Below, piece after piece: positions 1-64,000 of a DNA stretch of 64,000 nucleotides. The stretch spans positions 1-64,000 of the forward strand of contig NZ_JWIF01000058.1 of assembly GCF_000812685.1 (NCBI RefSeq), read 5' to 3'. A model generated the notes under the pieces. That model was not told where the DNA came from. It saw only the letters and a list, made by a program, of their open reading frames with translations, and made no database searches. The position numbers and the translations under genes are program-made. This DNA comes from Halocynthiibacter namhaensis. GTDB lineage: Bacteria > Pseudomonadota > Alphaproteobacteria > Rhodobacterales > Rhodobacteraceae. Each line of letters begins with the position of its first letter. Positions within the stretch are counted from its first letter, which is position 1.

Positions 1-104
1 CCGGTGCACTGCTTGATCGGTTGACACACCACGTCTCCATCCTGGAAATGAATGGCGAAAGCTATCGCCTCGGACAGAGCCGAAAAACTACCCAAAAACA
101 CTGA
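1..104 (+). CDS. istB: IS21-family transposition helper ATPase IstB, C-terminal end (partial)
   Basis: Reading frame 3 from the window edge gives about 33 residues (GALLDRLTHHVSILEMNGES, then YRLGQSRKTTQKH) ending in TGA at 102-104. The DRLTHH..ILEMNGESYRL stretch is the conserved C-terminal tail of IstB, the AAA+ helper that works with the IstA transposase. Only the tail is visible, so the ATPase motifs cannot be judged. The identification rests on recognising this short tail from memory of the family. Confidence 0.75.
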   Translation, partial: GALLDRLTHHVSILEMNGESYRLGQSRKTTQKH

Positions 105-264
105 CCAGAAATTGCCCCAATAGGGGCAATACGCCCGGGAACACGCTTGCTTTATGACGAGCCGCTGGTTCCCGGGCGCACGCCTCAAACCAACCGTCAC
201 TCAACGCCTCAACTGGCCTACTTTTACGCCGCCTCACTGGCCCATTTTTGCTCCGCCCTTGACA
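1..264 (+). mobile_element. Right end of an IS21-family insertion sequence (partial)
   Basis: The first 104 bases encode the C-terminus of an IstB-like transposition helper. The following non-coding stretch has the look of an IS21 terminus: two related blocks of about 20 bp (209-231 and 234-257, each with CTGGCC(T/C)A, a T-rich run and a (C/T)CCGCC/CGCCGCC end) followed by CTTGACA at 258-264, which reads TGTCAAG from the outside. Repeated transposase-binding blocks next to a TGT terminus are typical of the family. The rest of the element lies outside the window, so its integrity is unknown. Confidence 0.72.
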
Positions 265-373
265 GGAGCACGAGTTTTGGTGCAAAACTCATAAGTGCGC
301 CCTACCTATACCTTTACCTTTCTGGATGCTATCGTAGGTGCAGTGTTTAGGCATCAATCAGGACCCCAAAACC

Positions 374-799
374 ATGGCCATTTTCAGCGTCAGACATTCC
401 TCCGTAGGACGCACCACACATGCCCCCGGAACAGCAGGAGCACACGTCAGCTACATCACCCGTTCCGGTGCCTGTAGCGCCGTTATGGCCGAACACATGC
501 CAAAGCCCAAACCCGGTTCAAAAGGCGGTCCCGCCCGGCGCTGGCTTGATGAGCAAGAACAAGCAGACCGCAAGAACGCCCGTGTCATTGATAAAATCAT
601 GATCGCCCTTCCCCTGGAGTTGGACCAAACTAGGCAACTTGAACTGATCAATAGCTTCATGCAGACCCTCTCAGGCTCTGCACAGGGCAGAGACGCGCCA
701 GAACACCGCGACAGAGATCCTCAATGGCCAGCGCGACCTCATGACGGGTCAAAGGATCAAACAAACGAAACACTCATTCCGCCTGTCGCAAATAACTGA
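374..799 (+). pseudogene. MobA/MobL-type plasmid relaxase, truncated N-terminal remnant
   Basis: The start at 374 has an AGGA-type ribosome site just upstream and opens MAIFSVRHSSVGR, resembling the first strand of MobA/MobL relaxases. A segment rich in Arg and Glu follows (RWLDEQEQADRKNARV), then IALPLELDQTRQLELINSFM, which matches the conserved part before the catalytic histidine region. After about residue 105 the family resemblance stops: the expected HxHAH-type metal-binding histidines are missing and the frame ends at 799. Full-length relaxases have several hundred residues, so this is a broken gene. With the neighbouring IS21 end it points to plasmid- or ICE-derived DNA. Confidence 0.6.
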
Positions 800-1399
800 A
801 CCGAAACTCACCGATGAAGACGTAGCGCATCAGGAATACCTGGCTGTCTGGTGCGATGCCGACGGTGACGAACGCGATCCCTCCCCCAAACCACAACGAT
901 TGGATTACAATCGGGAGGTCTCAGGCTACCATGAGTTCCAACGACACGTTGCCGATTGGGAACCCTCAACCAAATTCAGGTGTCGTGCGACCACATTGGC
1001 AGAGACCAGGCGCGCTGCTGCCCAAATCTTCAGACCGGCGTGCAACAACGGCATCACCATGAACCAGTGTTCGAGCTTGGGACCACACAGGGCCCGCAGG
1101 ACACTGGCTAAGCCATGGGTGTTGCACGATACAATCGTTGCGAAAGGCTGGTTTGCCACATGAGCAGGATCAATGCCTGCCATAGGGTAATAGTAAAGAC
1201 TGGTGCCAAGCAAGACCATGAGGGCGGGCGTGTTCATCGGGAAGAGAGGCAAGCAATCAAAAGAAACTGCGCAGCCCCATAATTGAGCGATTGCTTGGTA
1301 TCTACAATGGCAGCTTGCCTGAGTTGGTTACTTATTAAGACGGACTATCTACAAATTTACATCGCAAGGGGTAAGTTGCCCCCTGTGATGTAAGGCTTA
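800..1399. other. Stretch without a recognisable gene
   Basis: Open frames cross this stretch on both strands (741-1163 plus, 926-1252 minus), but neither has a recognisable motif, a good ribosome site or convincing composition. It is most simply the decayed continuation of the mobile DNA around the relaxase remnant. I see no promoter or RNA gene in it. Confidence 0.5.
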
Positions 1400-1699
1400 C
1401 TATTGGCCAGCGTAAATGGGATTATTGTATCTTGCGCCTTCTTTATAGTCATCCCGAAGTGCAATACGGCCGGACTGATAGAGCTTCCGGCAATCGCTTG
1501 CATCGTGGTAGGCGTCTTCAGCTAACAATATGCTGTGCGCCATTTCTCCATCAAACCTGGGATCATCACAATCTCCATCATTTGCCCATTTACTTGTGTC
1601 GTTACCCCACGCGAAGCCAACAGGAAGTTGAGAAACTGTTGCGCACCCCATGAGTAAACAGAGGCAAGTGCTACCAATGATTTTTGTTGATTTTGACAT
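1400..1699 (-). CDS. Small predicted lipoprotein
   Basis: A 99-residue protein with a typical lipoprotein signal: basic start (MSKSTK), hydrophobic core, and lipobox LMGC with the cysteine near residue 19. It should be lipid-anchored in the cell envelope. The mature part has a GDCDDPRFDG motif, then an ED..HDASDC segment. That Cys/Asp pattern recurs, from memory, in small uncharacterised exported proteins of this bacterial family, and the two cysteines could form a disulfide. An AAGAAGG ribosome site lies 7 bases before ATG. No function can be assigned. It stands alone in the accessory strip and looks intact. Confidence 0.7.
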   Translation of the reverse strand: MSKSTKIIGSTCLCLLMGCATVSQLPVGFAWGNDTSKWANDGDCDDPRFDGEMAHSILLAEDAYHDASDCRKLYQSGRIALRDDYKEGARYNNPIYAGQ

Positions 1700-1824
1700 A
1701 TGAGTACCTTCTTTCGTCTGTAGGAATTAATTTAACATGATCTGGTTGTATTTATCACCGCTCACCATAAAGACTTCCGTTTATCCCAGCTGCCGGGATG
1801 ATCTTGCGCGTTCTCAAGCAATAG

Positions 1825-2055
1825 AACACTCGGCGGTCTCCCATCAACGAAACATTTCTTAGCCAAGCGGGCTCAGACAGCCTTGATGTTGTGCCTTTTG
1901 ATAGCAGTAAATCAGAGTTGCATATTTTTGGATATGGACGCTTGGCAACACTGCACCCTTCTCCGGTCGAGGTGAAGCTTGAGGGGGATGAGTACATTAC
2001 CCCTACGATGTACTTCTGGAAAGACGCCCAAGGCAATTGGCATCCGAGGGATTAA
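1825..2055 (+). pseudogene. Decayed C-terminal coding fragment, unknown family
   Basis: Between a TAG at 1822 and a TAA ending at 2055 an open frame without a convincing start reads like real protein (for example SELHIFGYGRLATLHPSPVE, then a Tyr/Trp-containing end, FWKDAQGNWHPRD). There is no ATG with a ribosome site at its beginning, so it looks like the 3' end of a gene that has lost its 5' part. The opposite-strand frame over the same bases looks like a shadow. The family is not recognised. Confidence 0.3.
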
Positions 2056-2343
2056 GCCTATGAAGCCCATCGCCCGCAAAACTGACCTGCACTCAGGGGC
2101 CGCGCAATCGGAGCCCCCCTAAACGTGGCCCGACGGAACATGATCCTCAATCGCGAAGTCCTAAAACAGAGAGTTCTGCGCTTCTTGCCTTGGTCCCAAC
2201 ATCGCCGAAATCTCCTATATCAATAGGGAAATTGAATCAGTTAGACGTTCCGAAATCAACAAGCGTTTTTCAACAGAATAGGTCCAAAGCGGTCCTTTCG
2301 GTTCGGGTTTTGCACCCTGCTCTTAATACCGCGTGCCATAGTT
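2056..2343. other. Intergenic stretch, nothing recognised
   Basis: Only short frames without ribosome sites occur here (for example a 20-codon ATG frame at about 2060 and a 62-codon frame at 2190). None resembles a known family. It separates the coding remnant at 1825 from the 3' end of the AraC-type regulator. No clear terminator was found. Confidence 0.4.
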
Positions 2344-3279
2344 TCAGGCCTTACTTTTCCGAAAATCTCGGGCTGTAATACCGGTCGCGCGTTTAAACAC
2401 TCGACTGAAATGTGACGATTCTTGAAACCCGTATCGCTGCGCAATCACAGTCAGCGTTGATTTATCAAGCTGATTGGCCAGATCCCGCTTCACGCTTTCA
2501 ATACGCTGGTGCTGAACATACCCGGAAAAGGTCAGCGCCTGATCTGAAAACAGGGAATGCAAGTAGCGTTGTGAAATGCCCTGCGCCCTTGCCACAGTCT
2601 CAACAGACAACGAATAATCTTCAAGATTGTTGTGAATGTAGTTTTGAACACGTTGCAAGAGAAGCTTTCTGGGTGCTTCAACGCGATAATCCGCCTGACT
2701 TGCGCAGAATACCGTTTTAACCAAGGAGGTGATAACATCTTGCGCGACATGATTTTCTGAAGGTGACATCAACCCACTGTTGAGAAACGACGAACGAACG
2801 ACTTGAAACAAGACCGCAGCCACACCCTTATTAATATTCGCTTTGCGTTGGGAAGGCTCAACCCCACCTCTTTGACCAGAAAAGACGAATTTGGGAATGC
2901 GTATTGAATAGCTATCAATCTGATTGATTGTCTGAAACGAGAATTCGTCTTCACTATCCCAAAGATAAGCATCGCCTGGCGACAGAACGTCTCGATGTTC
3001 ATTGCTAGAAACATTTTCGTGCCCATCGATCATAAACTGAACAGAGTAATACGCATCTTCAGAACGCTGGATTTCGCGTTTACTGCGATATCCTTCGCAA
3101 GAGGAAAACTGACTATTTGTCATCCCAATCGAACCAATCGCAGCAGAACTAAAATCCATGGAAAAGCTGTCGGACGACGGACGATCCAGTTGCCACGGAA
3201 CAGCAGATTCCGTCATTTGAGAATGCCAAGCGTCATAGGCTTGGCCTGTTGGTTGATCCACAGTACTCCAGCGATACAT
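2344..3279 (-). CDS. AraC-family transcriptional regulator
   Basis: A 311-residue regulator when started at the ATG at 3279, which has GAAGGGGTG just before it; the longer frame to 3330 has no such site. The N-terminal half resembles the AraC-binding-like sensor domain (SVQFMIDGHENVSSNEHRDV, then LSPGDAYLWDS). The C-terminal 100 residues form the double helix-turn-helix: VETVARAQGISQRYLHSLF for the first and TVIAQRYGFQESSHFSRVFK for the second, the latter carrying the family signature GF...S.FSR.FK. It should bind DNA in the cytoplasm and respond to a small molecule. No target gene is adjacent, so its regulon is unknown. Confidence 0.88.
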   Translation of the reverse strand: MYRWSTVDQPTGQAYDAWHSQMTESAVPWQLDRPSSDSFSMDFSSAAIGSIGMTNSQFSSCEGYRSKREIQRSEDAYYSVQFMIDGHENVSSNEHRDVLSPGDAYLWDSEDEFSFQTINQIDSYSIRIPKFVFSGQRGGVEPSQRKANINKGVAAVLFQVVRSSFLNSGLMSPSENHVAQDVITSLVKTVFCASQADYRVEAPRKLLLQRVQNYIHNNLEDYSLSVETVARAQGISQRYLHSLFSDQALTFSGYVQHQRIESVKRDLANQLDKSTLTVIAQRYGFQESSHFSRVFKRATGITARDFRKSKA

Positions 3280-3539
3280 TTTCACCCCTTCATAGATCAC
3301 TATTGTGAAGAAATAGGAAAGACAGGACAACCTAGCGTTTTGTATAGGCAGAAGAAATCTGCTCTGTATGCCTTAGTTTTGACAACTTCAGAAAAAGAGA
3401 GCAGAGAAAAACGTGACGTGCCACGCATGTCATCCCGATCACCGGGCAGACATCACGGAAACTGCACTATTCAAGACATACGCAGAGTTGTGGTGAACGG
3501 CTTTTTCTGCCCATCAATGACCTCGATAGTGTTAAAAGC
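3280..3539. other. Intergenic stretch upstream of the AraC gene
   Basis: This region contains the presumed promoter of the minus-strand AraC-type gene. A plus-strand frame runs through it from 2995 to 3561, but over the AraC gene that frame is antisense to real coding sequence and its tail has no family features. I see no gene here. Confidence 0.4.
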
Positions 3540-3816
3540 ATGGATGCATCCGTTGCCGTGACTGCGCGCGGGATCATTCAGGTAGAGCAGTCTATGAATT
3601 CAAACCTGTCAAAATCAGCCGAATTCGCCCGAGCGAAAACTTAGTAACGATTAACATCCCTGACGCCACCCCAGAGCTTATTCGCGCATACAAGGGGACG
3701 AGATCAAAGTTGTGGAAGAGCGCCATTATAGACTTGTTCCAGCCAAAGATCTGGACCGAGGTGCGATGCAAAACTATCGCGATTGGATTATTAGGTTTGA
3801 ACGTTTGCAATTGTGA
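3540..3816 (+). pseudogene. Frameshifted coding remnant, unknown family
   Basis: Protein-like sequence continues across three plus-strand frames. From the ATG at 3540 it reads MDASVAVTARGIIQVEQ; from about 3581, in the next frame, AVYEFKPVKISRIRPSENLV and then INIPDATPELIRAYKG; from 3697, in the third frame, DEIKVVEERHYRLVPAKDLD and on to a TGA at 3814-3816. The last two pieces join smoothly at Lys-Gly/Asp, which suggests at least one frameshift in a former gene. I do not recognise the family. It fits the general decay of this end of the window. Confidence 0.4.
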
Positions 3817-3944
3817 TCTAGTGTTTTGTCATGTGACTACAAATGCATTCACGCGCCTCACGGGCGCATGTTATCGGTGCCACCTCCTAAGCAATCACGT
3901 TGATACCACCAACCGCAGCAGGCTTTGCACAAAATCCGTTGGTT

Positions 3945-3972
3945 GAAAAATGGAGGCTCATATAGAGCCCCC
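3945..3972 (-). terminator. Rho-independent terminator of the class V aminotransferase gene
   Basis: On the minus strand GGGGGCTC-TATAT-GAGCCTCC forms an almost perfect stem-loop followed by ATTTTTC. It lies 12 bases after the aminotransferase stop codon, in the correct orientation. Confidence 0.75.
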
Positions 3973-3983
3973 AACAGATTCAA

Positions 3984-5114
3984 TCAGCCAAACACTTGAT
4001 CAAGCGCCGCTTCGAGACGCCCAACGGAAGCATCCACATCATACAGCTTATCAAGGCCAAACAGGCCAAGGCGGAAGCTTTTGTAATCCGGGCCTTCTTC
4101 GACCATCAGGGGCACACCGGCCGCGATTTGTATGCCCAAAGCGGCAAAGGCTTTGCCCATCTGCACATCGGCATCATCCGTGTAGCTGACAACAACGCCA
4201 GGCGCACCAAACCCATCCGCTGCAACAGATTTGATGCCGCGATTGGCAAGGGCCTCGCGCACACGCGTGCCTTGTTCCCACTGCGCCGCCTCCAGCTTTT
4301 CAAATCCGTATTCGCGGGTTTCAAGCATCGTGTCGCGAAAGTCTTTCAACGCATCGGTCGGCATGGTCGCGTGATAGGCATGGCCGCCGGCCTCATAGGC
4401 TTCCATGATCGTCAGCCATTTGCCCAGATCCACGGCAAAGCTTGTGGATTGCGTGGCTTTCACCACGTCACGTGCGCGGTCGTTCATCATCACAAGACCC
4501 GCGGATGGGGACGCGGACCAACCCTTTTGCGGGGCGGAAATCAGCACATCCACGCCGCAGTCTTTCATATCAACCCAGGCACAGCCCGATGCGATACAAT
4601 CCAACACAAACAAACCGCCGTGTTCATGCATCGCGCCCGCCACGGCCTTTAGGTAATCTTTTGGCAGGATCATGCCCGACGCGGTTTCCACATGGGGGGC
4701 GAACAGCACGTCTGGCTTTTCTTCGCGAATTTTCGCGACGACTTCATCCACCGGGCATGGGGCGAATGGGGCGTCTACCGCATTGCCGGACCGGCGCGCC
4801 ATCATCACGGTTTCTGAAGACGGGATCGCGCCCATCTCAAAGATTTGGCTCCAGCGGAAACTAAAAAACCCGTTACGAATAACCATCGTGGATTTTCCAG
4901 TCGCCAGCTGCCGCGCCACGGCTTCCATCGCGTAGGTCCCACCACCAGGCACCAAAGCCACGTGATCGGCCTTATACACATCCTTAAGAATGGATGAGAT
5001 ATCGCGCATAACCCCCTGAAAGCTTGCGGACATATGGTTAAGCGAGCGATCCGTGAAAACCACAGAATATTCCAGAAGACCATCAGGGTCGATATCGTTG
5101 AGAAGTGCGGGCAT
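3984..5114 (-). CDS. PLP-dependent class V aminotransferase (alanine/serine-glyoxylate aminotransferase-like)
   Basis: A 376-residue fold-type I enzyme. The Schiff-base lysine sits in SAPQKGWSASP near residue 220, preceded by the cofactor-binding Asp in FVLDCIASGCAW. The glycine-rich VPGGGTYAMEAVARQ near residue 56 matches the phosphate-binding turn. Length and layout fit the alanine-glyoxylate / serine-glyoxylate aminotransferase family, which moves amino groups between small amino acids and glyoxylate or pyruvate in the cytoplasm. CAGGAGG precedes the ATG. It is followed by its own terminator and lies downstream of two Lrp/AsnC regulators that may control it. The exact substrate cannot be read from sequence. 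Confidence 0.85.
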   Translation of the reverse strand: MPALLNDIDPDGLLEYSVVFTDRSLNHMSASFQGVMRDISSILKDVYKADHVALVPGGGTYAMEAVARQLATGKSTMVIRNGFFSFRWSQIFEMGAIPSSETVMMARRSGNAVDAPFAPCPVDEVVAKIREEKPDVLFAPHVETASGMILPKDYLKAVAGAMHEHGGLFVLDCIASGCAWVDMKDCGVDVLISAPQKGWSASPSAGLVMMNDRARDVVKATQSTSFAVDLGKWLTIMEAYEAGGHAYHATMPTDALKDFRDTMLETREYGFEKLEAAQWEQGTRVREALANRGIKSVAADGFGAPGVVVSYTDDADVQMGKAFAALGIQIAAGVPLMVEEGPDYKSFRLGLFGLDKLYDVDASVGRLEAALDQVFG

Positions 5115-5201
5115 CAGGGCCTCCTGTCATGTGTTTTGCAATTGATGACCTGAAAACTGCCCCTTGGGAAGCCTGTTGTTGGACAAAGAGTTTTCGCAAA
5201 A

Positions 5202-5681
5202 TCAGGAAACTGTTTCAGTCTGCTGCAACGGTCCGGGCAGCTGTTCTTCTGACAAAAGCACATTGGCCTCGATATTGCCCACCCCAGGCAGGTTCATCAT
5301 GCGGCGGCGCAAAACGCGTTCAAAATCCGCTATGTCACGCGCAACAACCCGCACGCGGTAATCATAAAGGCCCAGCACATGTTGCACGGATTGCACCTCA
5401 GGAATCGCTGTGATGGCGCGTTCAAAATCGTCCAGGCTGACCCGCCCTTTGGTGGCCAGCTTGATGCCCAGAAACACGGTCACACCAAAGCCAAGCGCCT
5501 CTGCATTCAAGGCCACCCGCCGCCCTGAGATGATCCCTTCTTTCTCTAGGCGCCGTATGCGCCGCCAGGTCGCGGGTTGGGACAGATCAAGCCGCCGCCC
5601 CAACGCCCCCGCACTTAAGGTCGCATCCTTGGACAAAGCCCGCAGGATCGCGAAATCAATGTCATCAGGTTCAAAGCTCAT
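5202..5681 (-). CDS. Lrp/AsnC-family transcriptional regulator (second of a pair)
   Basis: A 159-residue regulator: an N-terminal winged helix (DDIDFAILRALSKDATLSAG, then LGRRLDLSQPATWRRIRRLE as recognition region) and a C-terminal RAM/Lrp ligand-binding domain (EVQSVQHVLGLYDYRVRVVA). Such proteins form octamers and sense amino acids. Its ATG overlaps the stop of the preceding regulator gene as ATGA, so the two are translationally coupled. The usual helix-turn-helix serine pattern (S.pAv..Rir.Le) has Thr-Trp here. The likely targets are the adjacent aminotransferase and/or ilvC. Confidence 0.9.
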   Translation of the reverse strand: MSFEPDDIDFAILRALSKDATLSAGALGRRLDLSQPATWRRIRRLEKEGIISGRRVALNAEALGFGVTVFLGIKLATKGRVSLDDFERAITAIPEVQSVQHVLGLYDYRVRVVARDIADFERVLRRRMMNLPGVGNIEANVLLSEEQLPGPLQQTETVS

Positions 5682-6136
5682 AATGGCAGCCCCCGGCTTG
5701 ATTTGATCTCGGCCACCTGCATCAGGGCTTCGATATCGGCGATATGCGGCAGGGTCAGGATTTTACTGCGATACAGCTGTTGGTAATGTTTCATATCCTG
5801 CGCGAGCACCGACAGGCGTACATCGACCTGCCCCAAAAATGTCTGCAGCTCCACGACCTCGGGGATCTGACGCGCCGCATCCATAAATTCGTCAAAAGCA
5901 CGTGGCACGGTCTTGTCCAAAGTCACCCGCAAAGACACCTCAGCCTCATAGCCAAGGGCCGCCCAGTTGATGACAGCACGTTGACCCTGATAGATCCCAG
6001 CTTCGCGCATCCGTTCCAAGCGGCGCGCACAGGTGGCCGTGTTGGTCCCCGCTCGTTCCGCAAGCTCTGCATTGTTCAGACTCGGTTCTGCTTGCAGTTG
6101 CCGCAGGATACGTCGGTCGCCATCAGTAATTTGCAT
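5678..6136 (-). CDS. Lrp/AsnC-family transcriptional regulator (first of a pair)
   Basis: About 152 residues from the ATG at 6136; the frame extends to 6178, but MQITDGDRRILRQLQ matches the usual Lrp N-terminus. Helix-turn-helix: LNNAELAERAGTNTATCARR. The C-terminal RAM domain has VVELQTFLGQVDVRLSVLAQ. It is only distantly similar to its partner encoded next, so the pair is probably not a recent duplication. It is divergent from ilvC with about 130 bp between them, the classical position for a regulator of a branched-chain amino-acid gene. Co-assembly of the two proteins is possible but not shown. Confidence 0.88.
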   Translation of the reverse strand: MQITDGDRRILRQLQAEPSLNNAELAERAGTNTATCARRLERMREAGIYQGQRAVINWAALGYEAEVSLRVTLDKTVPRAFDEFMDAARQIPEVVELQTFLGQVDVRLSVLAQDMKHYQQLYRSKILTLPHIADIEALMQVAEIKSSRGLPL

Positions 6137-6162
6137 GAAATTTACTCTATTTTTGATTTTCG

Positions 6163-6224
6163 CGCATAAATTTCTCAATACCAGATAAAAAATATCCAGT
6201 CCAACAATTCATATCCCGCATAAA
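6163..6224. promoter_or_regulatory. Direct repeats in the lrp-ilvC divergent region, candidate Lrp sites
   Basis: Two identical CGCATAAA octamers (6163-6170 and 6217-6224) lie 54 bp apart, about five helical turns, in the AT-rich 131-bp region between the divergent regulator and ilvC. Lrp-family octamers often bind phased AT-rich sites. This is a candidate only; the repeats are short. Confidence 0.35.
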
Positions 6225-6237
6225 ACCCTGTATCTAA

Positions 6238-7290
<1,053 letters not shown>

Positions 7291-7312
7291 GATTCTTTAA
7301 CTAATAATTTGA

Positions 7313-7339
7313 AGCCCCCGCAGTGTCGGGGGCTTTTTT
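7313..7339 (+). terminator. Rho-independent terminator of ilvC
   Basis: GCCCCC and GGGGGC pair around a short loop and are followed by TTTTTTG, 22 bases after the ilvC stop. The open frame of the next gene begins nominally inside this T-run at a GTG, which argues for the downstream start chosen for that gene. Confidence 0.9.
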
Positions 7340-7456
7340 GTGCCTAATCTTGCGCTCATCCCTACAGATCTTGCGCAACTCCCCCGCCCCCTGTTCTCAG
7401 ATCGCATCTGCGCCCATACTTTCCGTGCCAGCGAAACAGCCAGCACGGAGCAAACA

Positions 7457-8620
7457 ATGCAACATCAGATCCTTCCCCGCGAAGCTTATACAAGCCAGAC
7501 GTGGTTCCAGCACGAACAGGAAACCCTGTTTAACGGGCATTGGCAGCTTGCCGGATTTGACAGCGATTTCACGGAAGCTGGTGACTACATCACCCTGCGT
7601 GCGGGTCTTACGCCGCTCTGTGTGGTGCAAGGGGCGGATGACGAAGTGCGGGCGTTCAAGAACATCTGCCGCCACCGCGGCACCGAACTTCTGGAAGGGC
7701 GCGGCAATGCCGGAAAAACCCTTGTGTGCCCCTACCACCGCTGGACATTCGGCCTTGATGGCCAGTTGCGCGGCATCCCGAATCGCGCCGCTTGTTTCCC
7801 CGATCTTGATCGCAAAGCCAACAATCTGCATGGGGCCGCCATTGGGCGATGGAAGGGCATGATCTTTGTGAATTCTGACGCAAATGCTAATTTCGACGCG
7901 TGGATTTCCCCCTTAAACAGCGCCGCATTCCCACATGATATCACCGACCCTGGCCTGCAGCGCAGCGAGACCTTCACCTATCTCATGCAATGCAATTGGA
8001 AGGTCTTCTATGAGAACGCGATCGACGGTTACCACCTTGCCTATCTGCACGAAAAAACCCTTGGCGGCCCGAAACCTGGGCTGAATGAATGGGCGCAGCA
8101 TGGGGATCATCTTGTTTGGTATTCCACCGAACGTGACGGCATTCGCAATCGCATCCCCATGTTCATCGAGAACCAAGCGCGCGGCAGTGGCATGCCTTAT
8201 ATCAAAGGCGCAAAAGACCCAGGCTATGGCGGTGTATACATGTTATATCCCCTGACGATGATCGTCCCATCCCCCTGGTCATTGACCGTTTCAACCTTGG
8301 AACCCGTGGATGCGACAACCACTATAATGCGGTCACAAACCTGGTCGCCAAAATCTTGGTGGAGCTACAAAGAACCGCTTGATGGCACCCCGGGCTATGA
8401 CGCGGCAACCGGATTGGTCGAAAGCAAAAACTGGACGAAACACCCGCTTGAAACAGGCGACTTCCAAACCGAAGATGTTTGGGTCTGCGAGAAAATGCAA
8501 CGCGCCATGGCCTCGCCCCATTGGTCCGTGGCGGCTTTGGCTAAGGGCATCGGTTGTGAAGACCCGCTGCGTTGGTTCCAAACGCAGGTCAAACGAGACT
8601 GCCCAAGCAATACTGGTTGA
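7457..8620 (+). CDS. Rieske [2Fe-2S] ring-hydroxylating-type oxygenase, alpha subunit
   Basis: 387 residues from the ATG at 7457, which has CGGAG upstream; a longer frame starts at a GTG inside the ilvC terminator and is unlikely. The Rieske cluster ligands are Cys71-x-His73 (CRHRG) and Cys91-x2-His94 (CPYHRW). The mononuclear iron site is in ENAIDGYHLAYLH near residue 190. The family includes aromatic dioxygenases and monooxygenases of quaternary amines such as glycine betaine. It needs an electron-donating reductase, but none is encoded nearby. A cupin and an EamA exporter gene follow on the same strand, suggesting an operon acting on one small compound. The substrate is not predictable. 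Confidence 0.88.
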   Translation: MQHQILPREAYTSQTWFQHEQETLFNGHWQLAGFDSDFTEAGDYITLRAGLTPLCVVQGADDEVRAFKNICRHRGTELLEGRGNAGKTLVCPYHRWTFGLDGQLRGIPNRAACFPDLDRKANNLHGAAIGRWKGMIFVNSDANANFDAWISPLNSAAFPHDITDPGLQRSETFTYLMQCNWKVFYENAIDGYHLAYLHEKTLGGPKPGLNEWAQHGDHLVWYSTERDGIRNRIPMFIENQARGSGMPYIKGAKDPGYGGVYMLYPLTMIVPSPWSLTVSTLEPVDATTTIMRSQTWSPKSWWSYKEPLDGTPGYDAATGLVESKNWTKHPLETGDFQTEDVWVCEKMQRAMASPHWSVAALAKGIGCEDPLRWFQTQVKRDCPSNTG

Positions 8621-8667
8621 CGTTGACAAGAATGCGGGGTTCTCTTCACAGCCTGAGAGGATCCCAC

Positions 8668-9153
8668 ATGCCCAAATTCACCAGAACCACCGTCACCCGC
8701 GAAACGGAAAACCCAGATCACATCTGCGGCCCTTGCGAGGCCCTGTTGTTTAGTGATAGCGGTGGCCTAACGCAATTCGGTGCATTTGAGGAAATCCTGC
8801 CCCCTGGCTCGGCCTCATCCATCAAACACTGGCACGCCACTGAGGATGAGATGATCTATATGATCGAGGGCGAAGCCACCGTCCACGAGGGCGACGATAT
8901 CTATTCGCTGAAAGCTGGTGAAAGCGCCACGTTCAAAGCCGGCACCCCCGCCGGGCATTGCCTGATCAACACCAGTGACGCGGCGGTGCGTTATCTGGTC
9001 ATCGGCACACGTTCCAACGCTGACACGGTCACCTATCCCGATCATGATCGCGTGCTGAAATTCACCCGCGACCCAGGCGCGCCCACCCTGCGCAGCCGAG
9101 ACTTTACCACTCTTGCGGGTACGCCCGCAGATTCCCCATATAAGAAGCCCTAA
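8668..9153 (+). CDS. Cupin-domain protein
   Basis: A 161-residue single-domain cupin. The ATG at 8668 has GAGAGG before it; the frame extends upstream into the previous gene, without support. Cupin motif 1 is SSIKHWHATEDEMIYMIEGE near residue 50, with H.H...E metal ligands, and motif 2 is AGTPAGHCLINTS. It could be a metal-dependent isomerase or dioxygenase, or a sensor. It is 47 bp after the Rieske gene and 3 bp before the EamA gene, so it is probably cotranscribed with both. Confidence 0.85.
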   Translation: MPKFTRTTVTRETENPDHICGPCEALLFSDSGGLTQFGAFEEILPPGSASSIKHWHATEDEMIYMIEGEATVHEGDDIYSLKAGESATFKAGTPAGHCLINTSDAAVRYLVIGTRSNADTVTYPDHDRVLKFTRDPGAPTLRSRDFTTLAGTPADSPYKKP

Positions 9154-9156
9154 CCC

Positions 9157-10089
9157 ATGCCACACCAACCCCAAATCACCCTATCCTCTTGGATCATGAT
9201 CGCGCTTTTGGGTGTGACTTGGGGGGGGACATTCATGGTGATGGAAATCGCCCTACGTGGCATCACGCCTTTCTGGCTCGCCACTGGCCGCATTGGCTTT
9301 GCCGCGCTTCTGCTCAGCGCAATCTGGGGTCTGCGTGGATTCAAACTGTTTGTCACACCGCCGGATCGTGCCGCCACCATATCCCTGATCGTGGTCGGGC
9401 TGTTTTCAACGGCGGTGCCTTTCATGTTGCTATCATGGGGACAACAATATGTGACCTCGGGATTCACCGGGGTTTCCATGGCGGCCATTGCCTTGATGAT
9501 CCTGCCCATGGCACATTTCTGGGTTCCGGGCGAACGCATGACCTGGCGCCGCGGGCTTGGCATGTGCATAGGCTTTGTTGGCGTCTACCTGCTTGTCGGC
9601 GGCACGGCCATGAACAGTTCCGGCAACAGCCTGGAATGGGCCGGGCGCATCGCCGTCCTTCTGGCGACACTTTGCTATGCGGGCAGTTCCATCATCGTGC
9701 GCCGCCTGCCCCCGATTGATTCTGTGGGACTTGCAGCAATGCTTTTGCTGATCGGTTGTGTGCTGGTCGTCCCCGCCGCCTTGATCATCGAAGGTCTGCC
9801 CCCTGCGATCTCAGCCGAAACCTTGTTCTGGGTCGCCCTGTTGGGGCTGATCCCAACGGCCGCGGCCAACCTGCTGCGGGTTGTCGTGATCCGCACCGCA
9901 GGACCTGTTTTCATGTCATTGGTGAACTACCAAGTCCCGATTTGGTCCGTCATGTTCGGGGCGTGGATCCTATCCGAGGACCTTCCCCCCAGCCTATTCA
10001 CCGCCCTTGCGTTGATCCTTGCAGGTGTCGGCCTGTCGCAATACGGCGCATTACGGCGGTTGTTTTTACCCAAAACGACCTCAAACTGA
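9157..10089 (+). CDS. EamA-family (drug/metabolite) transporter
   Basis: A 310-residue inner-membrane protein with about ten hydrophobic segments in two EamA repeats, opening with the family motif LLGVTWGGTFMVMEIALRGI. Such carriers export or import small metabolites and amino acids. It starts only three bases after the cupin stop, so the two are translationally linked. It may move the substrate or product of the Rieske oxygenase; that is inference. It is convergent with glmM, with 46 bp between the stop codons. Confidence 0.9.
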   Translation: MPHQPQITLSSWIMIALLGVTWGGTFMVMEIALRGITPFWLATGRIGFAALLLSAIWGLRGFKLFVTPPDRAATISLIVVGLFSTAVPFMLLSWGQQYVTSGFTGVSMAAIALMILPMAHFWVPGERMTWRRGLGMCIGFVGVYLLVGGTAMNSSGNSLEWAGRIAVLLATLCYAGSSIIVRRLPPIDSVGLAAMLLLIGCVLVVPAALIIEGLPPAISAETLFWVALLGLIPTAAANLLRVVVIRTAGPVFMSLVNYQVPIWSVMFGAWILSEDLPPSLFTALALILAGVGLSQYGALRRLFLPKTTSN

Positions 10090-10135
10090 TCAACGAAGCT
10101 GAACGCCTTCGCAAGGTGGCATTTTAGGCGAAGCC

Positions 10136-11476
10136 CTAAAGATTGTCCTCAATCAAGGCGCAAAGCCCTTCGACCACGCGCTTCAACTGAACCGCATCCG
10201 TGCATTCCGCCATGACCCGGATCAGGGGTTCTGTGCCGGACTTTCGGATCAACAAGCGACCGTTTTCAGCTAACTCAGCCTCAGCCTCAGCAATCGCAGC
10301 CTGCACAACATCAACCGCCAATGGATCTTGCCCCGCCTGATATCGCACATTTTGCAACAGTTGCGGTACGGTCTCAAAACTGCGCGCCAAAGCACTCGCG
10401 GGTTTGCCAGTACGCACCATCTCCGCCACGAATTGCAACCCTGCCGCCAAGCCATCACCCGTGGTGCCATAATCCGTCATCACGATATGACCCGATTGCT
10501 CGCCGCCAAGGTTAAACCCTTCCGCACGCATCGCGGCCACGACATGACGATCCCCAACGGCAGAACGATGCAGGGCGATCCCCTTGTCCTTCAGGAAATG
10601 TTCCAACCCAAGGTTCGACATTACGGTTGCCACCAACGTGTTTTTGTTCAAACGCCCTTCCGCAGCCCAACGCGTCGCCAAAAGCGCCATCAATTGATCC
10701 CCGTCTGCAACCTGACCCTTTTCATCAATCACGATGATACGGTCGGCGTCACCATCCAAACACAATCCCACATCCGCCCCATGGGCGACCACCGCCTCAG
10801 CCGCAGTCTGGGGATGCGTTGATCCGCAATTATCATTTATATTGAAGCCATTAGGGGAAACGCCCAAGGGAATTACCTCTGCGCCCAACTCCCATAGCAC
10901 CAGAGGTGCCGCACGCCAGGCCGCGCCATTTGCACAATCCAAAACGATTTTAACACCGGACAGCGACAGATCAGATGGGAATGTCATTTTCACATTTTCA
11001 ACGTAGCGACCCGTTTCGTCATCCACGCGCTTTGCACGCCCAATATTCGCGGGCTGTGCCGGTTGAATATCCTCGTGCAGCAAGGCTTCAATCGCGGCTT
11101 CATCCTCATCCGACAGCTTAAACCCATCGGGGCCAAAGAACTTGATACCATTGTCATGATGGGGGTTATGCGATGCGGAAATCATAATGCCCAAATCAGC
11201 GCGCATGGATTGCGTCAGATAGCCCACAGCCGGTGTTGGCGTCGGGCCAAGCAACAGCACATTCATGCCCGTGCTGGTTAGGCCCGCAGTCAAAGCGTTC
11301 TCAAACATATAGCCAGAAAGGCGTGTATCCTTGCCAATCACAACCCGGTGGCCGTTGGTGCCATCTGTTCGAAAATGACGCCCCGCCGCTGCACCCAATT
11401 TCAACGCCATCTCAGCTGTCATTGGCCAAGTATTCGCCAGTCCACGTACGCCGTCGGTTCCAAAAAGCTTGCCCAT
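10136..11476 (-). CDS. glmM: Phosphoglucosamine mutase
   Basis: 446 residues from the ATG at 11476, preceded by GAGGG; two extra codons upstream would need TTG. It interconverts glucosamine-6-phosphate and glucosamine-1-phosphate for UDP-GlcNAc, hence peptidoglycan and lipopolysaccharide. Motifs: [10 protein letters not shown] at the N-terminus, the phosphoserine loop [12 protein letters not shown] with the active Ser at residue 102, the metal loop DGDADR near residue 240, and the sugar/phosphate loop [14 protein letters not shown] at the C-terminus. It follows folP on the same strand after a 31-bp gap, an arrangement common in proteobacteria. Confidence 0.97.
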
Positions 11477-11507
11477 AATCAACCCTCACCCGTCTTTTAT
11501 TATTATA

Positions 11508-12515
11508 TTAGTACGTCGCTGCAAAAAGCGTCATCGCTTGCCGCGTCGGTGCAACATCATGTGCTCGTATTATCTGAATTCCTTGCGAAATGGCAGATAA
11601 GGCCACGGCAATCGATCCAGGTGCGCGGTTCTCTGCTTCTGGCGCATGACCAAGAGTGCCAATGAACTTCTTGCGTGACGCCCCCAAAAGCACAGGCACA
11701 CCCAAGCCATGGAACAGGCTAAGCCCCTGTAGAAGCGTAAGATTATGTTCAAGCGACTTCCCAAACCCAATACCCGGATCCGAGATAATTTGATCCCGTG
11801 AAATGCCCAATGCAACTGACGCCTCAATGCGTTCTTCAAGGAAATCATACACATCCAACAGCACGTTTTCATACTGTGGATTATCCTGCATGGTGGTTGG
11901 ATCCCCCTGCGCATGCATCAAACACACGGGTGCGCCCGCCTTGGCAGTCACCTCGGCCAATTCCGGCTCGAATGTGAACGCCGCCACATCATTGATCAAA
12001 TCCGCGCCCGCTTTCAGCGCCGCCGCCCCCACTTGGGCTTTGCGCGTGTCAATTGAGATCGGCACGTTTGACCCCGCCCGCACCGCTTCGATCACCGGCA
12101 CCGTGCGCGCACATTCCTCTGCAACAGGTACATAAGTCGCACCAGGGCGTGTGGATTCACCACCGATATCAATGATATCAGCCCCCTCAGCCGCCAAATC
12201 CAATGTGCGATCCAGCGCAGCCTGAGGGGCGTTATATTGCCCCCCGTCAGAAAAACTATCCGGGGTAACGTTCAAAATGCCCATGATCTTGGGGGCCGCA
12301 AAATTCAATCCAGCAACATCAGCACGCGGCGCGCTTAACCGGTCACGCCAGGCTTGGGGCAGCTCAGAAACATGAACAAAGCCTTGCCTGCCCTCCCGCG
12401 TCACATGTTCTGCATGTGTGAACCAGCTCCAGCCGCCAGCAAGCGCCACAGCATCCCCTGGACGCGCAGAACCAACCTGTGCCAAAGGGCGAAAATAGTC
12501 TTTTTTCAATGTCAT
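11508..12515 (-). CDS. folP: Dihydropteroate synthase
   Basis: A 335-residue folate enzyme joining p-aminobenzoate to dihydropterin pyrophosphate. Pterin-binding motifs: IMGILNVTPDSFSDGG near residue 77, DIIDIGGESTRPGA near 114, and the C-terminal LLGASRKKFIG. About 65 extra residues precede the TIM barrel; from memory such N-terminal extensions are usual in this bacterial group, and their role is unknown. AGGGG precedes the ATG. It sits between folB and glmM, forming a folate/cell-wall gene string. Confidence 0.96.
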   Translation of the reverse strand: MTLKKDYFRPLAQVGSARPGDAVALAGGWSWFTHAEHVTREGRQGFVHVSELPQAWRDRLSAPRADVAGLNFAAPKIMGILNVTPDSFSDGGQYNAPQAALDRTLDLAAEGADIIDIGGESTRPGATYVPVAEECARTVPVIEAVRAGSNVPISIDTRKAQVGAAALKAGADLINDVAAFTFEPELAEVTAKAGAPVCLMHAQGDPTTMQDNPQYENVLLDVYDFLEERIEASVALGISRDQIISDPGIGFGKSLEHNLTLLQGLSLFHGLGVPVLLGASRKKFIGTLGHAPEAENRAPGSIAVALSAISQGIQIIRAHDVAPTRQAMTLFAATY

Positions 12516-12524
12516 ATTCAGCCC

Positions 12525-13328
12525 CTAAACACTGCGGACGTCGGATGCGCCCAATTCTTCTGCCAACCATTGCGCCTGCTGTTGGGCACTGCCCGAAATC
12601 GGTGCATCCGGGGTATCAAACAGCATCCGCGACGGGGCCCAGACAGGAATTCGACCGTTTTTCAGCGCCCAATCCAATTCAGTACGCGTGGCAATCACAT
12701 CCATCTGATCATGGCCAGCTGCGATGCGCCAGGCGTTTTTCTCGGCCTCAAGCAAAGTGATACGTGCATCTGTCACCGCATCCCCCCCCGTTTGAGGGGC
12801 GGCCTCTGGCACTAGAACCACAGGCCCTTCGGGCAACACGTCCACAGACTGCCCCGCAGGCACCAAGATGATCTGCGGCACGGGGCCTGTCGCGGCTTCG
12901 ACCTCAACAAGGCCGACCTCACGCACGATCTCAAGACCCAACACAAACGGCCCACGATCCGGCTTTTCAATGCGCAAAAATACGCGTTTGGCTTGGGGTT
13001 CCAACAGAATGCGCGCGGCAATACGTTCGGCCAAAGTTTCCAACAGGTTCAACCGTTCAGCTGCCAGTTCATAATCGATGGCTTCGGTGATTTTATCATA
13101 GGATAGGATCGCATCCACATCATCACCAGCCGCCTCACCCGGCGACTTGATCTCAACCGCCACGTTAAATCGCAAGCGCTGTAAAACATCGCGTTCCAGC
13201 TGAAACGCCCCAACTTCAACCGCGACCTCATAGTCACGCAAAGACAGGCGATCCGCGACGCCATCCAGGGCCAAAGCCTCTGCACGCATCAACGGATGTT
13301 CAAACACCGTATTCATCTCAGTCGACAT
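12525..13328 (-). CDS. folB: Dihydroneopterin aldolase with an extra C-terminal region
   Basis: A 267-residue protein, about twice the usual length of 120. Residues 18-140 carry the FolB fold (LRDYEVAVEVGAFQLERDVL, then SYDKITEAIDYELAAERLNL and LETLAERIA, with the conserved Glu), which makes 6-hydroxymethyl-dihydropterin for folate. Residues 180-267 are additional; the segment PVWAPSRMLFDTPDAPISGS followed by AQWLAEELGASDV recalls the substrate-binding end of amino-acid-kinase-fold proteins. That resemblance is from memory and is an inference. AAAGGAT precedes the ATG. It lies directly upstream of folP. Confidence 0.88.
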   Translation of the reverse strand: MSTEMNTVFEHPLMRAEALALDGVADRLSLRDYEVAVEVGAFQLERDVLQRLRFNVAVEIKSPGEAAGDDVDAILSYDKITEAIDYELAAERLNLLETLAERIAARILLEPQAKRVFLRIEKPDRGPFVLGLEIVREVGLVEVEAATGPVPQIILVPAGQSVDVLPEGPVVLVPEAAPQTGGDAVTDARITLLEAEKNAWRIAAGHDQMDVIATRTELDWALKNGRIPVWAPSRMLFDTPDAPISGSAQQQAQWLAEELGASDVRSV

Positions 13329-13423
13329 ATTGATCCTTTCGCGCAGATGGGCGCTGTTCGCCTCTGTCCTTCATAGCCAAAGGACGGCCAAGGATGAAGC
13401 GAAGAAGCGCCCCCGCGCAAAAC

Positions 13424-13448
13424 AAAAACGCCGCCCTGAGGCAGCGTT
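13424..13448 (-). terminator. Rho-independent terminator after the SleB hydrolase gene
   Basis: On the minus strand ACGCTGCC-TCAG-GGCGGCGT forms an eight-pair stem with one G-U, followed by TTTTGTTTT. It lies just after the SleB-type hydrolase stop codon and separates that gene from folB. Confidence 0.85.
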
Positions 13449-13455
13449 TTCTAAA

Positions 13456-14157
13456 TCAGTTATATTGTGACAAGCGGCGAGGCGGCTTGTAGAACAGGTG
13501 CACACCAATTGCAGCTGTGCGGTTGAACTGTCGCGCCCAACGTGGGTTCACGGCGCGGGTGTGGTAATAGGTTGCCCCACCGGTCAAGCTGCGGTTTGCA
13601 CCGTTCAGCATGGTCGCTGCGACCTTTTGCACACGATCATAAGCGCGTGGTTCATTCACAACTTCGGCGCGGCCATCACATGTATAAGTGAACTGGCACT
13701 GATACTTACGCCCGGTGCCTTGGTTAATCACACCACAAACACTGTTCGGAAAACGCACACTGTCAACGCGGTTCAAAATCACTTCGGCAACTGCGAATTG
13801 GCCTTCAACGCTTTCGCCGCGGGCCTCAAAATACAGTGCCTCAGACAGGCAGGTCAGACTGGCGCTTGCTGCTGGTGTTGGCTGTGCCGCAAGCCACTCA
13901 CGCGTGTAAGTTACAGCTGCACCTGATGAGGCTGCGACGCGTGCTTCAACAGGTGGTGATGTCAGTTGGCGCATGTGGCTTGTCCGCACCTCGCCCAATA
14001 CCGCACGCTCAGCGCCGATCATCATAGTCAGCTGTTGTGTGAAATCTGCGGATGCAGTTCCATTTTCCCCAGAAGTCTCTGCAAACCCCGCAAGGCTGCT
14101 AAGTGCAAGGATCGCCCCTGCGACTGCTGTCATTCGCCTAAAACTCATCTCATCCAT
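13456..14157 (-). CDS. Exported cell-wall hydrolase, SleB/Hydrolase_2 family
   Basis: A 233-residue protein with an N-terminal signal peptide (hydrophobic core near residues 10-25, AFA-like end at GFAET). Its C-terminal half is the SleB domain: CLSEALYFEARGESVEGQFA, then AEVILNRVDS, where the Glu after ALYFEA is the presumed catalytic residue. The GGATYYHTRAVNPRWA segment completes the lysozyme-like fold. It should cleave peptidoglycan in the periplasm. Start choice is uncertain: Met1 and Met4 are both possible, and only Met4 has a weak GGA upstream. It has its own terminator. Confidence 0.9.
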   Translation of the reverse strand: MDEMSFRRMTAVAGAILALSSLAGFAETSGENGTASADFTQQLTMMIGAERAVLGEVRTSHMRQLTSPPVEARVAASSGAAVTYTREWLAAQPTPAASASLTCLSEALYFEARGESVEGQFAVAEVILNRVDSVRFPNSVCGVINQGTGRKYQCQFTYTCDGRAEVVNEPRAYDRVQKVAATMLNGANRSLTGGATYYHTRAVNPRWARQFNRTAAIGVHLFYKPPRRLSQYN

Positions 14158-14441
14158 CCATCATTATAGATAGCCAAATTCTCTGACCCCCAACTTTGGG
14201 GCCGCAGTTCTCAGGCAAGTATCAACTCGTCCATGGCCGGGATGTAGGAGAGAAAGGTTAATTTTTCAACCCAAGTGACCCTCGCTGGGGCGCACCAGGC
14301 AAGTTTTCGTGGCTGCAACGGGGAAAATTGCGACAAAAACACCACAATTGCCCCCAGCCAGACGGCAACCGCCCCATTCACCCGTCATATTTTCGCCGTA
14401 AATCTATCGTTTGGCGGGGCGATTCTCAGTGGCAAAATTGA

Positions 14442-16985
14442 TCAAGAATCCTTCAATGCGAGATGGGCACCGGCAAGCCATGCCACAGGCACCCGGAACG
14501 GAGAGCACGAGACATAGTCAAATCCAGCTTTCCGACAAAACGCGATTGATTCCGGATTGCCCCCATGTTCACCACAAATCGACAGGGTCACATCCGCATG
14601 GCTGTTGCGCGCGCGTTCTGCCCCAATGTTCAAAAGCTCGCCCACCCCATCCGTATCAAGCGTGTGGAACGGGTCCTCTTCATAGACCCCCTGACGCACA
14701 TATTCAGACATAAATCGCCCCGCGTCATCACGTGAGAGACCATAGGTCATCTGGGTCAGATCGTTGGTCCCAAAGCTGAGAAACGCAACATGAGGCGCAA
14801 TTTCATTGGCCCGCAAAGCCGCGCGAGGTGTTTCAACCATGACCCCAAGGCGGAAATCAAATTCGACACCAGAGGCCGCGCGCACCTGACTGGCGACCAC
14901 ATCGATGCTTTCTTTCACGATCTCGACTTCGCGCACGGCAGACACCAAGGGGATCATCACTTCAGGCACCACAGGGTTGCCGTCTGCGGCGACCTCTGCG
15001 GCGGCTTCAAAGATTGCACGCGCTTGCATGGCGTAGATTTCCGGCACGGTGATGCCCAAACGCACGCCGCGCATGCCCAACATTGGGTTGAATTCCGACA
15101 GGGCCTTCACCCGGCGTTCTACGTCCGACAAGGGCAAATCAAGCGCGCCTGCCAATTCCCGCATGCCTTCGCGCGTATGGGGCAGAAATTCATGTAGGGG
15201 CGGATCAAACAGGCGAATACAAACACTTTCGCCCTTCATTATCTCGAAAAGTTTTTTGAAATCAGCACGCTGCATGGGCAGCAAGCGATCCAAAGATGCG
15301 GCACGATCCTCGGGGCTGTCAGCGAAAATCATCTCGCGCATCAAGGTCAAACGGTCATGTTCAAAGAACATATGTTCCGTGCGACACAGCCCAATCCCAC
15401 GCGCGCGAAAACGACGCGCGATCTCGGCGTCCATTGGCGTATCTGCGTTGGCGCGCACCTTGATGTCACTGATTTCTTCGGCCCATGTCAGAAGCGTGCG
15501 AAACCCATCTTCAAGGGTTGGCTCAAGCAACGCAGCCGCCCCCAAAAGCACTTCACCAGAAGATCCATCAACAGTGATCAAATCGCCCTCTTCCAGCGTG
15601 TCACCATTGGGCAGGGTGAGGATTTTATCCTTACGTTTCAGCTTTAAATCTGACGCACCCACGATACAGGGCAGGCCCAAGCCGCGTGCAATCACCGCCG
15701 CGTGGCTGGACATACCACCACGTTCCGTCAACACAGCCGAAGCCGCATGCATGCCGCGAATATCTTCCGGCGCGGTTTCGCGGCGCACAAGAATGCAGGC
15801 CTCGTCTCGGGCATAGCTGGCCTGGGCCGCAGTCGCGGAAAACACGATCTTACCAGTGGCAGCACCAGGGCTTGCGGCGATGCCCGTCAACAGCACGTTG
15901 CGGGGGGCTTCCGGGTTCACCTGACGGTGCAAAAGTTCGGTCAAAGCACGTGGCTCGATGCGCAACAGCGCTTCTTCGCGCGGTATGATTTTATCATTCG
16001 CCATATCCACCGCCACGCGAACCGCCGCGCGTGATGTGCGTTGCACCCGGATGGCGTCCAAGATGCGCAGCTTGCCGTTATCCACGACAAATTCAACTTC
16101 CATTTCCTCGCGCAGCTTCTCGCGCAAGGACGTGCCATAACTGGTTAACGTGTCATAACAATCCGGGCAGAGTTCCTCCATTGAGGTGCCGCGCGCGTCT
16201 TTTTGCAGGAAAACTGCCCCACCATCCAGGGCATCGCGCCCTTGGCTTTGGCGTTTGTAGCGGCCTTCAATTTGACGATGTCCGGTATGGGGGGTGATAA
16301 AACGGATCACACCTGACCCACATTCACCGCTGCCGACGCCAAACACCATTTCCTGCACCACAAGCCCAAGGCCCGCATCCGCTGGGGCACCTTTGGATTG
16401 GCGCAACAAACGCGCTGACGTGCCTTCCCAGGCCCGCGCCATAGATCGCAAGACTTCTTGCAACTGATGCGCCGGGTCTTGGGGGAATTCTTCTTCGCAT
16501 TCAAACTCATAGGCCTCAAGAACCTTTGTCAGGGTCTCACTCGTGCCATCTTCATCCTGTTCAAATTCGTCCGGATCCAAACGCGCCACATGTACGGCGT
16601 AGGATTGCACAAAACGCGTATAAAGCCGGTTCGCGGCCTCTTCGCCCAATTCCGCGACCAAAGCCTTGTGACGGGCGGCATTCATGCCAATATTCAGGAT
16701 CGCCCCCGGCCCGCCCCAGTCAGGATCTTCCGAACTTGGCCGCACAGAAACCACGGGCATATCGCCAAAACTTGCCAGCATTTTCTTGGTGTCAGGCAGA
16801 CGCCCCTGGGCAATCCCGTGTACGCCGTCAAAGGACACGGCGGCGGTGCAAGGCACCGGCATATCAAGGCGCAGCAAACGTTGCAGGCATTTCGCCCGCC
16901 CCCCATGAGTATCCACCGCAATGGGTGCATTTGGGGTGATGACGGTATAGGCGGTATCGGGCTGGTCAGTTGTGTTCTGCATCAT
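14442..16985 (-). CDS. ppdK: Pyruvate phosphate dikinase-like enzyme, atypical
   Basis: About 847 residues; PPDKs usually have 870-900. The central phosphohistidine domain is intact (LTERGGMSSHAAVIARGLGL), as is the C-terminal PEP/pyruvate barrel (SFGTNDLTQMTYGLSRDD, and the catalytic Cys in SICGEHGGNPESI). The N-terminal ATP-grasp part is shorter, and the usual SVRSGA..SMPGMMDTILNLG segment is replaced by SVRPSSEDPDWGGPGAILNI. It should interconvert pyruvate and PEP using ATP and phosphate, or phosphorylate another substrate. The frame extends to a TTG at 17015; the ATG at 16985 is preferred, though no clear ribosome site is seen. It lies downstream of glyS. Confidence 0.8.
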   Translation of the reverse strand: MMQNTTDQPDTAYTVITPNAPIAVDTHGGRAKCLQRLLRLDMPVPCTAAVSFDGVHGIAQGRLPDTKKMLASFGDMPVVSVRPSSEDPDWGGPGAILNIGMNAARHKALVAELGEEAANRLYTRFVQSYAVHVARLDPDEFEQDEDGTSETLTKVLEAYEFECEEEFPQDPAHQLQEVLRSMARAWEGTSARLLRQSKGAPADAGLGLVVQEMVFGVGSGECGSGVIRFITPHTGHRQIEGRYKRQSQGRDALDGGAVFLQKDARGTSMEELCPDCYDTLTSYGTSLREKLREEMEVEFVVDNGKLRILDAIRVQRTSRAAVRVAVDMANDKIIPREEALLRIEPRALTELLHRQVNPEAPRNVLLTGIAASPGAATGKIVFSATAAQASYARDEACILVRRETAPEDIRGMHAASAVLTERGGMSSHAAVIARGLGLPCIVGASDLKLKRKDKILTLPNGDTLEEGDLITVDGSSGEVLLGAAALLEPTLEDGFRTLLTWAEEISDIKVRANADTPMDAEIARRFRARGIGLCRTEHMFFEHDRLTLMREMIFADSPEDRAASLDRLLPMQRADFKKLFEIMKGESVCIRLFDPPLHEFLPHTREGMRELAGALDLPLSDVERRVKALSEFNPMLGMRGVRLGITVPEIYAMQARAIFEAAAEVAADGNPVVPEVMIPLVSAVREVEIVKESIDVVASQVRAASGVEFDFRLGVMVETPRAALRANEIAPHVAFLSFGTNDLTQMTYGLSRDDAGRFMSEYVRQGVYEEDPFHTLDTDGVGELLNIGAERARNSHADVTLSICGEHGGNPESIAFCRKAGFDYVSCSPFRVPVAWLAGAHLALKDS

Positions 16986-17055
16986 ATTCTGCGCTGCGGC
17001 ACCTTTCTGCTTCAATGCAGCATAGCGCGTTTATGACATCTGACAAGCAATGCAT

Positions 17056-17145
17056 CATCGGTGGCGGTTTTTCTGACGAAAAACCGGAGGGGGCCAGCCC
17101 CCATCCATCACAGATGGATCCCCCCGGAGTATTTAGGGCAAGATG
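17056..17145. repeat. Intergenic hairpin cluster between glyS and ppdK
   Basis: Three near-perfect hairpins lie side by side: GGTTTTTC-TGAC-GAAAAACC at 17066-17085, GGGGG-CCAG-CCCCC at 17089-17102, and ATCCATC-ACA-GATGGAT at 17103-17119. They are followed by CCCCCGGAGTATTTAGGGCA, a motif I recognise from memory as common between genes of Rhodobacteraceae. It may be a REP-like repeat or an RNA-stabilising or terminating structure after glyS. Confidence 0.6.
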
Positions 17146-17151
17146 AAAGGG

Positions 17152-19410
17152 TTACCCTTCCACCTTTGTCAGGTCGGCAACGGACAAGCAGATCACACGG
17201 ATGCGCGACAGGAGGTTCAGACGGTTGCGGCGGATGATTTCGCTTTCCGCGTTGATTTGAACCGCGTCAAAGAATGCATCAATCGGTGCACGCAGGGTCG
17301 CCATTTCAGCCATGGCCGCTGCGAAATCTTCTGATTTCATGGCTGGGGCGATTTTGGCTTCTGCTGCATCAAGGGCTGCAAACAATGCTTTTTCGCTGTC
17401 GTCTTCCGCGAATTTCACATCCGCCCCGTAGGAATATTCGACGCCGTCTTTTTCTTCCGCCTGGGTCAGGATGTTGTTCGCGCGCTTAAAGCCTTGGAGC
17501 AGATTTTCGCCGTCGTCCGTGGCCAGCAATGCGGAAAGCGCCTTGGCCCGATTGACCAGCAGGACAAGGTCATCGTTGCCGCCCATCGCGAGGCAAGCGT
17601 CGATCACGTCATGGCGCACACCTTGATCTTTGAGGAAGACTTTCAGGCGGTCATGGAAGAAGGACATGAGATGAGAGATTGCGACTGTTGCATTTACAAT
17701 TGCAGCATCTGCGAGATTGTTCACAAAATCCTTTCCGTCAACCTTAGACTTAGTATCCAGAACAGCTTGGGAGGCGACACTTGACGCTTCACTTGGCAGG
17801 TCATCCACGGCAGATTGGAGTATTTCCATCCTCCGAGAAACTTCATTACCAGAAATAAACCCAGTCAGACGCGCATTGTGTTTAAACACAACATCCGCCA
17901 TCTCCAGCCGCACCCCATTCTCCAAAACCAACCTAATCACTCCCAATGCCGCGCGGCGCAGGGCGAAGGGGTCTTTGGAGCCTGTGGGTTTTTCGTCAAT
18001 CGCCCAGAAACCTGTCAGAAGGTCGAGCTTATCGGCCAGCGCCACGGTGACGGACACGGGCGATGTTGGCACGTCATCTGAGGGGCCAAGGGGGGAATAA
18101 TGCGCTTCAGCTGCTTCGGCCACATCCGCAGGCAGGCCCGCGGCATTGGCGTAATAACGGCCCATAAGCCCTTGAAGTTCCGGGAACTCATAGACCATCT
18201 CAGATGACAGATCCGCTTTGGCCACATGCGCTGCCTGTTCGGCCAGATCCGCATCGGCACCCACAACTGGGGCCAGTTCACGGGCCAAAGCCGCAATGCG
18301 ATCAATGCGTTCTTTTTGTGAGCCAAGTTTATTGTGGAAGGTCACGTTGGAGAGGCTGTCCAGCCATGGATCCATCCCAGTTTTCGCGACGCGCAGATCG
18401 TTTTCCCAGAAGAATTTCGCATCACTTAGACGTGCGAACAGAACCTTTTGGTTGCCCGCCAAAATGGTCGCGCCATTGTCAGCCGTTTCGCGGTTGGCAA
18501 CGGTGATGAATTTCACGATTTTGCCCGATTGTGGATCGCGCACAGAGAAGAACTTTTGGTGTTCTTTCATCGAGGTTTGCAGAACCTCTGGCGGCAGTTC
18601 CATGAAATCGTCCGCAATGTCGCCCATCAAGACAACGGGCCATTCGACAAGACCCGCGACCTCAGCCAGAAGGCCGGGGTCATCAACCACTTCAAGCCCC
18701 TGTGCAAAGGCCTGGTTGGTGGCGTCTTGCCAGATGATTTCCTGACGCTCGGCCGCCTCTAGGATCACATGCGCGGCTTTAAGCTTGGTTGAATAGTCGT
18801 CAAAACCGGTCACCGAAAACGCGCCAGGGGCCATGAAACGGTGGCCATGGGTGCTGTCACCGGACGTGATGCCTTCGATGTCCATCGGCACGACGGTTGC
18901 GCCGGCCTCGTCAGACAAAAGCGCAATGATGGAATGTAGCGGGCGCACCCATTTCAGTGACCCATTTCCAGGTTGGCCAACCCCACCCCAACGCATGGAT
19001 TTTGACCATGGAAAATTGCGGATCGCCGCTTCCAGAACCTCTGCGATGATATCAGCAGCAGGGCGGCCCGGCTTAACGATTGTGGCAAAGTAGAACGCGC
19101 CTTTTTTCTCTTCGCGTTCGACCAGGTCTTCGCGTGCAACCCCTGCCCCACGCAGAAACCCTTCCAATGCTTTTTCCGGCGCGCCGACCTTCGGGCCGCG
19201 GCGTTCTTCACGCACTTCTGGGCTTTCAGCGAGCAGGCCATCAATCGTCAGAACCAAACGACGCGGTGTGGAAAATACACCAGCAGAGCCATAGGTCAGC
19301 CCCGCATCAACCAAACCATTGGTCACAAGCTTTTTCAGATCATCCGCAGCCTTGCCTTGCATACGCGCGGGGATTTCCTCGGAGAAAAGTTCAATCAGAA
19401 GATCAGGCAT
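17152..19410 (-). CDS. glyS: Glycyl-tRNA synthetase beta subunit
   Basis: 752 residues from the ATG at 19410 (MPDLLIELFSEEIPARMQGK is the typical N-terminus); the longer frame to 19476 is not supported. The beta subunit of the tetrameric enzyme provides tRNA binding and part of the catalytic machinery. Recognisable parts include GRYYANAAGLPADVAEAAEA (HD-like region) and the C-terminal anticodon-binding segment. The start lies one base after the stop of the DUF6446 gene (TGA-T-ATG), implying coupled translation. The alpha-subunit gene glyQ is not adjacent and not in this window. The part around 17650-17940 looks less GC-rich than the rest. Confidence 0.96.
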   Translation of the reverse strand: MPDLLIELFSEEIPARMQGKAADDLKKLVTNGLVDAGLTYGSAGVFSTPRRLVLTIDGLLAESPEVREERRGPKVGAPEKALEGFLRGAGVAREDLVEREEKKGAFYFATIVKPGRPAADIIAEVLEAAIRNFPWSKSMRWGGVGQPGNGSLKWVRPLHSIIALLSDEAGATVVPMDIEGITSGDSTHGHRFMAPGAFSVTGFDDYSTKLKAAHVILEAAERQEIIWQDATNQAFAQGLEVVDDPGLLAEVAGLVEWPVVLMGDIADDFMELPPEVLQTSMKEHQKFFSVRDPQSGKIVKFITVANRETADNGATILAGNQKVLFARLSDAKFFWENDLRVAKTGMDPWLDSLSNVTFHNKLGSQKERIDRIAALARELAPVVGADADLAEQAAHVAKADLSSEMVYEFPELQGLMGRYYANAAGLPADVAEAAEAHYSPLGPSDDVPTSPVSVTVALADKLDLLTGFWAIDEKPTGSKDPFALRRAALGVIRLVLENGVRLEMADVVFKHNARLTGFISGNEVSRRMEILQSAVDDLPSEASSVASQAVLDTKSKVDGKDFVNNLADAAIVNATVAISHLMSFFHDRLKVFLKDQGVRHDVIDACLAMGGNDDLVLLVNRAKALSALLATDDGENLLQGFKRANNILTQAEEKDGVEYSYGADVKFAEDDSEKALFAALDAAEAKIAPAMKSEDFAAAMAEMATLRAPIDAFFDAVQINAESEIIRRNRLNLLSRIRVICLSVADLTKVEG

Positions 19411-19411
19411 A

Positions 19412-19954
19412 TCAGTTGCTTTCGGTGTTTGTATTGGTGTCGCGTGGCGGGCAATGTTCGGGCATGGGTTTGCCATTGTGGAAGACTTCTTCGCCGCAGA
19501 TGTTCATCTGATGCCAAACGAAACCGCGCCCGTCATCCATCACGGCAACGATACGGTCAAAGCCCCAGACGACGTTTTCCTCGCCCATAAAGGCGATGGC
19601 TTCATTGGCTTCGATCGCAGCGCCCAGAGCTTTCGCATCAAAACAATCAAACCACTCAGGGGCGACGTGTGGTGCCGCATTCTCATAGGTGACATAGGTT
19701 TCGGTCATCATGGCTTGGCTTTGGGGCGTGGTGAAACAGGCGCGATATCCCAAGGGCGACGTTTCAGAGGCAATGCCCTGGAAATCATCGACGATGATCG
19801 GCTCAGGTGTTTCGGAAACCAATGTGGTCACAGAGACCTCGTCCCCCACCGGCGCCGTAATTTCCTGATAATAAACATGCACCTGCAGATAATACAGCAG
19901 AGTTCCGGCGATCAATGCGCTCACGATAATCAACCCCGCAAGAAATTTGCCCAT
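19412..19954 (-). CDS. DUF6446-family membrane-anchored protein
   Basis: A 180-residue protein with one N-terminal transmembrane segment (residues 5-22) and a periplasmic-looking remainder. The core contains SETSPLGYRACFTTPQSQAM, then EWFDCFDAKALGAAIEANEA, with paired cysteines and an Asn-Ile-Cys-Gly motif near the end. From memory it belongs to an uncharacterised family encoded beside glycyl-tRNA synthetase genes in Rhodobacteraceae. CGGAGACG precedes the ATG. Its stop nearly touches the glyS start. No function is known; the coupling suggests shared expression rather than a shared reaction. Confidence 0.75.
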   Translation of the reverse strand: MGKFLAGLIIVSALIAGTLLYYLQVHVYYQEITAPVGDEVSVTTLVSETPEPIIVDDFQGIASETSPLGYRACFTTPQSQAMMTETYVTYENAAPHVAPEWFDCFDAKALGAAIEANEAIAFMGEENVVWGFDRIVAVMDDGRGFVWHQMNICGEEVFHNGKPMPEHCPPRDTNTNTESN

Positions 19955-20118
19955 GTTTGACGTCTCCGATAGTGCCAGTGTCCCATCGCGCGACCCTTAG
20001 CGTTCACAGGCATATACCCTTTCACAGCGCGGAGAAACAAGGGGGTTGAAACCCATCTGGTCAGTTTACGGCTACGCCCGATCTGCGGCCCATACCTCGG
20101 TCCGCCCAAGATCACGTA

Positions 20119-20559
20119 TCAATCGTTTAATCCGCCGTCCAAAAATCTGCTGCGCAAGGCGTCATCCGGCATCATGCACTGATCATGACGCCCCCAAATA
20201 CGATAGCGATTGCGCGCGATGCGGCTGTAAAGCGGGTTCTTCAACCAGTGCGGCACATGAAGGATCAGCGCAAAAATGCGCCACGGCCCTCCCAATTCGC
20301 GCATGACCGCGGCGAAGGCATCGGCTTTCTGAAACACCTGGCCCCGCACAATCACAAGGTTGGTTTCATAGTCATCCGTGGGCAGGTTCAGCGATTGATA
20401 CAGCCCCTCGCCCAAGTCAGATTGCGCAATAATAAAGCGAAACTGTTGAGACTTGTCGTGCTTTAAAACAAAGTGAAAAAACCGCGAACACAACACACAT
20501 TCACCGTCAAAAACGATGATTGGGTTGTCGGGGAGGTTGAAGGTGTGAGGGAGATCCAT
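20119..20559 (-). CDS. DCC-family (DUF393) thiol-disulfide oxidoreductase-like protein
   Basis: A 146-residue protein opening with PIIVFDGECVLCSRFFHFVL. This matches the DUF393 signature D-G-x-C-x-x-C, a thioredoxin-like CxxC site close to the N-terminus. The middle LGGPWRIFALILHVPHWLKN and the end YSRIARNRYRIWG are also typical of the family. Its members are proposed cytoplasmic or membrane-associated redox proteins, without a proven substrate. It stands alone, with about 160 bp of unassigned sequence on its lower-coordinate side and an accessory-looking gene on the other. Confidence 0.85.
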   Translation of the reverse strand: MDLPHTFNLPDNPIIVFDGECVLCSRFFHFVLKHDKSQQFRFIIAQSDLGEGLYQSLNLPTDDYETNLVIVRGQVFQKADAFAAVMRELGGPWRIFALILHVPHWLKNPLYSRIARNRYRIWGRHDQCMMPDDALRSRFLDGGLND

Positions 20560-20648
20560 GAGGCCGAGTTAGTAGATTATGTGTTGGCGTGCAACCAAGA
20601 ATTACAGTCCCCTAGAGGGATGCCGAACTATACGATACCGAGCATTAC

Positions 20649-21230
20649 TTAATCCGTACCCTCCACATATTTGTTCAAAACTGAGTACCCCCCATGAGTT
20701 ATTGCTTCCGCTTCATCGATCCCTGCGGCTTCTAGTAACATTGACCATAACCTCTTTTCATCCATATCGCAGCGCATGACAAAATCCTTATTTACGGCTT
20801 CCTCCCAAGTGAAGCGAAGGGCACCAAAAACATCCGGCTCCTCGTCATGCTTCTCGACACGGCTCACGATTTCCGGCTTACCATGTGCCAAGGTGTTTCT
20901 TAGCTTCTTGAGTTTCAGAATAGTTTGCAACGGCCGATCACCGCGACATAAGCCAATCCCCAAATGTACGTTCAAGAGTTCTATTTTTTCTTCCAAGTTT
21001 GCTTTTTCAGGCCAACCTTCTCCGAATACTTTTTGGCCAATAAAATTAACGCGTGCTTCGACGGTAAATGCCACAAACACAAGGCACGCCATCATCGTAT
21101 GATATACACCTGTGGTTTCCGCACTCTCAAACTGATCATTCATCCGGTTTTGCAAAGTGAACGAGCAGCCGGATAGCACATTGTGAATATACCTCTCAGC
21201 TTCAAGGTGGACCTCAACCTTTTTCGTCAT
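20649..21230 (-). CDS. HEPN-like protein, unknown role
   Basis: A 193-residue protein from the ATG at 21230, which follows GAGGAACCG; the longer frame to 21278 runs into the rpoD terminator. It appears all-helical. Residues 103-120, TILKLKKLRNTLAHGKPE, contain Arg111-Asn-x3-His116, the R-N-x(3)-H arrangement that defines the catalytic motif of HEPN ribonucleases and toxins. HEPN proteins act in toxin-antitoxin, abortive-infection and RNA-processing systems. No partner such as a MNT nucleotidyltransferase or an Abi gene is adjacent. Composition is less GC-rich than the neighbours, suggesting acquisition. The name rests on the motif alone. Confidence 0.6.
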   Translation of the reverse strand: MTKKVEVHLEAERYIHNVLSGCSFTLQNRMNDQFESAETTGVYHTMMACLVFVAFTVEARVNFIGQKVFGEGWPEKANLEEKIELLNVHLGIGLCRGDRPLQTILKLKKLRNTLAHGKPEIVSRVEKHDEEPDVFGALRFTWEEAVNKDFVMRCDMDEKRLWSMLLEAAGIDEAEAITHGGYSVLNKYVEGTD

Positions 21231-21245
21231 AATTCGGTTCCTCAA

Positions 21246-21273
21246 ATAAAAAACGCCCCCTTGCGGAGGCGTT
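21246..21273 (-). terminator. Rho-independent terminator of rpoD
   Basis: On the minus strand ACGCCTCC-GCAA-GGGGGCGT pairs with one mismatch and runs into TTTTTTATTTG, just after the rpoD stop codon. It isolates rpoD from the HEPN-like gene downstream. Confidence 0.88.
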
Positions 21274-21280
21274 CTCAAAA

Positions 21281-23260
21281 TTACTGATCTAGGAAGCTGC
21301 GAAGCTTGCGGCTTCGGCTGGGGTGTTTCAGCTTCCGCAGCGCCTTCGCCTCGATCTGGCGAATACGTTCCCGTGTCACGCTGAACTGTTGCCCCACCTC
21401 TTCCAAGGTGTGGTCGGTGTTCATGCCGATACCAAAGCGCATCCGCAAGACACGTTCTTCACGTGGGGTCAGCGATGATAGAACCCGCGTTGTGGTTTCT
21501 TTGAGGTTTTCTTGAATGGCGCTGTCCAAAGGCAGTGTCGCATTCTTATCCTCAATGAAATCACCAAGTTGGCTGTCTTCCTCGTCACCAATTGGGGTCT
21601 CAAGGGAAATAGGCTCTTTGGCGATTTTCATCACTTTGCGCACTTTTTCCAAAGGCATTTGCAGTTTTTCTGCCAATTCCTCAGGTGTTGGTTCGCGGCC
21701 AATTTCATGCAGCATCTGACGACCAGTGCGCACAAGTTTGTTGATCGTTTCGATCATATGCACAGGGATACGGATGGTGCGGGCCTGATCCGCGATGGAA
21801 CGGGTGATTGCCTGACGGATCCACCACGTCGCATAGGTCGAGAATTTATAACCGCGACGGTATTCAAATTTATCCACCGCCTTCATCAGGCCGATGTTGC
21901 CTTCCTGAATAAGATCAAGGAATTGCAGACCGCGGTTTGTATATTTCTTCGCGATGGAAATAACCAAACGCAGATTGGCTTCGACCATTTCTTTCTTGGC
22001 CTGACGGGCTTCTTTTTCGCCCTTCTGAACCTGCTGCACAATGCGGCGATATTCAGGAATATCCAGACCAACATATTGGCCCACCTGCGCCATGTCGCCG
22101 CGCAATTCTTCAATTTTACCTTTGGAACGTTCCATCAGCGCCTGCCAACCACGACCCGGCTTTTCAGACATCTCGTCCAGCCAGGTCGGATCAAGTTCGC
22201 GGCCACGATACGCTTCGATGAACTCACGACGGTTGATGCGCGCCTGATCTGCCAATTTCACAAGATTGCTGTCGATGGACATGATGCGACGGTTGATGCC
22301 GTACAACTGGTCAATCAGCGCTTCGATACGACCATTGTGAAGGTGCAATTCGTTCACCAGCTCAACGATTTCAGACCGCAGTTTCTGGTATTTCGCCTCA
22401 TCCTTGTCAGAAAAACTTTCGTCCTCGTTCAAGGTCGCAGAAATCCGCAAATCTTGCATATCTGACAGCAAGGCAAAGTCACGCGCGATCAGGTCGAGAG
22501 TTTCCAGAACCTTCGGCTTCAGCGCGGCTTCCATCGCGGCCAAAGACATATTTGCCTGTTCATCTTCATCGTCATCATCGTCGTTGTTGATGATCGGGTT
22601 GCCGTCAGCGTCAACTTCTGGCTGGGCTTCTTTCTTTTCAGGGGTAACGCCACCCACGACAACGGGCGCAACAACGGGTTCCACCTCATCTTCGCCCATA
22701 TGGTCGCCAAATGTGGTTTCCAAATCGATAACGTCACGCAGAAGAATGTCTTCTGACAAAAGCTCGTCACGCCAAATTGTGATCGCTTGGAACGTCAGCG
22801 GGCTTTCACAAAGCCCCAAGATCATCGTCTTGCGGCCGGCCTCGATGCGTTTCGCAATCGCGATCTCGCCTTCGCGTGACAACAACTCAACAGAGCCCAT
22901 TTCGCGCAGATACATGCGGACAGGATCGTCGGTGCGATCCAGTTTCTCGGTGCCGGTTTCCGCCAGTGCAACTTCACGATTGCCCGCAGCGGCCACCAAA
23001 TCAGTGGTGCCTTTGTCTTCTTCTTCCTCTTCGTCCTCGATGATGTTGATGCCCATTTCGGACAACATCGACATCACGTCTTCGATTTGTTCGGAAGAGA
23101 CCTGCTCAGGTGGCAAAACCTGGTTCAGCTGGTCGTAAGTGATATAGCCCTTTTCGCGCGCCTCAGCGATCATCTTTTTGACGGCAGCCTGGCTCATATC
23201 AAGTGTATGTGCGTTTTCTTTGTCTGCTGACTTTTGGTCGTTGGTGTCTTTAGCGGCCAT
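21281..23260 (-). CDS. rpoD: RNA polymerase primary sigma factor (sigma-70)
   Basis: A 659-residue sigma factor directing RNA polymerase to housekeeping promoters. Region 1.1 is at the N-terminus ([20 protein letters not shown]), followed by an acidic stretch (EDEEEEED near residue 78). Region 1.2 has [20 protein letters not shown], region 2 has [20 protein letters not shown] and [20 protein letters not shown], and region 4.2 has [21 protein letters not shown] long acidic insert lies between regions 1.2 and 2, as usual in alphaproteobacteria. AGGAG precedes the ATG. It lies downstream of dnaG but is separated from it by a hairpin terminator. Confidence 0.99.
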
Positions 23261-23285
23261 GGGGGCTCCTGAAAGTGCTGTGAAC

Positions 23286-23312
23286 GCAAAAACGGCCCAG
23301 TGGGAAGGCCGT
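23286..23312 (-). terminator. Terminator between dnaG and rpoD
   Basis: On the minus strand ACGGCC and GGCCGT pair around a nine-base loop and are followed by TTTTTGC. It lies between the dnaG stop and the rpoD start, in the reading direction of both, and could end dnaG transcripts or attenuate read-through into rpoD. Confidence 0.7.
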
Positions 23313-23415
23313 CGGCGCGATCAAACGATTCGCTTGTTCCGAATCAAACCTGTGACGCGGTGATTCGCAAGGTGTTTACTGTGATTCTTTTACGTCTTCG
23401 TAACCACAGCGTGCT

Positions 23416-25383
23416 TTAGTTGCGTTTTTGCGGGCCTTCAAAGCGGATATTGGCAAAAAGAGCGTCGCGTTCTTTCAGCTCATCCTTCGAAAGTTCCAAG
23501 CCATTGTCGGCCCGATAGTATTCTGTGCTGTCTTCCGTATCTCCGCGCGCGGCCCTGTTCACTTCCTCAGTTGCCTGACCAAGGCGCCATGTCAGCCCCT
23601 CCCCGATGGTATCCACAAGGACATCCTCACGGGCCTCTGCAAGTTCCAATTCATGACCCTGTTGTGCCAATAGTTTTGCCAATTCCTGTTCAAAAGCGGC
23701 GGCCAGATCATGAGATTCATTTTTCTCAACCAATCGGATCGCCATTAGAACTTGGGGATAGGCCGTCTGAGGTTCAAGGGGCTCGGGGTTCACAGCGTTG
23801 CTAATTTCATTTGAAAACGCCTCTGGGTCATCGATGAAATCTGCCGCATAGCGCAAAATCGCATCCTTAAGATGCCTGTGGAACACGTCGTTGCAATCGC
23901 GCCGTTCCAATTGCGCCATGTGTTTCACGACCAAATCTGGGCGTTTCAAAGCAACCGAAAAAACAAAGGCTTCGCGGATCAAAATTGCAAAGGCCGGGGC
24001 GTTTTTCGTCGCGAGTTTGCTGTCTTTTGTGCCGGTCGACGCAGATACGTTCTTTGCAGCACCCATTCGAAAAATGTTATTTTCAAATGCCTTACGGACA
24101 GGGCGAAACAGATCCCAACGGCGATCACGCAGCTCTTTACTGTAATGATAGCGAATGTTTTCATCCGCGATTTTGGCCACCGCATCGGCGAAAGACTTAT
24201 CCAAAGCGGCCTTGCGTTCGGGGCTGTCAAAAACCTTGCCTTCGACCTCGCGCTGCCACAGCAAACTGACCATGGGCTTGGCCGTATCGATGAGATGCTG
24301 CATCGCGCCTGGCCCCTGCGCCTTCAACAGATCATCAGGGTCCTGGCCTTCGGGCATAACCGAAAACCGCAGACTTTTGCCCGCCTCCAGCACCGGCAAA
24401 GCCAGATCGACAAGGCGCATGGCCGCACGTTGACCAGCGGTATCCCCATCCATCGTGATCACGGGTTCAGGCGAAATGCGCCAAAGCATTTGCAACTGGT
24501 TCTCAGTGATCGCGGTGCCAAGCGGGGCAACACAGGCCCCAAATCCGGCCTCAGACAGGGCGATCACGTCCATGTAACCTTCGGCAACGATCAAAGGTTG
24601 CCCCTTGCCCGCCGCTTCGCGTGCCGCCTTGACGTTGAACAGGCTGCGGCCCTTATCGAACAGGATCGTTTCCGGTGAATTCAAATACTTAGCGCGTGCA
24701 TTTGGGTCCATTGCACGGCCACCAAAGGCAATCGCAAAACCGCGATGGTCGCGGATGGGAAAGATAATCCGCCCACGAAAACGGTCATAAGGCGCACCAC
24801 CATCATCCGGGCGCGCACATAGGCCAGCATCGATAATCAGCTGATCATCGATCCCCTTATCACGCAGATGTTGCAACATGGATTGGCGTGCATCCGGGGC
24901 ATATCCGATCTCCCAACGGTCCTGCGCGTCTTGGCTAAGGCCTCGTTTTTCGAGGTATTCACGCGCGGCAGCCCCTTGATTTGTGCGCAACTGCAAGCGA
25001 AAGAACTGAACAGCTTGTTCCATCACAGTCATCAAAACCGTGCGCCGGTCCGCTTTTTCTTGGGCGCGGGGATCACGTTCAGGCATGGTCATGCCGGCTT
25101 CACGCGCGAGGATCTCGACCGCTTCCATGAAGCTTACATTTTCGGTTTCACGCACAAAAGAAATCGCATCGCCCTTGGCGTGGCAGCCAAAGCAGTAATA
25201 AAACCCCTTGCGGTCATCCACATGAAAAGACGCACTTTTTTCCTGATGGAAAGGGCATGGCGCCCACATATCACCCTTGCCCTGATTGGATTTGCGCGCA
25301 TCCCACATGACTTTACGCCCAACCACTTGGCTAAGCGAACTTCGTGTGCGCAGTTCTTCGAGAAATCCGGGGGGGAGGCTCAT
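23416..25383 (-). CDS. dnaG: DNA primase
   Basis: A 655-residue replicative primase that makes RNA primers at the fork. The N-terminal zinc-binding domain is CPFHQE...YYCFGCHAKGD near residues 42-70. The TOPRIM catalytic core has VAEGYMDVIALSEAGF near 265 and ITMDGDTAGQRAA near 310. The C-terminal 150 residues form the DnaB-binding helicase-interaction domain. It is upstream of rpoD, a conserved neighbourhood related to the macromolecular-synthesis operon; rpsU is not seen here. The ATG is at 25383 and the protein begins MSLPPGFLEELRTRSSLSQV, as usual for the family. Confidence 0.98.
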   Translation of the reverse strand: MSLPPGFLEELRTRSSLSQVVGRKVMWDARKSNQGKGDMWAPCPFHQEKSASFHVDDRKGFYYCFGCHAKGDAISFVRETENVSFMEAVEILAREAGMTMPERDPRAQEKADRRTVLMTVMEQAVQFFRLQLRTNQGAAAREYLEKRGLSQDAQDRWEIGYAPDARQSMLQHLRDKGIDDQLIIDAGLCARPDDGGAPYDRFRGRIIFPIRDHRGFAIAFGGRAMDPNARAKYLNSPETILFDKGRSLFNVKAAREAAGKGQPLIVAEGYMDVIALSEAGFGACVAPLGTAITENQLQMLWRISPEPVITMDGDTAGQRAAMRLVDLALPVLEAGKSLRFSVMPEGQDPDDLLKAQGPGAMQHLIDTAKPMVSLLWQREVEGKVFDSPERKAALDKSFADAVAKIADENIRYHYSKELRDRRWDLFRPVRKAFENNIFRMGAAKNVSASTGTKDSKLATKNAPAFAILIREAFVFSVALKRPDLVVKHMAQLERRDCNDVFHRHLKDAILRYAADFIDDPEAFSNEISNAVNPEPLEPQTAYPQVLMAIRLVEKNESHDLAAAFEQELAKLLAQQGHELELAEAREDVLVDTIGEGLTWRLGQATEEVNRAARGDTEDSTEYYRADNGLELSKDELKERDALFANIRFEGPQKRN

Positions 25384-25453
25384 GGCAGATCAAAATCCGA
25401 GGCAGTTACAGCCCCGGATTATGTTATGTTTCAGCAAGCGACGCAACCACGCT

Positions 25454-25996
25454 TCAAGCGCGCGCGGCAATTGCTTTCATCGTTTCGGTCAGATCATGCA
25501 CGGCGGTCTTGGCAAAACTGCGCATGACCATGATTTGAAAACCATCGTCCATCCGCGTGACCGACACCATCATATGCTGCATTTCCGTACGGACCGTATC
25601 ACCCGGTTTAAAGGCTGCATCACGCAGATCCACCGGGCAAAGACGCGCAAGCACGTCAACTGCCGCGTCTCCGCGCAAAGACATCACAGCCCAAGCATCG
25701 GATTGATCCGTCAATGCCCCCTCAGCCGAAAGGCCGTCTGGCAGTTCCACTCCAAGGATGAAACACTGTCCCCGTCCCGTCCAGATGGCCTGCACATCAC
25801 CTGACGCGCTGGTCTCATTCGGGCCAGGAAAAGCCACGCCACAGGCAGCTTTCAACGCCTTGGATGCCGTTTTTTCGCGCCCTTTCCAGGGCATGAAAGA
25901 TGTCATCCGGTCGACGGCGGTTTCCGTAAGTGTCAGGCTTCCGATGGTCTGTGGCAACAAGCCGTCACAGGGTGTTTTTGCAATGTAATCAGCCAC
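25454..25996 (-). CDS. soxG: Sarcosine oxidase gamma subunit
   Basis: 180 residues, started at the GTG at 25996, which overlaps the soxA stop by eight bases; the longer frame to 26254 lies inside soxA and is a shadow. The gamma subunit belongs to the GcvT/YgfZ-like fold and completes the heterotetrameric enzyme. Recognisable features are AVMSLRGDAAVDVLARLCPV and the C-terminal MMVSVTRMDDGFQIMVMRSF. It is the last gene of the soxBDAG operon. Confidence 0.88.
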   Translation of the reverse strand: MADYIAKTPCDGLLPQTIGSLTLTETAVDRMTSFMPWKGREKTASKALKAACGVAFPGPNETSASGDVQAIWTGRGQCFILGVELPDGLSAEGALTDQSDAWAVMSLRGDAAVDVLARLCPVDLRDAAFKPGDTVRTEMQHMMVSVTRMDDGFQIMVMRSFAKTAVHDLTETMKAIAARA

Positions 25997-28934
25997 GTGC
26001 GCGCCCTCCTTCTGGATCAAACACGACGGGTTCAACGACCTCAACCGTGGTAATGATGTCGCGTAAACGGTCAATGAATTGGATCTGTTCGCCAATGCGC
26101 GCCCGACCATTGACCAAGAACCCCATGCCAAGGAAGCATTCAAGCGAGGTCGAATAGCCCACGGATGTGACATAACCTTGGCTGTTGTCCGCCGTGAGCG
26201 CGTCGCCCTTGGTGAAGAGATGCGCCCCGGAACTGAGTTGTTGCGCGCCATCAAGCGGTTTCAAACCCACCAGTTGTTCCCGTTCATCAAGGTTTAAACC
26301 AGGCCGTTGCGACGCCGTTTTACCGATGCAATCTTTCTTGGCAGACACCATACGACCCATACCAATGTCGAAAGCAGTGACACGCCCGTGGATCTCGGCG
26401 TGGGTGATAAAGCCCTTCTCGATCCGTAGAACGTTCAAGGCCTCCATCCCGTAGACACCACCGCCAAGCGTTTCCGCACGGCTGACCAAATCGCGGAACA
26501 AAGCGTCGCCATAACGCGATGGCACGGCGATTTCATAAGCATGCTCACCCGAGAAACTGATGCGGAACAAACGCCCGTTGACGCCAGACAAACTGACTTC
26601 ACCGCAAGCCATGAAGGGCCAGCTTTCGTTGTCAATTTTTTCGTCCAAGATGCTGTTCAGCAGTTCACGCGACTTCGGCCCTGCAACGGCGAATTGCGCC
26701 CATTGTTCGGTGGTCGAAATCATGCGCACATCCATGTCGGTGCAATGCACCTGATGCACGAATTCCAGGTGTTTCATCACCTGCCCCGCCGCCGCCGTTG
26801 TGGTGGTCATCACATAGTGATTTTCCCCCATACGTGCGGTGGTGCCGTCATCCATCACGTGACCATCTTCACGCAGCATCAACCCGTAACGCACACGCCC
26901 AACCTTCAGGGTAGAGAACATGTTGATATAGACGAAATCAAGGAATTTACCGGCATCCGGGCCTTGAATATCGATCTTACCCAGGGTCGACACATCGGTC
27001 ACGCCAACCGCGTTGCGCACCATGTTGACTTCGCGATCACAGCTGTCACGCCAGGTTTTCTCACCGGGACGTGGGTAATAACTGGGGCGATACCAAAGGC
27101 CCGCCTCAATCATCGGGGCGTTGCGGTCAACTGTTGCCTGATGGGATGTCACAAAACGTTCAGGCGCAAAGCCCTTGCCGCGCGCCCCTGCCCCCAATGC
27201 CGCCAAAGACACAGGCACATAGGGTGGACGGAAGGTGGTCGTACCGGTTGTCGGGATATCACGACCTGTGGCGTCGGCCAAAATCGCCAGCGCATTCACG
27301 TTGGAATTTTTGCCCTGATCCGGTGCCATACCCTGCGTGGTGTAACGCTTCATATGCTCAACGGATGCAAAGTTTTCCTTCGCCGCCTGACGCACATCCT
27401 TGGTGGACACATCGTTCTGAAAATCAAGCCAAGCGCGTTTGTAACCCTTGCTGATATGTGGCACTTCCCACAGACCTTCGATGTTATGCGCACCATCTTC
27501 GGCAGTGGGGATCACGGTGTCAGCCGATGTCAGACCAAGATCCAACAGGGCGGAAATCGCCTCTGCATGGGCATCTTCAAGCACAGCTTGCGTGCTGAAT
27601 TTACCAGCAGCAGATCCAACAGCCTTCAGCCCTGGGACCATGTTATCAACAGGCAGGAAGCTTTGCGTGGCCTCATCCCAGGCGGGACGCCCGTTCATGT
27701 GACACATCATATGCACGGACGGGTTCCAACCCCCAGAAACGCCCAGACAGTCGACTTCAAACTTCTGATCACCCGATGCAGATTGCACAGTGATTTCCCG
27801 CAGACCACTGCGCCCACGGGTGTCAGAAACCATGCCGCCAGTGATGATTGGGAAGTCGCCTTCACCAGTTGCATCTTTGCGACTATCGATCATCGCGACG
27901 ACATCAACGCCGGCGGATTTCAAGTCACGCGCGGTGCGCCAAGCGTTGTCATTATTGCCAAAGACCGCAACTTTCTGGCCTGCGGCAACGCCCCAACGGT
28001 TCAGATAACCGCGCACAGCGCCCGCCATCATAATGCCCGGACGGTCGTTGTTTGCAAAGGCAACGGAACGTTCCAAAGCGCCAGCAGCCAAGATCGCGCG
28101 TTTGGCAACAATGCGCCAGAAACATTCACGTGGCGTGTCATTTGATGGCGCGGCAACATGCTGCGCCACGCGTTCAAGCGCACCATAAGTGCCCTGATCA
28201 AACGCGCCGGTCACGGTCGTGCGGGTCATGACGCGCACATTGTCCATGCCCATCAGTTCCGCCGTCACATCCGCAGCCCAGACATGGCCCGGTTTGCCTT
28301 CGATTTCCTCGTCTTCCAGCAAAAGACGCCCGCCAAGACGTGCATCTTCATCGGCCAAAATCACATCCGCACCCGCGCGCGCAGCGGTCAAAGCCGCCAT
28401 CAAGCCCGCAGGCCCGGCACCGATCACCAGCAAATCACAGAAAGCATAGGCCTTTTCATTGCGCGATGTGTCATGTTCGCCAGACAACGCACCAAGACCT
28501 GCGGCGCGACGGATCATCGGCTCCCACAGTTTTTCCCAAAGCGCACCAGGCCACATGAAGGTTTTATAGTAAAAACCAGCGCCAAAGAACGGCGCAAGCA
28601 AGTCATTCACCCCCATCAAATCACGATCAACAGAGGGCCAAGCGTTTTGCCCGCGCACTTGCAGGCCCTCAAAGATCTCCTGCGTCGTTGCACGCATATT
28701 TGGGTCTTGCGCTGCACCTGAATGCAAGGTCACCAGCGCGTTTGGCTCTTCGGACCCGGTGGTCATCACACCACGTGGACGGTGATATTTGAAGCTGCGC
28801 CCAAAGATCTTGCGACCCTCAGCCAATGCCGCAGATGCCACGGTATCTCCCTGAAAACCCTGAACCTTCTTGCCATCAAAGCTGAAAGAGATCGGGGTGG
28901 AACGGTCAATCAGACCCTTGCCATTAATCCGCAT
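25989..28934 (-). CDS. soxA: Sarcosine oxidase alpha subunit
   Basis: A 981-residue large subunit. The N-terminal 2Fe-2S-ferredoxin-like domain (SFDGKKVQGFQGDTVASAAL) lacks the iron-binding cysteines, as usual for the family. A dinucleotide-binding domain follows near residue 170 (DLLVIGAGPAGLMAALTAAR). The C-terminal 380 residues form a GcvT/aminomethyltransferase-like domain that binds tetrahydrofolate. With SoxB, D and G it oxidises sarcosine to glycine, giving H2O2 and methylene-tetrahydrofolate. It overlaps soxD by 11 bases and soxG by 8. The operon suggests growth on glycine betaine or choline breakdown products. Confidence 0.96.
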   Translation of the reverse strand: MRINGKGLIDRSTPISFSFDGKKVQGFQGDTVASAALAEGRKIFGRSFKYHRPRGVMTTGSEEPNALVTLHSGAAQDPNMRATTQEIFEGLQVRGQNAWPSVDRDLMGVNDLLAPFFGAGFYYKTFMWPGALWEKLWEPMIRRAAGLGALSGEHDTSRNEKAYAFCDLLVIGAGPAGLMAALTAARAGADVILADEDARLGGRLLLEDEEIEGKPGHVWAADVTAELMGMDNVRVMTRTTVTGAFDQGTYGALERVAQHVAAPSNDTPRECFWRIVAKRAILAAGALERSVAFANNDRPGIMMAGAVRGYLNRWGVAAGQKVAVFGNNDNAWRTARDLKSAGVDVVAMIDSRKDATGEGDFPIITGGMVSDTRGRSGLREITVQSASGDQKFEVDCLGVSGGWNPSVHMMCHMNGRPAWDEATQSFLPVDNMVPGLKAVGSAAGKFSTQAVLEDAHAEAISALLDLGLTSADTVIPTAEDGAHNIEGLWEVPHISKGYKRAWLDFQNDVSTKDVRQAAKENFASVEHMKRYTTQGMAPDQGKNSNVNALAILADATGRDIPTTGTTTFRPPYVPVSLAALGAGARGKGFAPERFVTSHQATVDRNAPMIEAGLWYRPSYYPRPGEKTWRDSCDREVNMVRNAVGVTDVSTLGKIDIQGPDAGKFLDFVYINMFSTLKVGRVRYGLMLREDGHVMDDGTTARMGENHYVMTTTTAAAGQVMKHLEFVHQVHCTDMDVRMISTTEQWAQFAVAGPKSRELLNSILDEKIDNESWPFMACGEVSLSGVNGRLFRISFSGEHAYEIAVPSRYGDALFRDLVSRAETLGGGVYGMEALNVLRIEKGFITHAEIHGRVTAFDIGMGRMVSAKKDCIGKTASQRPGLNLDEREQLVGLKPLDGAQQLSSGAHLFTKGDALTADNSQGYVTSVGYSTSLECFLGMGFLVNGRARIGEQIQFIDRLRDIITTVEVVEPVVFDPEGGRARG

Positions 28935-29205
28935 TTTTTGATCCTCGCTTCACATCTTCCGCAAGCTCAACGCCGTAGATCTCATGGGTCACGGTGTTGC
29001 GTTCAACCACAAGCCAGGCGCTACAGCCAGCTTCGTGGTGCCACAGGTCTTTGGTGCGACCTGCTGGGTTTTCGCGGTTGTGAATATAGTCATTCCAAGC
29101 CTCATCACCTGCATCAGGTGCTGGGCGGTTTAGGGCGATTGCGGCCCCTTGGTAATAAAATTCGCGCCGGTCGCGCTCCCCGCAGAGGGGACATTTGATA
29201 CGCAT
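28924..29205 (-). CDS. soxD: Sarcosine oxidase delta subunit
   Basis: A 93-residue subunit that holds a structural zinc. The ligands are visible as CPLCG at residues 5-9 and, later, a His and a Cys in WHHEAGCSAWLVVERNTVTH. The YFYQG-like segment (EFYYQGAA) and the end IYGVELAEDVKR match the family. It lies between soxB (12-bp gap) and soxA (11-bp overlap). Confidence 0.95.
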   Translation of the reverse strand: MRIKCPLCGERDRREFYYQGAAIALNRPAPDAGDEAWNDYIHNRENPAGRTKDLWHHEAGCSAWLVVERNTVTHEIYGVELAEDVKRGSKNAD

Positions 29206-29217
29206 TTTCTGCCCTCC

Positions 29218-30471
29218 TTAGTGCAGGTTGTGTTGGCTGCCAGAGCCTTCTTCATCCAAGATATTTTGCCCCGTGCGGAACCGATCAAGACGGAATTTCG
29301 CAGCCACGGGATGGGGTTCATCCTTTGCCATGAGATGGGCAAAACAATCGCCAGAGGCGGGCACAGCTTTGAAACCCCCATAATTCCAGCCGCAATTCAA
29401 ATACAGACCTTCCACATGGGTTTTATCGATCACAGGCGATCCATCCGGCGACATATCCATGATACCGCCCCAAGATCGCAGCATTTTCGCCTTACCGATC
29501 ATCGGCATAAGCGTCATCGCGGCTTCCACCACATGTTCAGTGGTCGGCAAGTTGCCGCGTTGGGCGTAACTTGCGTACATGTCGATGTCGCCACCGAACA
29601 CAAGGCCACCCTTATCGGATTGACTGATATAGAAATGGCCCATGCCGAAGGTCACGACATTGTCCAAAACCGGCTTCAAACCCTCAGTCACGAAGGCTTG
29701 CAGCACGGTGCTTTCAATCGGCACCTGCATGCCCGCCATAGCCGCAACTTGACTGGAACGCCCGGCCACAACCATGCCAACTTTCTTGGCTTTGATCGGG
29801 CCTTTTGAGGTTTGCACGCCTTTGACAACGCCGTTTTCGATGTCGATTCCCGTAACTTCACAGTTCTGAATGATATCAACGCCGCGCTGATCCGCACCAC
29901 GGGCATAGCCCCAAGCCACCGCATCATGGCGCGCTGTGCCGCCGCGTTTGTGATAAAGCGCACCATAAACAGGGAAGCGGATGTTGTCGTAGTCAAGATA
30001 GGGAACGATCTCGCGCACGCCTTGGCGATCCAGCAAGATCGCATCATCACCCTGGTTGATCATCATATTGCCACGCCGTGCAGCCGCATCACGCTGACCA
30101 TCGGAATGGAACAGGTTAAGAATGCCACGCTGGGAATGCATCGCGTTATAGTTCAGGTCTTTTTCCATGCGTTCCCAAAGCTTTAGGGAATGGCTGTAAA
30201 ATTCCGAATTGCCTTTCAGAAAGTAGTTCGCGCGCACAATCGTCGTGTTGCGCCCCACATTTCCGCCACCGATATAGCCTTTTTCAAGCACCGCGATGCG
30301 TTTGCCGCCGTATTTCGCAGCAAGGTGATAGGCCGTGGACAGGCCATGCCCGCCGCCGCCAATAATGATAATGTCATATTCGGCTTTTGGTTCCGGGCTA
30401 CGCCAATGGGGTGTCCAACCTTTATTTCCGGTCAAACCCTCTTTCAAAACCTGCCATGCAGAAAAACGCAT
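29218..30471 (-). CDS. soxB: Sarcosine oxidase beta subunit
   Basis: 417 residues from the ATG at 30471, which has AGGAGAAG upstream; the frame continues to 30558 without support. It is the catalytic flavoprotein, with the FAD motif YDIIIIGGGGHGLSTAYHLA near residue 35, and in characterised homologues it also carries covalently bound FMN. Other family features are NVGRNTTIVRANYFLKGNSE and a C-terminal GLYLNCGWNYGGFKAVPASG. It is the first gene of soxBDAG. No folate gene (purU, folD) follows as it does in some other bacteria. Confidence 0.96.
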   Translation of the reverse strand: MRFSAWQVLKEGLTGNKGWTPHWRSPEPKAEYDIIIIGGGGHGLSTAYHLAAKYGGKRIAVLEKGYIGGGNVGRNTTIVRANYFLKGNSEFYSHSLKLWERMEKDLNYNAMHSQRGILNLFHSDGQRDAAARRGNMMINQGDDAILLDRQGVREIVPYLDYDNIRFPVYGALYHKRGGTARHDAVAWGYARGADQRGVDIIQNCEVTGIDIENGVVKGVQTSKGPIKAKKVGMVVAGRSSQVAAMAGMQVPIESTVLQAFVTEGLKPVLDNVVTFGMGHFYISQSDKGGLVFGGDIDMYASYAQRGNLPTTEHVVEAAMTLMPMIGKAKMLRSWGGIMDMSPDGSPVIDKTHVEGLYLNCGWNYGGFKAVPASGDCFAHLMAKDEPHPVAAKFRLDRFRTGQNILDEEGSGSQHNLH

Positions 30472-30593
30472 GAATCTTCTCCTTGATTTCGAAAGCAGGT
30501 AATCAGGCGACGCAGGGGGATGCAATGGGCAGGTACGACGTGTTATGTCGTTTTTCAACGCGAGAGTGCCGTCGCGTGACGAAACAGCCGGGT

Positions 30594-31202
30594 TTAGACC
30601 TTCGGTGTCACGGCCTTGCGTTCGTCCAACGTCAAGATTTTAGGGGCGACAATCGTCTCGCCAGCCTCGGTCCAGAACGGCGAATAACGGGTTTTGGCAC
30701 GCATCTTTGCCTTCAGCTGACGCCAAAGAATACGCGAAATCACCGGAAGAAATCCAAAATCATCCGGCGGAGTGCTGCCTTTGCGCGCTGCTTTGGCAAA
30801 CATCGACGCCCGCATAGGCCCCATCTTATCGATGGCGTTTTCATGAAAACCACAGGTTGGCATGCCGATTAAAGACATGGATTTTGACCCCATCATATTG
30901 GCGATGGGCGAATGGCAACAGCTGGCGTACCACCGGATCATACCTTTGGGCGAAAGTCGGATGGCTTGCAAATATTCGTCTTTGCCTTGGGTGAAATCCA
31001 GACGCCAAGCAAGGGTTTGGAACAACTCAGACCCACCACTTTCATCAAGAACATCTGCGCCGCCTTGCCCTGTCAACCAGATGGCAAAAGCCTGACAATC
31101 CAAACAATGGCACCGGGCAAGATTGCCTGTGCTGGGGGTTACATCATGGATTGTGGCGCGAAGCTTGCCGCAATGGCAACTGTATTCCGGGGCAAATAAC
31201 AT
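30594..31202 (-). CDS. GFA-like / DUF6151 protein with putative zinc sites
   Basis: A 202-residue protein with cysteine pairs in the pattern of glutathione-dependent formaldehyde-activating (GFA)-fold proteins: YSCHCGKLRA at the N-terminus, LARCHCLDCQAFAIW near residue 30, and WYASCCHSPIANM near 92. These would bind two zinc ions. The C-terminal 60 residues are basic and outside the core. It lies between soxB and gdhA on the same strand, with gaps that allow independent transcription. A role in formaldehyde handling beside sarcosine oxidase is attractive, but inferred only from position. Confidence 0.75.
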   Translation of the reverse strand: MLFAPEYSCHCGKLRATIHDVTPSTGNLARCHCLDCQAFAIWLTGQGGADVLDESGGSELFQTLAWRLDFTQGKDEYLQAIRLSPKGMIRWYASCCHSPIANMMGSKSMSLIGMPTCGFHENAIDKMGPMRASMFAKAARKGSTPPDDFGFLPVISRILWRQLKAKMRAKTRYSPFWTEAGETIVAPKILTLDERKAVTPKV

Positions 31203-31232
31203 GCCCCGGAACTAAGGTCATATAAAAGCGAA

Positions 31233-32675
31233 TTACAAGCCTTTTGCGCGGTAACTTGCGGCGACTTTACCGATAGAGACCAGATAGGCGGCCATGCGCA
31301 AATCAGTCACCTCTTCGCGGGAATGCCACATCTCGCGCATGGACTGATAAGCCGCACGCATCGTGTCATCCAACCCAGAACGCACAAGTTCCAATTCGCC
31401 CGCACCACGCAGATATTTCTGCTTAAAGTCCGGCGTCATAGACCAACGTTCCCCCATGGCATCATCAAGACGCTCTAGTTCGTCGATCACCAATTGGTGC
31501 CGCGTTTCTTCCTGACGACGCTGCATGCGACCGAAACGGATGTGAGACAGGTTTTTCACCCACTCGAAGTAAGACACGGTCACACCGCCCGCGTTTGCGT
31601 ACATGTCAGGTATAATGACTGTGCCCTTATTGCGCAAAATTTCATCCGCACCAGCCGTGACAGGGCCATTCGCAGCCTCAATGATCAAAGGCGCTTGCAC
31701 ACGTTCAGCATTGCCAAGATGGATCACCCCTTCAAGGGCTGCTGGGATCAGAATGTCACATTCTTTTTCCAGAAGTTCCGCACCATCTTCAACATAAGTG
31801 GCACCTGTGAAGCCCTTAACGCCGCCGTTTTCGCCGATCCAAGCATAGACCGCTTCAACATCGAGACCGTCATCATTGAAGATCCCACCGTCACGTTCGA
31901 TGATAGCTGTGATCTTCGAGCCATCTTCTTCAGACAGGAATTTGGCCGCGTGGTAACCCACATTGCCAAGACCTTGAACGATCACACGTTTACCATCAAG
32001 CGTACCAGACAGACCCGCGATTTTCATGTCTTCCGGGTGGCGGAAAAATTCTTGCAAGCCATATTGAACCCCACGACCGGTTGCCTCAACACGGCCAGCA
32101 ATACCGCCTGCATTCAATGGCTTACCTGTCACACAAGCGCGGGCGTTGATGTCGGTTGTGTTCATACGTGCGTATTGATCGGCGATCCAAGCCATCTCAC
32201 GTTCGCCAGTGCCCATGTCAGGCGCGGGAACGTTTTGGGATGGGTGAATAAGGTCGCGTTTCGCCAGCTCGTAAGCAAAACGACGGGTGATCAATTCAAG
32301 CTCATGTTCTTCATAATCACGTGGATTGATGCAGAGACCACCTTTCGAGCCGCCAAAAGGCGCCTCAACCAGCGAACATTTATACGTCATCAAAGCGGCA
32401 AGCGCTTCCACTTCGTCCTGGTTCACGGAACTCGCGTAGCGAATGCCACCTTTCACAGGTTCCATGTGTTCAGAATGCACGGAACGATACCCCGTAAAGG
32501 TTTGAATCTGCCCGCGCAGACGCACACCGAAACGAACAGTATAGGTCGCGTTACACACACGGATCTTCTGCTCGAGCCCCGGTGGAAGATCCATTATCGC
32601 AACCGCGCGGTTAAACATTAAATCAACCGATTCGCGAAAGCTCGGTTCTTGAGCATGTCCAGTGTTTGCGTTCAT
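31233..32675 (-). CDS. gdhA: Glutamate dehydrogenase (Glu/Leu/Phe/Val family)
   Basis: 480 residues from the ATG at 32675, preceded by GGAGG; the longer frame to 32756 is not supported. It reversibly deaminates glutamate to 2-oxoglutarate. The substrate lysine is in APFGGSKGGLCINPRDYE, the catalytic Lys/Asp region is PSQNVPAPDMGTGEREMAWI, and the dinucleotide-binding motif is VIVQGLGNVGYHAAKFLSEE. Length and sequence style fit the hexameric catabolic type. It probably works with sarcosine/glycine catabolism in nitrogen balance; that link is inference. Confidence 0.94.
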   Translation of the reverse strand: MNANTGHAQEPSFRESVDLMFNRAVAIMDLPPGLEQKIRVCNATYTVRFGVRLRGQIQTFTGYRSVHSEHMEPVKGGIRYASSVNQDEVEALAALMTYKCSLVEAPFGGSKGGLCINPRDYEEHELELITRRFAYELAKRDLIHPSQNVPAPDMGTGEREMAWIADQYARMNTTDINARACVTGKPLNAGGIAGRVEATGRGVQYGLQEFFRHPEDMKIAGLSGTLDGKRVIVQGLGNVGYHAAKFLSEEDGSKITAIIERDGGIFNDDGLDVEAVYAWIGENGGVKGFTGATYVEDGAELLEKECDILIPAALEGVIHLGNAERVQAPLIIEAANGPVTAGADEILRNKGTVIIPDMYANAGGVTVSYFEWVKNLSHIRFGRMQRRQEETRHQLVIDELERLDDAMGERWSMTPDFKQKYLRGAGELELVRSGLDDTMRAAYQSMREMWHSREEVTDLRMAAYLVSIGKVAASYRAKGL

Positions 32676-32990
32676 TCTAAACCTCCGGCGGCTACATTTG
32701 CCGCATTTACAGACTGTTGTGGCAACTGTTAGAATCAGTGCCTGTTTTTTGTGCAATCAGACTATGACGGATTGATTAATTCGTCGCGTATAAAACGCGT
32801 TTTCGCGGGAAATTCCGTCGCATTCGGCGCATAACTGCTTAGATCGCCGCGATTTCACGGATCAAAGCGCCCCATTTGCAAAATTACGCCCCAACGCCCA
32901 ACTTTGGCCACATCTATGTCGTTCAATTATCGCGCTATAGCGACGTGCGACTTAGAACTGGCTTGCCCCTGTTCTAAAAGGGGAATTTCG
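32676..32990. other. Divergent intergenic region between gdhA and the Tad-like operon
   Basis: It holds the promoters of gdhA (minus) and of the TadG-like operon (plus). I see no gene and no perfect operator. The only local symmetry is a weak AT-rich dyad around 32920-32945. The plus-strand gene has AAGGGG directly before its start. Confidence 0.4.
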
Positions 32991-34577
32991 ATGCAAAACA
33001 AATTACACACCACCAAAACCTATTCCGCTCCGACCACAACTCGCGCGTTACGGCGTTTTAAACGCCTGAACACACGCAATGATTGGTCACTCAAGAATTT
33101 CTGGCGCGATGAAAGCGGATCGCTGATTATTTTTTCCCTATTTGCATTTGTTCTAATGGTCGTCCTGTCTGGCATCGCCATTGATGTTATGCGCCATGAA
33201 ATCACGCGGATCAGACTGCAAAACACGCTGGATCGCGCTATTCTTGCTGCGGCGGATTTGGACCAACCGCTTGATCCCGAAACCGTTGTGCGTGACTATT
33301 TTGCCAAGGCCAATATGTCTGACTACCTGGGCACAGTGACGGTCGATGGCGACGAAAAAAACAGTTACCGAACTGTTACTGCGGATGCCACTGCCGTGAT
33401 GCCAACAATGTTCCTCAGCTGGGAGGGCATCAACATAGATGAGCTCAGCGCGTCTGCCCGAGGTCGCGCAGAAGAACGCATCACCAATGTCGAAATTTCG
33501 CTGGTTGTTGATATCTCGGGATCGATGCGGGGCACAAAGATCGCGACATTGCGCACCGCTGGGCAATCTTTCGTGGATTCCGTACTGCGCCCTGCATCCG
33601 TTGATCGCGTGTCCATGTCGCTGATACCTTACACCGCGCAGGTGAACGCGGGCCCACATATCTTGGGGCAGATGAACCTCACTCCGACGCCACGCCACAA
33701 CTTTTCACATTGCGTAGAATTCACCGAAGCCGATTTTGCCATTCCGGGCTTGGTTGCAACCCCCGCCAGTGCAGGTGGCCGTGATTATTACCAAGGTCAG
33801 CACGGGTATTCTTACCGCGCCCTTCATTCACGCGGCGCGAACGATGCCCCCCAAACCCATGGCCTGGCAAACCCCAGTTGCCCCCGCCAACCCTACGAGC
33901 GGATCATCCCAATTTCCCAGAACAGAGAGCTGTTGAAAGACGCTCTAAGCAAATTGGTCAACCGACATAACACAGCCATCCACACGGGCATGAAATGGGG
34001 CACAATTCTACTGTCACCAGACACCCAACCCATGATAGAACGCCTGTCCGAAGACAGCTCAGCAACGCATGACTTAGATGGCACCAGCCTGCCCTTCATC
34101 GACACCGTGTTTGGCAATCGACCTGCATCATGGACAACATCGGGAAGCCCCCCCCCAGAGGGCGGATATTGGACAGATAAATACATCGTCCTGATGACCG
34201 ATGGTCAGAATGTTGGAAATGATCGCTTAAGGCGTCAGTTCTATAATTCACCCAGTGAATATGCTTTCTGGGATCGGGTCGGCGGCCAAACTTGGGTCTA
34301 TGATTATTCAACCAACCGCCGTTACAGCGATTATCATATCAACGCCTATACAGCGACGGATGCGAACAACCGGCTGCAAAAAATCTGTGATGTCGCGAAA
34401 GCCAATGGCATTACGGTCTTTAGCATTGGCGTTGAGGTCACCGAAAGCCAAGCTGGGCCAATGCGCAATTGCGCAACCCCTGGTGGCGGGCATTTCTTTA
34501 AGGTCAACAATCAGGATCTGGCAGCCGCCTTTGACACGATTGCCAACCAAATCAACAAGCTGAGACTGACACAGTGA
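32991..34577 (+). CDS. TadG-like protein with von Willebrand A domain
   Basis: 528 residues from the ATG at 32991, which has AAGGGG before it. A Tad/Flp pseudopilin-like N-terminus (DESGSLIIFSLFAFVLMVVL, one transmembrane segment near residue 45) is followed by an extracytoplasmic region. A VWA domain begins near residue 165 with the metal-ion motif DISGSMRG and includes LMTDGQNVGNDRL and a C-terminal GVEVTESQAGPMRNC segment. The MIDAS D-x-S-x-S is intact, so metal-dependent adhesion is possible. Such proteins belong to tight-adherence systems. The GTGA overlap with the next gene shows coupling. No tad ATPase, secretin or peptidase gene is nearby. Confidence 0.85.
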   Translation: MQNKLHTTKTYSAPTTTRALRRFKRLNTRNDWSLKNFWRDESGSLIIFSLFAFVLMVVLSGIAIDVMRHEITRIRLQNTLDRAILAAADLDQPLDPETVVRDYFAKANMSDYLGTVTVDGDEKNSYRTVTADATAVMPTMFLSWEGINIDELSASARGRAEERITNVEISLVVDISGSMRGTKIATLRTAGQSFVDSVLRPASVDRVSMSLIPYTAQVNAGPHILGQMNLTPTPRHNFSHCVEFTEADFAIPGLVATPASAGGRDYYQGQHGYSYRALHSRGANDAPQTHGLANPSCPRQPYERIIPISQNRELLKDALSKLVNRHNTAIHTGMKWGTILLSPDTQPMIERLSEDSSATHDLDGTSLPFIDTVFGNRPASWTTSGSPPPEGGYWTDKYIVLMTDGQNVGNDRLRRQFYNSPSEYAFWDRVGGQTWVYDYSTNRRYSDYHINAYTATDANNRLQKICDVAKANGITVFSIGVEVTESQAGPMRNCATPGGGHFFKVNNQDLAAAFDTIANQINKLRLTQ

Positions 34578-35146
34578 TACGGAATTTTCAAAATCTAATA
34601 CACCGCTTCCGAACTGACGAAACTGGGTCTTCCACCATTGAATTTGTGCTGTGGTTTCCCCTGTTCATGTCGATCATGTTGTCCTCAGTCGAGGTCGGCG
34701 TTCTGATGATCCGGCAAGTTATGTTGGATCGCGCCGTGGAAATCACCGTACGCGATTTACGGCTGGGCACGGTTCCCAACATGGATGCGGCCAATTTGGG
34801 CGATCTCCACAACACGTTAAAAGAACTGATCTGCGAACGCGGGACCGTATTGGGGGCGAAATGCGAAAGCACGATCTTGTTGGAACTTCGCGTTGTGGAT
34901 CAAGTCACCTGGAACCCGTTATCGGTCGCGCCAACATGTTATGATGTTGAAGCGGATCAGACAGAAAGCAGCCTTGATGTGGGCAATGAAAATGAATTGA
35001 TGATCATTCGCGCCTGCGTCAGATTTGATCCCTTCTTCCCCGGAACAGGTCTTGTCATGGATCTGCCCCGTCACCCCACCACCGGCGATTATGCGTTGAT
35101 TGCAACATCCGCTTTTGTAAACGAGCCCGAAAATGCAGATTCTTGA
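34574..35146 (+). CDS. TadE-like pseudopilin protein
   Basis: A 190-residue protein starting at a GTG that overlaps the preceding stop (GTGA). The N-terminal TadE motif is DETGSSTIEFVLWFPLFMSI, a Glu-containing hydrophobic helix used for assembly and prepilin-peptidase cleavage. The remainder is extracytoplasmic, with paired cysteines (LICERGTVLGAKCES; APTCYDV; IRACVRF). It is the second gene of the operon. Confidence 0.85.
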   Translation: MIRNFQNLIHRFRTDETGSSTIEFVLWFPLFMSIMLSSVEVGVLMIRQVMLDRAVEITVRDLRLGTVPNMDAANLGDLHNTLKELICERGTVLGAKCESTILLELRVVDQVTWNPLSVAPTCYDVEADQTESSLDVGNENELMIIRACVRFDPFFPGTGLVMDLPRHPTTGDYALIATSAFVNEPENADS

Positions 35147-35759
35147 AACCTTGAAATTCCACTGCACCCAATTCGGGGCCGATTGCCGCGACCAAATTCG
35201 CAAATTCGCGCATGACACCTCAGGGACCATCACGGTTGAGGCCGTTCTTATCCTGCCGATCTTGATCTGGGCCTATGCCGGGATGTTTTCGTTTTTCAAC
35301 GCCTATCGCGCGCAAAATGTGAACCTACGCGCTGCATATACGCTGTCCGATCTCGTGACGCGCAAAGTTGACCCAATGAATGTGAGTTATCTAAACGGGT
35401 TGAACACGATTTATGATTTCTTGATCAGCGCGCCTCACCCTACATGGATCCGTGTCACCGAAATCTCCTGGAGCGCAGATGAAGACCGTTTCAACGTCAT
35501 CTGGTCGCAGGCTACAAAGGGCCGCACGGGCTGGACAACGGCCTCATTGAACGACGAACGTGGCGACGAGTTGCCAATCTTGGCGGATAAAACCCATGCG
35601 ATCATCGTCGAGGCGTCAACCTATTACACGCCTTTCTTCAGCTCATCGCGGTTCAATATGTTGATGGATCCCGTGAACTTTGACAATTTCATCGTCACCA
35701 GCCTGCGCACTGTTCCCGCGGTGTGTTGGATCGACGATGTAAACTGCCATGATTTCTAG
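35133..35759 (+). CDS. TadE/TadF-like pseudopilin protein
   Basis: A 208-residue protein overlapping the previous gene by 14 bases. Its N-terminal helix DTSGTITVEAVLILPILIWA carries the TadE-type Glu after the short basic leader. The end VCWIDDVNC has two cysteines. With the TadG-like and TadE-like genes it forms a three-gene unit that could contribute minor pilins or an adhesin to a Tad system encoded elsewhere. Confidence 0.83.
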   Translation: MQILETLKFHCTQFGADCRDQIRKFAHDTSGTITVEAVLILPILIWAYAGMFSFFNAYRAQNVNLRAAYTLSDLVTRKVDPMNVSYLNGLNTIYDFLISAPHPTWIRVTEISWSADEDRFNVIWSQATKGRTGWTTASLNDERGDELPILADKTHAIIVEASTYYTPFFSSSRFNMLMDPVNFDNFIVTSLRTVPAVCWIDDVNCHDF

Positions 35760-35864
35760 GGTTCAAACAGGCCCCAGATCCTTCAGCTAACATCTGAAAT
35801 TCCCCACAGCTGTTGCGCCTGTCATTTGCAAGCGCTCAGCTGTTTGCAGAATTTATCCGGGGAT

Positions 35865-36365
35865 CTATTCCTCTGTCGTGAGCGCGACGATCACCTCGAC
35901 CATAGATTTTGCATCGCGCGCATTGGTGATGCCACCAATCCCGATCCGTTTGCCCACACGCCACACCAAACCCGGGGCCCAAAACCTGCCCCCAGCGCTG
36001 CGTGTGTTGATCATAAAGCCGTTTGAAGGTTTGAACGCAAAGACCCCGCGTTCAATCGACACCACATCTTCCATGCGCACCAGACAGCTGCCATCGGCGT
36101 TCCACAGTGCCTCCTGTGTCAGCGTCAGTCCACCCACCGTGTTGCGGCGCATTTTCTCGGCCAAGGCCAGGACACTCAAGCCCAGTGCCACAAGAAACAA
36201 TTGCAACAATATCGGCGCGCCGGTGATCAACAAAGCATTCCACAACAAAAGCATGCCCAGGATGATCAAGACGCAAAGCGCAAAGACCCGACGCACGTCA
36301 GACACGCGCAGCTCCATTAATACATCTGCGCTGCCCGCTTCCGTTTCGATCTGCTTTTCTGTCAT
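35865..36365 (-). CDS. Two-helix membrane protein, PH-like
   Basis: 166 residues from the ATG at 36365, preceded by GGGGACGG. Two transmembrane segments lie near residues 28-70 (VFALCVLIILGMLLLWNALL, then LLQLFLVALGLSVLALAEKM), followed by a soluble region (LVRMEDVVSIERGVFAFKPS and WAPGLVWRVGKRIGIGG) that looks like a small beta domain of the bacterial PH type. Function is unknown. It is convergent with the Tad-like operon and lies downstream of the oxygenase gene. Confidence 0.65.
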   Translation of the reverse strand: MTEKQIETEAGSADVLMELRVSDVRRVFALCVLIILGMLLLWNALLITGAPILLQLFLVALGLSVLALAEKMRRNTVGGLTLTQEALWNADGSCLVRMEDVVSIERGVFAFKPSNGFMINTRSAGGRFWAPGLVWRVGKRIGIGGITNARDAKSMVEVIVALTTEE

Positions 36366-36419
36366 CACCGTCCCCAATTCAGGCTCAATTTTTACACGGT
36401 GATACCCTGTCCCGCCCCC

Positions 36420-37292
36420 CTAGTCGAGCCAGTCATCCCCCCGCAGCCCAGCGCGTTCCAAATGCACCGGAAGAACCCGTCCATACAGCTGCTTGGTACG
36501 CTCAGGACTGCCGCACATGCCTTCGCGTTCGACCCAAGACATGATCGCCACATGCCGCGCACGCGCCCCACGCAGCGGGGCCACCCGATGCAGTGAATTG
36601 CGGCCACGAAACAGTTGCAGATCCCCAGGATTTAGCGTCAGGCTGACGATTTCATCCGACGTGCCTTGCAACACCTCTGACACGGCGGCAAAGTTTTCGC
36701 CGCCATCAGCGGCACCCACATGTCGGATCATCGGTGCATATTGAAACTCCCCGCCCTCTTCAGCGTTCTGCAGCGCCAGCGTCACCGTGAAATTATTCGT
36801 GTCAAAATGCCAAGGGAACCCGTTCCCTTCCCCGGCCGTGTTGACGATCATATCCGCAAGCGGATCATCATATCGAAAGAACGCATCTTTCGGCTCATCC
36901 AAACAATCGCGGATGAAGTCATCAAAGCCTGGAAAATCATGTACCTGGCGCAACGGGCCATCATGGCTAAAATTATCCGCAGGGATGAAAGCGTTTGAGC
37001 GATCATAAAACTGACGCGCCGGATGAGATTGCGGTAAACTGTCGTCGTCCTGACTGAAATAGACGTTGGTGCGCGAAAAGCTGCGATGCCCAAGATGCGC
37101 CACGCGATCGGCTTCCGCCACAGCTTGGGCGACACCCTGTTTCGTCAAAAAGCCACGGACCACCGCACATCCATCTCGCTGCAAATCTGCGCGCACGTCA
37201 TTTAACATGTCGCGATATGCGGCGGTTTTCGGTCGATTGATTGGATGGCGGGCAAGATCAATCATGTCTTGCCCGCCCAATACGTTGGTCAT
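36420..37292 (-). CDS. 2-oxoglutarate/Fe(II) oxygenase, HalD/BesD-like family
   Basis: A 290-residue non-haem iron enzyme. The facial triad is H162-x-D164 (FPWHFDTNNF) with H235 in GRNSLHRVAP; a 2-oxoglutarate-binding Arg follows at about 244-246 (RGARARH). FDTNNFTVTLALQNAEEGGE and LNPGDLQLFRGRNSLHRV closely match, from memory, the HalD/BesD family. Known halogenases of that family replace the Asp with Gly; here Asp is kept, so hydroxylation of a free amino acid is more likely than halogenation. Its start overlaps the stop of the upstream dehydrogenase gene (ATGA), and a LysR gene is divergent. The substrate is unknown. Confidence 0.82.
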   Translation of the reverse strand: MTNVLGGQDMIDLARHPINRPKTAAYRDMLNDVRADLQRDGCAVVRGFLTKQGVAQAVAEADRVAHLGHRSFSRTNVYFSQDDDSLPQSHPARQFYDRSNAFIPADNFSHDGPLRQVHDFPGFDDFIRDCLDEPKDAFFRYDDPLADMIVNTAGEGNGFPWHFDTNNFTVTLALQNAEEGGEFQYAPMIRHVGAADGGENFAAVSEVLQGTSDEIVSLTLNPGDLQLFRGRNSLHRVAPLRGARARHVAIMSWVEREGMCGSPERTKQLYGRVLPVHLERAGLRGDDWLD

Positions 37293-38269
37293 TCAGCAGC
37301 CTGCTGGGTACGATCAGCGTGTGGGTCAACTTCATAGCCGGGCTCTTCCGGTTCATCATCCAGCATTTCAGATGGGAAACCCGGTGCAAGGATCGACAGA
37401 TTGGTCGCGTCTTCCAAACGTCGGATGATATTTGGCGATAATTCACGTTCGCCGTATTTCTTGATCCCATCATCAAAGATCTCAACCATCATTGGCGAAA
37501 TCTCAAGCGGCACATTGTTGCGCTCTGCAATCTCTTGGAACAGGCCAACATCCTTTTTCACAAGATCCATGGTGAAGGAAATATCGCGGGATCCGTTTAA
37601 GATCACCTGGCTTTCCGTGATGTGCGAGAACGAATTTCCCGAACTGATTTTGATCGCCTCATAGGTCGTGTTCAAATCCATTCCCGCAGCTTTGGCCGTC
37701 ACCAACGCCTCGGCATTTGCCACCAAATGCACGGTCGCAAGATAGTTGGTCAACACCTTCAGAACAGAGGCAGACCCCAAATCACCTGTGTGCAAAATGC
37801 GCCGCCCCATCGTGGTCAAAAGCGGCAAGATGCGTTCAAACGTTGCACGATCACAGCCCGCGAAAATTGCGATGTTGCCGGTGTCCGCACGGTGGCAGCC
37901 CCCGGATACAGGGCAATCCACCGCCGCACCCCCAGCGTTAATCACCATCGCGCCCAGGCGTTTGGCCTCGGCTTCATCCGTGGTGGACATTTCCATCCAG
38001 ATTTTGCCCTCTTTCACCTCAGGCAACATTTCTTGCATCACCGCATCCGAAGCCGCCGGGCTTGGCAAGCAGGTGATCACCGCATCGCAGTCGCGCATCA
38101 ATTGCGCCGCGGACGTGCCCGCAGTGCAGCCTTTGCCAACGGCGATCTCCATGAGGTCTGCATTTAGATCAAACACTGTCAGGTCTACGCCATTGCGCGC
38201 CAAACTGCCCGACAATTTCCCACCCACATTGCCCAAGCCAATAAAGCCCACTTTATAATCTACAGCCAT
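37289..38269 (-). CDS. Beta-hydroxyacid (3-hydroxyisobutyrate-like) dehydrogenase
   Basis: A 326-residue NAD(P)-dependent enzyme. The Rossmann motif GLGNVG is at 11-16, the substrate loop DCPVSGGCHRADTGNIAIFA near 118, and the catalytic Lys171 in VLKVLTNYLA. The family oxidises 3-hydroxy acids and beta-hydroxy amino acids. The C-terminal 30 residues (LDDEPEEPGYEVDP) are an acidic extension. The stop overlaps the start of the oxygenase gene by four bases, so the two are made together. The hydroxylated oxygenase product is an obvious candidate substrate, by inference. Confidence 0.88.
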   Translation of the reverse strand: MAVDYKVGFIGLGNVGGKLSGSLARNGVDLTVFDLNADLMEIAVGKGCTAGTSAAQLMRDCDAVITCLPSPAASDAVMQEMLPEVKEGKIWMEMSTTDEAEAKRLGAMVINAGGAAVDCPVSGGCHRADTGNIAIFAGCDRATFERILPLLTTMGRRILHTGDLGSASVLKVLTNYLATVHLVANAEALVTAKAAGMDLNTTYEAIKISSGNSFSHITESQVILNGSRDISFTMDLVKKDVGLFQEIAERNNVPLEISPMMVEIFDDGIKKYGERELSPNIIRRLEDATNLSILAPGFPSEMLDDEPEEPGYEVDPHADRTQQAAE

Positions 38270-38393
38270 TTCTACGTCCTATTCTCGTGTCGCCGAACTC
38301 GCGGCATGTTTGCAATTGCTCATAGGGTGGCTTGACCCAATGCAAAATTAAAACGAATAATAAGATCATCTGACCCCGGAATTATTTGTATCA

Positions 38394-39326
38394 ATGTCTG
38401 ACATCCCAGCCCTCCCGCCAAATGCACTGCGTGATCTTCCCAACCTGACATGGTTGCGCGCGTTTGAAGCTTCGGCGCGTTTGCAAAGCTTCACCGCCGC
38501 CGCAGACGAATTATCCCTGACCCAAGCCGCCGTTAGCCATCAGGTTCGCAGCCTTGAGAAAAGCTTTGGCGTCACCCTGTTTTCCCGAGGCCCGCGTCGC
38601 CTTGCCTTGACCGAACTGGGGCATGCTTGGTACCCAACCGTCGCCCAAGCCTTGCAAGATATTGCCTTATCCACCCGTGGCTTACTTGGCCCTCAACGCA
38701 CCCGCGCGCCCCTGCGCACCATTACATTGCGTGCCCCGATTTCCACTGCTGTCCTCTGCATCGCGCCGCATTTAGGTGCCTTCCACGCGCAAAACCCTGA
38801 CATTTCTGTGCGCTTGATTTCCGCGATTTGGGCCGACAGCACCCAAGACAACGATGTGGATGTGGATGTGCGTCTCGGGCCCGATGGGTCGCTGTCACGT
38901 CGCGCCCATTTGCTGTCACGCGAAACCATCCGCCCCGTCGCCAGCCCAAGTCTTGCCCGGCAATTGCCCGATCTGAAATCCGTGTTAACCCAAAACCTGA
39001 TCCACATTCACGGCTATCAAGACCATTGGCTGCGCCTCACACGCCAAGAAGGGTTGAACCTGCCCGACCAACATGCCCCCCTCTTCGTGGATACATCCCT
39101 TGCCGCGATTGAACTTGCGGTCGCAGGCGCAGGTGTCACAATGATCATGAAACGTTACGCCGAACCTCATTTATCCTCTGCGCGATTGGTCCCTCTCCCC
39201 GGCCCAGAACTGCCAATGGAACAGGGGCACTATTTGATGCCACCAGAGGGCCCAGCGCTTCAATCCGCCGAAGTGAACCTGCTGCGCGATTGGGTGGTAC
39301 AGCTGTTTGCCCGTCAAACCGATTAA
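38394..39326 (+). CDS. LysR-family transcriptional regulator, GcvA-like
   Basis: A 310-residue regulator with an N-terminal winged helix (LRAFEASARLQSFTAAADEL, then SLTQAAVSHQVRSLEKSFGV) and a C-terminal periplasmic-binding-protein-like effector domain. The extra N-terminal residues LPNLTWLRAFE are typical of the GcvA subgroup. It is transcribed away from the dehydrogenase-oxygenase operon with 124 bp between the starts, so it probably controls that operon in response to its substrate. The spacer is AT-rich toward the LysR start. Confidence 0.93.
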   Translation: MSDIPALPPNALRDLPNLTWLRAFEASARLQSFTAAADELSLTQAAVSHQVRSLEKSFGVTLFSRGPRRLALTELGHAWYPTVAQALQDIALSTRGLLGPQRTRAPLRTITLRAPISTAVLCIAPHLGAFHAQNPDISVRLISAIWADSTQDNDVDVDVRLGPDGSLSRRAHLLSRETIRPVASPSLARQLPDLKSVLTQNLIHIHGYQDHWLRLTRQEGLNLPDQHAPLFVDTSLAAIELAVAGAGVTMIMKRYAEPHLSSARLVPLPGPELPMEQGHYLMPPEGPALQSAEVNLLRDWVVQLFARQTD

Positions 39327-39433
39327 GATTTAAATTGCAAATTCGCACATGCACCACGCATTGCGACACATATGTTCTTATTTGCACAGTCACCAAGACG
39401 CCCTACATTGACCTCAACAGATAGGAGTCCCCA

Positions 39434-40345
39434 ATGTCGATCCGTCCCGTAACCGCCCAGACCCAAGCAACCCCCACCGTCGAAGGTGCGGGCGTCAATC
39501 TCCACCGTGCGTTCGGGTTTCATAACCCCAAGAAATTTGACCCATTCCTGCTGTTCGACGACTTCCGTCAAGACGATGTGACAGGTGATATTGCCGGCTT
39601 CCCTTGGCATCCCCACCGCGGCATTGAAACCATCAGCTATGTTCTGAATGGTACGGTGGAACACGCTGACAGCCTTGGAAACAAGGGCGTGATTGGCACA
39701 GGTGACATCCAATGGATGACCGCTGGGTCCGGCATCATGCACCATGAAATGCCCTTTGCCAATACGGCAGGCCAGATGCATGGTTTCCAACTTTGGTCTA
39801 ACCTGCCCGCCAGCGAAAAAATGTGTGCGCCGCGCTATCAAGATATCCCATCGGACGAAATCGCCGAACGCCTCGATGACGACGGCACCCGCATTCGTGT
39901 GATCGCTGGGGATTGGCGCGGCATTCTGGGGCCCGTCAAAGGCATCGCCACAGACCCCGTTTATCTCGATATCTCGCTGGCGCCCAACACCACAAAGATC
40001 CTGCCCATGGACACCTATCGCAATACATTTGCTTATGTTTTCGCTGGCAACGGCCGTTTCGCAGACAGCTCGGCCCCCCGTGGTGTCTTGCTTGAAAAAG
40101 AGGTCATGGGTCAGGATCTGAACATCCGTGATCTGTCAGGCAACCGCACCTTGGTTGAATTTGGCACCGGTGATGAAATCAAGGTCACCTCCGGCCCCGA
40201 GGGCATCCGCTTCCTGCTGATCGCAGGCGCTCCCCTTCAGGAACCCATCGCCTGGCATGGCCCCATTGTGATGAACACCCCAGAAGAGCTGCGCCAAGCC
40301 ATGTCTGATCTGCGCAACGACCGGTTCATCCGCCCCGCGCATTGA
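39434..40345 (+). CDS. Pirin-family protein
   Basis: A 303-residue bicupin. The N-terminal cupin carries the metal ligands in FPWHPHRGIETISYVLNGTV and the conserved MTAGSGIMHHEMPF. The C-terminal pirin domain includes a Phe-Ala-Tyr-Val strand and ends LRQAMSDLRNDRF. Bacterial pirins can act as quercetinases or as redox-responsive regulators. TAGGAG precedes the ATG. It stands alone after the LysR gene. Confidence 0.92.
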   Translation: MSIRPVTAQTQATPTVEGAGVNLHRAFGFHNPKKFDPFLLFDDFRQDDVTGDIAGFPWHPHRGIETISYVLNGTVEHADSLGNKGVIGTGDIQWMTAGSGIMHHEMPFANTAGQMHGFQLWSNLPASEKMCAPRYQDIPSDEIAERLDDDGTRIRVIAGDWRGILGPVKGIATDPVYLDISLAPNTTKILPMDTYRNTFAYVFAGNGRFADSSAPRGVLLEKEVMGQDLNIRDLSGNRTLVEFGTGDEIKVTSGPEGIRFLLIAGAPLQEPIAWHGPIVMNTPEELRQAMSDLRNDRFIRPAH

Positions 40346-40428
40346 TCCCACATACAATCAATCTCATTGTGATTCAAAAACATACCGGGGTGCGCGGGGG
40401 ATTGCCCCCTCGCCCGCCTCGCAAGTCT

Positions 40429-41016
40429 TCAGCCAAGAAGCGATTTGCGTACCATATCCCAATAGATTTCTTCCACCCGTTCCAATGACAGGCGACCACC
40501 TTCACGGTACCATGTGTTCACCCCCGTCAGCATAGCAATCACCGCCATGGCAGACAGATGCGCATCTTCGACTGCGAAATCACCAGCAGCCAAACCATCT
40601 GAAACGATCCCCTCAAACACCTGCTCGTAAGCTTTGCGCCGCTCGGTGATTGCAGCGTAATTATCAGGGGTCAGATTGCGCAACTCCATATAGGCAATGA
40701 AAACCGCATCTTGGCGTTCCATATGAAAACGGATGTGAAACCGCACGAGCGCTTCAAGCCGCTGCATCGGTGCACCCGCCGGATCAATATCCTGCCACGC
40801 CTCAAGCAGAGCGACCATATGCGCGTCCATCATGTCAAACAGCAACGCTTGCTTGTCTTTGGTGTAAAGATACAAAGCCCCCGCCTGCACCCCAACCTCA
40901 GCCGCAATCCGGCGCATCGACACAGACGCATATCCGTGACGGGCAAAAAGTTGCTCAGCCGCGGACCGCACCCGGGGGCCAGTGATTTCGGAATGGGAAC
41001 CTGTTTTACGTGCCAT
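40429..41016 (-). CDS. TetR-family transcriptional regulator
   Basis: 195 residues from the ATG at 41016 (MARKTGSHSE); the frame extends to 41088, and a start at another Met (MNGCSD) is possible. The N-terminal helix-turn-helix is SAAEQLFARHGYASVSMRRI, then AAEVGVQAGALYLYTKDKQA. The C-terminal part resembles the TetR_C_33-type ligand domain (FHIRFHMERQDAVFIAYMEL). It probably represses a fatty-acid or efflux function, but no target is adjacent. Confidence 0.88.
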   Translation of the reverse strand: MARKTGSHSEITGPRVRSAAEQLFARHGYASVSMRRIAAEVGVQAGALYLYTKDKQALLFDMMDAHMVALLEAWQDIDPAGAPMQRLEALVRFHIRFHMERQDAVFIAYMELRNLTPDNYAAITERRKAYEQVFEGIVSDGLAAGDFAVEDAHLSAMAVIAMLTGVNTWYREGGRLSLERVEEIYWDMVRKSLLG

Positions 41017-41143
41017 AGCAGGTAGATTATCTGAACACCCGTTCATTTCAAGAGGCAAAACCACCACCTGCCGCAGGCTCGCCCTCAAATATGAAGCGAC
41101 GCGCTGTAAAGCAATGAGCGAACCGCAGATTTCGACCTAGACC

Positions 41144-41818
41144 TTGTTGACTTCAACGAGAGGCGCGTTGCAGGTTTCACAAATCAAAAACATCAAAGCC
41201 GAGGGCGCGTTGAACAAATTTGGGCATCTTGAAACACTACCGACCGGGCCCTTTCGCTTCATTGCGTTGGATGTCGAAACTGCGGGTAAATCAGCTGGGG
41301 GAATATGCCAGATTGGCCTGTGTTTCGCCGATGCTGCGGGTCATTTGCAGACCTATTCGGTCTTGGTCGACCCCGAGGAACCTTTTGCCCCCTTCAACAC
41401 CGAACTGCACGGGATTTCCAGTGAAACCGTGGCGGGGGCTGGGAATTTCCCGACGGTCTATATGGCGCTGTATGATATCCTGAACACTCATTCGCTTATC
41501 CAACACAGCACCTTTGATGAAAAGGCCTTAACGGCCGCTTGCGTGCGCTATGATCTGCCCATGATCACGTCACATTGGACCAACAGCGTTACAGTTGCGC
41601 GTCAGGCGTGGCCTGAGCTGAAGGGCGCTGGTGGTCATGGCCTCGCAAACCTCAAAAAGCACCTCGGCCTCGCGTTTCACCATCATGACGCAGGCGAAGA
41701 CGCCCGCGCATCTGCTTCGGTCATTTTGAAAGCCGAAAAGGTTTTGGGCAAACCATTGTCCCATCTCAGATTAGACCGACAGTTAACGTTTCAGTTTCAA
41801 AAACCCCCACAAAAGTGA
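41144..41818 (+). CDS. DEDDh 3'-5' exonuclease, DnaQ-like
   Basis: Up to 224 residues. The exonuclease motifs are ExoI IALDVETAG, ExoII in the LIQHSTFDEKAL region and ExoIIIepsilon HHDAGEDARASA, the DEDDh set. It is a stand-alone exonuclease like the proofreading subunit, but shorter and without the C-terminal polymerase-binding region, so it likely acts in repair or RNA/DNA turnover. Start is uncertain: the first codon is a TTG, and a second TTG 22 codons later with GAGGG upstream is also plausible. Confidence 0.82.
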   Translation: MLTSTRGALQVSQIKNIKAEGALNKFGHLETLPTGPFRFIALDVETAGKSAGGICQIGLCFADAAGHLQTYSVLVDPEEPFAPFNTELHGISSETVAGAGNFPTVYMALYDILNTHSLIQHSTFDEKALTAACVRYDLPMITSHWTNSVTVARQAWPELKGAGGHGLANLKKHLGLAFHHHDAGEDARASASVILKAEKVLGKPLSHLRLDRQLTFQFQKPPQK

Positions 41819-42017
41819 CCTAAAATCGAAACACACCGCTCTTGGTTCGGTGCTTGAACATGCATTCAAGGCTGCAATGGCGGTTTTGGTCGTCCATTTT
41901 CCCGTGGCAACCGTATTTTATGGCGGGCTGCCGCCGTTCACCACAGCCGCGAAATTCCCGCTCTGTTCATCCCCGGCCACACAGCCTAAAATCGCAGCAT
42001 CAATTGCGGAGCATCAC

Positions 42018-42326
42018 GTGCGATTCTATGTCCTGTCCACCCTTGTTGGGTTCACACTTTTGGCCTGTGCGCCGCCTGCGCATATTCGTGCGATTGAAAC
42101 CTCAAGCCTATCGCGTGAGGCATGGCCTGAAATTCTGCCTTTGCAAGATCTTCTGGCTGACCACAGATCGGCACAGCCCGGCCGCCTCAACGCCCAAGAA
42201 CAAGGTGCTCAGCTCAGCAAACGCGTGGCAGGCTTGAAATCACGCGCCCAACGCTTGCAACGCCCCGTGATTGATCAGACCCGTCGCGCCCGCCTCTTGG
42301 CAGCAATTTCCCGTCAAAACGGCTGA
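42018..42326 (+). CDS. Small predicted lipoprotein upstream of hom
   Basis: 102 residues from the GTG at 42018, preceded by GCGGAG. It begins with a signal sequence and lipobox (VRFYVLSTLVGFTLLACAPP, Cys at about 17). The mature part is helical and basic (AEEQ-like region NAQEQGAQLSKRVAGLKSRA), which may be a short coiled coil. The longer frame from 41850 is less likely because it would place this signal sequence internally. Function is unknown. It lies 100 bp upstream of hom on the same strand. Confidence 0.65.
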   Translation: MRFYVLSTLVGFTLLACAPPAHIRAIETSSLSREAWPEILPLQDLLADHRSAQPGRLNAQEQGAQLSKRVAGLKSRAQRLQRPVIDQTRRARLLAAISRQNG

Positions 42327-42426
42327 TTTCAGCACCGATCCGTCGCTTGTCCGCATTGCACCTGCCGCCGTTTCGCGCTAACCAGCGGGCAACAATGACT
42401 GACTTTCTGACAAAACGGAGCCCCCA

Positions 42427-43713
42427 ATGACCGCACCTCTTCGACTTGGCATCGCAGGACTTGGCACCGTTGGTGTCGGGGTTGTGAAAATCATTCGCCA
42501 GAAAGCCAATCTTCTAAGCCTGCGCACGGGCCGCCCTGTGGTGATCACTGCGGTTTCGGCGCGTTCCAAATCCAAAGATCGCGGCGTGAACCTGTCGGAT
42601 TACGCTTGGGAAGATGATCCGGTTGCATTGGCCAAACGCGATGATGTTGACGTGTTCGTGGAACTGATGGGCGGCGCTGACGGCCCGGCCAAAGCCGCGA
42701 CCGAAGCGGCAATCGCTGCAGGCAAAGACGTTGTCACTGCGAATAAGGCAATGCTTGCTGAACATGGCCAAGCCCTGGCAGAAGCCGCTGAAAACGTAGG
42801 CAAAGTCATCCGATTTGAAGCCGCCGTCGCTGGTGGCATCCCCGTTGTGAAAGCCCTAACCGAGGGCCTAGCCGGCAACGACATGACCCGCGTCATGGGC
42901 GTGATGAACGGCACCTGCAACTATATCCTGACCCGTATGGAAAATGCTGGTCTGCCCTATGATGAAGTCTTTGAGGAAGCCAACCAGCTTGGCTATCTCG
43001 AGGCTGATCCAAACCTTGATGTGGGTGGCATTGATGCCGGGCACAAACTGTCTTTGCTCGCCTCTATCGCGTTTGGCACCAAGGTTGCCTTCAGCGCGGT
43101 TGAACTCGAAGGCATCGGCCGCATCACGATTGAGGACATCAACCAAGCCGCCGACATGGGCTATCGCATCAAGCTTTTGGGTGTTGCCCAGATGACCGGA
43201 CGTGGCCTGGAACAACGTATGACCCCTTGCCTTGTGCCTGCCGACAGCCCCCTGGGTCAGCTTGAAGGCGGCACCAATATGGTGGTCCTTGAGGGCGACA
43301 ATGTCGGTCAAATCGTTCTGCGCGGCGCTGGTGCGGGCGAAGGCCCAACCGCAAGTGCCGTGATGTCTGACGTGATTGAAATCGCGCGCGGCACCCGTCT
43401 GACCACATTCGGCCAGCCTGCGGCCACGCTCGAAGACGCGCGCCCCGCACAATCATCAACCCCCGCGCCTTATTACCTGCGCATGGAATTGACCGACAAA
43501 CCAGGCGCCCTGGCAAAAGTCGCATCCGTCCTGGGCGAAGCGGGCGTTTCTATCGATCGCATGCGCCAATACAGCCATGAGGCCGAAACAGCACCTGTGT
43601 TGATCGTGACCCATAAATGCACCCGCCAATCCCTGGACGAAGCCCTGCTTGGCCTTGGCTCCACAGGCGTGGTCGCAACCGACCCGGTCGCGATCCGCAT
43701 CGAAACTGTGTAA
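42427..43713 (+). CDS. hom: Homoserine dehydrogenase
   Basis: A 428-residue enzyme reducing aspartate semialdehyde to homoserine for threonine and methionine. The NAD(P) motif is GIAGLGTVGVGVVK at residue 8. The catalytic region is GVMNGTCNYILTRM, then EANQLGYLEADPNLDVGGID, with the active Lys near the following AGHKLSLLAS. The C-terminal ACT domain from about residue 350 (YYLRMELTDKPGALAKVASV) allows feedback control by threonine. GGAG precedes the ATG. Confidence 0.98.
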   Translation: MTAPLRLGIAGLGTVGVGVVKIIRQKANLLSLRTGRPVVITAVSARSKSKDRGVNLSDYAWEDDPVALAKRDDVDVFVELMGGADGPAKAATEAAIAAGKDVVTANKAMLAEHGQALAEAAENVGKVIRFEAAVAGGIPVVKALTEGLAGNDMTRVMGVMNGTCNYILTRMENAGLPYDEVFEEANQLGYLEADPNLDVGGIDAGHKLSLLASIAFGTKVAFSAVELEGIGRITIEDINQAADMGYRIKLLGVAQMTGRGLEQRMTPCLVPADSPLGQLEGGTNMVVLEGDNVGQIVLRGAGAGEGPTASAVMSDVIEIARGTRLTTFGQPAATLEDARPAQSSTPAPYYLRMELTDKPGALAKVASVLGEAGVSIDRMRQYSHEAETAPVLIVTHKCTRQSLDEALLGLGSTGVVATDPVAIRIETV

Positions 43714-43728
43714 TTCTTTGTAACAACG

Positions 43729-43758
43729 GCCAAAAGCGGGGACACCCTTGCTTTTGGC
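43729..43758. terminator. Hairpin between convergent hom and merR genes
   Basis: GCCAAAAGC and GCTTTTGGC form a perfect nine-pair stem with a 12-base loop, 15 bases after the hom stop and 13 bases before the merR stop. It lacks a long T-run, so it may terminate weakly or protect the transcript ends of both genes. Confidence 0.5.
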
Positions 43759-43771
43759 ACACTTAACCTCC

Positions 43772-44191
43772 TTAGCCGTGGTCAGCCTCGCATCGCGAAT
43801 GATCCGCAAGTGACGCCAAAACATAGCAATTATCCACATGCCCCTGCCCCGAGCAGCCATCTGTGATCCGGGTCAATTCGCGTTCCAAACGTTGCAGGCT
43901 ATTGATACGTGCGCGCACATCCCCCAACTGGTTTTCTGCAATCTCATTGGCTTCGGCACAGGAATAATCCGGGTGGTTTTGCAGGGTGATCAAGGCAGAA
44001 ATCGCCTCTATCGGAAACCCCAGATCGCGGGCGTGTTTGATAAACCCAAGCCGTTCCAATTCCCGCGCACCATAGCGGCGCTGATTGCCCGCAGATCGCT
44101 CGGCCTCCTCAAGCAGGCCCACCTGTTCATAATAGCGGATCGTCGGAACTTTCACGCCCGTGCGCTTGGACAGCATACCGATGGAATACAT
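43772..44191 (-). CDS. MerR-family metal-responsive regulator
   Basis: 139 residues from the ATG at 44191 (MYSIGMLSKRTGVKVPTIRY), which has AGAGG upstream; the longer frame overlaps the promoter and is unlikely. The N-terminal winged helix is followed by a dimerisation helix. Cysteines at positions corresponding to metal ligands are visible: DYSC near residue 79, and CSGQGHVDNC near 115-124. That spacing resembles the Zn/Cd/Pb sensors ZntR, CadR and PbrR. It is divergent from the frameshifted cation exporter, with a canonical MerR operator between. Confidence 0.9.
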   Translation of the reverse strand: MYSIGMLSKRTGVKVPTIRYYEQVGLLEEAERSAGNQRRYGARELERLGFIKHARDLGFPIEAISALITLQNHPDYSCAEANEIAENQLGDVRARINSLQRLERELTRITDGCSGQGHVDNCYVLASLADHSRCEADHG

Positions 44192-44205
44192 TTTTGAGAA
44201 ACCTC

Positions 44206-44236
44206 TTGAACCTCTAGTCACTAGAGAGACTATATC
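44206..44236 (+). promoter_or_regulatory. MerR-type promoter/operator of the cation exporter
   Basis: TTGAAC (44206-44211) and TATATC (44231-44236) are separated by 19 bp, the lengthened spacer typical of MerR-activated promoters. The spacer holds the perfect dyad CTCTAGT-C-ACTAGAG at 44212-44226. Metal-bound MerR would twist this DNA to activate the downstream exporter. Confidence 0.85.
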
Positions 44237-44266
44237 ACCTGTCATGAGATCAAAAAGGAGATTCGC

Positions 44267-44901
44267 ATGGCAGGTTGCTGCGGACATGACGCCAAATTTG
44301 ATGGCGTCTCACAAGACTATAAACGACGGCTTTGGCTGGTGATTGCGATTAATGCGGTGATGTTCTTCGTCGAGATCACCGCCGGGCATATGGCAAAATC
44401 CCAAGCTTTACAGGCAGATGCACTTGATTTTCTCGGAGATGCATTGACCTATGGGATATCGCTTGCGGTGATCGGGGCCTCGCTTCGACTGCGCGCCACA
44501 GCGGCGATGGCAAAGGGCATCAGCCTTCTGGCCATGGGGATTTGGGTGTTCGGATCCACCCTATATCGCGTGTTCTATATCGGGGTTCCCGCCGCTGAAA
44601 TCATGGGGCTGATCGGATTTTTGGCCCTTACGGCCAACCTTGCCAGTGTGCTGATTCTTGTGCGCTATAAGGATGGTGACGCCATGTGCGTTCCGTGTGG
44701 CTGTGTTCGCGCAACGATGCCATCGGTAATGTTGCGGTGATGTTTGCCGCCTTTGGCGTCTGGGGCACGGCCAGCGGTTGGCCTGATTTGATCGTCGCGG
44801 GGATTATGGCAAGCCTCTTCCTGTCGTCAGCCTTCCAGATCATCTCGCAAGCGATACAAGAACACCGCGAAATGTCATCGCATGTACATGCGGTAGACTG
44901 A
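44267..44901 (+). pseudogene. Cation diffusion facilitator (Zn/Cd/Co exporter), frameshifted
   Basis: The first frame (44267-44740) gives a typical short CDF exporter: Cys-rich N-terminus MAGCCGHDAKFDG, then transmembrane segments with AINAVMFFVEITAGHMAKSQ and ADALDFLGDAL, the metal-site Asp residues. Near 44683, after LVRYKDGDA, homology jumps to the next frame, where VRSVWLCSRNDAIGNVAVMF, the paired metal site, continues to a stop at 44901. Adding one A (GCC-AAT-GTG instead of GCC-ATG-TG) restores 211 codons. So one base is missing: a real mutation or a sequencing error. The regulator gene and operator are intact. Confidence 0.85.
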
Positions 44902-44911
44902 ACCATAAACA

Positions 44912-44944
44912 AAGCGGGGCGCGTTCAAGCAAGCCCCGCTTTTA
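44912..44944. terminator. Bidirectional terminator between the CDF and DUF1150 genes
   Basis: AGCGGGGC and GCCCCGCT pair perfectly around a short loop. TTTTA follows on the plus strand, and the AAA before the stem gives CTTTGTTT on the minus strand. It can end the exporter transcript and the Hsp20-DUF1150 transcript. Confidence 0.88.
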
Positions 44945-45004
44945 TCCGTGTCCACAAGCAGCATCATGTTCAATCACACGAATACATGCCTAAAATAGAT
45001 GTTC

Positions 45005-45241
45005 TTAGTGTACTGAAACCGGCGCGTAATCATGTTCGCGGGCCAGGACAAATGCCAAGCGGCGTTCATTCACAAGCGCAAGCTGTTCGCCTTCTTCTGT
45101 GCAAACAGCGTAGAGATGATCCGCGCCAGAAGCGGCGTCTTGCATATCATCAGGAAGATCTTCAATATTGATCGCGCGCACGTAAACCGTACGGTTGTCG
45201 CCTTCGAATTCCTGCCCAGGGAAATTAAATTCTGAATTCAT
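45005..45241 (-). CDS. DUF1150-family protein
   Basis: A 78-residue soluble protein (DDMQDAASGADHLYAVCTEE, then LVNERRLAFVLARE). From memory this family is encoded directly after small heat-shock genes in Rhodobacteraceae, and its function is unknown. Its ATG overlaps the Hsp20 stop as ATGA (45238-45241), so it is co-translated with the chaperone and is probably heat-induced. Confidence 0.85.
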   Translation of the reverse strand: MNSEFNFPGQEFEGDNRTVYVRAINIEDLPDDMQDAASGADHLYAVCTEEGEQLALVNERRLAFVLAREHDYAPVSVH

Positions 45242-45663
45242 GTCTGTCCCCGATTCTTATTAATTTTGATCGTTTGTACTATCTTATCTGGAACAGAACG
45301 AGTCAGATCCACATGCAGAAGTCCGTTTTCCATGCTTGCTGCACCAACTTCAACCCCTTCCGCGAGAACAAAACTCTTTTGAAACTGTCTTGCCGCGATT
45401 CCCCTGTGTAAAAACACACGTTCGTCGTCTACATCCTGCTGGTTTCCGCGCACATTCAGCTGACGATCTTCCACTGTGATCGATAAATCGCCCTCAGCAA
45501 AGCCGGCAACGGCCAAGGTGATTCTAAAAGAATGGTCACTGGATTGCTCGATATTGAAGGGGGGATAGCCCTCGTTGCCAGATTTCGCGGTCCGCTCAAC
45601 CAAGCGTTCAAGTTGATCAAAACCCAACAGATAAGGGTAGGATCCAAGCGTCAATTTCGTCAT
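45238..45663 (-). CDS. Small heat-shock protein, Hsp20/alpha-crystallin family
   Basis: A 141-residue cytoplasmic holdase of the IbpA type. The alpha-crystallin domain spans about residues 32-130 (YPPFNIEQSSDHSFRITLAV, then AGFAEGDLSITVEDRQLNVR). The A-x-x-x-n-G-L-L strand is present as ASMENGLLHVDL. ACAGGACGAAG precedes the ATG. A sigma-32-like promoter is suggested upstream. Confidence 0.95.
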   Translation of the reverse strand: MTKLTLGSYPYLLGFDQLERLVERTAKSGNEGYPPFNIEQSSDHSFRITLAVAGFAEGDLSITVEDRQLNVRGNQQDVDDERVFLHRGIAARQFQKSFVLAEGVEVGAASMENGLLHVDLTRSVPDKIVQTIKINKNRGQT

Positions 45664-45730
45664 AGTCTTCGTCCTGTGTTCAGCGACAATCCACCAAACT
45701 CTAGGAATAAGCAGCTCGGCTCATAGAAAT

Positions 45731-45757
45731 ATGGCGACGCCAAGAACCGCTTGCAAG
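45731..45757 (-). promoter_or_regulatory. Candidate sigma-32 promoter for the Hsp20 gene
   Basis: On the minus strand CTTGCA is followed after 15 bases by CGCCATATTT, close to the heat-shock promoter pattern CTTGAA...CCCCAT-T. It would give a leader of about 60 bases before the Hsp20 start. The match is imperfect, so this is a candidate. Confidence 0.45.
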
Positions 45758-45828
45758 GCATTTGCTATATTTGTCCTCTTTTTAAATTTTACGGTCCGGG
45801 TTAGGTTGCAACCACACAATAAGAGGTC

Positions 45829-46053
45829 ATGCCGATGGATACGCCGGAAGAAATGTCCCATGATGAGATGACGCGCGTCAGACTTCAGGTTTTGCGCGAC
45901 GAGCACCGCGATCTGGATGATGCAATCGATGCGCTTGCGGAACGTGCAACAGCCGATCAATTGTCATTGAAGCGGCTGAAAAAGCAAAAGCTTGCTCTGA
46001 AAGACCGCATTCAGAAGATCGAAAGTGATCTCATGCCCGATATTATCGCCTAA
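45829..46053 (+). CDS. YdcH/DUF465-family protein
   Basis: A 74-residue helical protein (LRDEHRDLDDAIDALAERAT, then LSLKRLKKQKLALKDRIQKI) matching the short DUF465 family, an antiparallel coiled coil with H-x-x-L-D-x-x-I. Function is unknown. AAGAGG precedes the ATG at 45829; an in-frame ATG two codons later would also fit. It is divergent from the Hsp20 gene and upstream of purE. Confidence 0.85.
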   Translation: MPMDTPEEMSHDEMTRVRLQVLRDEHRDLDDAIDALAERATADQLSLKRLKKQKLALKDRIQKIESDLMPDIIA

Positions 46054-46155
46054 TTCCTGCCCAAAAATGACGCAAGCGCGTTTTGGCCGATTGTCTGCGG
46101 CCCTGGATTGGCTATAGTGCCGCTTCCTTTACAGCCATTTTTGGGGGACGCCACC

Positions 46156-46635
46156 ATGGCAGATGTCGGCATTATTATGGGCAGCCAGTCAGACTGGCCA
46201 ACAATGAAGCTTGCTGCGGATATTCTCGATGAACTCGGGATCACCTATGAGGCGAAAATTGTTTCCGCCCATCGCACCCCAGATCGCCTGTGGGCCTATG
46301 GAAAATCTGCTGCGGGTCGTGTGAAAGTGATCATCGCAGGGGCCGGTGGTGCGGCGCATTTGCCAGGTATGATGGCCTCAAAAACCCGTGTGCCGGTGAT
46401 CGGCGTGCCGGTACAGACCAAGGCACTCTCTGGTGTCGATAGCCTGTATTCCATCGTGCAAATGCCTAAGGGTTTCCCCGTCGCGACCATGGCCATTGGT
46501 GCTGCAGGTGCTGCGAACGCAGGCCTGATGGCCGCGGGCATTTTGGCGGTGTCCGATGACGCACTTGCCGTGAAACTTGATGCTTGGCGCGACGCCCTCG
46601 CCGCCTCTATCCCGGATGAACCAACCGATGACTGA
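46156..46635 (+). CDS. purE: N5-carboxyaminoimidazole ribonucleotide mutase
   Basis: A 159-residue enzyme moving CO2 from N5-CAIR to CAIR in purine synthesis. The active-site motifs are [20 protein letters not shown] and [16 protein letters not shown], the last typical of class I (PurK-dependent) PurE. The ATG at 46156 follows GGGGGACG; the frame begins earlier without support. It overlaps purK by eight bases. Confidence 0.98.
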
Positions 46636-47710
46636 TACAAACGCCCCCCTGCCCGCAAACGCGACCATTGGTATTCTTGGCGGCGGCCAATTGGGCCGCA
46701 TGCTGTCTGTTGCGGCCTCTCGTCTTGGCTATAAAACCCATATTTTCGAGCCCGGCGCAAACCCACCAGCGGGCCAGGTCGCGGATCAAGTCACCACTGC
46801 CGGATACGACGATGAAGCAGCCTTGCGTGCCTTCGCCCAGGCTGTGGATGTCATCACCTATGAGTTTGAAAACATTCCGACATCCGCCTTGGACATTCTA
46901 GAAGCCACGCGTCCCATCCGTCCGGGCCGCGAAGCTTTGCGCACCTCGCAAGATCGCCTGACCGAAAAGAACTTCTTGCAAGGCTTGGGCTTGAAAACCG
47001 CGCCATTCGCCAATGTCGAAACACGCGATGATCTGACCGCTGCGTTGGACACAATCGGTGCCCCCGGCATCTTGAAAACCCGTCGCATGGGCTATGATGG
47101 CAAGGGCCAAGCCCGGATCATGACACCGCAAGAGGCGGATGCCAGATTTGACGCCATGGCTGGTGCCCCGGCTGTCCTAGAAGGTTTCATCGAATTCAGC
47201 CATGAGGTTTCCGTCATCGGCGCACGTGGTGTGACTGGCGAAGTCTCTTGCTATGACCCCGGCGAAAACGTGCACAAGGACGGTATCCTTGACACCACCA
47301 CCGTGCCCGCGCGTCTGACCGCAAGCCAACGCATGGATGCGGTTCTGTTAACGGCCAACATCCTGAATGCACTGGATTATGTTGGTGTCATGGGGGTCGA
47401 ACTTTTCGTGACACCCCAAGGCCTCATCGTCAATGAAATCGCCCCGCGCGTGCATAATTCGGGCCATTGGACACAAAACGGTTGTGCGGTGGATCAGTTT
47501 GAACAACATATTCGCGCGGTCGCCGGCCTGCCCTTGGGTGACGGTCAACGTCACGCGGATGTGGTCATGGAAAACCTGATTGGTGATGACATGGACCGCC
47601 TGCCAGAACTGTTGGCCGACCCCAAGGCATCGGTGCATCTGTATGGCAAAGCTGATGTGAAACCTGGCCGTAAAATGGCCCATGTAAACCGCATTCAGTC
47701 GGCGAAATAA
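46628..47710 (+). CDS. purK: N5-carboxyaminoimidazole ribonucleotide synthase
   Basis: 360 residues from the ATG at 46628, inside the last codons of purE (ATGACTGA). It is an ATP-grasp enzyme making N5-CAIR from AIR, bicarbonate and ATP. N-terminal [23 protein letters not shown]-grasp core [11 protein letters not shown], and metal site [20 protein letters not shown] are all present. The overlap means purE and purK are made together. Confidence 0.98.
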
Positions 47711-47723
47711 CAACCTGCTTGGG

Positions 47724-48476
47724 TCAATCGTTTAGGATTGGCCCAGCAATCAATTTCGCAGCCGCGCGATGTGTCATGCTTGGTTGAAAATACCCGGTCT
47801 CAAGAAATGTCACGACCTGCCCGATCACCAGCGCATTGTTCATCATAAACGTATGGGTGACCGGCAAGGAAATATGGTCTCGCATTCCAGCCAAGCGGGT
47901 CGAAGCAACCGCAACTTTGCCATCATCCACCCCGGGAATAATCGCTGAATACACAGGGTTAAGCGACCGGCTTCCGGCAATGACTCCAAGCTCAAACATA
48001 GGGGCTGGCAGGCTGCGCGGGGCCTGATCAGACCCTGTCCCAAGCGCCATCCCCGCAGGCCCATTCACCCATTCAAATGGCTCTAGTCGATGGAACGCAT
48101 CCACCAATTCAGACCCTTGATTGGGCGGCGCAAGCATCACCACACGCCCCATTTCTTTCGGACGATGCATCGCCATATTTGCGCGCAACAAAATCCCACC
48201 CATCGAATGGGTCACGAAATGGATCTTCTCCTGGGGGTCGATCTGGGCTTGGCAGTCCGCAATTGCACCTGACACCGATGTTTGCGCCAATGTAGAAATA
48301 TCTTCCGAGGTCGAGTCATACCCTTTGTTCACAACGGAATAGCCGCGCGTTTCCAAGGTTTCCTCAATCACCATCAAAGATGATTTCGTACGTGCAAGGC
48401 CATGCAGCAACACAACACAATCCGCCTGCGCCGGAAGGCCCAGTGAGATCAACAAGAAAGGCAAAAGAAATTTCAT
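47724..48476 (-). CDS. Exported alpha/beta hydrolase, lipase-like
   Basis: A 250-residue protein with a signal peptide ([20 protein letters not shown], cleavage near 18-19). The hydrolase begins [14 protein letters not shown], with an oxyanion HG. The nucleophile elbow is [10 protein letters not shown], and a catalytic His is likely near the end in [10 protein letters not shown]. It should act as an esterase or lipase in the periplasm. It is convergent with purK, with only 13 bp between stops. Confidence 0.85.
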
Positions 48477-48515
48477 GTGGGGTATATAGGGCTGATCACA
48501 GCAGATTTCGAGAGG

Positions 48516-49367
48516 TCAATTTCCTAATTGACGTGTGGGAAGCAAAGACAGCGCGATCCCGCCCAACACCAGGGCCGATGCAACCCAAAACCGCGGACCA
48601 ATCCCTTCGCTTAGGAAGAATGCCCCGCCCGATGCCGCAATGATCGGAACACTTAACTGCGCCACGGCCGCAATGGTCGTGCGCAGCTGCGGCAACAATT
48701 GGTACCACAAAGCATAGCCAAGCCCCGATGTGATCGCCCCAGATACAACAGCCAGCAAAAAGGCAGAATTCACGGGCGGCAACACAGTGCGTTCAAACAC
48801 CAACACCGCAATCAAAACGGGCACCAAAGCCCCCAGAAAATTGGCAGCCGTGGCCGCAAGCGGGTCTTTCACTCCGCGCCCAATCAACGAATAGCCGCCC
48901 CAGCCAAGGGCCGCAGCAGTCATCAACAGTGAACCAAGCACCGGTGGTGCGCTCGCACCCGTGGGCCATGTGAGATAGGCCAAGCCGCCCAGCGCACAAC
49001 CCGCCCCGATCCAACGGGTTAAAGGTATGTTTTCACGCGTAAAAACTGCCCCCGCGAACATCGTAATTTGAGCGCCGCCAAACAAGATCAGCGCCCCAAT
49101 GCCAGAATCTACATTGCGATACGCCAGTGAAAATCCGATCAAATATAGGGCAAGAGAGGCACTGCCCATGAAGCTGCCCACCCGCAAGCGCGCAATTCCA
49201 TTGCCACGCAACAACACCAAACACAGCAAGATCATTGCACCAGACAGCGCCCGGATTGCCGAGAACTGCAAGGCGGTCATGTCTCCGCTGGTCAGGGCCG
49301 CCCGGTTCAAAACGGAATTGGCCGCAAAAGCGATCATGGTGAGGGCCGTGAGAACGAATAAGCGCAT
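48516..49367 (-). CDS. EamA-family (drug/metabolite) transporter
   Basis: 283 residues from the ATG at 49367; a longer frame begins with GTG at 49436. About ten transmembrane segments in two EamA repeats (TMIAFAANSVLNRAALTSGD at the start, and AFLLAVVSGAITSGLGYALW with YQLLPQL in the second). It is a probable inner-membrane exporter of small metabolites. It lies beside an ArsC-like gene on the same strand, with a gap of about 80 bp. Confidence 0.88.
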   Translation of the reverse strand: MRLFVLTALTMIAFAANSVLNRAALTSGDMTALQFSAIRALSGAMILLCLVLLRGNGIARLRVGSFMGSASLALYLIGFSLAYRNVDSGIGALILFGGAQITMFAGAVFTRENIPLTRWIGAGCALGGLAYLTWPTGASAPPVLGSLLMTAAALGWGGYSLIGRGVKDPLAATAANFLGALVPVLIAVLVFERTVLPPVNSAFLLAVVSGAITSGLGYALWYQLLPQLRTTIAAVAQLSVPIIAASGGAFFLSEGIGPRFWVASALVLGGIALSLLPTRQLGN

Positions 49368-49447
49368 GGGGATTGATGGCCCAAACTGCGAAAGGTTTAA
49401 AGGGCGCAATGACCGAAAACCTGATTTCAAAGCCACATGCCCTGGTT

Positions 49448-49777
49448 CTAGGTCTCTATCAATGCGGCCTGCACCGCGTCATCCCAGCCAAGGTGAAACG
49501 CATCACCATCCTGGATCACCGGACGGGTCATAAGTTTGGGCTTGGCCGCAAGCTGGGCATCCGCATCAGAATTCTTCAACCATTCATTCAGCGCACGCCA
49601 ATCTGACGATTTTCGGTCAACCAAACGGTCCCCAAATTCCAGCAAAAGCGCCGCCCATTCGTCATCAGACATTGGATCAGCACGCACATCACGAAACGCG
49701 ACCTCACGCCCCGCGTCTTCGAGGGTTTTGATCGCACGCTTGGTCAGCGCGCATGTCGAAATGCCGTACACAATCAT
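49448..49777 (-). CDS. ArsC/Spx-like thioredoxin-fold protein (YffB type)
   Basis: A 109-residue protein with the N-terminal MIVYGISTCALTKRAIKTLE (CxxxxR-type redox region: Cys9 with Lys/Arg following), the FRDVRADP motif and the C-terminal KPKLMTRPVIQDGDAFHLGW. This is the ArsC/Spx family; YffB-like members are glutathione-dependent reductases of unknown substrate. A true arsenate reductase role is not proven, since no ars genes are near. Confidence 0.85.
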   Translation of the reverse strand: MIVYGISTCALTKRAIKTLEDAGREVAFRDVRADPMSDDEWAALLLEFGDRLVDRKSSDWRALNEWLKNSDADAQLAAKPKLMTRPVIQDGDAFHLGWDDAVQAALIET

Positions 49778-49914
49778 GATGGTCTTCCTTACGTCGCAAT
49801 ATTGGTCGGATTAGATTACGTGCAAACGCGCCCGTTGATCAGGCGACGAACACAAAATATTCCCTGCACCCGATCAAAAATGACACCCCGTCCAAGGCGT
49901 CATCCCATCCGCAT

Positions 49915-50091
49915 TTACTTTGCGTTCTTAGAGGCTTTTTCTTCCTTGGTCAGCTTCACGCCCCAGGCGTTGTTGCTGATCCCAAGTTCAGACGGCATGG
50001 GTTTGGTTTTGCCCTGTTTCACTTCGCCGCCTTTTTTCAGGAACTCCTGGATCAAAGCATCGTCGGTGGTGGGTTTTGGAACTTGTTTCAT
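49915..50091 (-). CDS. Small conserved-looking protein of 58 residues
   Basis: ATG at 50091 to TAA at 49915 encodes a soluble, lysine-rich protein: KPTTDDALIQEFLKKGGEVK, then QGKTKPMPSELGISNNAWGV. Codon use and composition fit the surrounding genes, and the protein looks like a real conserved family member of this bacterial group (from memory). The function is unknown. It is shorter than 60 codons, so ORF searches with that cut-off would miss it. Confidence 0.72.
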   Translation of the reverse strand: MKQVPKPTTDDALIQEFLKKGGEVKQGKTKPMPSELGISNNAWGVKLTKEEKASKNAK

Positions 50092-50296
50092 CGCTGCGGT
50101 CTTCCGTGGTTACGAGTGGCGCTAGGGCGTGGTCTTAAGCATAACTTAACAGGGATCCTCAGGAAAGAAAGAGAGGATTAAGCCCCCAACACCAAGGCTT
50201 ACCGATGCGCCGATATTCGCAAGGCGACTGTCTACGGTTTTTTAATAAAAACATGTCATTCCGATAGGGCCACAGGCCTTAGACATAGGAACCAGA

Positions 50297-51718
50297 ATGG
50301 AACCGCAAGAAAGAATCGGCGTTGCACGCCTTACAAAACTAGCGTTCAACGGGGCAGATCTTGGCCCGCTGCGCGCCCAACTTCTTAGCCGCTGCATATT
50401 GGAAGGCAACGCCGAAGGCGCTTTCATGGATCTGTCGGTGATTGAACAATTGCTGGGAAATTCTCACGCGGGTCTTGAATGGCAAGCGCAGGCCTTGAAA
50501 ACCCGTCGCGTTTATAGCTCCAACAGCGAAGCCCCCAACAGTCAGATCGACAGTCAGATCGACAGCGATATCAATGGCCAAATCGACGCCCAATTCAGCG
50601 AACAGCAAAAACTATTGGTTTTCGCTGCGACCGGCCCCATGGGCTGGAACACTCCGGTTGAATTTCTTCTGCAAGGTTCGAATTATCAGATCATCACCTA
50701 TTTCCCGGATTTCGATGCCCCCCACCCTGCCGCACTTCCAGATCATGATATCGCCATTTGCGCCGCGCCCACGGATTCTGCCGCCTCTCAACACTTCATC
50801 GAAAATCTGCGTCAGCTGACCCAGAAAACCGGTGCCAAAACGCTGAATTTGCCGACGGCCACAGTCAATCTAGACCGTGACGCTCTCAGCCAGGCCGTCC
50901 CCAAAACACCTAGCCTGCGGTTCCCGAACACCACGCGCCATTCCCGCAAACAACTGAAATCATTATTGGATTCTGAACAAGAATCGCAGATTTTAAATCC
51001 CCTCGGGCAATACCCCTATATCATCCGCCCCTGTGGATCTCATGCGGGCATTGGGCTTGCGAAATTTGGGGATCGTGACGCATTGATCGCCTATCTCGAC
51101 ACCCATCAGGATCAAGAATTTTTCATTTCAGAATTCATCAATTACGCGTCCCAGTCGGATGGCGCGTTCCGAAAATACCGAATTGTCTTTGTCGACGGCA
51201 AGGCGTTCCCCTGCCACATGGCGATCTCGGATCAATGGGATCTGTGGTATATGAACGCAAAAATGGAAGGCTCGGCACATAAAAAGGCGCAGGAAGCTCG
51301 TTTCATGGACCGCTTTGAGCGCGACTTTGATCTGCGCCATCAGCAGGCTTTTTCAACGCTCACCCAGGAAATCACCCTTGATTATTTTGGCATTGATTGC
51401 GCAGAAGATCGCGATGGAAATCTGGTCGTATTCGAAGCTGACAACGCTTTGATCGTTCACGACATGGATTCCAACGCAGTTTTTCCGTATAAAAACAGAC
51501 ATATGCACCGCATATTCGCAGCATTCAGGGCAATGTTAGACAGGCATGCCACCCCCTTAGCAAAGCCGCTAAACCCCGGATCAGACAAACCCGCGCCAAG
51601 CCAGAACCCCAAGCAAACCAGCACCGACAAGGATCACGACAAGACCAATGCGCCAAGCGCTTTCCCAGACCAAATCCCGCGCCCGCGCCCCAGGATCGAC
51701 ATCCGCGAGCCAGCGTAG
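50297..51718 (+). CDS. Orphan ATP-grasp-domain protein
   Basis: A 473-residue protein. The N-terminal 70 residues look helical and TPR-like (LLSRCILEGNAEGAFMDLSV); a short repeated stretch QIDSQIDSDINGQIDAQ follows. From about residue 110 an ATP-grasp core is seen: YIIRPCGSHAGIGLAKFGDR (ATP lid), FRKYRIVFVDGKAFPCHMAI, and the metal-binding DYFGIDCAEDRDGNLVVFEA with DNAL. Such RimK-like ligases join an acid to an amine using ATP. The last 46 residues overlap a minus-strand gene by 138 bp and are low-complexity, so the C-terminus may be a read-through. No substrate or partner is evident. Confidence 0.75.
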   Translation: MEPQERIGVARLTKLAFNGADLGPLRAQLLSRCILEGNAEGAFMDLSVIEQLLGNSHAGLEWQAQALKTRRVYSSNSEAPNSQIDSQIDSDINGQIDAQFSEQQKLLVFAATGPMGWNTPVEFLLQGSNYQIITYFPDFDAPHPAALPDHDIAICAAPTDSAASQHFIENLRQLTQKTGAKTLNLPTATVNLDRDALSQAVPKTPSLRFPNTTRHSRKQLKSLLDSEQESQILNPLGQYPYIIRPCGSHAGIGLAKFGDRDALIAYLDTHQDQEFFISEFINYASQSDGAFRKYRIVFVDGKAFPCHMAISDQWDLWYMNAKMEGSAHKKAQEARFMDRFERDFDLRHQQAFSTLTQEITLDYFGIDCAEDRDGNLVVFEADNALIVHDMDSNAVFPYKNRHMHRIFAAFRAMLDRHATPLAKPLNPGSDKPAPSQNPKQTSTDKDHDKTNAPSAFPDQIPRPRPRIDIREPA

Positions 51719-51952
51719 CGCATAGCGATGTGTGCGATCAATCCGCGGCAAATCCACAAGACGCGCCAATCGGGGATTGCGGGCAAGTTCAACCGCCTCA
51801 GACATATAGGCCAGATCCCGGCGCAATCCGCGCGGCAGCATTCGCCCAGCCTTGTTCACCCGCGCGCCAAGGGTCCTCCCCCGCAGGCGCAAACCACGCC
51901 CCAGCGCATCAAAAACATCTTCGGCTTTCTGTTCAATCTCAGACGGGTTCAT
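51581..51952 (-). CDS. Small membrane-anchored basic protein
   Basis: A 123-residue protein with a basic soluble part (RGLRLRGRTLGARVNKAGRM, many Arg) and one C-terminal transmembrane helix (residues 98-122, AWRIGLVVILVGAGLLGVLA). Function is unknown. The gene overlaps the 3' end of the plus-strand ATP-grasp gene by 138 bp. Codon composition supports this strand for most of the overlap. Confidence 0.7.
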   Translation of the reverse strand: MNPSEIEQKAEDVFDALGRGLRLRGRTLGARVNKAGRMLPRGLRRDLAYMSEAVELARNPRLARLVDLPRIDRTHRYALRWLADVDPGARARDLVWESAWRIGLVVILVGAGLLGVLAWRGFV

Positions 51953-52040
51953 CCGGGGCCTCCTGCTGATCAGAGATAGGGCACCACAAAAGGCATTTCA
52001 ACATCTGGAAACCCTGACCACGCCGCGTTACAAACACTTC

Positions 52041-52808
52041 ATGTTACATACTGTAGAATTTGGTGCGGAACACGGCGGTACACCGCTGCTTATCGCACAT
52101 GGTCTTTTCGGCTCTGCCCGCAATTGGGGTGTGATCGCCAAACGTCTGGCCGATACGCGCCGGGTCATCACCGTTGATATGCGCAACCACGGCAGCAGCC
52201 CGTTTGATCCCGCCCACAGCTATCCCGATCTGGCCGATGATCTGGCCGAAGTCATCCGCGCCACCGGCGGGTGCGCCGATGTTCTGGGCCATTCCATGGG
52301 GGGTAAGGCCGCGATGATGCTGGCGCTTGCCCATCCTGAATTGCTGCGAAAGCTGATCGTCGCGGACATCGCGCCGGTCGGATATGGTCACACGCAAACG
52401 CCGCTGATTGACGCGATGGAAACGCTTGACCTGTCTATGATCACCTCGCGCCAAGACGCCGACGCCGCCCTTACCGCATCCGTGCCGGAAGCTGGCGTGC
52501 GGGCGTTTTTGCTGCAATCGCTTGATCTGCGCACAGGTCCAAAGGCCTGGCGGCTGAACCACACAGCGCTTCGCACCCATATGGACGCCATCATCGGTTT
52601 TCCTGAGACCGCCGATCAAAGCTTCCCAGGCCCCACGTTTTTCTTATCGGGGGCCGCATCAGATTACCTGCGCCCGGAACACCGCCCGCTGATCAAATCG
52701 CTTTTTCCAGCGGCACGTTTCGCCAAGATCCCCGGTGCGGGTCATTGGCTTCACGCCGACAAACCCCGAGAGTTCGAAGCCGCCGTGCGTGTCTTCCTAG
52801 ACGTTTAA
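52041..52808 (+). CDS. Alpha/beta hydrolase, YbfF-like esterase
   Basis: 255 residues from the ATG at 52041 (MLHTVEFGAEHGGTPLLIAH); the frame extends upstream over the minus-strand gene, without support. The oxyanion region is HGLFGSARNW, the nucleophile elbow is VLGHSMGGKAAMMLAL, and the His base is in GAGHWLHADKP. It is a cytoplasmic esterase or thioesterase of unknown substrate. The ribosome site is weak. Confidence 0.88.
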   Translation: MLHTVEFGAEHGGTPLLIAHGLFGSARNWGVIAKRLADTRRVITVDMRNHGSSPFDPAHSYPDLADDLAEVIRATGGCADVLGHSMGGKAAMMLALAHPELLRKLIVADIAPVGYGHTQTPLIDAMETLDLSMITSRQDADAALTASVPEAGVRAFLLQSLDLRTGPKAWRLNHTALRTHMDAIIGFPETADQSFPGPTFFLSGAASDYLRPEHRPLIKSLFPAARFAKIPGAGHWLHADKPREFEAAVRVFLDV

Positions 52809-52822
52809 CCGGACGCTTAGGT

Positions 52823-53008
52823 TTATTTCAGCTCAAGGATCGCGCGTGTCACAAGCCAAGTCACGGGCAAGGCCACAACAGCCCCAACCAAGGCGGCATA
52901 TATGATCGGCATCATGGTGCCATAGCCCATGGTCAAAACCGCCACGACACAGGCCCCGGCAAGGGTTGTGCCAACAATAGAATATAAAGCAGATGCGAGG
53001 CGTAACAT
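52823..53008 (-). CDS. Small two-helix membrane protein
   Basis: 61 residues from the ATG at 53008, which follows AGGAAAGG. Two hydrophobic helices (SIVGTTLAGACVVAVLTMGY and MPIIYAALVGAVVALPVTWL). From memory, homologues in roseobacters are sometimes labelled CTP synthetase, a label that the sequence does not support. Function is unknown. It is convergent with the esterase gene. Confidence 0.75.
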   Translation of the reverse strand: MLRLASALYSIVGTTLAGACVVAVLTMGYGTMMPIIYAALVGAVVALPVTWLVTRAILELK

Positions 53009-53083
53009 GGGGTAACCTTTCCTGTGCAGCCCTGAAGTTGCACAAAACCTACCCCGAGTCGCGCCACGCATCTTTGATCTGTG

Positions 53084-53854
53084 TCAGGTCTTTTGGGCAT
53101 CATCTCCATATCGCTGACGATATGCAGTTATCCAACTAGGTGCTCCAGCATGCCAATGAGGCGCCGGGCCCCAAATGGTTTGTTTCACCGTATCCACCGG
53201 CCGAGGGTCCCCGTGAAACGCAACGATGCGCGCGCTATCAGGCGGCACAGAAGGTGCTACGAATAAGCCTTTACCATACCGATGGCACAGATGACGCTTG
53301 AAACTTAGAACAAGGCCTTCCGGCCAGTAAGATGGTGCATCAGCATGCGCACCCACAAAGTCCTGTTCATTCTGCCAGGTTTTCATATGGCCTTCCATGT
53401 CTTTCGCGAATGCTTCCAATACATGGGCGTTCTTGCGGATGTCATAGGAATAAACTCCGGTTCCGACCTCCTTTTCAAGTCTTTCTCGGCCCGGATACCA
53501 ACTCTTCCCCACGTTCAAAAACCTGCTGCCCTCAACCTGATCAAAGAATGGCTGCAAATCTCCAATCACCATCATATCAAGATCAATAAACAACACACGG
53601 CCAAGATCACCAATCTCATCAGAAAAAAGACTTAGCTTTCGCCAGACACCCGGCAGCTTCCATGCAGCGGGGGCCAGACCAATATCAGGAATGTCGCGCG
53701 CCTCGATCCCATCCAAAAGCCCCACACGATTGTCGGTTAGGCACACGAACCGCAAATCGCCCTGCACATTGTCGCGGCAAGCCCGGTACAGCAAGTTTAC
53801 CTCACTTGCGTCAAAGACAGTGCCCCACTTAATACATAGAATCGTGGCCTGCAT
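53084..53854 (-). CDS. Glycosyltransferase, GT8-like fold
   Basis: A 256-residue protein beginning MQATILCIKWGTVFDASEVN. The metal/nucleotide-binding D-x-D appears in GRVLFIDLDMMVIGDLQPFF near residue 90. An aromatic Trp-rich C-terminus (HWHAGAPSWITAYRQRYG) is typical of cytoplasmic sugar transferases that use nucleotide sugars. It could work in capsule or LPS synthesis. It lies between a small membrane protein gene and lepA. The acceptor is unknown. Confidence 0.75.
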   Translation of the reverse strand: MQATILCIKWGTVFDASEVNLLYRACRDNVQGDLRFVCLTDNRVGLLDGIEARDIPDIGLAPAAWKLPGVWRKLSLFSDEIGDLGRVLFIDLDMMVIGDLQPFFDQVEGSRFLNVGKSWYPGRERLEKEVGTGVYSYDIRKNAHVLEAFAKDMEGHMKTWQNEQDFVGAHADAPSYWPEGLVLSFKRHLCHRYGKGLFVAPSVPPDSARIVAFHGDPRPVDTVKQTIWGPAPHWHAGAPSWITAYRQRYGDDAQKT

Positions 53855-54061
53855 ATTACTTCCCGCTCATAATTAAAAGTTTACCGGTTTCGTTGTTCAG
53901 CGGTCGGTCACGATCACTAGTCAACGCTTCAGTACATTCCACATACTATCCTTCGAAATACAATGCTACATGTGGCCATTTACTTCCTCAACAATGAAAA
54001 CCAACTCGAATTGTGTTGTTCTGCTTGACCAACGCCTCATTCCCTTCCATATCCCAATCCC

Positions 54062-55861
54062 ATGACTGAGCTTTCAAAAATCCGCAATTTCTCCATCGTG
54101 GCCCATATCGACCACGGGAAATCCACCCTCGCTGACCGCCTCATCCAGGAGACGGGCACAGTGGCTGATCGTGACATGCAAGAGCAGATGCTCGACAGTA
54201 TGGATATCGAACGCGAGCGCGGCATCACCATCAAAGCCAACACGGTGCGCATCGACTATACTGCGGATGATGGCGAGGACTATGTTCTCAACCTTATCGA
54301 CACCCCTGGTCACGTTGATTTCGCCTATGAAGTCTCCCGTTCCATGCGTGCGGTTGAAGGGTCATTGCTGGTTGTGGACAGTTCACAAGGGGTCGAAGCT
54401 CAGACCTTGGCGAACGTCTATCACGCCATGGAAGCCGACCATGAAATCGTGCCGATCCTCAATAAAATCGACCTGCCCGCATCCGACTGTGACCGTGTGG
54501 CCGAACAAATCGAAGACGTCATCGGCATCGAAGCCACCGGCGCGATCCAGGTCTCTGCGAAAACCGGTCAGGGCATCCATGAAACATTGGAATCCATCGT
54601 CAAAGATCTGCCCGCCCCCAAAGGCGACCCGGACGCGCCGCTCAAGGCCATGCTGGTTGATTCATGGTATGATTCATATCTTGGCGTTATCGTTTTGGTG
54701 CGCATCATCGACGGCAAGCTGAAAAAAGGTGATCGCATCCGTATGATGTCCACCGATGCCGTCTACCCTGTTGATCGCATTGGTGTTTTCCGCCCACAGA
54801 TGGAAATGATCGACATACTTGGCCCGGGTGAAATCGGCTTTCTGACCGCCTCGATCAAACAGGTGCGCGACACTCGTGTGGGCGATACTATTACGCATGA
54901 GAAAAAGGGCACAACCGATATTCTGCCCGGCTTTAAACCTGCGCAACCCGTTGTTTTCTGCGGCCTCTTCCCCGTCGACACCGCCGAATTTGAAGACCTG
55001 CGCGACAGCATCGAAAAACTGGCGCTGAATGACGCATCTTTCAGCTATGAGATGGAAACATCCGCTGCCCTTGGCTTTGGTTTCCGCTGTGGCTTCTTGG
55101 GCCTTCTGCACCTGGAAGTCATCCGCGACCGCATTGAGCGCGAATATGACATCGACCTCATCACCACCGCGCCTTCGGTGATCTATCACATCCACATGCG
55201 CGACGGCACGATGCAGGATTTGCACAACCCCGCCGACATGCCCGATCTGACTTTGGTCGACCACCTGCAAGAACCGCGCATCAAGGCGACCATCCTTGTG
55301 CCTGACGAATATCTTGGTGATGTGTTAAAGCTTTGCCAGGATCGTCGCGGCATCCAACAAGATCTGACCTATGCCGGCACCCGTGCCATGGTCGTCTATG
55401 ATCTGCCCCTCAATGAGGTGGTGTTCGACTTCTACGATCGCCTGAAGTCCGTGACCAAGGGCTATGCCTCATTCGACTATGTCATGACCGAATATCGCGA
55501 AGATAACTTGGTTAAGATGTCAGTTCTCGTGAATGATGAACCGGTTGATGCGCTCTCCACCATGGTTCACCGCGACCGTGCCGAGACACGGGGCCGCGCC
55601 ATGGTTGAAAAGCTCAAAGACCTGATCCCGCGTCACATGTTCAAGATCCCGATCCAAGCGGCGATTGGCGGCAAGGTGATTGCACGCGAAACGCTTTCGG
55701 CCATGCGCAAAGACGTGACCGCGAAATGTTACGGTGGCGATGCGTCCCGGAAACGTAAGCTGTTGGATAAGCAGAAAAAAGGTAAGAAGAAGATGCGCCA
55801 ATTCGGCCGCGTCGACATCCCCCAAGAGGCCTTCATCAGCGCCCTCAAAATGGACGATTGA
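54062..55861 (+). CDS. lepA: Elongation factor 4 (back-translocase)
   Basis: A 599-residue translational GTPase. The G1 motif is AHIDHGKST (residue 15), G3 is DTPGHVDF, and G4 is NKIDLPAS. The family-specific C-terminal domain ends [20 protein letters not shown], then [15 protein letters not shown]. It remodels stalled ribosomes, especially under high Mg2+ or cold. It is followed by a strong terminator. Confidence 0.99.
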
Positions 55862-55889
55862 TCCGGACTTCCAGCCAGACACACGATTC

Positions 55890-55917
55890 AAACCCCGGCC
55901 TCGCGTCGGGGTTTTTC
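55890..55917 (+). terminator. Rho-independent terminator of lepA
   Basis: AACCCCG and CGGGGTT pair around a nine-base loop and are followed by TTTCTTT, 29 bases after the lepA stop. Confidence 0.9.
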
Positions 55918-55947
55918 TTTGTCAGTCCTGTCGTTCCCGGTCTCTTC

Positions 55948-56016
55948 GTCGGGCCTCTGGCCCGACAGCGCCTGACCGCCCCCTCGGGCGGGCGCTTCGC
56001 ACCCACCCGGCGGTCA
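55948..56016 (+). repeat. Structured repeat, copy A
   Basis: Hairpin 1: GTCGGGCC-TCT-GGCCCGAC (55948-55966), perfect eight pairs. It is followed by AGCGCC and hairpin 2, with outer stem TGACCGCC (55973-55980) pairing with GGCGGTCA (56009-56016) and an inner GGGCG-CTTCG-CACCC. Copy B at 56784 has the same layout with different stem bases that still pair. The conserved blocks are AGCGCCTGACC, GGGCGCTTC and CCCACCC. Confidence 0.8.
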
Positions 56017-56106
56017 AACGCTGGGGTTTGTGGTTATGTCATTGACCTGCATTACTGCGTGTGGTTGTTTCATCGAATTGATAAGCATTTATATTATGGG
56101 GCATTC

Positions 56107-56781
56107 ATGAACACAGATAATGCTGCAGAAGACAGCCGTATAGCCGAACTTTCCGACTACCTACGTTCTATAGGTTTAGACAAGTTGGCTTTTGAAATTT
56201 CAGAAGAAAGGCTCGCGCGCAGAATCAATGAAGCTCAGCAAATTCAACAGCAATATGAATTTCAAGAACATATAGAGCATCAGTTGCAAGATACACTTGA
56301 ACAACGAATAGTTGCTATCAATAACACCCTGTTTGATAAGGCTGCGGCTTACAATAACATTGTCATTTCTTTTGGGTATGCTGGTTTCTTTGCTATTTGG
56401 AACTTTGTCAGTGAAGGGATGCACCCTTGGGACACCGCATTGATCGCAATATTGTTAGGCTCGTCACTACAGCTTTTTATATATTGGACACTTAAAGTTT
56501 CCCTCCACAACGTATACACCGTAAAATTGGCCGCTGAGGCAATGGCGGAAAGTTATCAATCCTCCGGGGAAAAAGTAGATGCAATACTCTTAGCCGAGCA
56601 AAACGCAGGTGAAAAATCCATTATTCTTCAAGGGCAATGGTTCCCAGTTTTTCTCGTCACTGTCGTAACCGGCTTCGGCTCTGGAATATTGCTGTTAACA
56701 TTAATGTTCTTTCGTGTTCTGAAAATCGACTTTAGTTATCATGATTTTCTCTTAGCCGCCTGGGAACGCCTCCTCAACTAA
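56107..56781 (+). CDS. AT-rich membrane protein with coiled coil
   Basis: A 224-residue protein from the ATG at 56107; the frame continues upstream through the repeat region, without support. Residues 45-85 are a predicted coiled coil (INEAQQIQQQYEFQEHIEHQ, then LEQRIVAINNTLFDKAA). Transmembrane helices follow near 87-107, 113-133 and 182-205. It is much more AT-rich than its neighbours and lies between two copies of a structured repeat, which suggests acquisition. I do not recognise the family. The domain order (coiled coil plus membrane helices) resembles sensors or effectors of accessory systems, but no partner gene is present. Confidence 0.65.
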   Translation: MNTDNAAEDSRIAELSDYLRSIGLDKLAFEISEERLARRINEAQQIQQQYEFQEHIEHQLQDTLEQRIVAINNTLFDKAAAYNNIVISFGYAGFFAIWNFVSEGMHPWDTALIAILLGSSLQLFIYWTLKVSLHNVYTVKLAAEAMAESYQSSGEKVDAILLAEQNAGEKSIILQGQWFPVFLVTVVTGFGSGILLLTLMFFRVLKIDFSYHDFLLAAWERLLN

Positions 56782-57162
56782 TCGCCCGTGCCACGCACGG
56801 GCAGCGCCTGACCCTCCCCACGGGAGGGCGCTTCACGCCCACCCAGGGTCACCCGCCACCCTTTACAAACCTCACACCACCATCGCGACTGTCCGTCAGG
56901 GCTTACGCCGTTCCACAGGAACGACGGTCCCCTCCTCATCCCCAAGGCAGGGCGCAATCAAACCCACCCAGGCTCATGCACTGCCCCAGAAAATCTCACA
57001 CCGACAATGCACCGCCTCAAGGCGGCTTACGCCGCACCACAGGCAGCGCCGTCCCTTTCACACCCGGGCAGGCATCTCACTCTCACAACGCCAATGACTG
57101 AAAACACGGCTTAGAAACGCCTAATGCTTGCCCTACTGCCCCATCCCACCGTATAGGGACAC
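56782..57162. other. Repeat-rich intergenic region before rimO
   Basis: This 381-bp stretch contains structured repeat copy B at 56784-56851 and two related, more degenerate blocks, both with GGCTTACGCCG, near 56899-56960 and 57025-57075. No gene is seen. The promoter of rimO should lie near its end. Confidence 0.6.
56784..56851 (+). repeat. Structured repeat, copy B
   Basis: Hairpin 1: GCCCGTGC-CAC-GCACGGGC (56784-56802), perfect eight pairs. Then AGCGCC and hairpin 2: TGACCCT (56809-56815) with AGGGTCA (56845-56851), inner GGGCG-CTTCA-CGCCC (56826-56840), all perfect. The stem bases differ from copy A but pair in both copies, while loops and linkers are conserved. This points to selection on structure. 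Confidence 0.8.
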
Positions 57163-58557
57163 ATGACCAGCAATCCGCCAGATCTCCGCCCCGACCTCGC
57201 CCCGCAAATCCGCCTTGGTGACAACGCCGCCCGCAGTGGGCAGCCGCGCATTGGCATGGTTTCACTGGGCTGCCCAAAAGCCTTGGTCGACAGCGAGCGC
57301 ATCCTGACGCGCCTGCGTGCGGAAGGCTATGCGATCAGCCCGGATTACACCGGCGCGGATGCGGTGATTGTGAACACTTGCGGGTTTCTGGATTCAGCCA
57401 AAGCCGAAAGCCTGGATGCGATTGGCGAGGCCTTAAACGAGAACGGCAAAGTCATCGTGACCGGCTGTCTTGGTGCGGAAGAAGATTACATCCGTGGCAC
57501 CCACCCCAATGTTTTGGCAGTCACCGGGCCGCATCAATACGAACAGGTGCTGGATGCTGTGCATGGTGCTGTGCCGCCGTCCCCCGATCCCTTCGTTGAT
57601 CTGCTGCCTGCATCTGGTGTCTCCCTGACACCGCGCCATTTCAGCTATCTCAAGATTTCCGAGGGCTGTAACCATCGTTGTAAATTCTGCATCATCCCCG
57701 ATATGCGTGGCCGCCTGCAAAGCCGCCCGGCCCATGCGGTGATGCGCGAAGCCGAAAAGCTTGTGGATGCGGGCGTGCGCGAACTGCTGGTGATCAGCCA
57801 GGACACCTCTGCCTATGGTATGGATATCAAATTCGCCGAGGAACGCGGCCATCGCGCCCATATCCTAGATCTCGCCCGTGATCTTGGCTCGCTCGGCGCT
57901 TGGGTGCGGCTGCATTACGTCTACCCCTACCCGTTTGTGCGCGATCTCATGCCGCTCATGGCCGACCCCGCCAATGGCGTCTTGCCTTACCTTGATATCC
58001 CGTTCCAACATTCCCATCCGGACGTTCTGAAACGCATGGCGCGTCCCGGCATGGCGGAAAGCCTGGGCGAGATTGCGGCCTGGCGCGACACCTGCCCCGA
58101 CATCACCCTGCGTTCGACTTTCATCGTCGGTTATCCCGGCGAGACCGAGGCCGAGTTCCAACATCTGCTGGATTGGATGGACGAGGCGCAATTGGATCGC
58201 GTCGGGTGTTTCAAATATGAAAACGTCGATGGCGCACGATCTAACGCCCTGCCCGATCACGTCGCGGAAGAGATCAAGCAAGACCGCTGGGACCGCTTCA
58301 TGGTCAAGGCGCAGGCGATTTCCGAGGCGAAACTGGCCGCGAAAGTTGGTCGTGTGATGGATGTAATCGTCGATGATATTGACGACGACGGCATCGCCAC
58401 CACCCGCACCATGTCTGATGCCCCCGAGATCGACGGCAACCTATTTATCGACGAGGGCACCGAGGGTGTGAAAGTCGGAGACATCGTCACCGTTGAGGTC
58501 GATGAGGCCGGAGAGTATGACTTGTGGGGAAATCTTACAAGTTTCTCCCATAAATGA
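57163..58557 (+). CDS. rimO: Ribosomal protein S12 methylthiotransferase
   Basis: A 464-residue radical SAM enzyme that methylthiolates the S12 aspartate. The N-terminal MTTase domain has [19 protein letters not shown] with its cluster cysteines, [12 protein letters not shown] and [12 protein letters not shown]. The radical SAM CxxxCxxC motif is in [17 protein letters not shown]. The C-terminal TRAM domain covers the last 60 residues. It is isolated downstream of the repeat region. Its 3' end overlaps a minus-strand gene by 117 bp. Confidence 0.98.
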
Positions 58558-59496
58558 CTTCCCTATGTCCCCCAATTCGGGGGCTAGGACCAAACATCTA
58601 CCATTAAATTTCATCTGCCAATTTCTGCATTCCAAAATCGGGTCACTAGCCGCCATACATTCCGTATAAACAGCGAGTATAAGTTCATCTAGATCTCGAC
58701 GAAGCTTCATTGATGCGCGAGAAGACACCAGCCCGCCACCGGGTGCCGTATAGTACTGGCCATCCAATTCGATCGGAACATTTACGCCCTTTTTCACGAG
58801 CTGCGTTCTTTCCGCTTCTGAAACATTGCGTGACAGCCCATCGATTCCTTTTAACTCCCACCTATCTAGAATCTCTGGCGCTGCAGACTTTAATGCTCTC
58901 AACAAACTGTTTCGCATCGTAAAATCATGTTTCCCTATTTCCAAGAAAACTGCATCTCGTTCATCAATGTAGGCATACAGCACCTGATCCCCTCCGGCAC
59001 GGCGGTTCACGGTTTCAAAAGCTCGCCCCAAATGAATATGTGCAATCCCGAAGTTCCAGAAAAGAAAATCTTTCCTGAACTCATTAATTTTGTCCGACTT
59101 AGTTAACTTTCTGCTCAAACGATCTGCAATGGAGTGCCCACGTTCCAAACAGGAAGCCACCTCGAGTAACACTGGCGAAAAATTCACCTGTGCTGCAATT
59201 CCATTGAAAACCCGTACCTTCCGAGGCACCGCAGAAAGTTTCACGCCCCTGAAGTGCATCCAGTCCAAAAACACGCGCTCCACAAGTGCTGCCTCTTGAT
59301 CGGCACTCAAACCGTCAATGTTTTTAGGAAGCCTTTGATCCCAAGGGACATCTTTCTCATTCTGTCGCTGCCTATAAAGCTCAGCCTTCAAAAGGCGCTC
59401 AACATCTTGAAAGTCATTTGCGATAATTTTCTTAACGTCAGCGACAAAATATGAAAATACATTTTTGTCAGAAAAGCATTCGTCCAATTCTGTCAC
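58441..59496 (-). CDS. Hypothetical protein overlapping rimO
   Basis: A 351-residue soluble protein of less GC-rich composition. Visible landmarks are [20 protein letters not shown] near residue 142 and [20 protein letters not shown] near 172. I do not recognise the family. The last 39 residues are antisense to the end of rimO, so the C-terminus probably arose when the gene was inserted next to rimO. No partner gene is seen. Composition and isolation suggest a transferred gene. Confidence 0.6.
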
Positions 59497-59589
59497 CTTT
59501 ATTCAACGAACCTACATACATTTATCATAGTAATCTCCGACATCGGACTGCGCTTCATCGGGCACTCATCTGCCCATGCAACCGCACAG

Positions 59590-59620
59590 AAAAAGGGCGT
59601 GACAGTCCCCCGTCACGCCC
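59590..59620 (-). terminator. Rho-independent terminator of the sulfotransferase gene
   Basis: On the minus strand GGGCGTGAC and GTCACGCCC form a perfect nine-pair stem followed by TTTTTCTGTG, six bases after the sulfotransferase stop codon. Confidence 0.9.
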
Positions 59621-59625
59621 TCAAA

Positions 59626-60444
59626 TCACTCGCCGAGTTTGGCGTGGATCTCGTCCAGGTCGACTTCGCCGATGGGCATTTTATTTGAGGGGTCATCAAA
59701 GCTGTATTTGAACAGTTTGAAATCCCGGTGGTAGATTTCCCAGATCAAATGCATCGACAGGTCATCGAAATAATCCGCAACCGGATGGGCGCGTTTGGGG
59801 CCGTGGCCTTCGCTTTCGTTGAACCGTGGGATCGCGTTCAAATCAACCGTGTGTTTTGTCTCAATCGCGTCCAACACAGATTGCATGCCGTCGTTAAATC
59901 TCTCGGTGAAAAAGACATTATCGTAACGGCCGCCATTGGCGATATAGGTCGAGACATGGCCGGACATGGCGGACCAGTGAATATCCGGGTCCATTGGCCG
60001 ACGCCACCGAATGGTGTCACGCACAAACAAAAGGAATCGCCGGAAGCTTTGGATTTGGTCAAACTCAAACCCGGTTTCCGGGTCGCCAACTTCAATGCCA
60101 TATTTCTGGATCAGCAGCGGCACCAAATTGCCACGATAGCGCTTGCCGTTGCGCTGAATGCCACAAATTTTGTCAAAGAACGAGCTTAGAACCCGGGTGT
60201 AGGGATTGCGCACACAGGTGAACGCATAGGACTTGTGGCCTGCAACATTTGCTTCGATTTTTGGCTGGCTCGCATCAAGCGCCCATTTGTGAATGCCTTG
60301 TTTTGCATCATGAATATCGCCATCAAAAAATTCGCCGTGATCAGAGTAATACATCACCTGACCGATGGTCGAGCACGCACATTTCGGCACAACACGGTAC
60401 ACCACGCTCTCGCTTTCGGTCATCCAAGTTCCTGGGAACCCCAT
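59626..60444 (-). CDS. Sulfotransferase-family protein (Sulfotransfer_2-like)
   Basis: A 272-residue protein with the PAPS-binding motifs of carbohydrate sulfotransferases: 5'-phosphosulfate loop YRVVPKCACSTIGQVMY near residue 17 and 3'-phosphate region YAFTCVRNPYTRVLSSFFDK near 73. GGAGGCGAG precedes the ATG. It would add sulfate to a sugar, using PAPS, probably on an exopolysaccharide or glycan. It is divergent from the GT14-like glycosyltransferase gene (147 bp between starts) and has its own terminator. Confidence 0.85.
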   Translation of the reverse strand: MGFPGTWMTESESVVYRVVPKCACSTIGQVMYYSDHGEFFDGDIHDAKQGIHKWALDASQPKIEANVAGHKSYAFTCVRNPYTRVLSSFFDKICGIQRNGKRYRGNLVPLLIQKYGIEVGDPETGFEFDQIQSFRRFLLFVRDTIRWRRPMDPDIHWSAMSGHVSTYIANGGRYDNVFFTERFNDGMQSVLDAIETKHTVDLNAIPRFNESEGHGPKRAHPVADYFDDLSMHLIWEIYHRDFKLFKYSFDDPSNKMPIGEVDLDEIHAKLGE

Positions 60445-60591
60445 ATTTAACTCGCCTCCTGATATACACTAAATGTACTTACTGTTATTTTGCAGCAATA
60501 GGCTATAAAAAAGCAAACAACTGTCGTTTATACAATGGCATAAATGTTTATTCCTGTATTCATGCCGTAACATGAGGTTTCCGTCACTACT

Positions 60592-62169
60592 ATGCCGAAA
60601 ATTGCTTTTATTCTGCTGTGTCACAAAGATCCTGATTCGATCATCCAACAAGCAGAGCGCCTGACCGAAACCGGCGATTATATCTCCATTCACTTTGACG
60701 CCCGGGCGAAAGCCGAACATTTTCAACGCATTAAAGATGCTTTGTCCGACAACCCTAATGTGGCCTACGCAAAAAAACGAATCAAATGCGGCTGGGGCGA
60801 ATGGTCCCTCGTGCAGGCCACGCTTCACGCAGTCGAAGCCGCCGTCGATGCCTTTCCACGCGCGTCCCATTTCTACATGTTATCAGGGGATTGCATGGCG
60901 ATTAAAACCGCCGAATACGCCCATGACTTCCTCGATGCCCATGACCGGGATTACATCGAAAGCTTTGATTACTTCGCCAGTGATTGGATCAAAACCGGCA
61001 TGAAGGAAGAACGGCTGATTTACCGGCATTTCTTCAATGAACGTACGTCAAAAACCATGTTCTATGGGTCGTTCAACTTGCAGAAGAAGCTCGGTCTTAC
61101 CCGGAAAGTGCCACAAGATCTGCGCATGATGATCGGCAGCCAATGGTGGTGCCTGCGGCGCAACACCATCGAAGAAATCCTACGTTTTGTGCGTCAAAAC
61201 CCCGATGTGATCCGCTTTTTCCGCACCACATGGATCCCCGACGAGACATTCTTCCAAACGCTTGTACGTCACTTGATCCCAACCGAAGAAATTGAAGGGC
61301 GCACATTGACGTTTCTGATGTTCTCGGATTACGGGATGCCTGTGACATTTTACAATGACCACTATGACCTACTTCTAAGCCAAGGCTTTCTTTTCGCTCG
61401 CAAAATCAGTTCTGACGCCCATGAACTAAAAGATCGACTGGGTGAACTTTGGGCCACGGGGGATCAGGAATTCAAGATCTCAAATGAAGGGCGCAACCTG
61501 TTTCGTTTCTTAGCCCAGCGCGGGCGCATTGGTCGTCGCTTTGCACCCCGTTCTTGGGAAACCGAAAGTTCTCTGGGGCGTGATCGCACGCTTTATATCG
61601 TGACCTGCAAAAAATGGCATGTGGCCAAACGATTCGCCGCCGCCGTGCGCGCGCACACGGATTTGCCTGCGATTGACTATCTGTTCGACGAAGAAAACAC
61701 GCCGCTTCCAGATCTTGGCGGCATTGAAGGGTCACTGGACAAGCGCACCCGTCACAGGCGTGCATTGACCCGGATCATCTTGGATTATTACCAATCCGAT
61801 CGGATGATGATCTGTCTTGATCCTAAGAACCTTGATCTCATCCGAGATTTTTACACCGACCGTTCCAACACCCGCCTGCTTGAGCTTGAGTGCTCGTTTT
61901 CAGAAGACTATCTGGCGGGTCACGCCAAACGGGTTGGTCTTGCGGGCGACATGACGTCGGATGAAACCATCACCCGCCTTCTGCCCACAATTCGGCGTGA
62001 CGTATTGCAAGAAAGCGATGAAATTCGCGACGCGTTGCTTGCCGATTTCTTCCGAATGCGCGAAGCAGGCACCGAAGAAGAAAACACCGTTGCGGTCGCC
62101 GATTTCTTGCATATCCCAGTGGACGCCGCCCGCAATATCGTCCGCGCCCCCCACCTGTTTGCGGACTGA
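60592..62169 (+). CDS. Core-2/I-branching (GT14-like) glycosyltransferase with C-terminal DUF5928-type region
   Basis: A 525-residue protein. The N-terminal 290 residues match the GT14 fold: IAFILLCHKDPDSIIQQAER at the start, IHFDARAKAE, then GWGEWSLVQATLHAVEAAVD and YMLSGDCMAIKT. These enzymes add beta-linked N-acetylglucosamine or xylose branches. The C-terminal 200 residues contain TLYIVTCKKWHVAKRFAAAV and a long helical end. From memory this arrangement is a known uncharacterised family of Rhodobacteraceae. It is divergent from the sulfotransferase gene, suggesting a shared glycan. Confidence 0.82.
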   Translation: MPKIAFILLCHKDPDSIIQQAERLTETGDYISIHFDARAKAEHFQRIKDALSDNPNVAYAKKRIKCGWGEWSLVQATLHAVEAAVDAFPRASHFYMLSGDCMAIKTAEYAHDFLDAHDRDYIESFDYFASDWIKTGMKEERLIYRHFFNERTSKTMFYGSFNLQKKLGLTRKVPQDLRMMIGSQWWCLRRNTIEEILRFVRQNPDVIRFFRTTWIPDETFFQTLVRHLIPTEEIEGRTLTFLMFSDYGMPVTFYNDHYDLLLSQGFLFARKISSDAHELKDRLGELWATGDQEFKISNEGRNLFRFLAQRGRIGRRFAPRSWETESSLGRDRTLYIVTCKKWHVAKRFAAAVRAHTDLPAIDYLFDEENTPLPDLGGIEGSLDKRTRHRRALTRIILDYYQSDRMMICLDPKNLDLIRDFYTDRSNTRLLELECSFSEDYLAGHAKRVGLAGDMTSDETITRLLPTIRRDVLQESDEIRDALLADFFRMREAGTEEENTVAVADFLHIPVDAARNIVRAPHLFAD

Positions 62170-62180
62170 GGAGACAGAAA

Positions 62181-62558
62181 ATGCCATATATCTACGACGA
62201 TCAGAACATCTTTGCGAAAATCTTGCGCGGAGAAATCCCAAACGACACCGTTTTTGAAAATGATCACGCCTTGGCCTTTCGCGACCTCTATGCGCAGGCC
62301 CCCGACCACGTTTTGGTGATCCCCAAGGGCCCATATGTTTGCTATGATCACTTCGCATCTGAGGCATCCGACGCCGAGATCATCGGCTTCACACGTGCAA
62401 CAGCCGAGGTCTGCAAGCTGCTGGGACTGGCCGCCAATGAGGGCGACGGGTATCGCGTCATTTCCAATGCCGGTGAAAATGGCGTTCAGGAAGTCTTACA
62501 CCTTCACGTGCATATTTTGGCGGGACGCCCTCTGGGACGCATGTTACAGAAGGCTTAA
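62181..62558 (+). CDS. hinT: HIT-family (histidine triad) nucleotide-binding protein
   Basis: A 125-residue HinT-like hydrolase of AMP-lysine or AMP-NH2-type bonds. The catalytic triad motif is LHLHVHILAG near residue 109. The N-terminal IFAKILRGEIPNDTVFEND and FRDLYAQAPDHVLVIPK are typical. It lies 11 bp after the glycosyltransferase stop, with GGAGACAG upstream, so it may be in the same operon. Confidence 0.95.
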   Translation: MPYIYDDQNIFAKILRGEIPNDTVFENDHALAFRDLYAQAPDHVLVIPKGPYVCYDHFASEASDAEIIGFTRATAEVCKLLGLAANEGDGYRVISNAGENGVQEVLHLHVHILAGRPLGRMLQKA

Positions 62559-62624
62559 CGCTTGGCGGCGATGACTTACGCTGCTATCACTACACTTAAA
62601 TTAGGCAGAGCCGGGAATATACCG

Positions 62625-62810
62625 ATGACCACCAAAGCACCAGAAACCGAGATCGTAAACACGTGGAAAGTTGCCTGTGATGGCGGCGAAAGCGCAGCCC
62701 TTGGGCACCCACGCGTTTGGCTGCAAATCCCTGCGGACACCGGTGTCGTGGAATGCGGATATTGCGACAAAAAAATCGTGCATGCCTCTATGGCTGACAA
62801 GGCGTCCTGA
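62625..62810 (+). CDS. zf-CHCC zinc-finger protein
   Basis: 61 residues from the ATG at 62625. The zinc motif C-x9-H-x14-C-x2-C is visible ([18 protein letters not shown], then [13 protein letters not shown]). This family is related to the mitochondrial complex I accessory subunit NDUFS6 and occurs in alphaproteobacteria as a separate small protein. No respiratory gene is nearby. Confidence 0.85.
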
Positions 62811-62815
62811 ACACA

Positions 62816-63502
62816 TTGCTAAAGCTCTTTCGATTTTCATTTCTGGGCACGCGCCTGGCACTGAAAATCGTATTTCTGTGGCTGTTTTTTGGCATGCTCG
62901 GCGGTTTGATCCCCACTGGCGATAAGACCCGTTACGCAGGCCAACAGATCGATGTCATGCTGGTTGGCGGTAAAATTCATTACGATATTTTGCTGCCCGC
63001 AAACATTCAAACACGTTCGGCCCTGCGCTTCACCCGTGACGCGGGCATTCCCACCGATCATCCTGGTGTGAAATGGTTCCTTGTCGGTTGGGGGGCGGAA
63101 CAGTTTTACACCTCGGCGGGCGACTACACAGATGTCAAAGCAGGTGATGTTCTGCGCGCCATTACAGGTGACGATTCCGTCTTGCGTGTGGATGCATTGG
63201 GCGAGCTTCGACCTGATATTGACGCCCATACAATTTCGCTGAGTTCCGTACAATATAACGCGCTTTTGGCCTCTATCACCGAAAGCTTTTCGCGCGACGG
63301 CTTTGGCCGCCCTCAGGTCTTGGATCACCCTGGCTTCACGCAAACCGACCGTTTCTTTCACGCCATTGGGCGGTTCAGCGCTTTGCGAACTTGTAATGTC
63401 TGGCTGGGCGAACAACTGCGCGCCGCAGGTCTGCGTTTCGGCGTTTGGACACCAACAACCTGGTCGTTTGAACTGTCCCTGAAAGAACACCAAACTCACT
63501 GA
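62816..63502 (+). CDS. DUF2459/TIGR02117-family protein
   Basis: A 228-residue protein with one N-terminal transmembrane segment (LALKIVFLWLFFGMLGGLIP) and an extracytoplasmic part with family features: GGKIHYDILLPANIQTR near residue 52, VKWFLVGWGAEQFYTSAGDY near 85, and the end ALRTCNVWLGEQLRAAGLRF. The start is a TTG at 62816, six bases after the zinc-finger stop. Function is unknown; the family is sometimes linked to urease clusters, not here. It overlaps the convergent regulator gene by seven bases. Confidence 0.8.
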   Translation: MLKLFRFSFLGTRLALKIVFLWLFFGMLGGLIPTGDKTRYAGQQIDVMLVGGKIHYDILLPANIQTRSALRFTRDAGIPTDHPGVKWFLVGWGAEQFYTSAGDYTDVKAGDVLRAITGDDSVLRVDALGELRPDIDAHTISLSSVQYNALLASITESFSRDGFGRPQVLDHPGFTQTDRFFHAIGRFSALRTCNVWLGEQLRAAGLRFGVWTPTTWSFELSLKEHQTH

Positions 63503-64000
63503 AACAGCACGGTCGCCCCGACAATTCTGCTTATCGTTTCACCCGTGTTTGCGGGCTGATACACCGGGCGCAACGGGCGGGCCTGCACATCAACGCAACG
63601 ATGCACCCATGCACGATCTTCAAGGGTTTTTAACGATTGTGACAATGCCCGATCCGTAATCCGGGGCAAGCGCCGCTGGATCATTGAGAACTGACCGGAC
63701 GATTGCAACGCCGCCAAGACAGGCAATGTCCAGGACCGCCGCAACAAGCCTTGATCCCCCTCCTCCGCGTGGCTGTACACGTTGTATGCCAGCTCGGCGG
63801 CTGCTTGCCCTGTTGTGGTCAAGCGGAACTCGGGTCGCAATGGATGGCCATGGCCGGGATTGCGTTCCAAAAGCTCTAGTTGAATGAGATGTTCCATGCT
63901 TTGCGCAAAGGCCGTGCGCCCAGCGCCAGTTGCCGCCAACAGCGGGGCTTGCCGCCCTGCGACACCATCGTGCAGCTTCGCCAGGATCGGCAAAGTCCAG
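63496..64000 (-). CDS. HxlR-like tandem winged-helix regulator (partial)
   Basis: The visible 168 residues contain two copies of a winged-helix module. The first begins WTLPILAKLHDGVAGRQ at the window edge; the second begins WTLPVLAALQSSGQFSMIQR and includes RITDRALSQSLKTLEDRAWV, the HxlR recognition helix. Each ends with a P.Y.L/P..TG-like beta strand. The gene continues past the window end, so its N-terminus is unknown. A regulator made of two fused HxlR domains is less common than the usual dimer of single domains. Confidence 0.75.
   Translation of the reverse strand, partial: WTLPILAKLHDGVAGRQAPLLAATGAGRTAFAQSMEHLIQLELLERNPGHGHPLRPEFRLTTTGQAAAELAYNVYSHAEEGDQGLLRRSWTLPVLAALQSSGQFSMIQRRLPRITDRALSQSLKTLEDRAWVHRCVDVQARPLRPVYQPANTGETISRIVGATVLFQ

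Follow-up and report, generated by a model that had tools for sequence, protein, structure and literature searches.

The gene and its protein

The 64,000-nt stretch of Halocynthiibacter namhaensis DNA analysed here (the window) carries a gene for an ATP-grasp ligase that runs, at its 3′ end, into a neighbouring gene on the opposite strand (Table 1). The ligase gene is present once, at E 0.001, in its own 3.5-Mb genome. Its product consists of a TPR-like N-terminal part, a short insert of QID repeats, a pre-ATP-grasp plus ATP-grasp region and a tail past the usual end of the family.

Table 1. Features at and around the ligase gene, and related loci carrying an aminotransferase (positions refer to the window unless a locus is named)
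Feature	Position	Strand	Observation
Left block (49463-49791 and 49915-50156)	49463..50156	-	In both same-genus genomes but differently located; conserved up to 50156
Ligase ORF, 473 aa, ATG start	50297..51718	+	TPR-like N-terminus, ATP-grasp domain, read-through tail
TPR-like N-terminal region, residues ~1-75	50297..50521	+	Family profile match, predicted helices
QID-repeat insert, ~21 residues, between TPR-like and ATP-grasp regions	50534..50596	+	30-row alignment
Pre-ATP-grasp and ATP-grasp region, residues ~104-414, family-conserved	50606..51538	+	Alignments, LysX match
Tail codons past the usual family end	51557..51715	+	Homologue alignment; 51581-51718 antisense to neighbour
Right block: antisense gene, alpha/beta hydrolase (Pfam), small gene	51578..53089		76% DNA identity to both same-genus genomes from 51578
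Conserved 123-aa gene, hydrophobic C-terminus, 3′ end overlapped	51581..51952	-	Kept in same-genus genomes
Aminotransferase-variant loci, class-V aminotransferase 3′ of ligase	L050:9941-12306, L116:8299-10661, L140:8360-10739		

A preliminary description of this DNA, made from its letters only, had credited the protein with an ATP-grasp core. That core is real, though low-scoring against curated models: the protein reaches 12.7 bits with Pfam RimK (PF08443; cut-off 21) and 21.1 bits with NCBIfam rimK_fam (TIGR00768; cut-off 143.4). Placement in a known ligase family had been named as a finding that would speak against the description; we found none, and the curated Pfam and NCBIfam models do not claim the protein. 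Among 30 members chosen from the 60 loci described below, none matched an ATP-grasp Pfam model at E 0.001, one matched Pfam TPR families, and 11 matched rimK_fam at E 0.001 (best E 7.7e-6). A profile of the family itself finds LysX chain 3vpd as a distant match (E 0.0099). The window protein scores 616 bits over the full 400-residue core with an 11-row family profile, of which it is itself one row; its 10 relatives share 31-59% identity with it. A family profile also matches the N-terminus to the TPRs of O-GlcNAc transferase at E 5e-5, a value summed over several weak copies of which none is significant singly, and a low-confidence AlphaFold model (two sequences, pLDDT 41) has four helices in this region. 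The ligase is a member of an unnamed family that joins a TPR-like N-terminus to a distantly RimK/LysX-like domain.

In the 30-row alignment of the family, D367 and E380 are invariant and position 382 varies; these three are candidates for the metal-binding acidic positions of the ATP-grasp fold. Arg244 is likewise invariant, at a position presumably held by lysine in RimK-type enzymes. The QID insert is peculiar to the window protein, the other 29 rows having at most two residues at its position.

A convergent overlap at a synteny breakpoint

The ligase ORF and the antisense gene overlap convergently by 138 bp, that is, 46 codons including the stop, just as the preliminary description had it. 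The antisense gene, which had been called likely real, looks so to us, since it has equal length (123 aa) and 75-76% identity in both same-genus genomes; it matched nothing in Pfam, NCBIfam, PADLOC or PHROG. The C-terminus of the ligase had been proposed to be read-through, with a shared, conserved C-terminus in homologues as the contrary finding. Our comparison of homologue C-termini supports read-through: in the alignment of the full protein, similarity to the 10 homologues ends near residue 414, and the tail is absent from all of them. The 30-row alignment, with the window row trimmed at residue 420, shows the remaining rows ending in short stretches that, by eye, do not resemble one another. 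For the low-complexity look of the tail there is an explanation. Tail and antisense protein lie in exact complementary register, with a hydropathy correlation of -0.77, so that the polar tail mirrors an antisense protein whose C-terminus is hydrophobic. Read-through over such a distance is unsurprising in itself, because the complementary frame is open for at least 45 codons from the 3′ end in 7 of the 12 window ORFs taken as genes (the antisense gene included).

How has the overlapped DNA evolved? Between the window and L026, codon changes in the overlap are 14 silent and 9 non-silent for the antisense gene, and 3 and 20 for the tail frame; against L027, the counts are 16 and 8, and 2 and 22. 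By antisense codon position, the differences distribute as 11/2/19 (L026) and 7/2/21 (L027). By these counts, the pattern of change in the overlap is that of the antisense gene, the two same-genus genomes compared being without the ligase. We consider it very unlikely that the antisense frame has given rise to a new C-terminal extension with a function of its own. The tail frame is open and in phase, and two genomes that lack the ligase are uninformative about selection after its arrival; against this, no homologous tail exists among the 10 homologues, and the changes in the DNA follow the antisense gene, with 20 of 23 and 22 of 24 changed tail-frame codons altered non-silently.

The ligase gene is absent from both same-genus genomes, where the matches cover the last residues of the ligase only, as expected from conservation of the antisense gene there. 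Conserved blocks flank it on either side (Table 1) and positions 50157-51577 have no match in either genome. Since the flanking blocks are conserved at separate places and nothing matches between them, the ligase gene fills a breakpoint. In one of the two genomes (G002), both blocks sit on contig C12, at ~160 kb and ~238 kb with ~78 kb between them, apparently in the orientation that an inversion would leave; in the other (G001), they are on different contigs. No tRNA or direct repeat was found at the junction. Composition gives no clear sign of foreign DNA (GC 0.516 in the ligase core, 0.54 in the window). A promoter scan found no promoter-like site, and a terminator scan found six terminator-like sites vs 2.7 expected, none of them at the ligase end.

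With no shared tail, broken synteny, no ligase in the same-genus genomes and an overlap that evolves as the antisense gene, the tail probably came about incidentally, when the ligase gene was placed next to its neighbour or lost its stop there. A recent loss of the stop, as originally suggested, fits these data, and a single genome does not discriminate between rearrangement and a small frame slip. Such a slip near the family end, without rearrangement, seems to us the unlikelier course (a sequencing error would look alike). Stops at 51558 and 51570 do lie in another forward frame, after a short C run and near where homologues end; by our own estimate, however, chance alone would put an other-frame stop within 40 nt in roughly half of cases, and the synteny break in the same stretch suffices. 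By-product as it probably is, the tail makes a clear case of how convergent overlaps may originate: when a gene end comes to lie against a coding gene, the complementary frame yields a polar tail.

Could the whole gene be a decaying remnant left after transfer? It is an orphan, its insert and tail are peculiar to the window protein, and it is missing from both same-genus genomes. Yet its frame is intact, it keeps the family-invariant residues, and it shares 59% identity with a full-length relative from another genus, which makes a pseudogene quite improbable.

Relatives and their PLP-enzyme partners

The ligase is sporadic in its own taxonomic family: a match at E 0.001 occurs in 17 of 394 genomes, counting that of the window itself, and in 10 of the 17 the relatives score E 1e-54 or lower. 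The 11-row profile, at E 1e-20, matched 21 of 385 genomes of the class and 31 of 398 of the phylum. Seven plasmid records matched as well, and a scan of a genome collection with the window protein gave one relative (L004). Phage origin was considered and dropped: none of 50,697 phage records matched, viral contigs contained no relative and no PHROG was hit. A role in anti-phage defence was likewise discarded, with no PADLOC family at E 1. Loci were fetched for part of the matches (40 stretches for the class and phylum matches, four for the seven plasmid matches). Of the 16 own-family matches outside the window genome, L042 and L043 were omitted for want of a tblastn match. This gave 60 loci with an anchor, the window included, of which the 44 with a profile score of at least 290 form the core set.

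The preliminary description had called for a survey of conserved neighbours across genomes. A PLP-dependent decarboxylase accompanies the ligase at 24/44 core loci, on the same strand within 3.5 kb at 23 of them and fused at L126. These 24 loci are spread over 10 labelled families plus one Rhizobium plasmid, seven of them falling in genus g655. At three further core loci, a class-V aminotransferase stands in place of the decarboxylase (two by Pfam, the third by similarity; Table 1), which brings the loci where the ligase adjoins a PLP enzyme or is fused to one to 27/44. Many of the partner ORFs overlap by a few bases. At L126 itself, positions 9423-12077 form an 884-aa ORF hit by the ligase profile as well as the decarboxylase profile, an apparent fusion. 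The partner decarboxylase is a Pyridoxal_deC protein by Pfam in the three tested, far under the NCBIfam equivalog cut-offs.

A third, conserved protein, here called X (for example L106:10676-12325), lies on the same strand within 3.5 kb at 18/44 core loci. It had no Pfam match at E 0.01 in three tested and nothing convincing among PDB sequences (best E 0.018). On slight ground, namely that one X protein weakly hits a cysteine desulfurase-like NCBIfam family (E 0.0013) and that the X alignment contains invariant GSKF and D-x-C-Q residues, we tentatively regard X as a PLP-fold protein.

Nothing of this kind surrounds the window gene. In the window clade, 0/6 loci have the decarboxylase or X on the same strand within 3.5 kb, one of the six (L028) lying 1.3 kb from a contig end. 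L123 is likewise near a contig end, and partners may have been missed at both. Conserved neighbours among own-family loci gave nothing convincing, and X had no match in the 11 own-family carriers searched, the window genome among them. The window genome holds one decarboxylase match at E 1e-10, with near-equal best matches in both ligase-free same-genus genomes, and some window-clade relatives have a decarboxylase match elsewhere in the genome (G272, E 1e-156). The preliminary characterization of the ligase as an orphan stands in this genome, with no partner on the same strand within 3.5 kb, but does not hold throughout the family, given the PLP enzyme at 27/44 core loci.

In a 30-row tree, the closest group of the window protein consists of L004 and four orphans of its own family (support 100/98). 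Another group (92/84) is made up of decarboxylase-bearing rows, namely L124 and three from g655, and both groups unite in one 10-row clade (100/99). The own family has a second group, L032-L036 (93/93), at a separate position in the tree, which includes L035 with a decarboxylase next door. Since the window clade joins decarboxylase-bearing rows, the orphan status is likely derived, on a tree that is midpoint-rooted and weak at some deep forks.

Flagellar linkage and a proposed function

What might the ligase act on? Each of the seven core g655 loci carries an FlbT relative (by Pfam in L105) and three hook-type or hook-filament relatives, the hook names being our reading. A flagellin-like neighbour is seen in 5/7 of them, two stretches being cut by contig ends, and in genome G1065 flagellins above the Pfam cut-off lie inside the stretch concerned. 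Elsewhere, a flagellin (L125), FliD (L114) and FliK (L140) are encoded within 3 kb of the ligase. Flagellar linkage thus occurs in 4/15 labelled families among the core loci, the other loci having been checked with a few seed proteins and by eye.

In the class sample, flagellin is present in 20/21 carriers vs 215/364 non-carriers (Fisher p 0.0004), or in 19/21 vs 212/364 (p 0.0025) when flagellins over the Pfam cut-off are counted; in this association distant relatives count as carriers, matching was by eye and genome size is uncontrolled. For the window gene itself, the presence of flagellin lends no support, as 290/355 genomes of its own family have it. Both same-genus genomes possess flagellin and lack the ligase. 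No flagellar gene turned up near the window gene in an unsystematic look, and the one flagellin match of the window genome is on contig C56, the window being on C58. An estimate of chance for a flagellin within 10 kb (3/23 carriers vs 0.31 expected) was rejected as biased, some genomes having been added after flagellar neighbours had been seen.

The whole is best explained, with a probability of about 0.4, by a stand-alone TPR/ATP-grasp ligase of decarboxylase-linked origin, with flagellin as the best candidate for its ancestral client, whose 3′ end has come to lie against a convergent gene. The ligase would activate a carboxylate with ATP and join it to an amine, and the TPR-like part may dock the client protein. 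The family could have arisen as the ligase of a small PLP-decarboxylase system modifying a surface structure. In the window clade, where the partners are unlinked, the amine or amino acid might come from general metabolism, or the partner might be encoded elsewhere in the genome. Our best guess for the product of the window gene is a carboxylate-amine ligase that uses ATP and derives from a system for modifying flagellin or another surface structure.

It is also quite possible that the product is a small molecule in free form, such as an amide or a dipeptide, for which the decarboxylase supplies an amine, with the flagellar linkage being incidental. The partner resembles aromatic and diaminobutyrate decarboxylases, ABC transporter genes follow the ligase at L053 (there split in two ORFs), and a flagellar neighbour is unseen at most loci. 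The TPR-like N-terminus, however, suggests a protein client, and flagellar linkage recurs in four families. A far more specific proposal goes beyond this and is rather improbable: a new flagellin modification in which a TPR-docked ATP-grasp ligase would amide-link a decarboxylase-made amine to flagellin or its glycan, while descendants that stand alone, the window gene among them, would have been re-targeted to other clients. The family, unnamed and repeatedly accompanied by PLP enzymes and, in several lineages, by flagellar genes, offers a concrete lead to a modification or an amide product that has yet to be described. Among the matches listed in open-licence literature, no paper on this pairing of ligase and decarboxylase was found; an ATP-grasp amidoligase survey cited in PMC3765264 may describe the family.

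How does the family relate to known systems? With RimK/LysX-type ligases (TIGR00768, PF08443) it has the ATP-grasp layout in common, but the window protein falls far below the curated cut-offs and possesses a TPR-like N-terminus. Similarly, the partner shares Pyridoxal_deC with L-2,4-diaminobutyrate and aromatic amino acid decarboxylases, but remains far below the equivalog cut-offs. ATP-grasp genes have precedents in flagellin modification: one is predicted in a C. difficile flagellin modification locus (PMC5207246), and the Shewanella flagellin modification operon includes SO_3265 (SfmE), deletion of which shifts flagellin mass (PMC3765264). For normal motility, a section heading of that paper names SO_3261-SO_3264 as required and leaves out SO_3265, the ATP-grasp gene (PMC3765264). 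By its description there, SfmE is a 412-aa protein with an ATP-grasp domain, like the window family, but its operon has PseI-like and other enzymes where the window family has the PLP decarboxylase (PMC3765264). Finally, the TPR domain of FlmG, a TPR-glycosyltransferase of Caulobacter, binds flagellin (PMC7591256). Like the window family, FlmG combines an N-terminal TPR part with a C-terminal transfer enzyme; that enzyme is a glycosyltransferase instead of an ATP-grasp protein, and the TPR part spans 313 residues vs ~75 here (PMC7591256).
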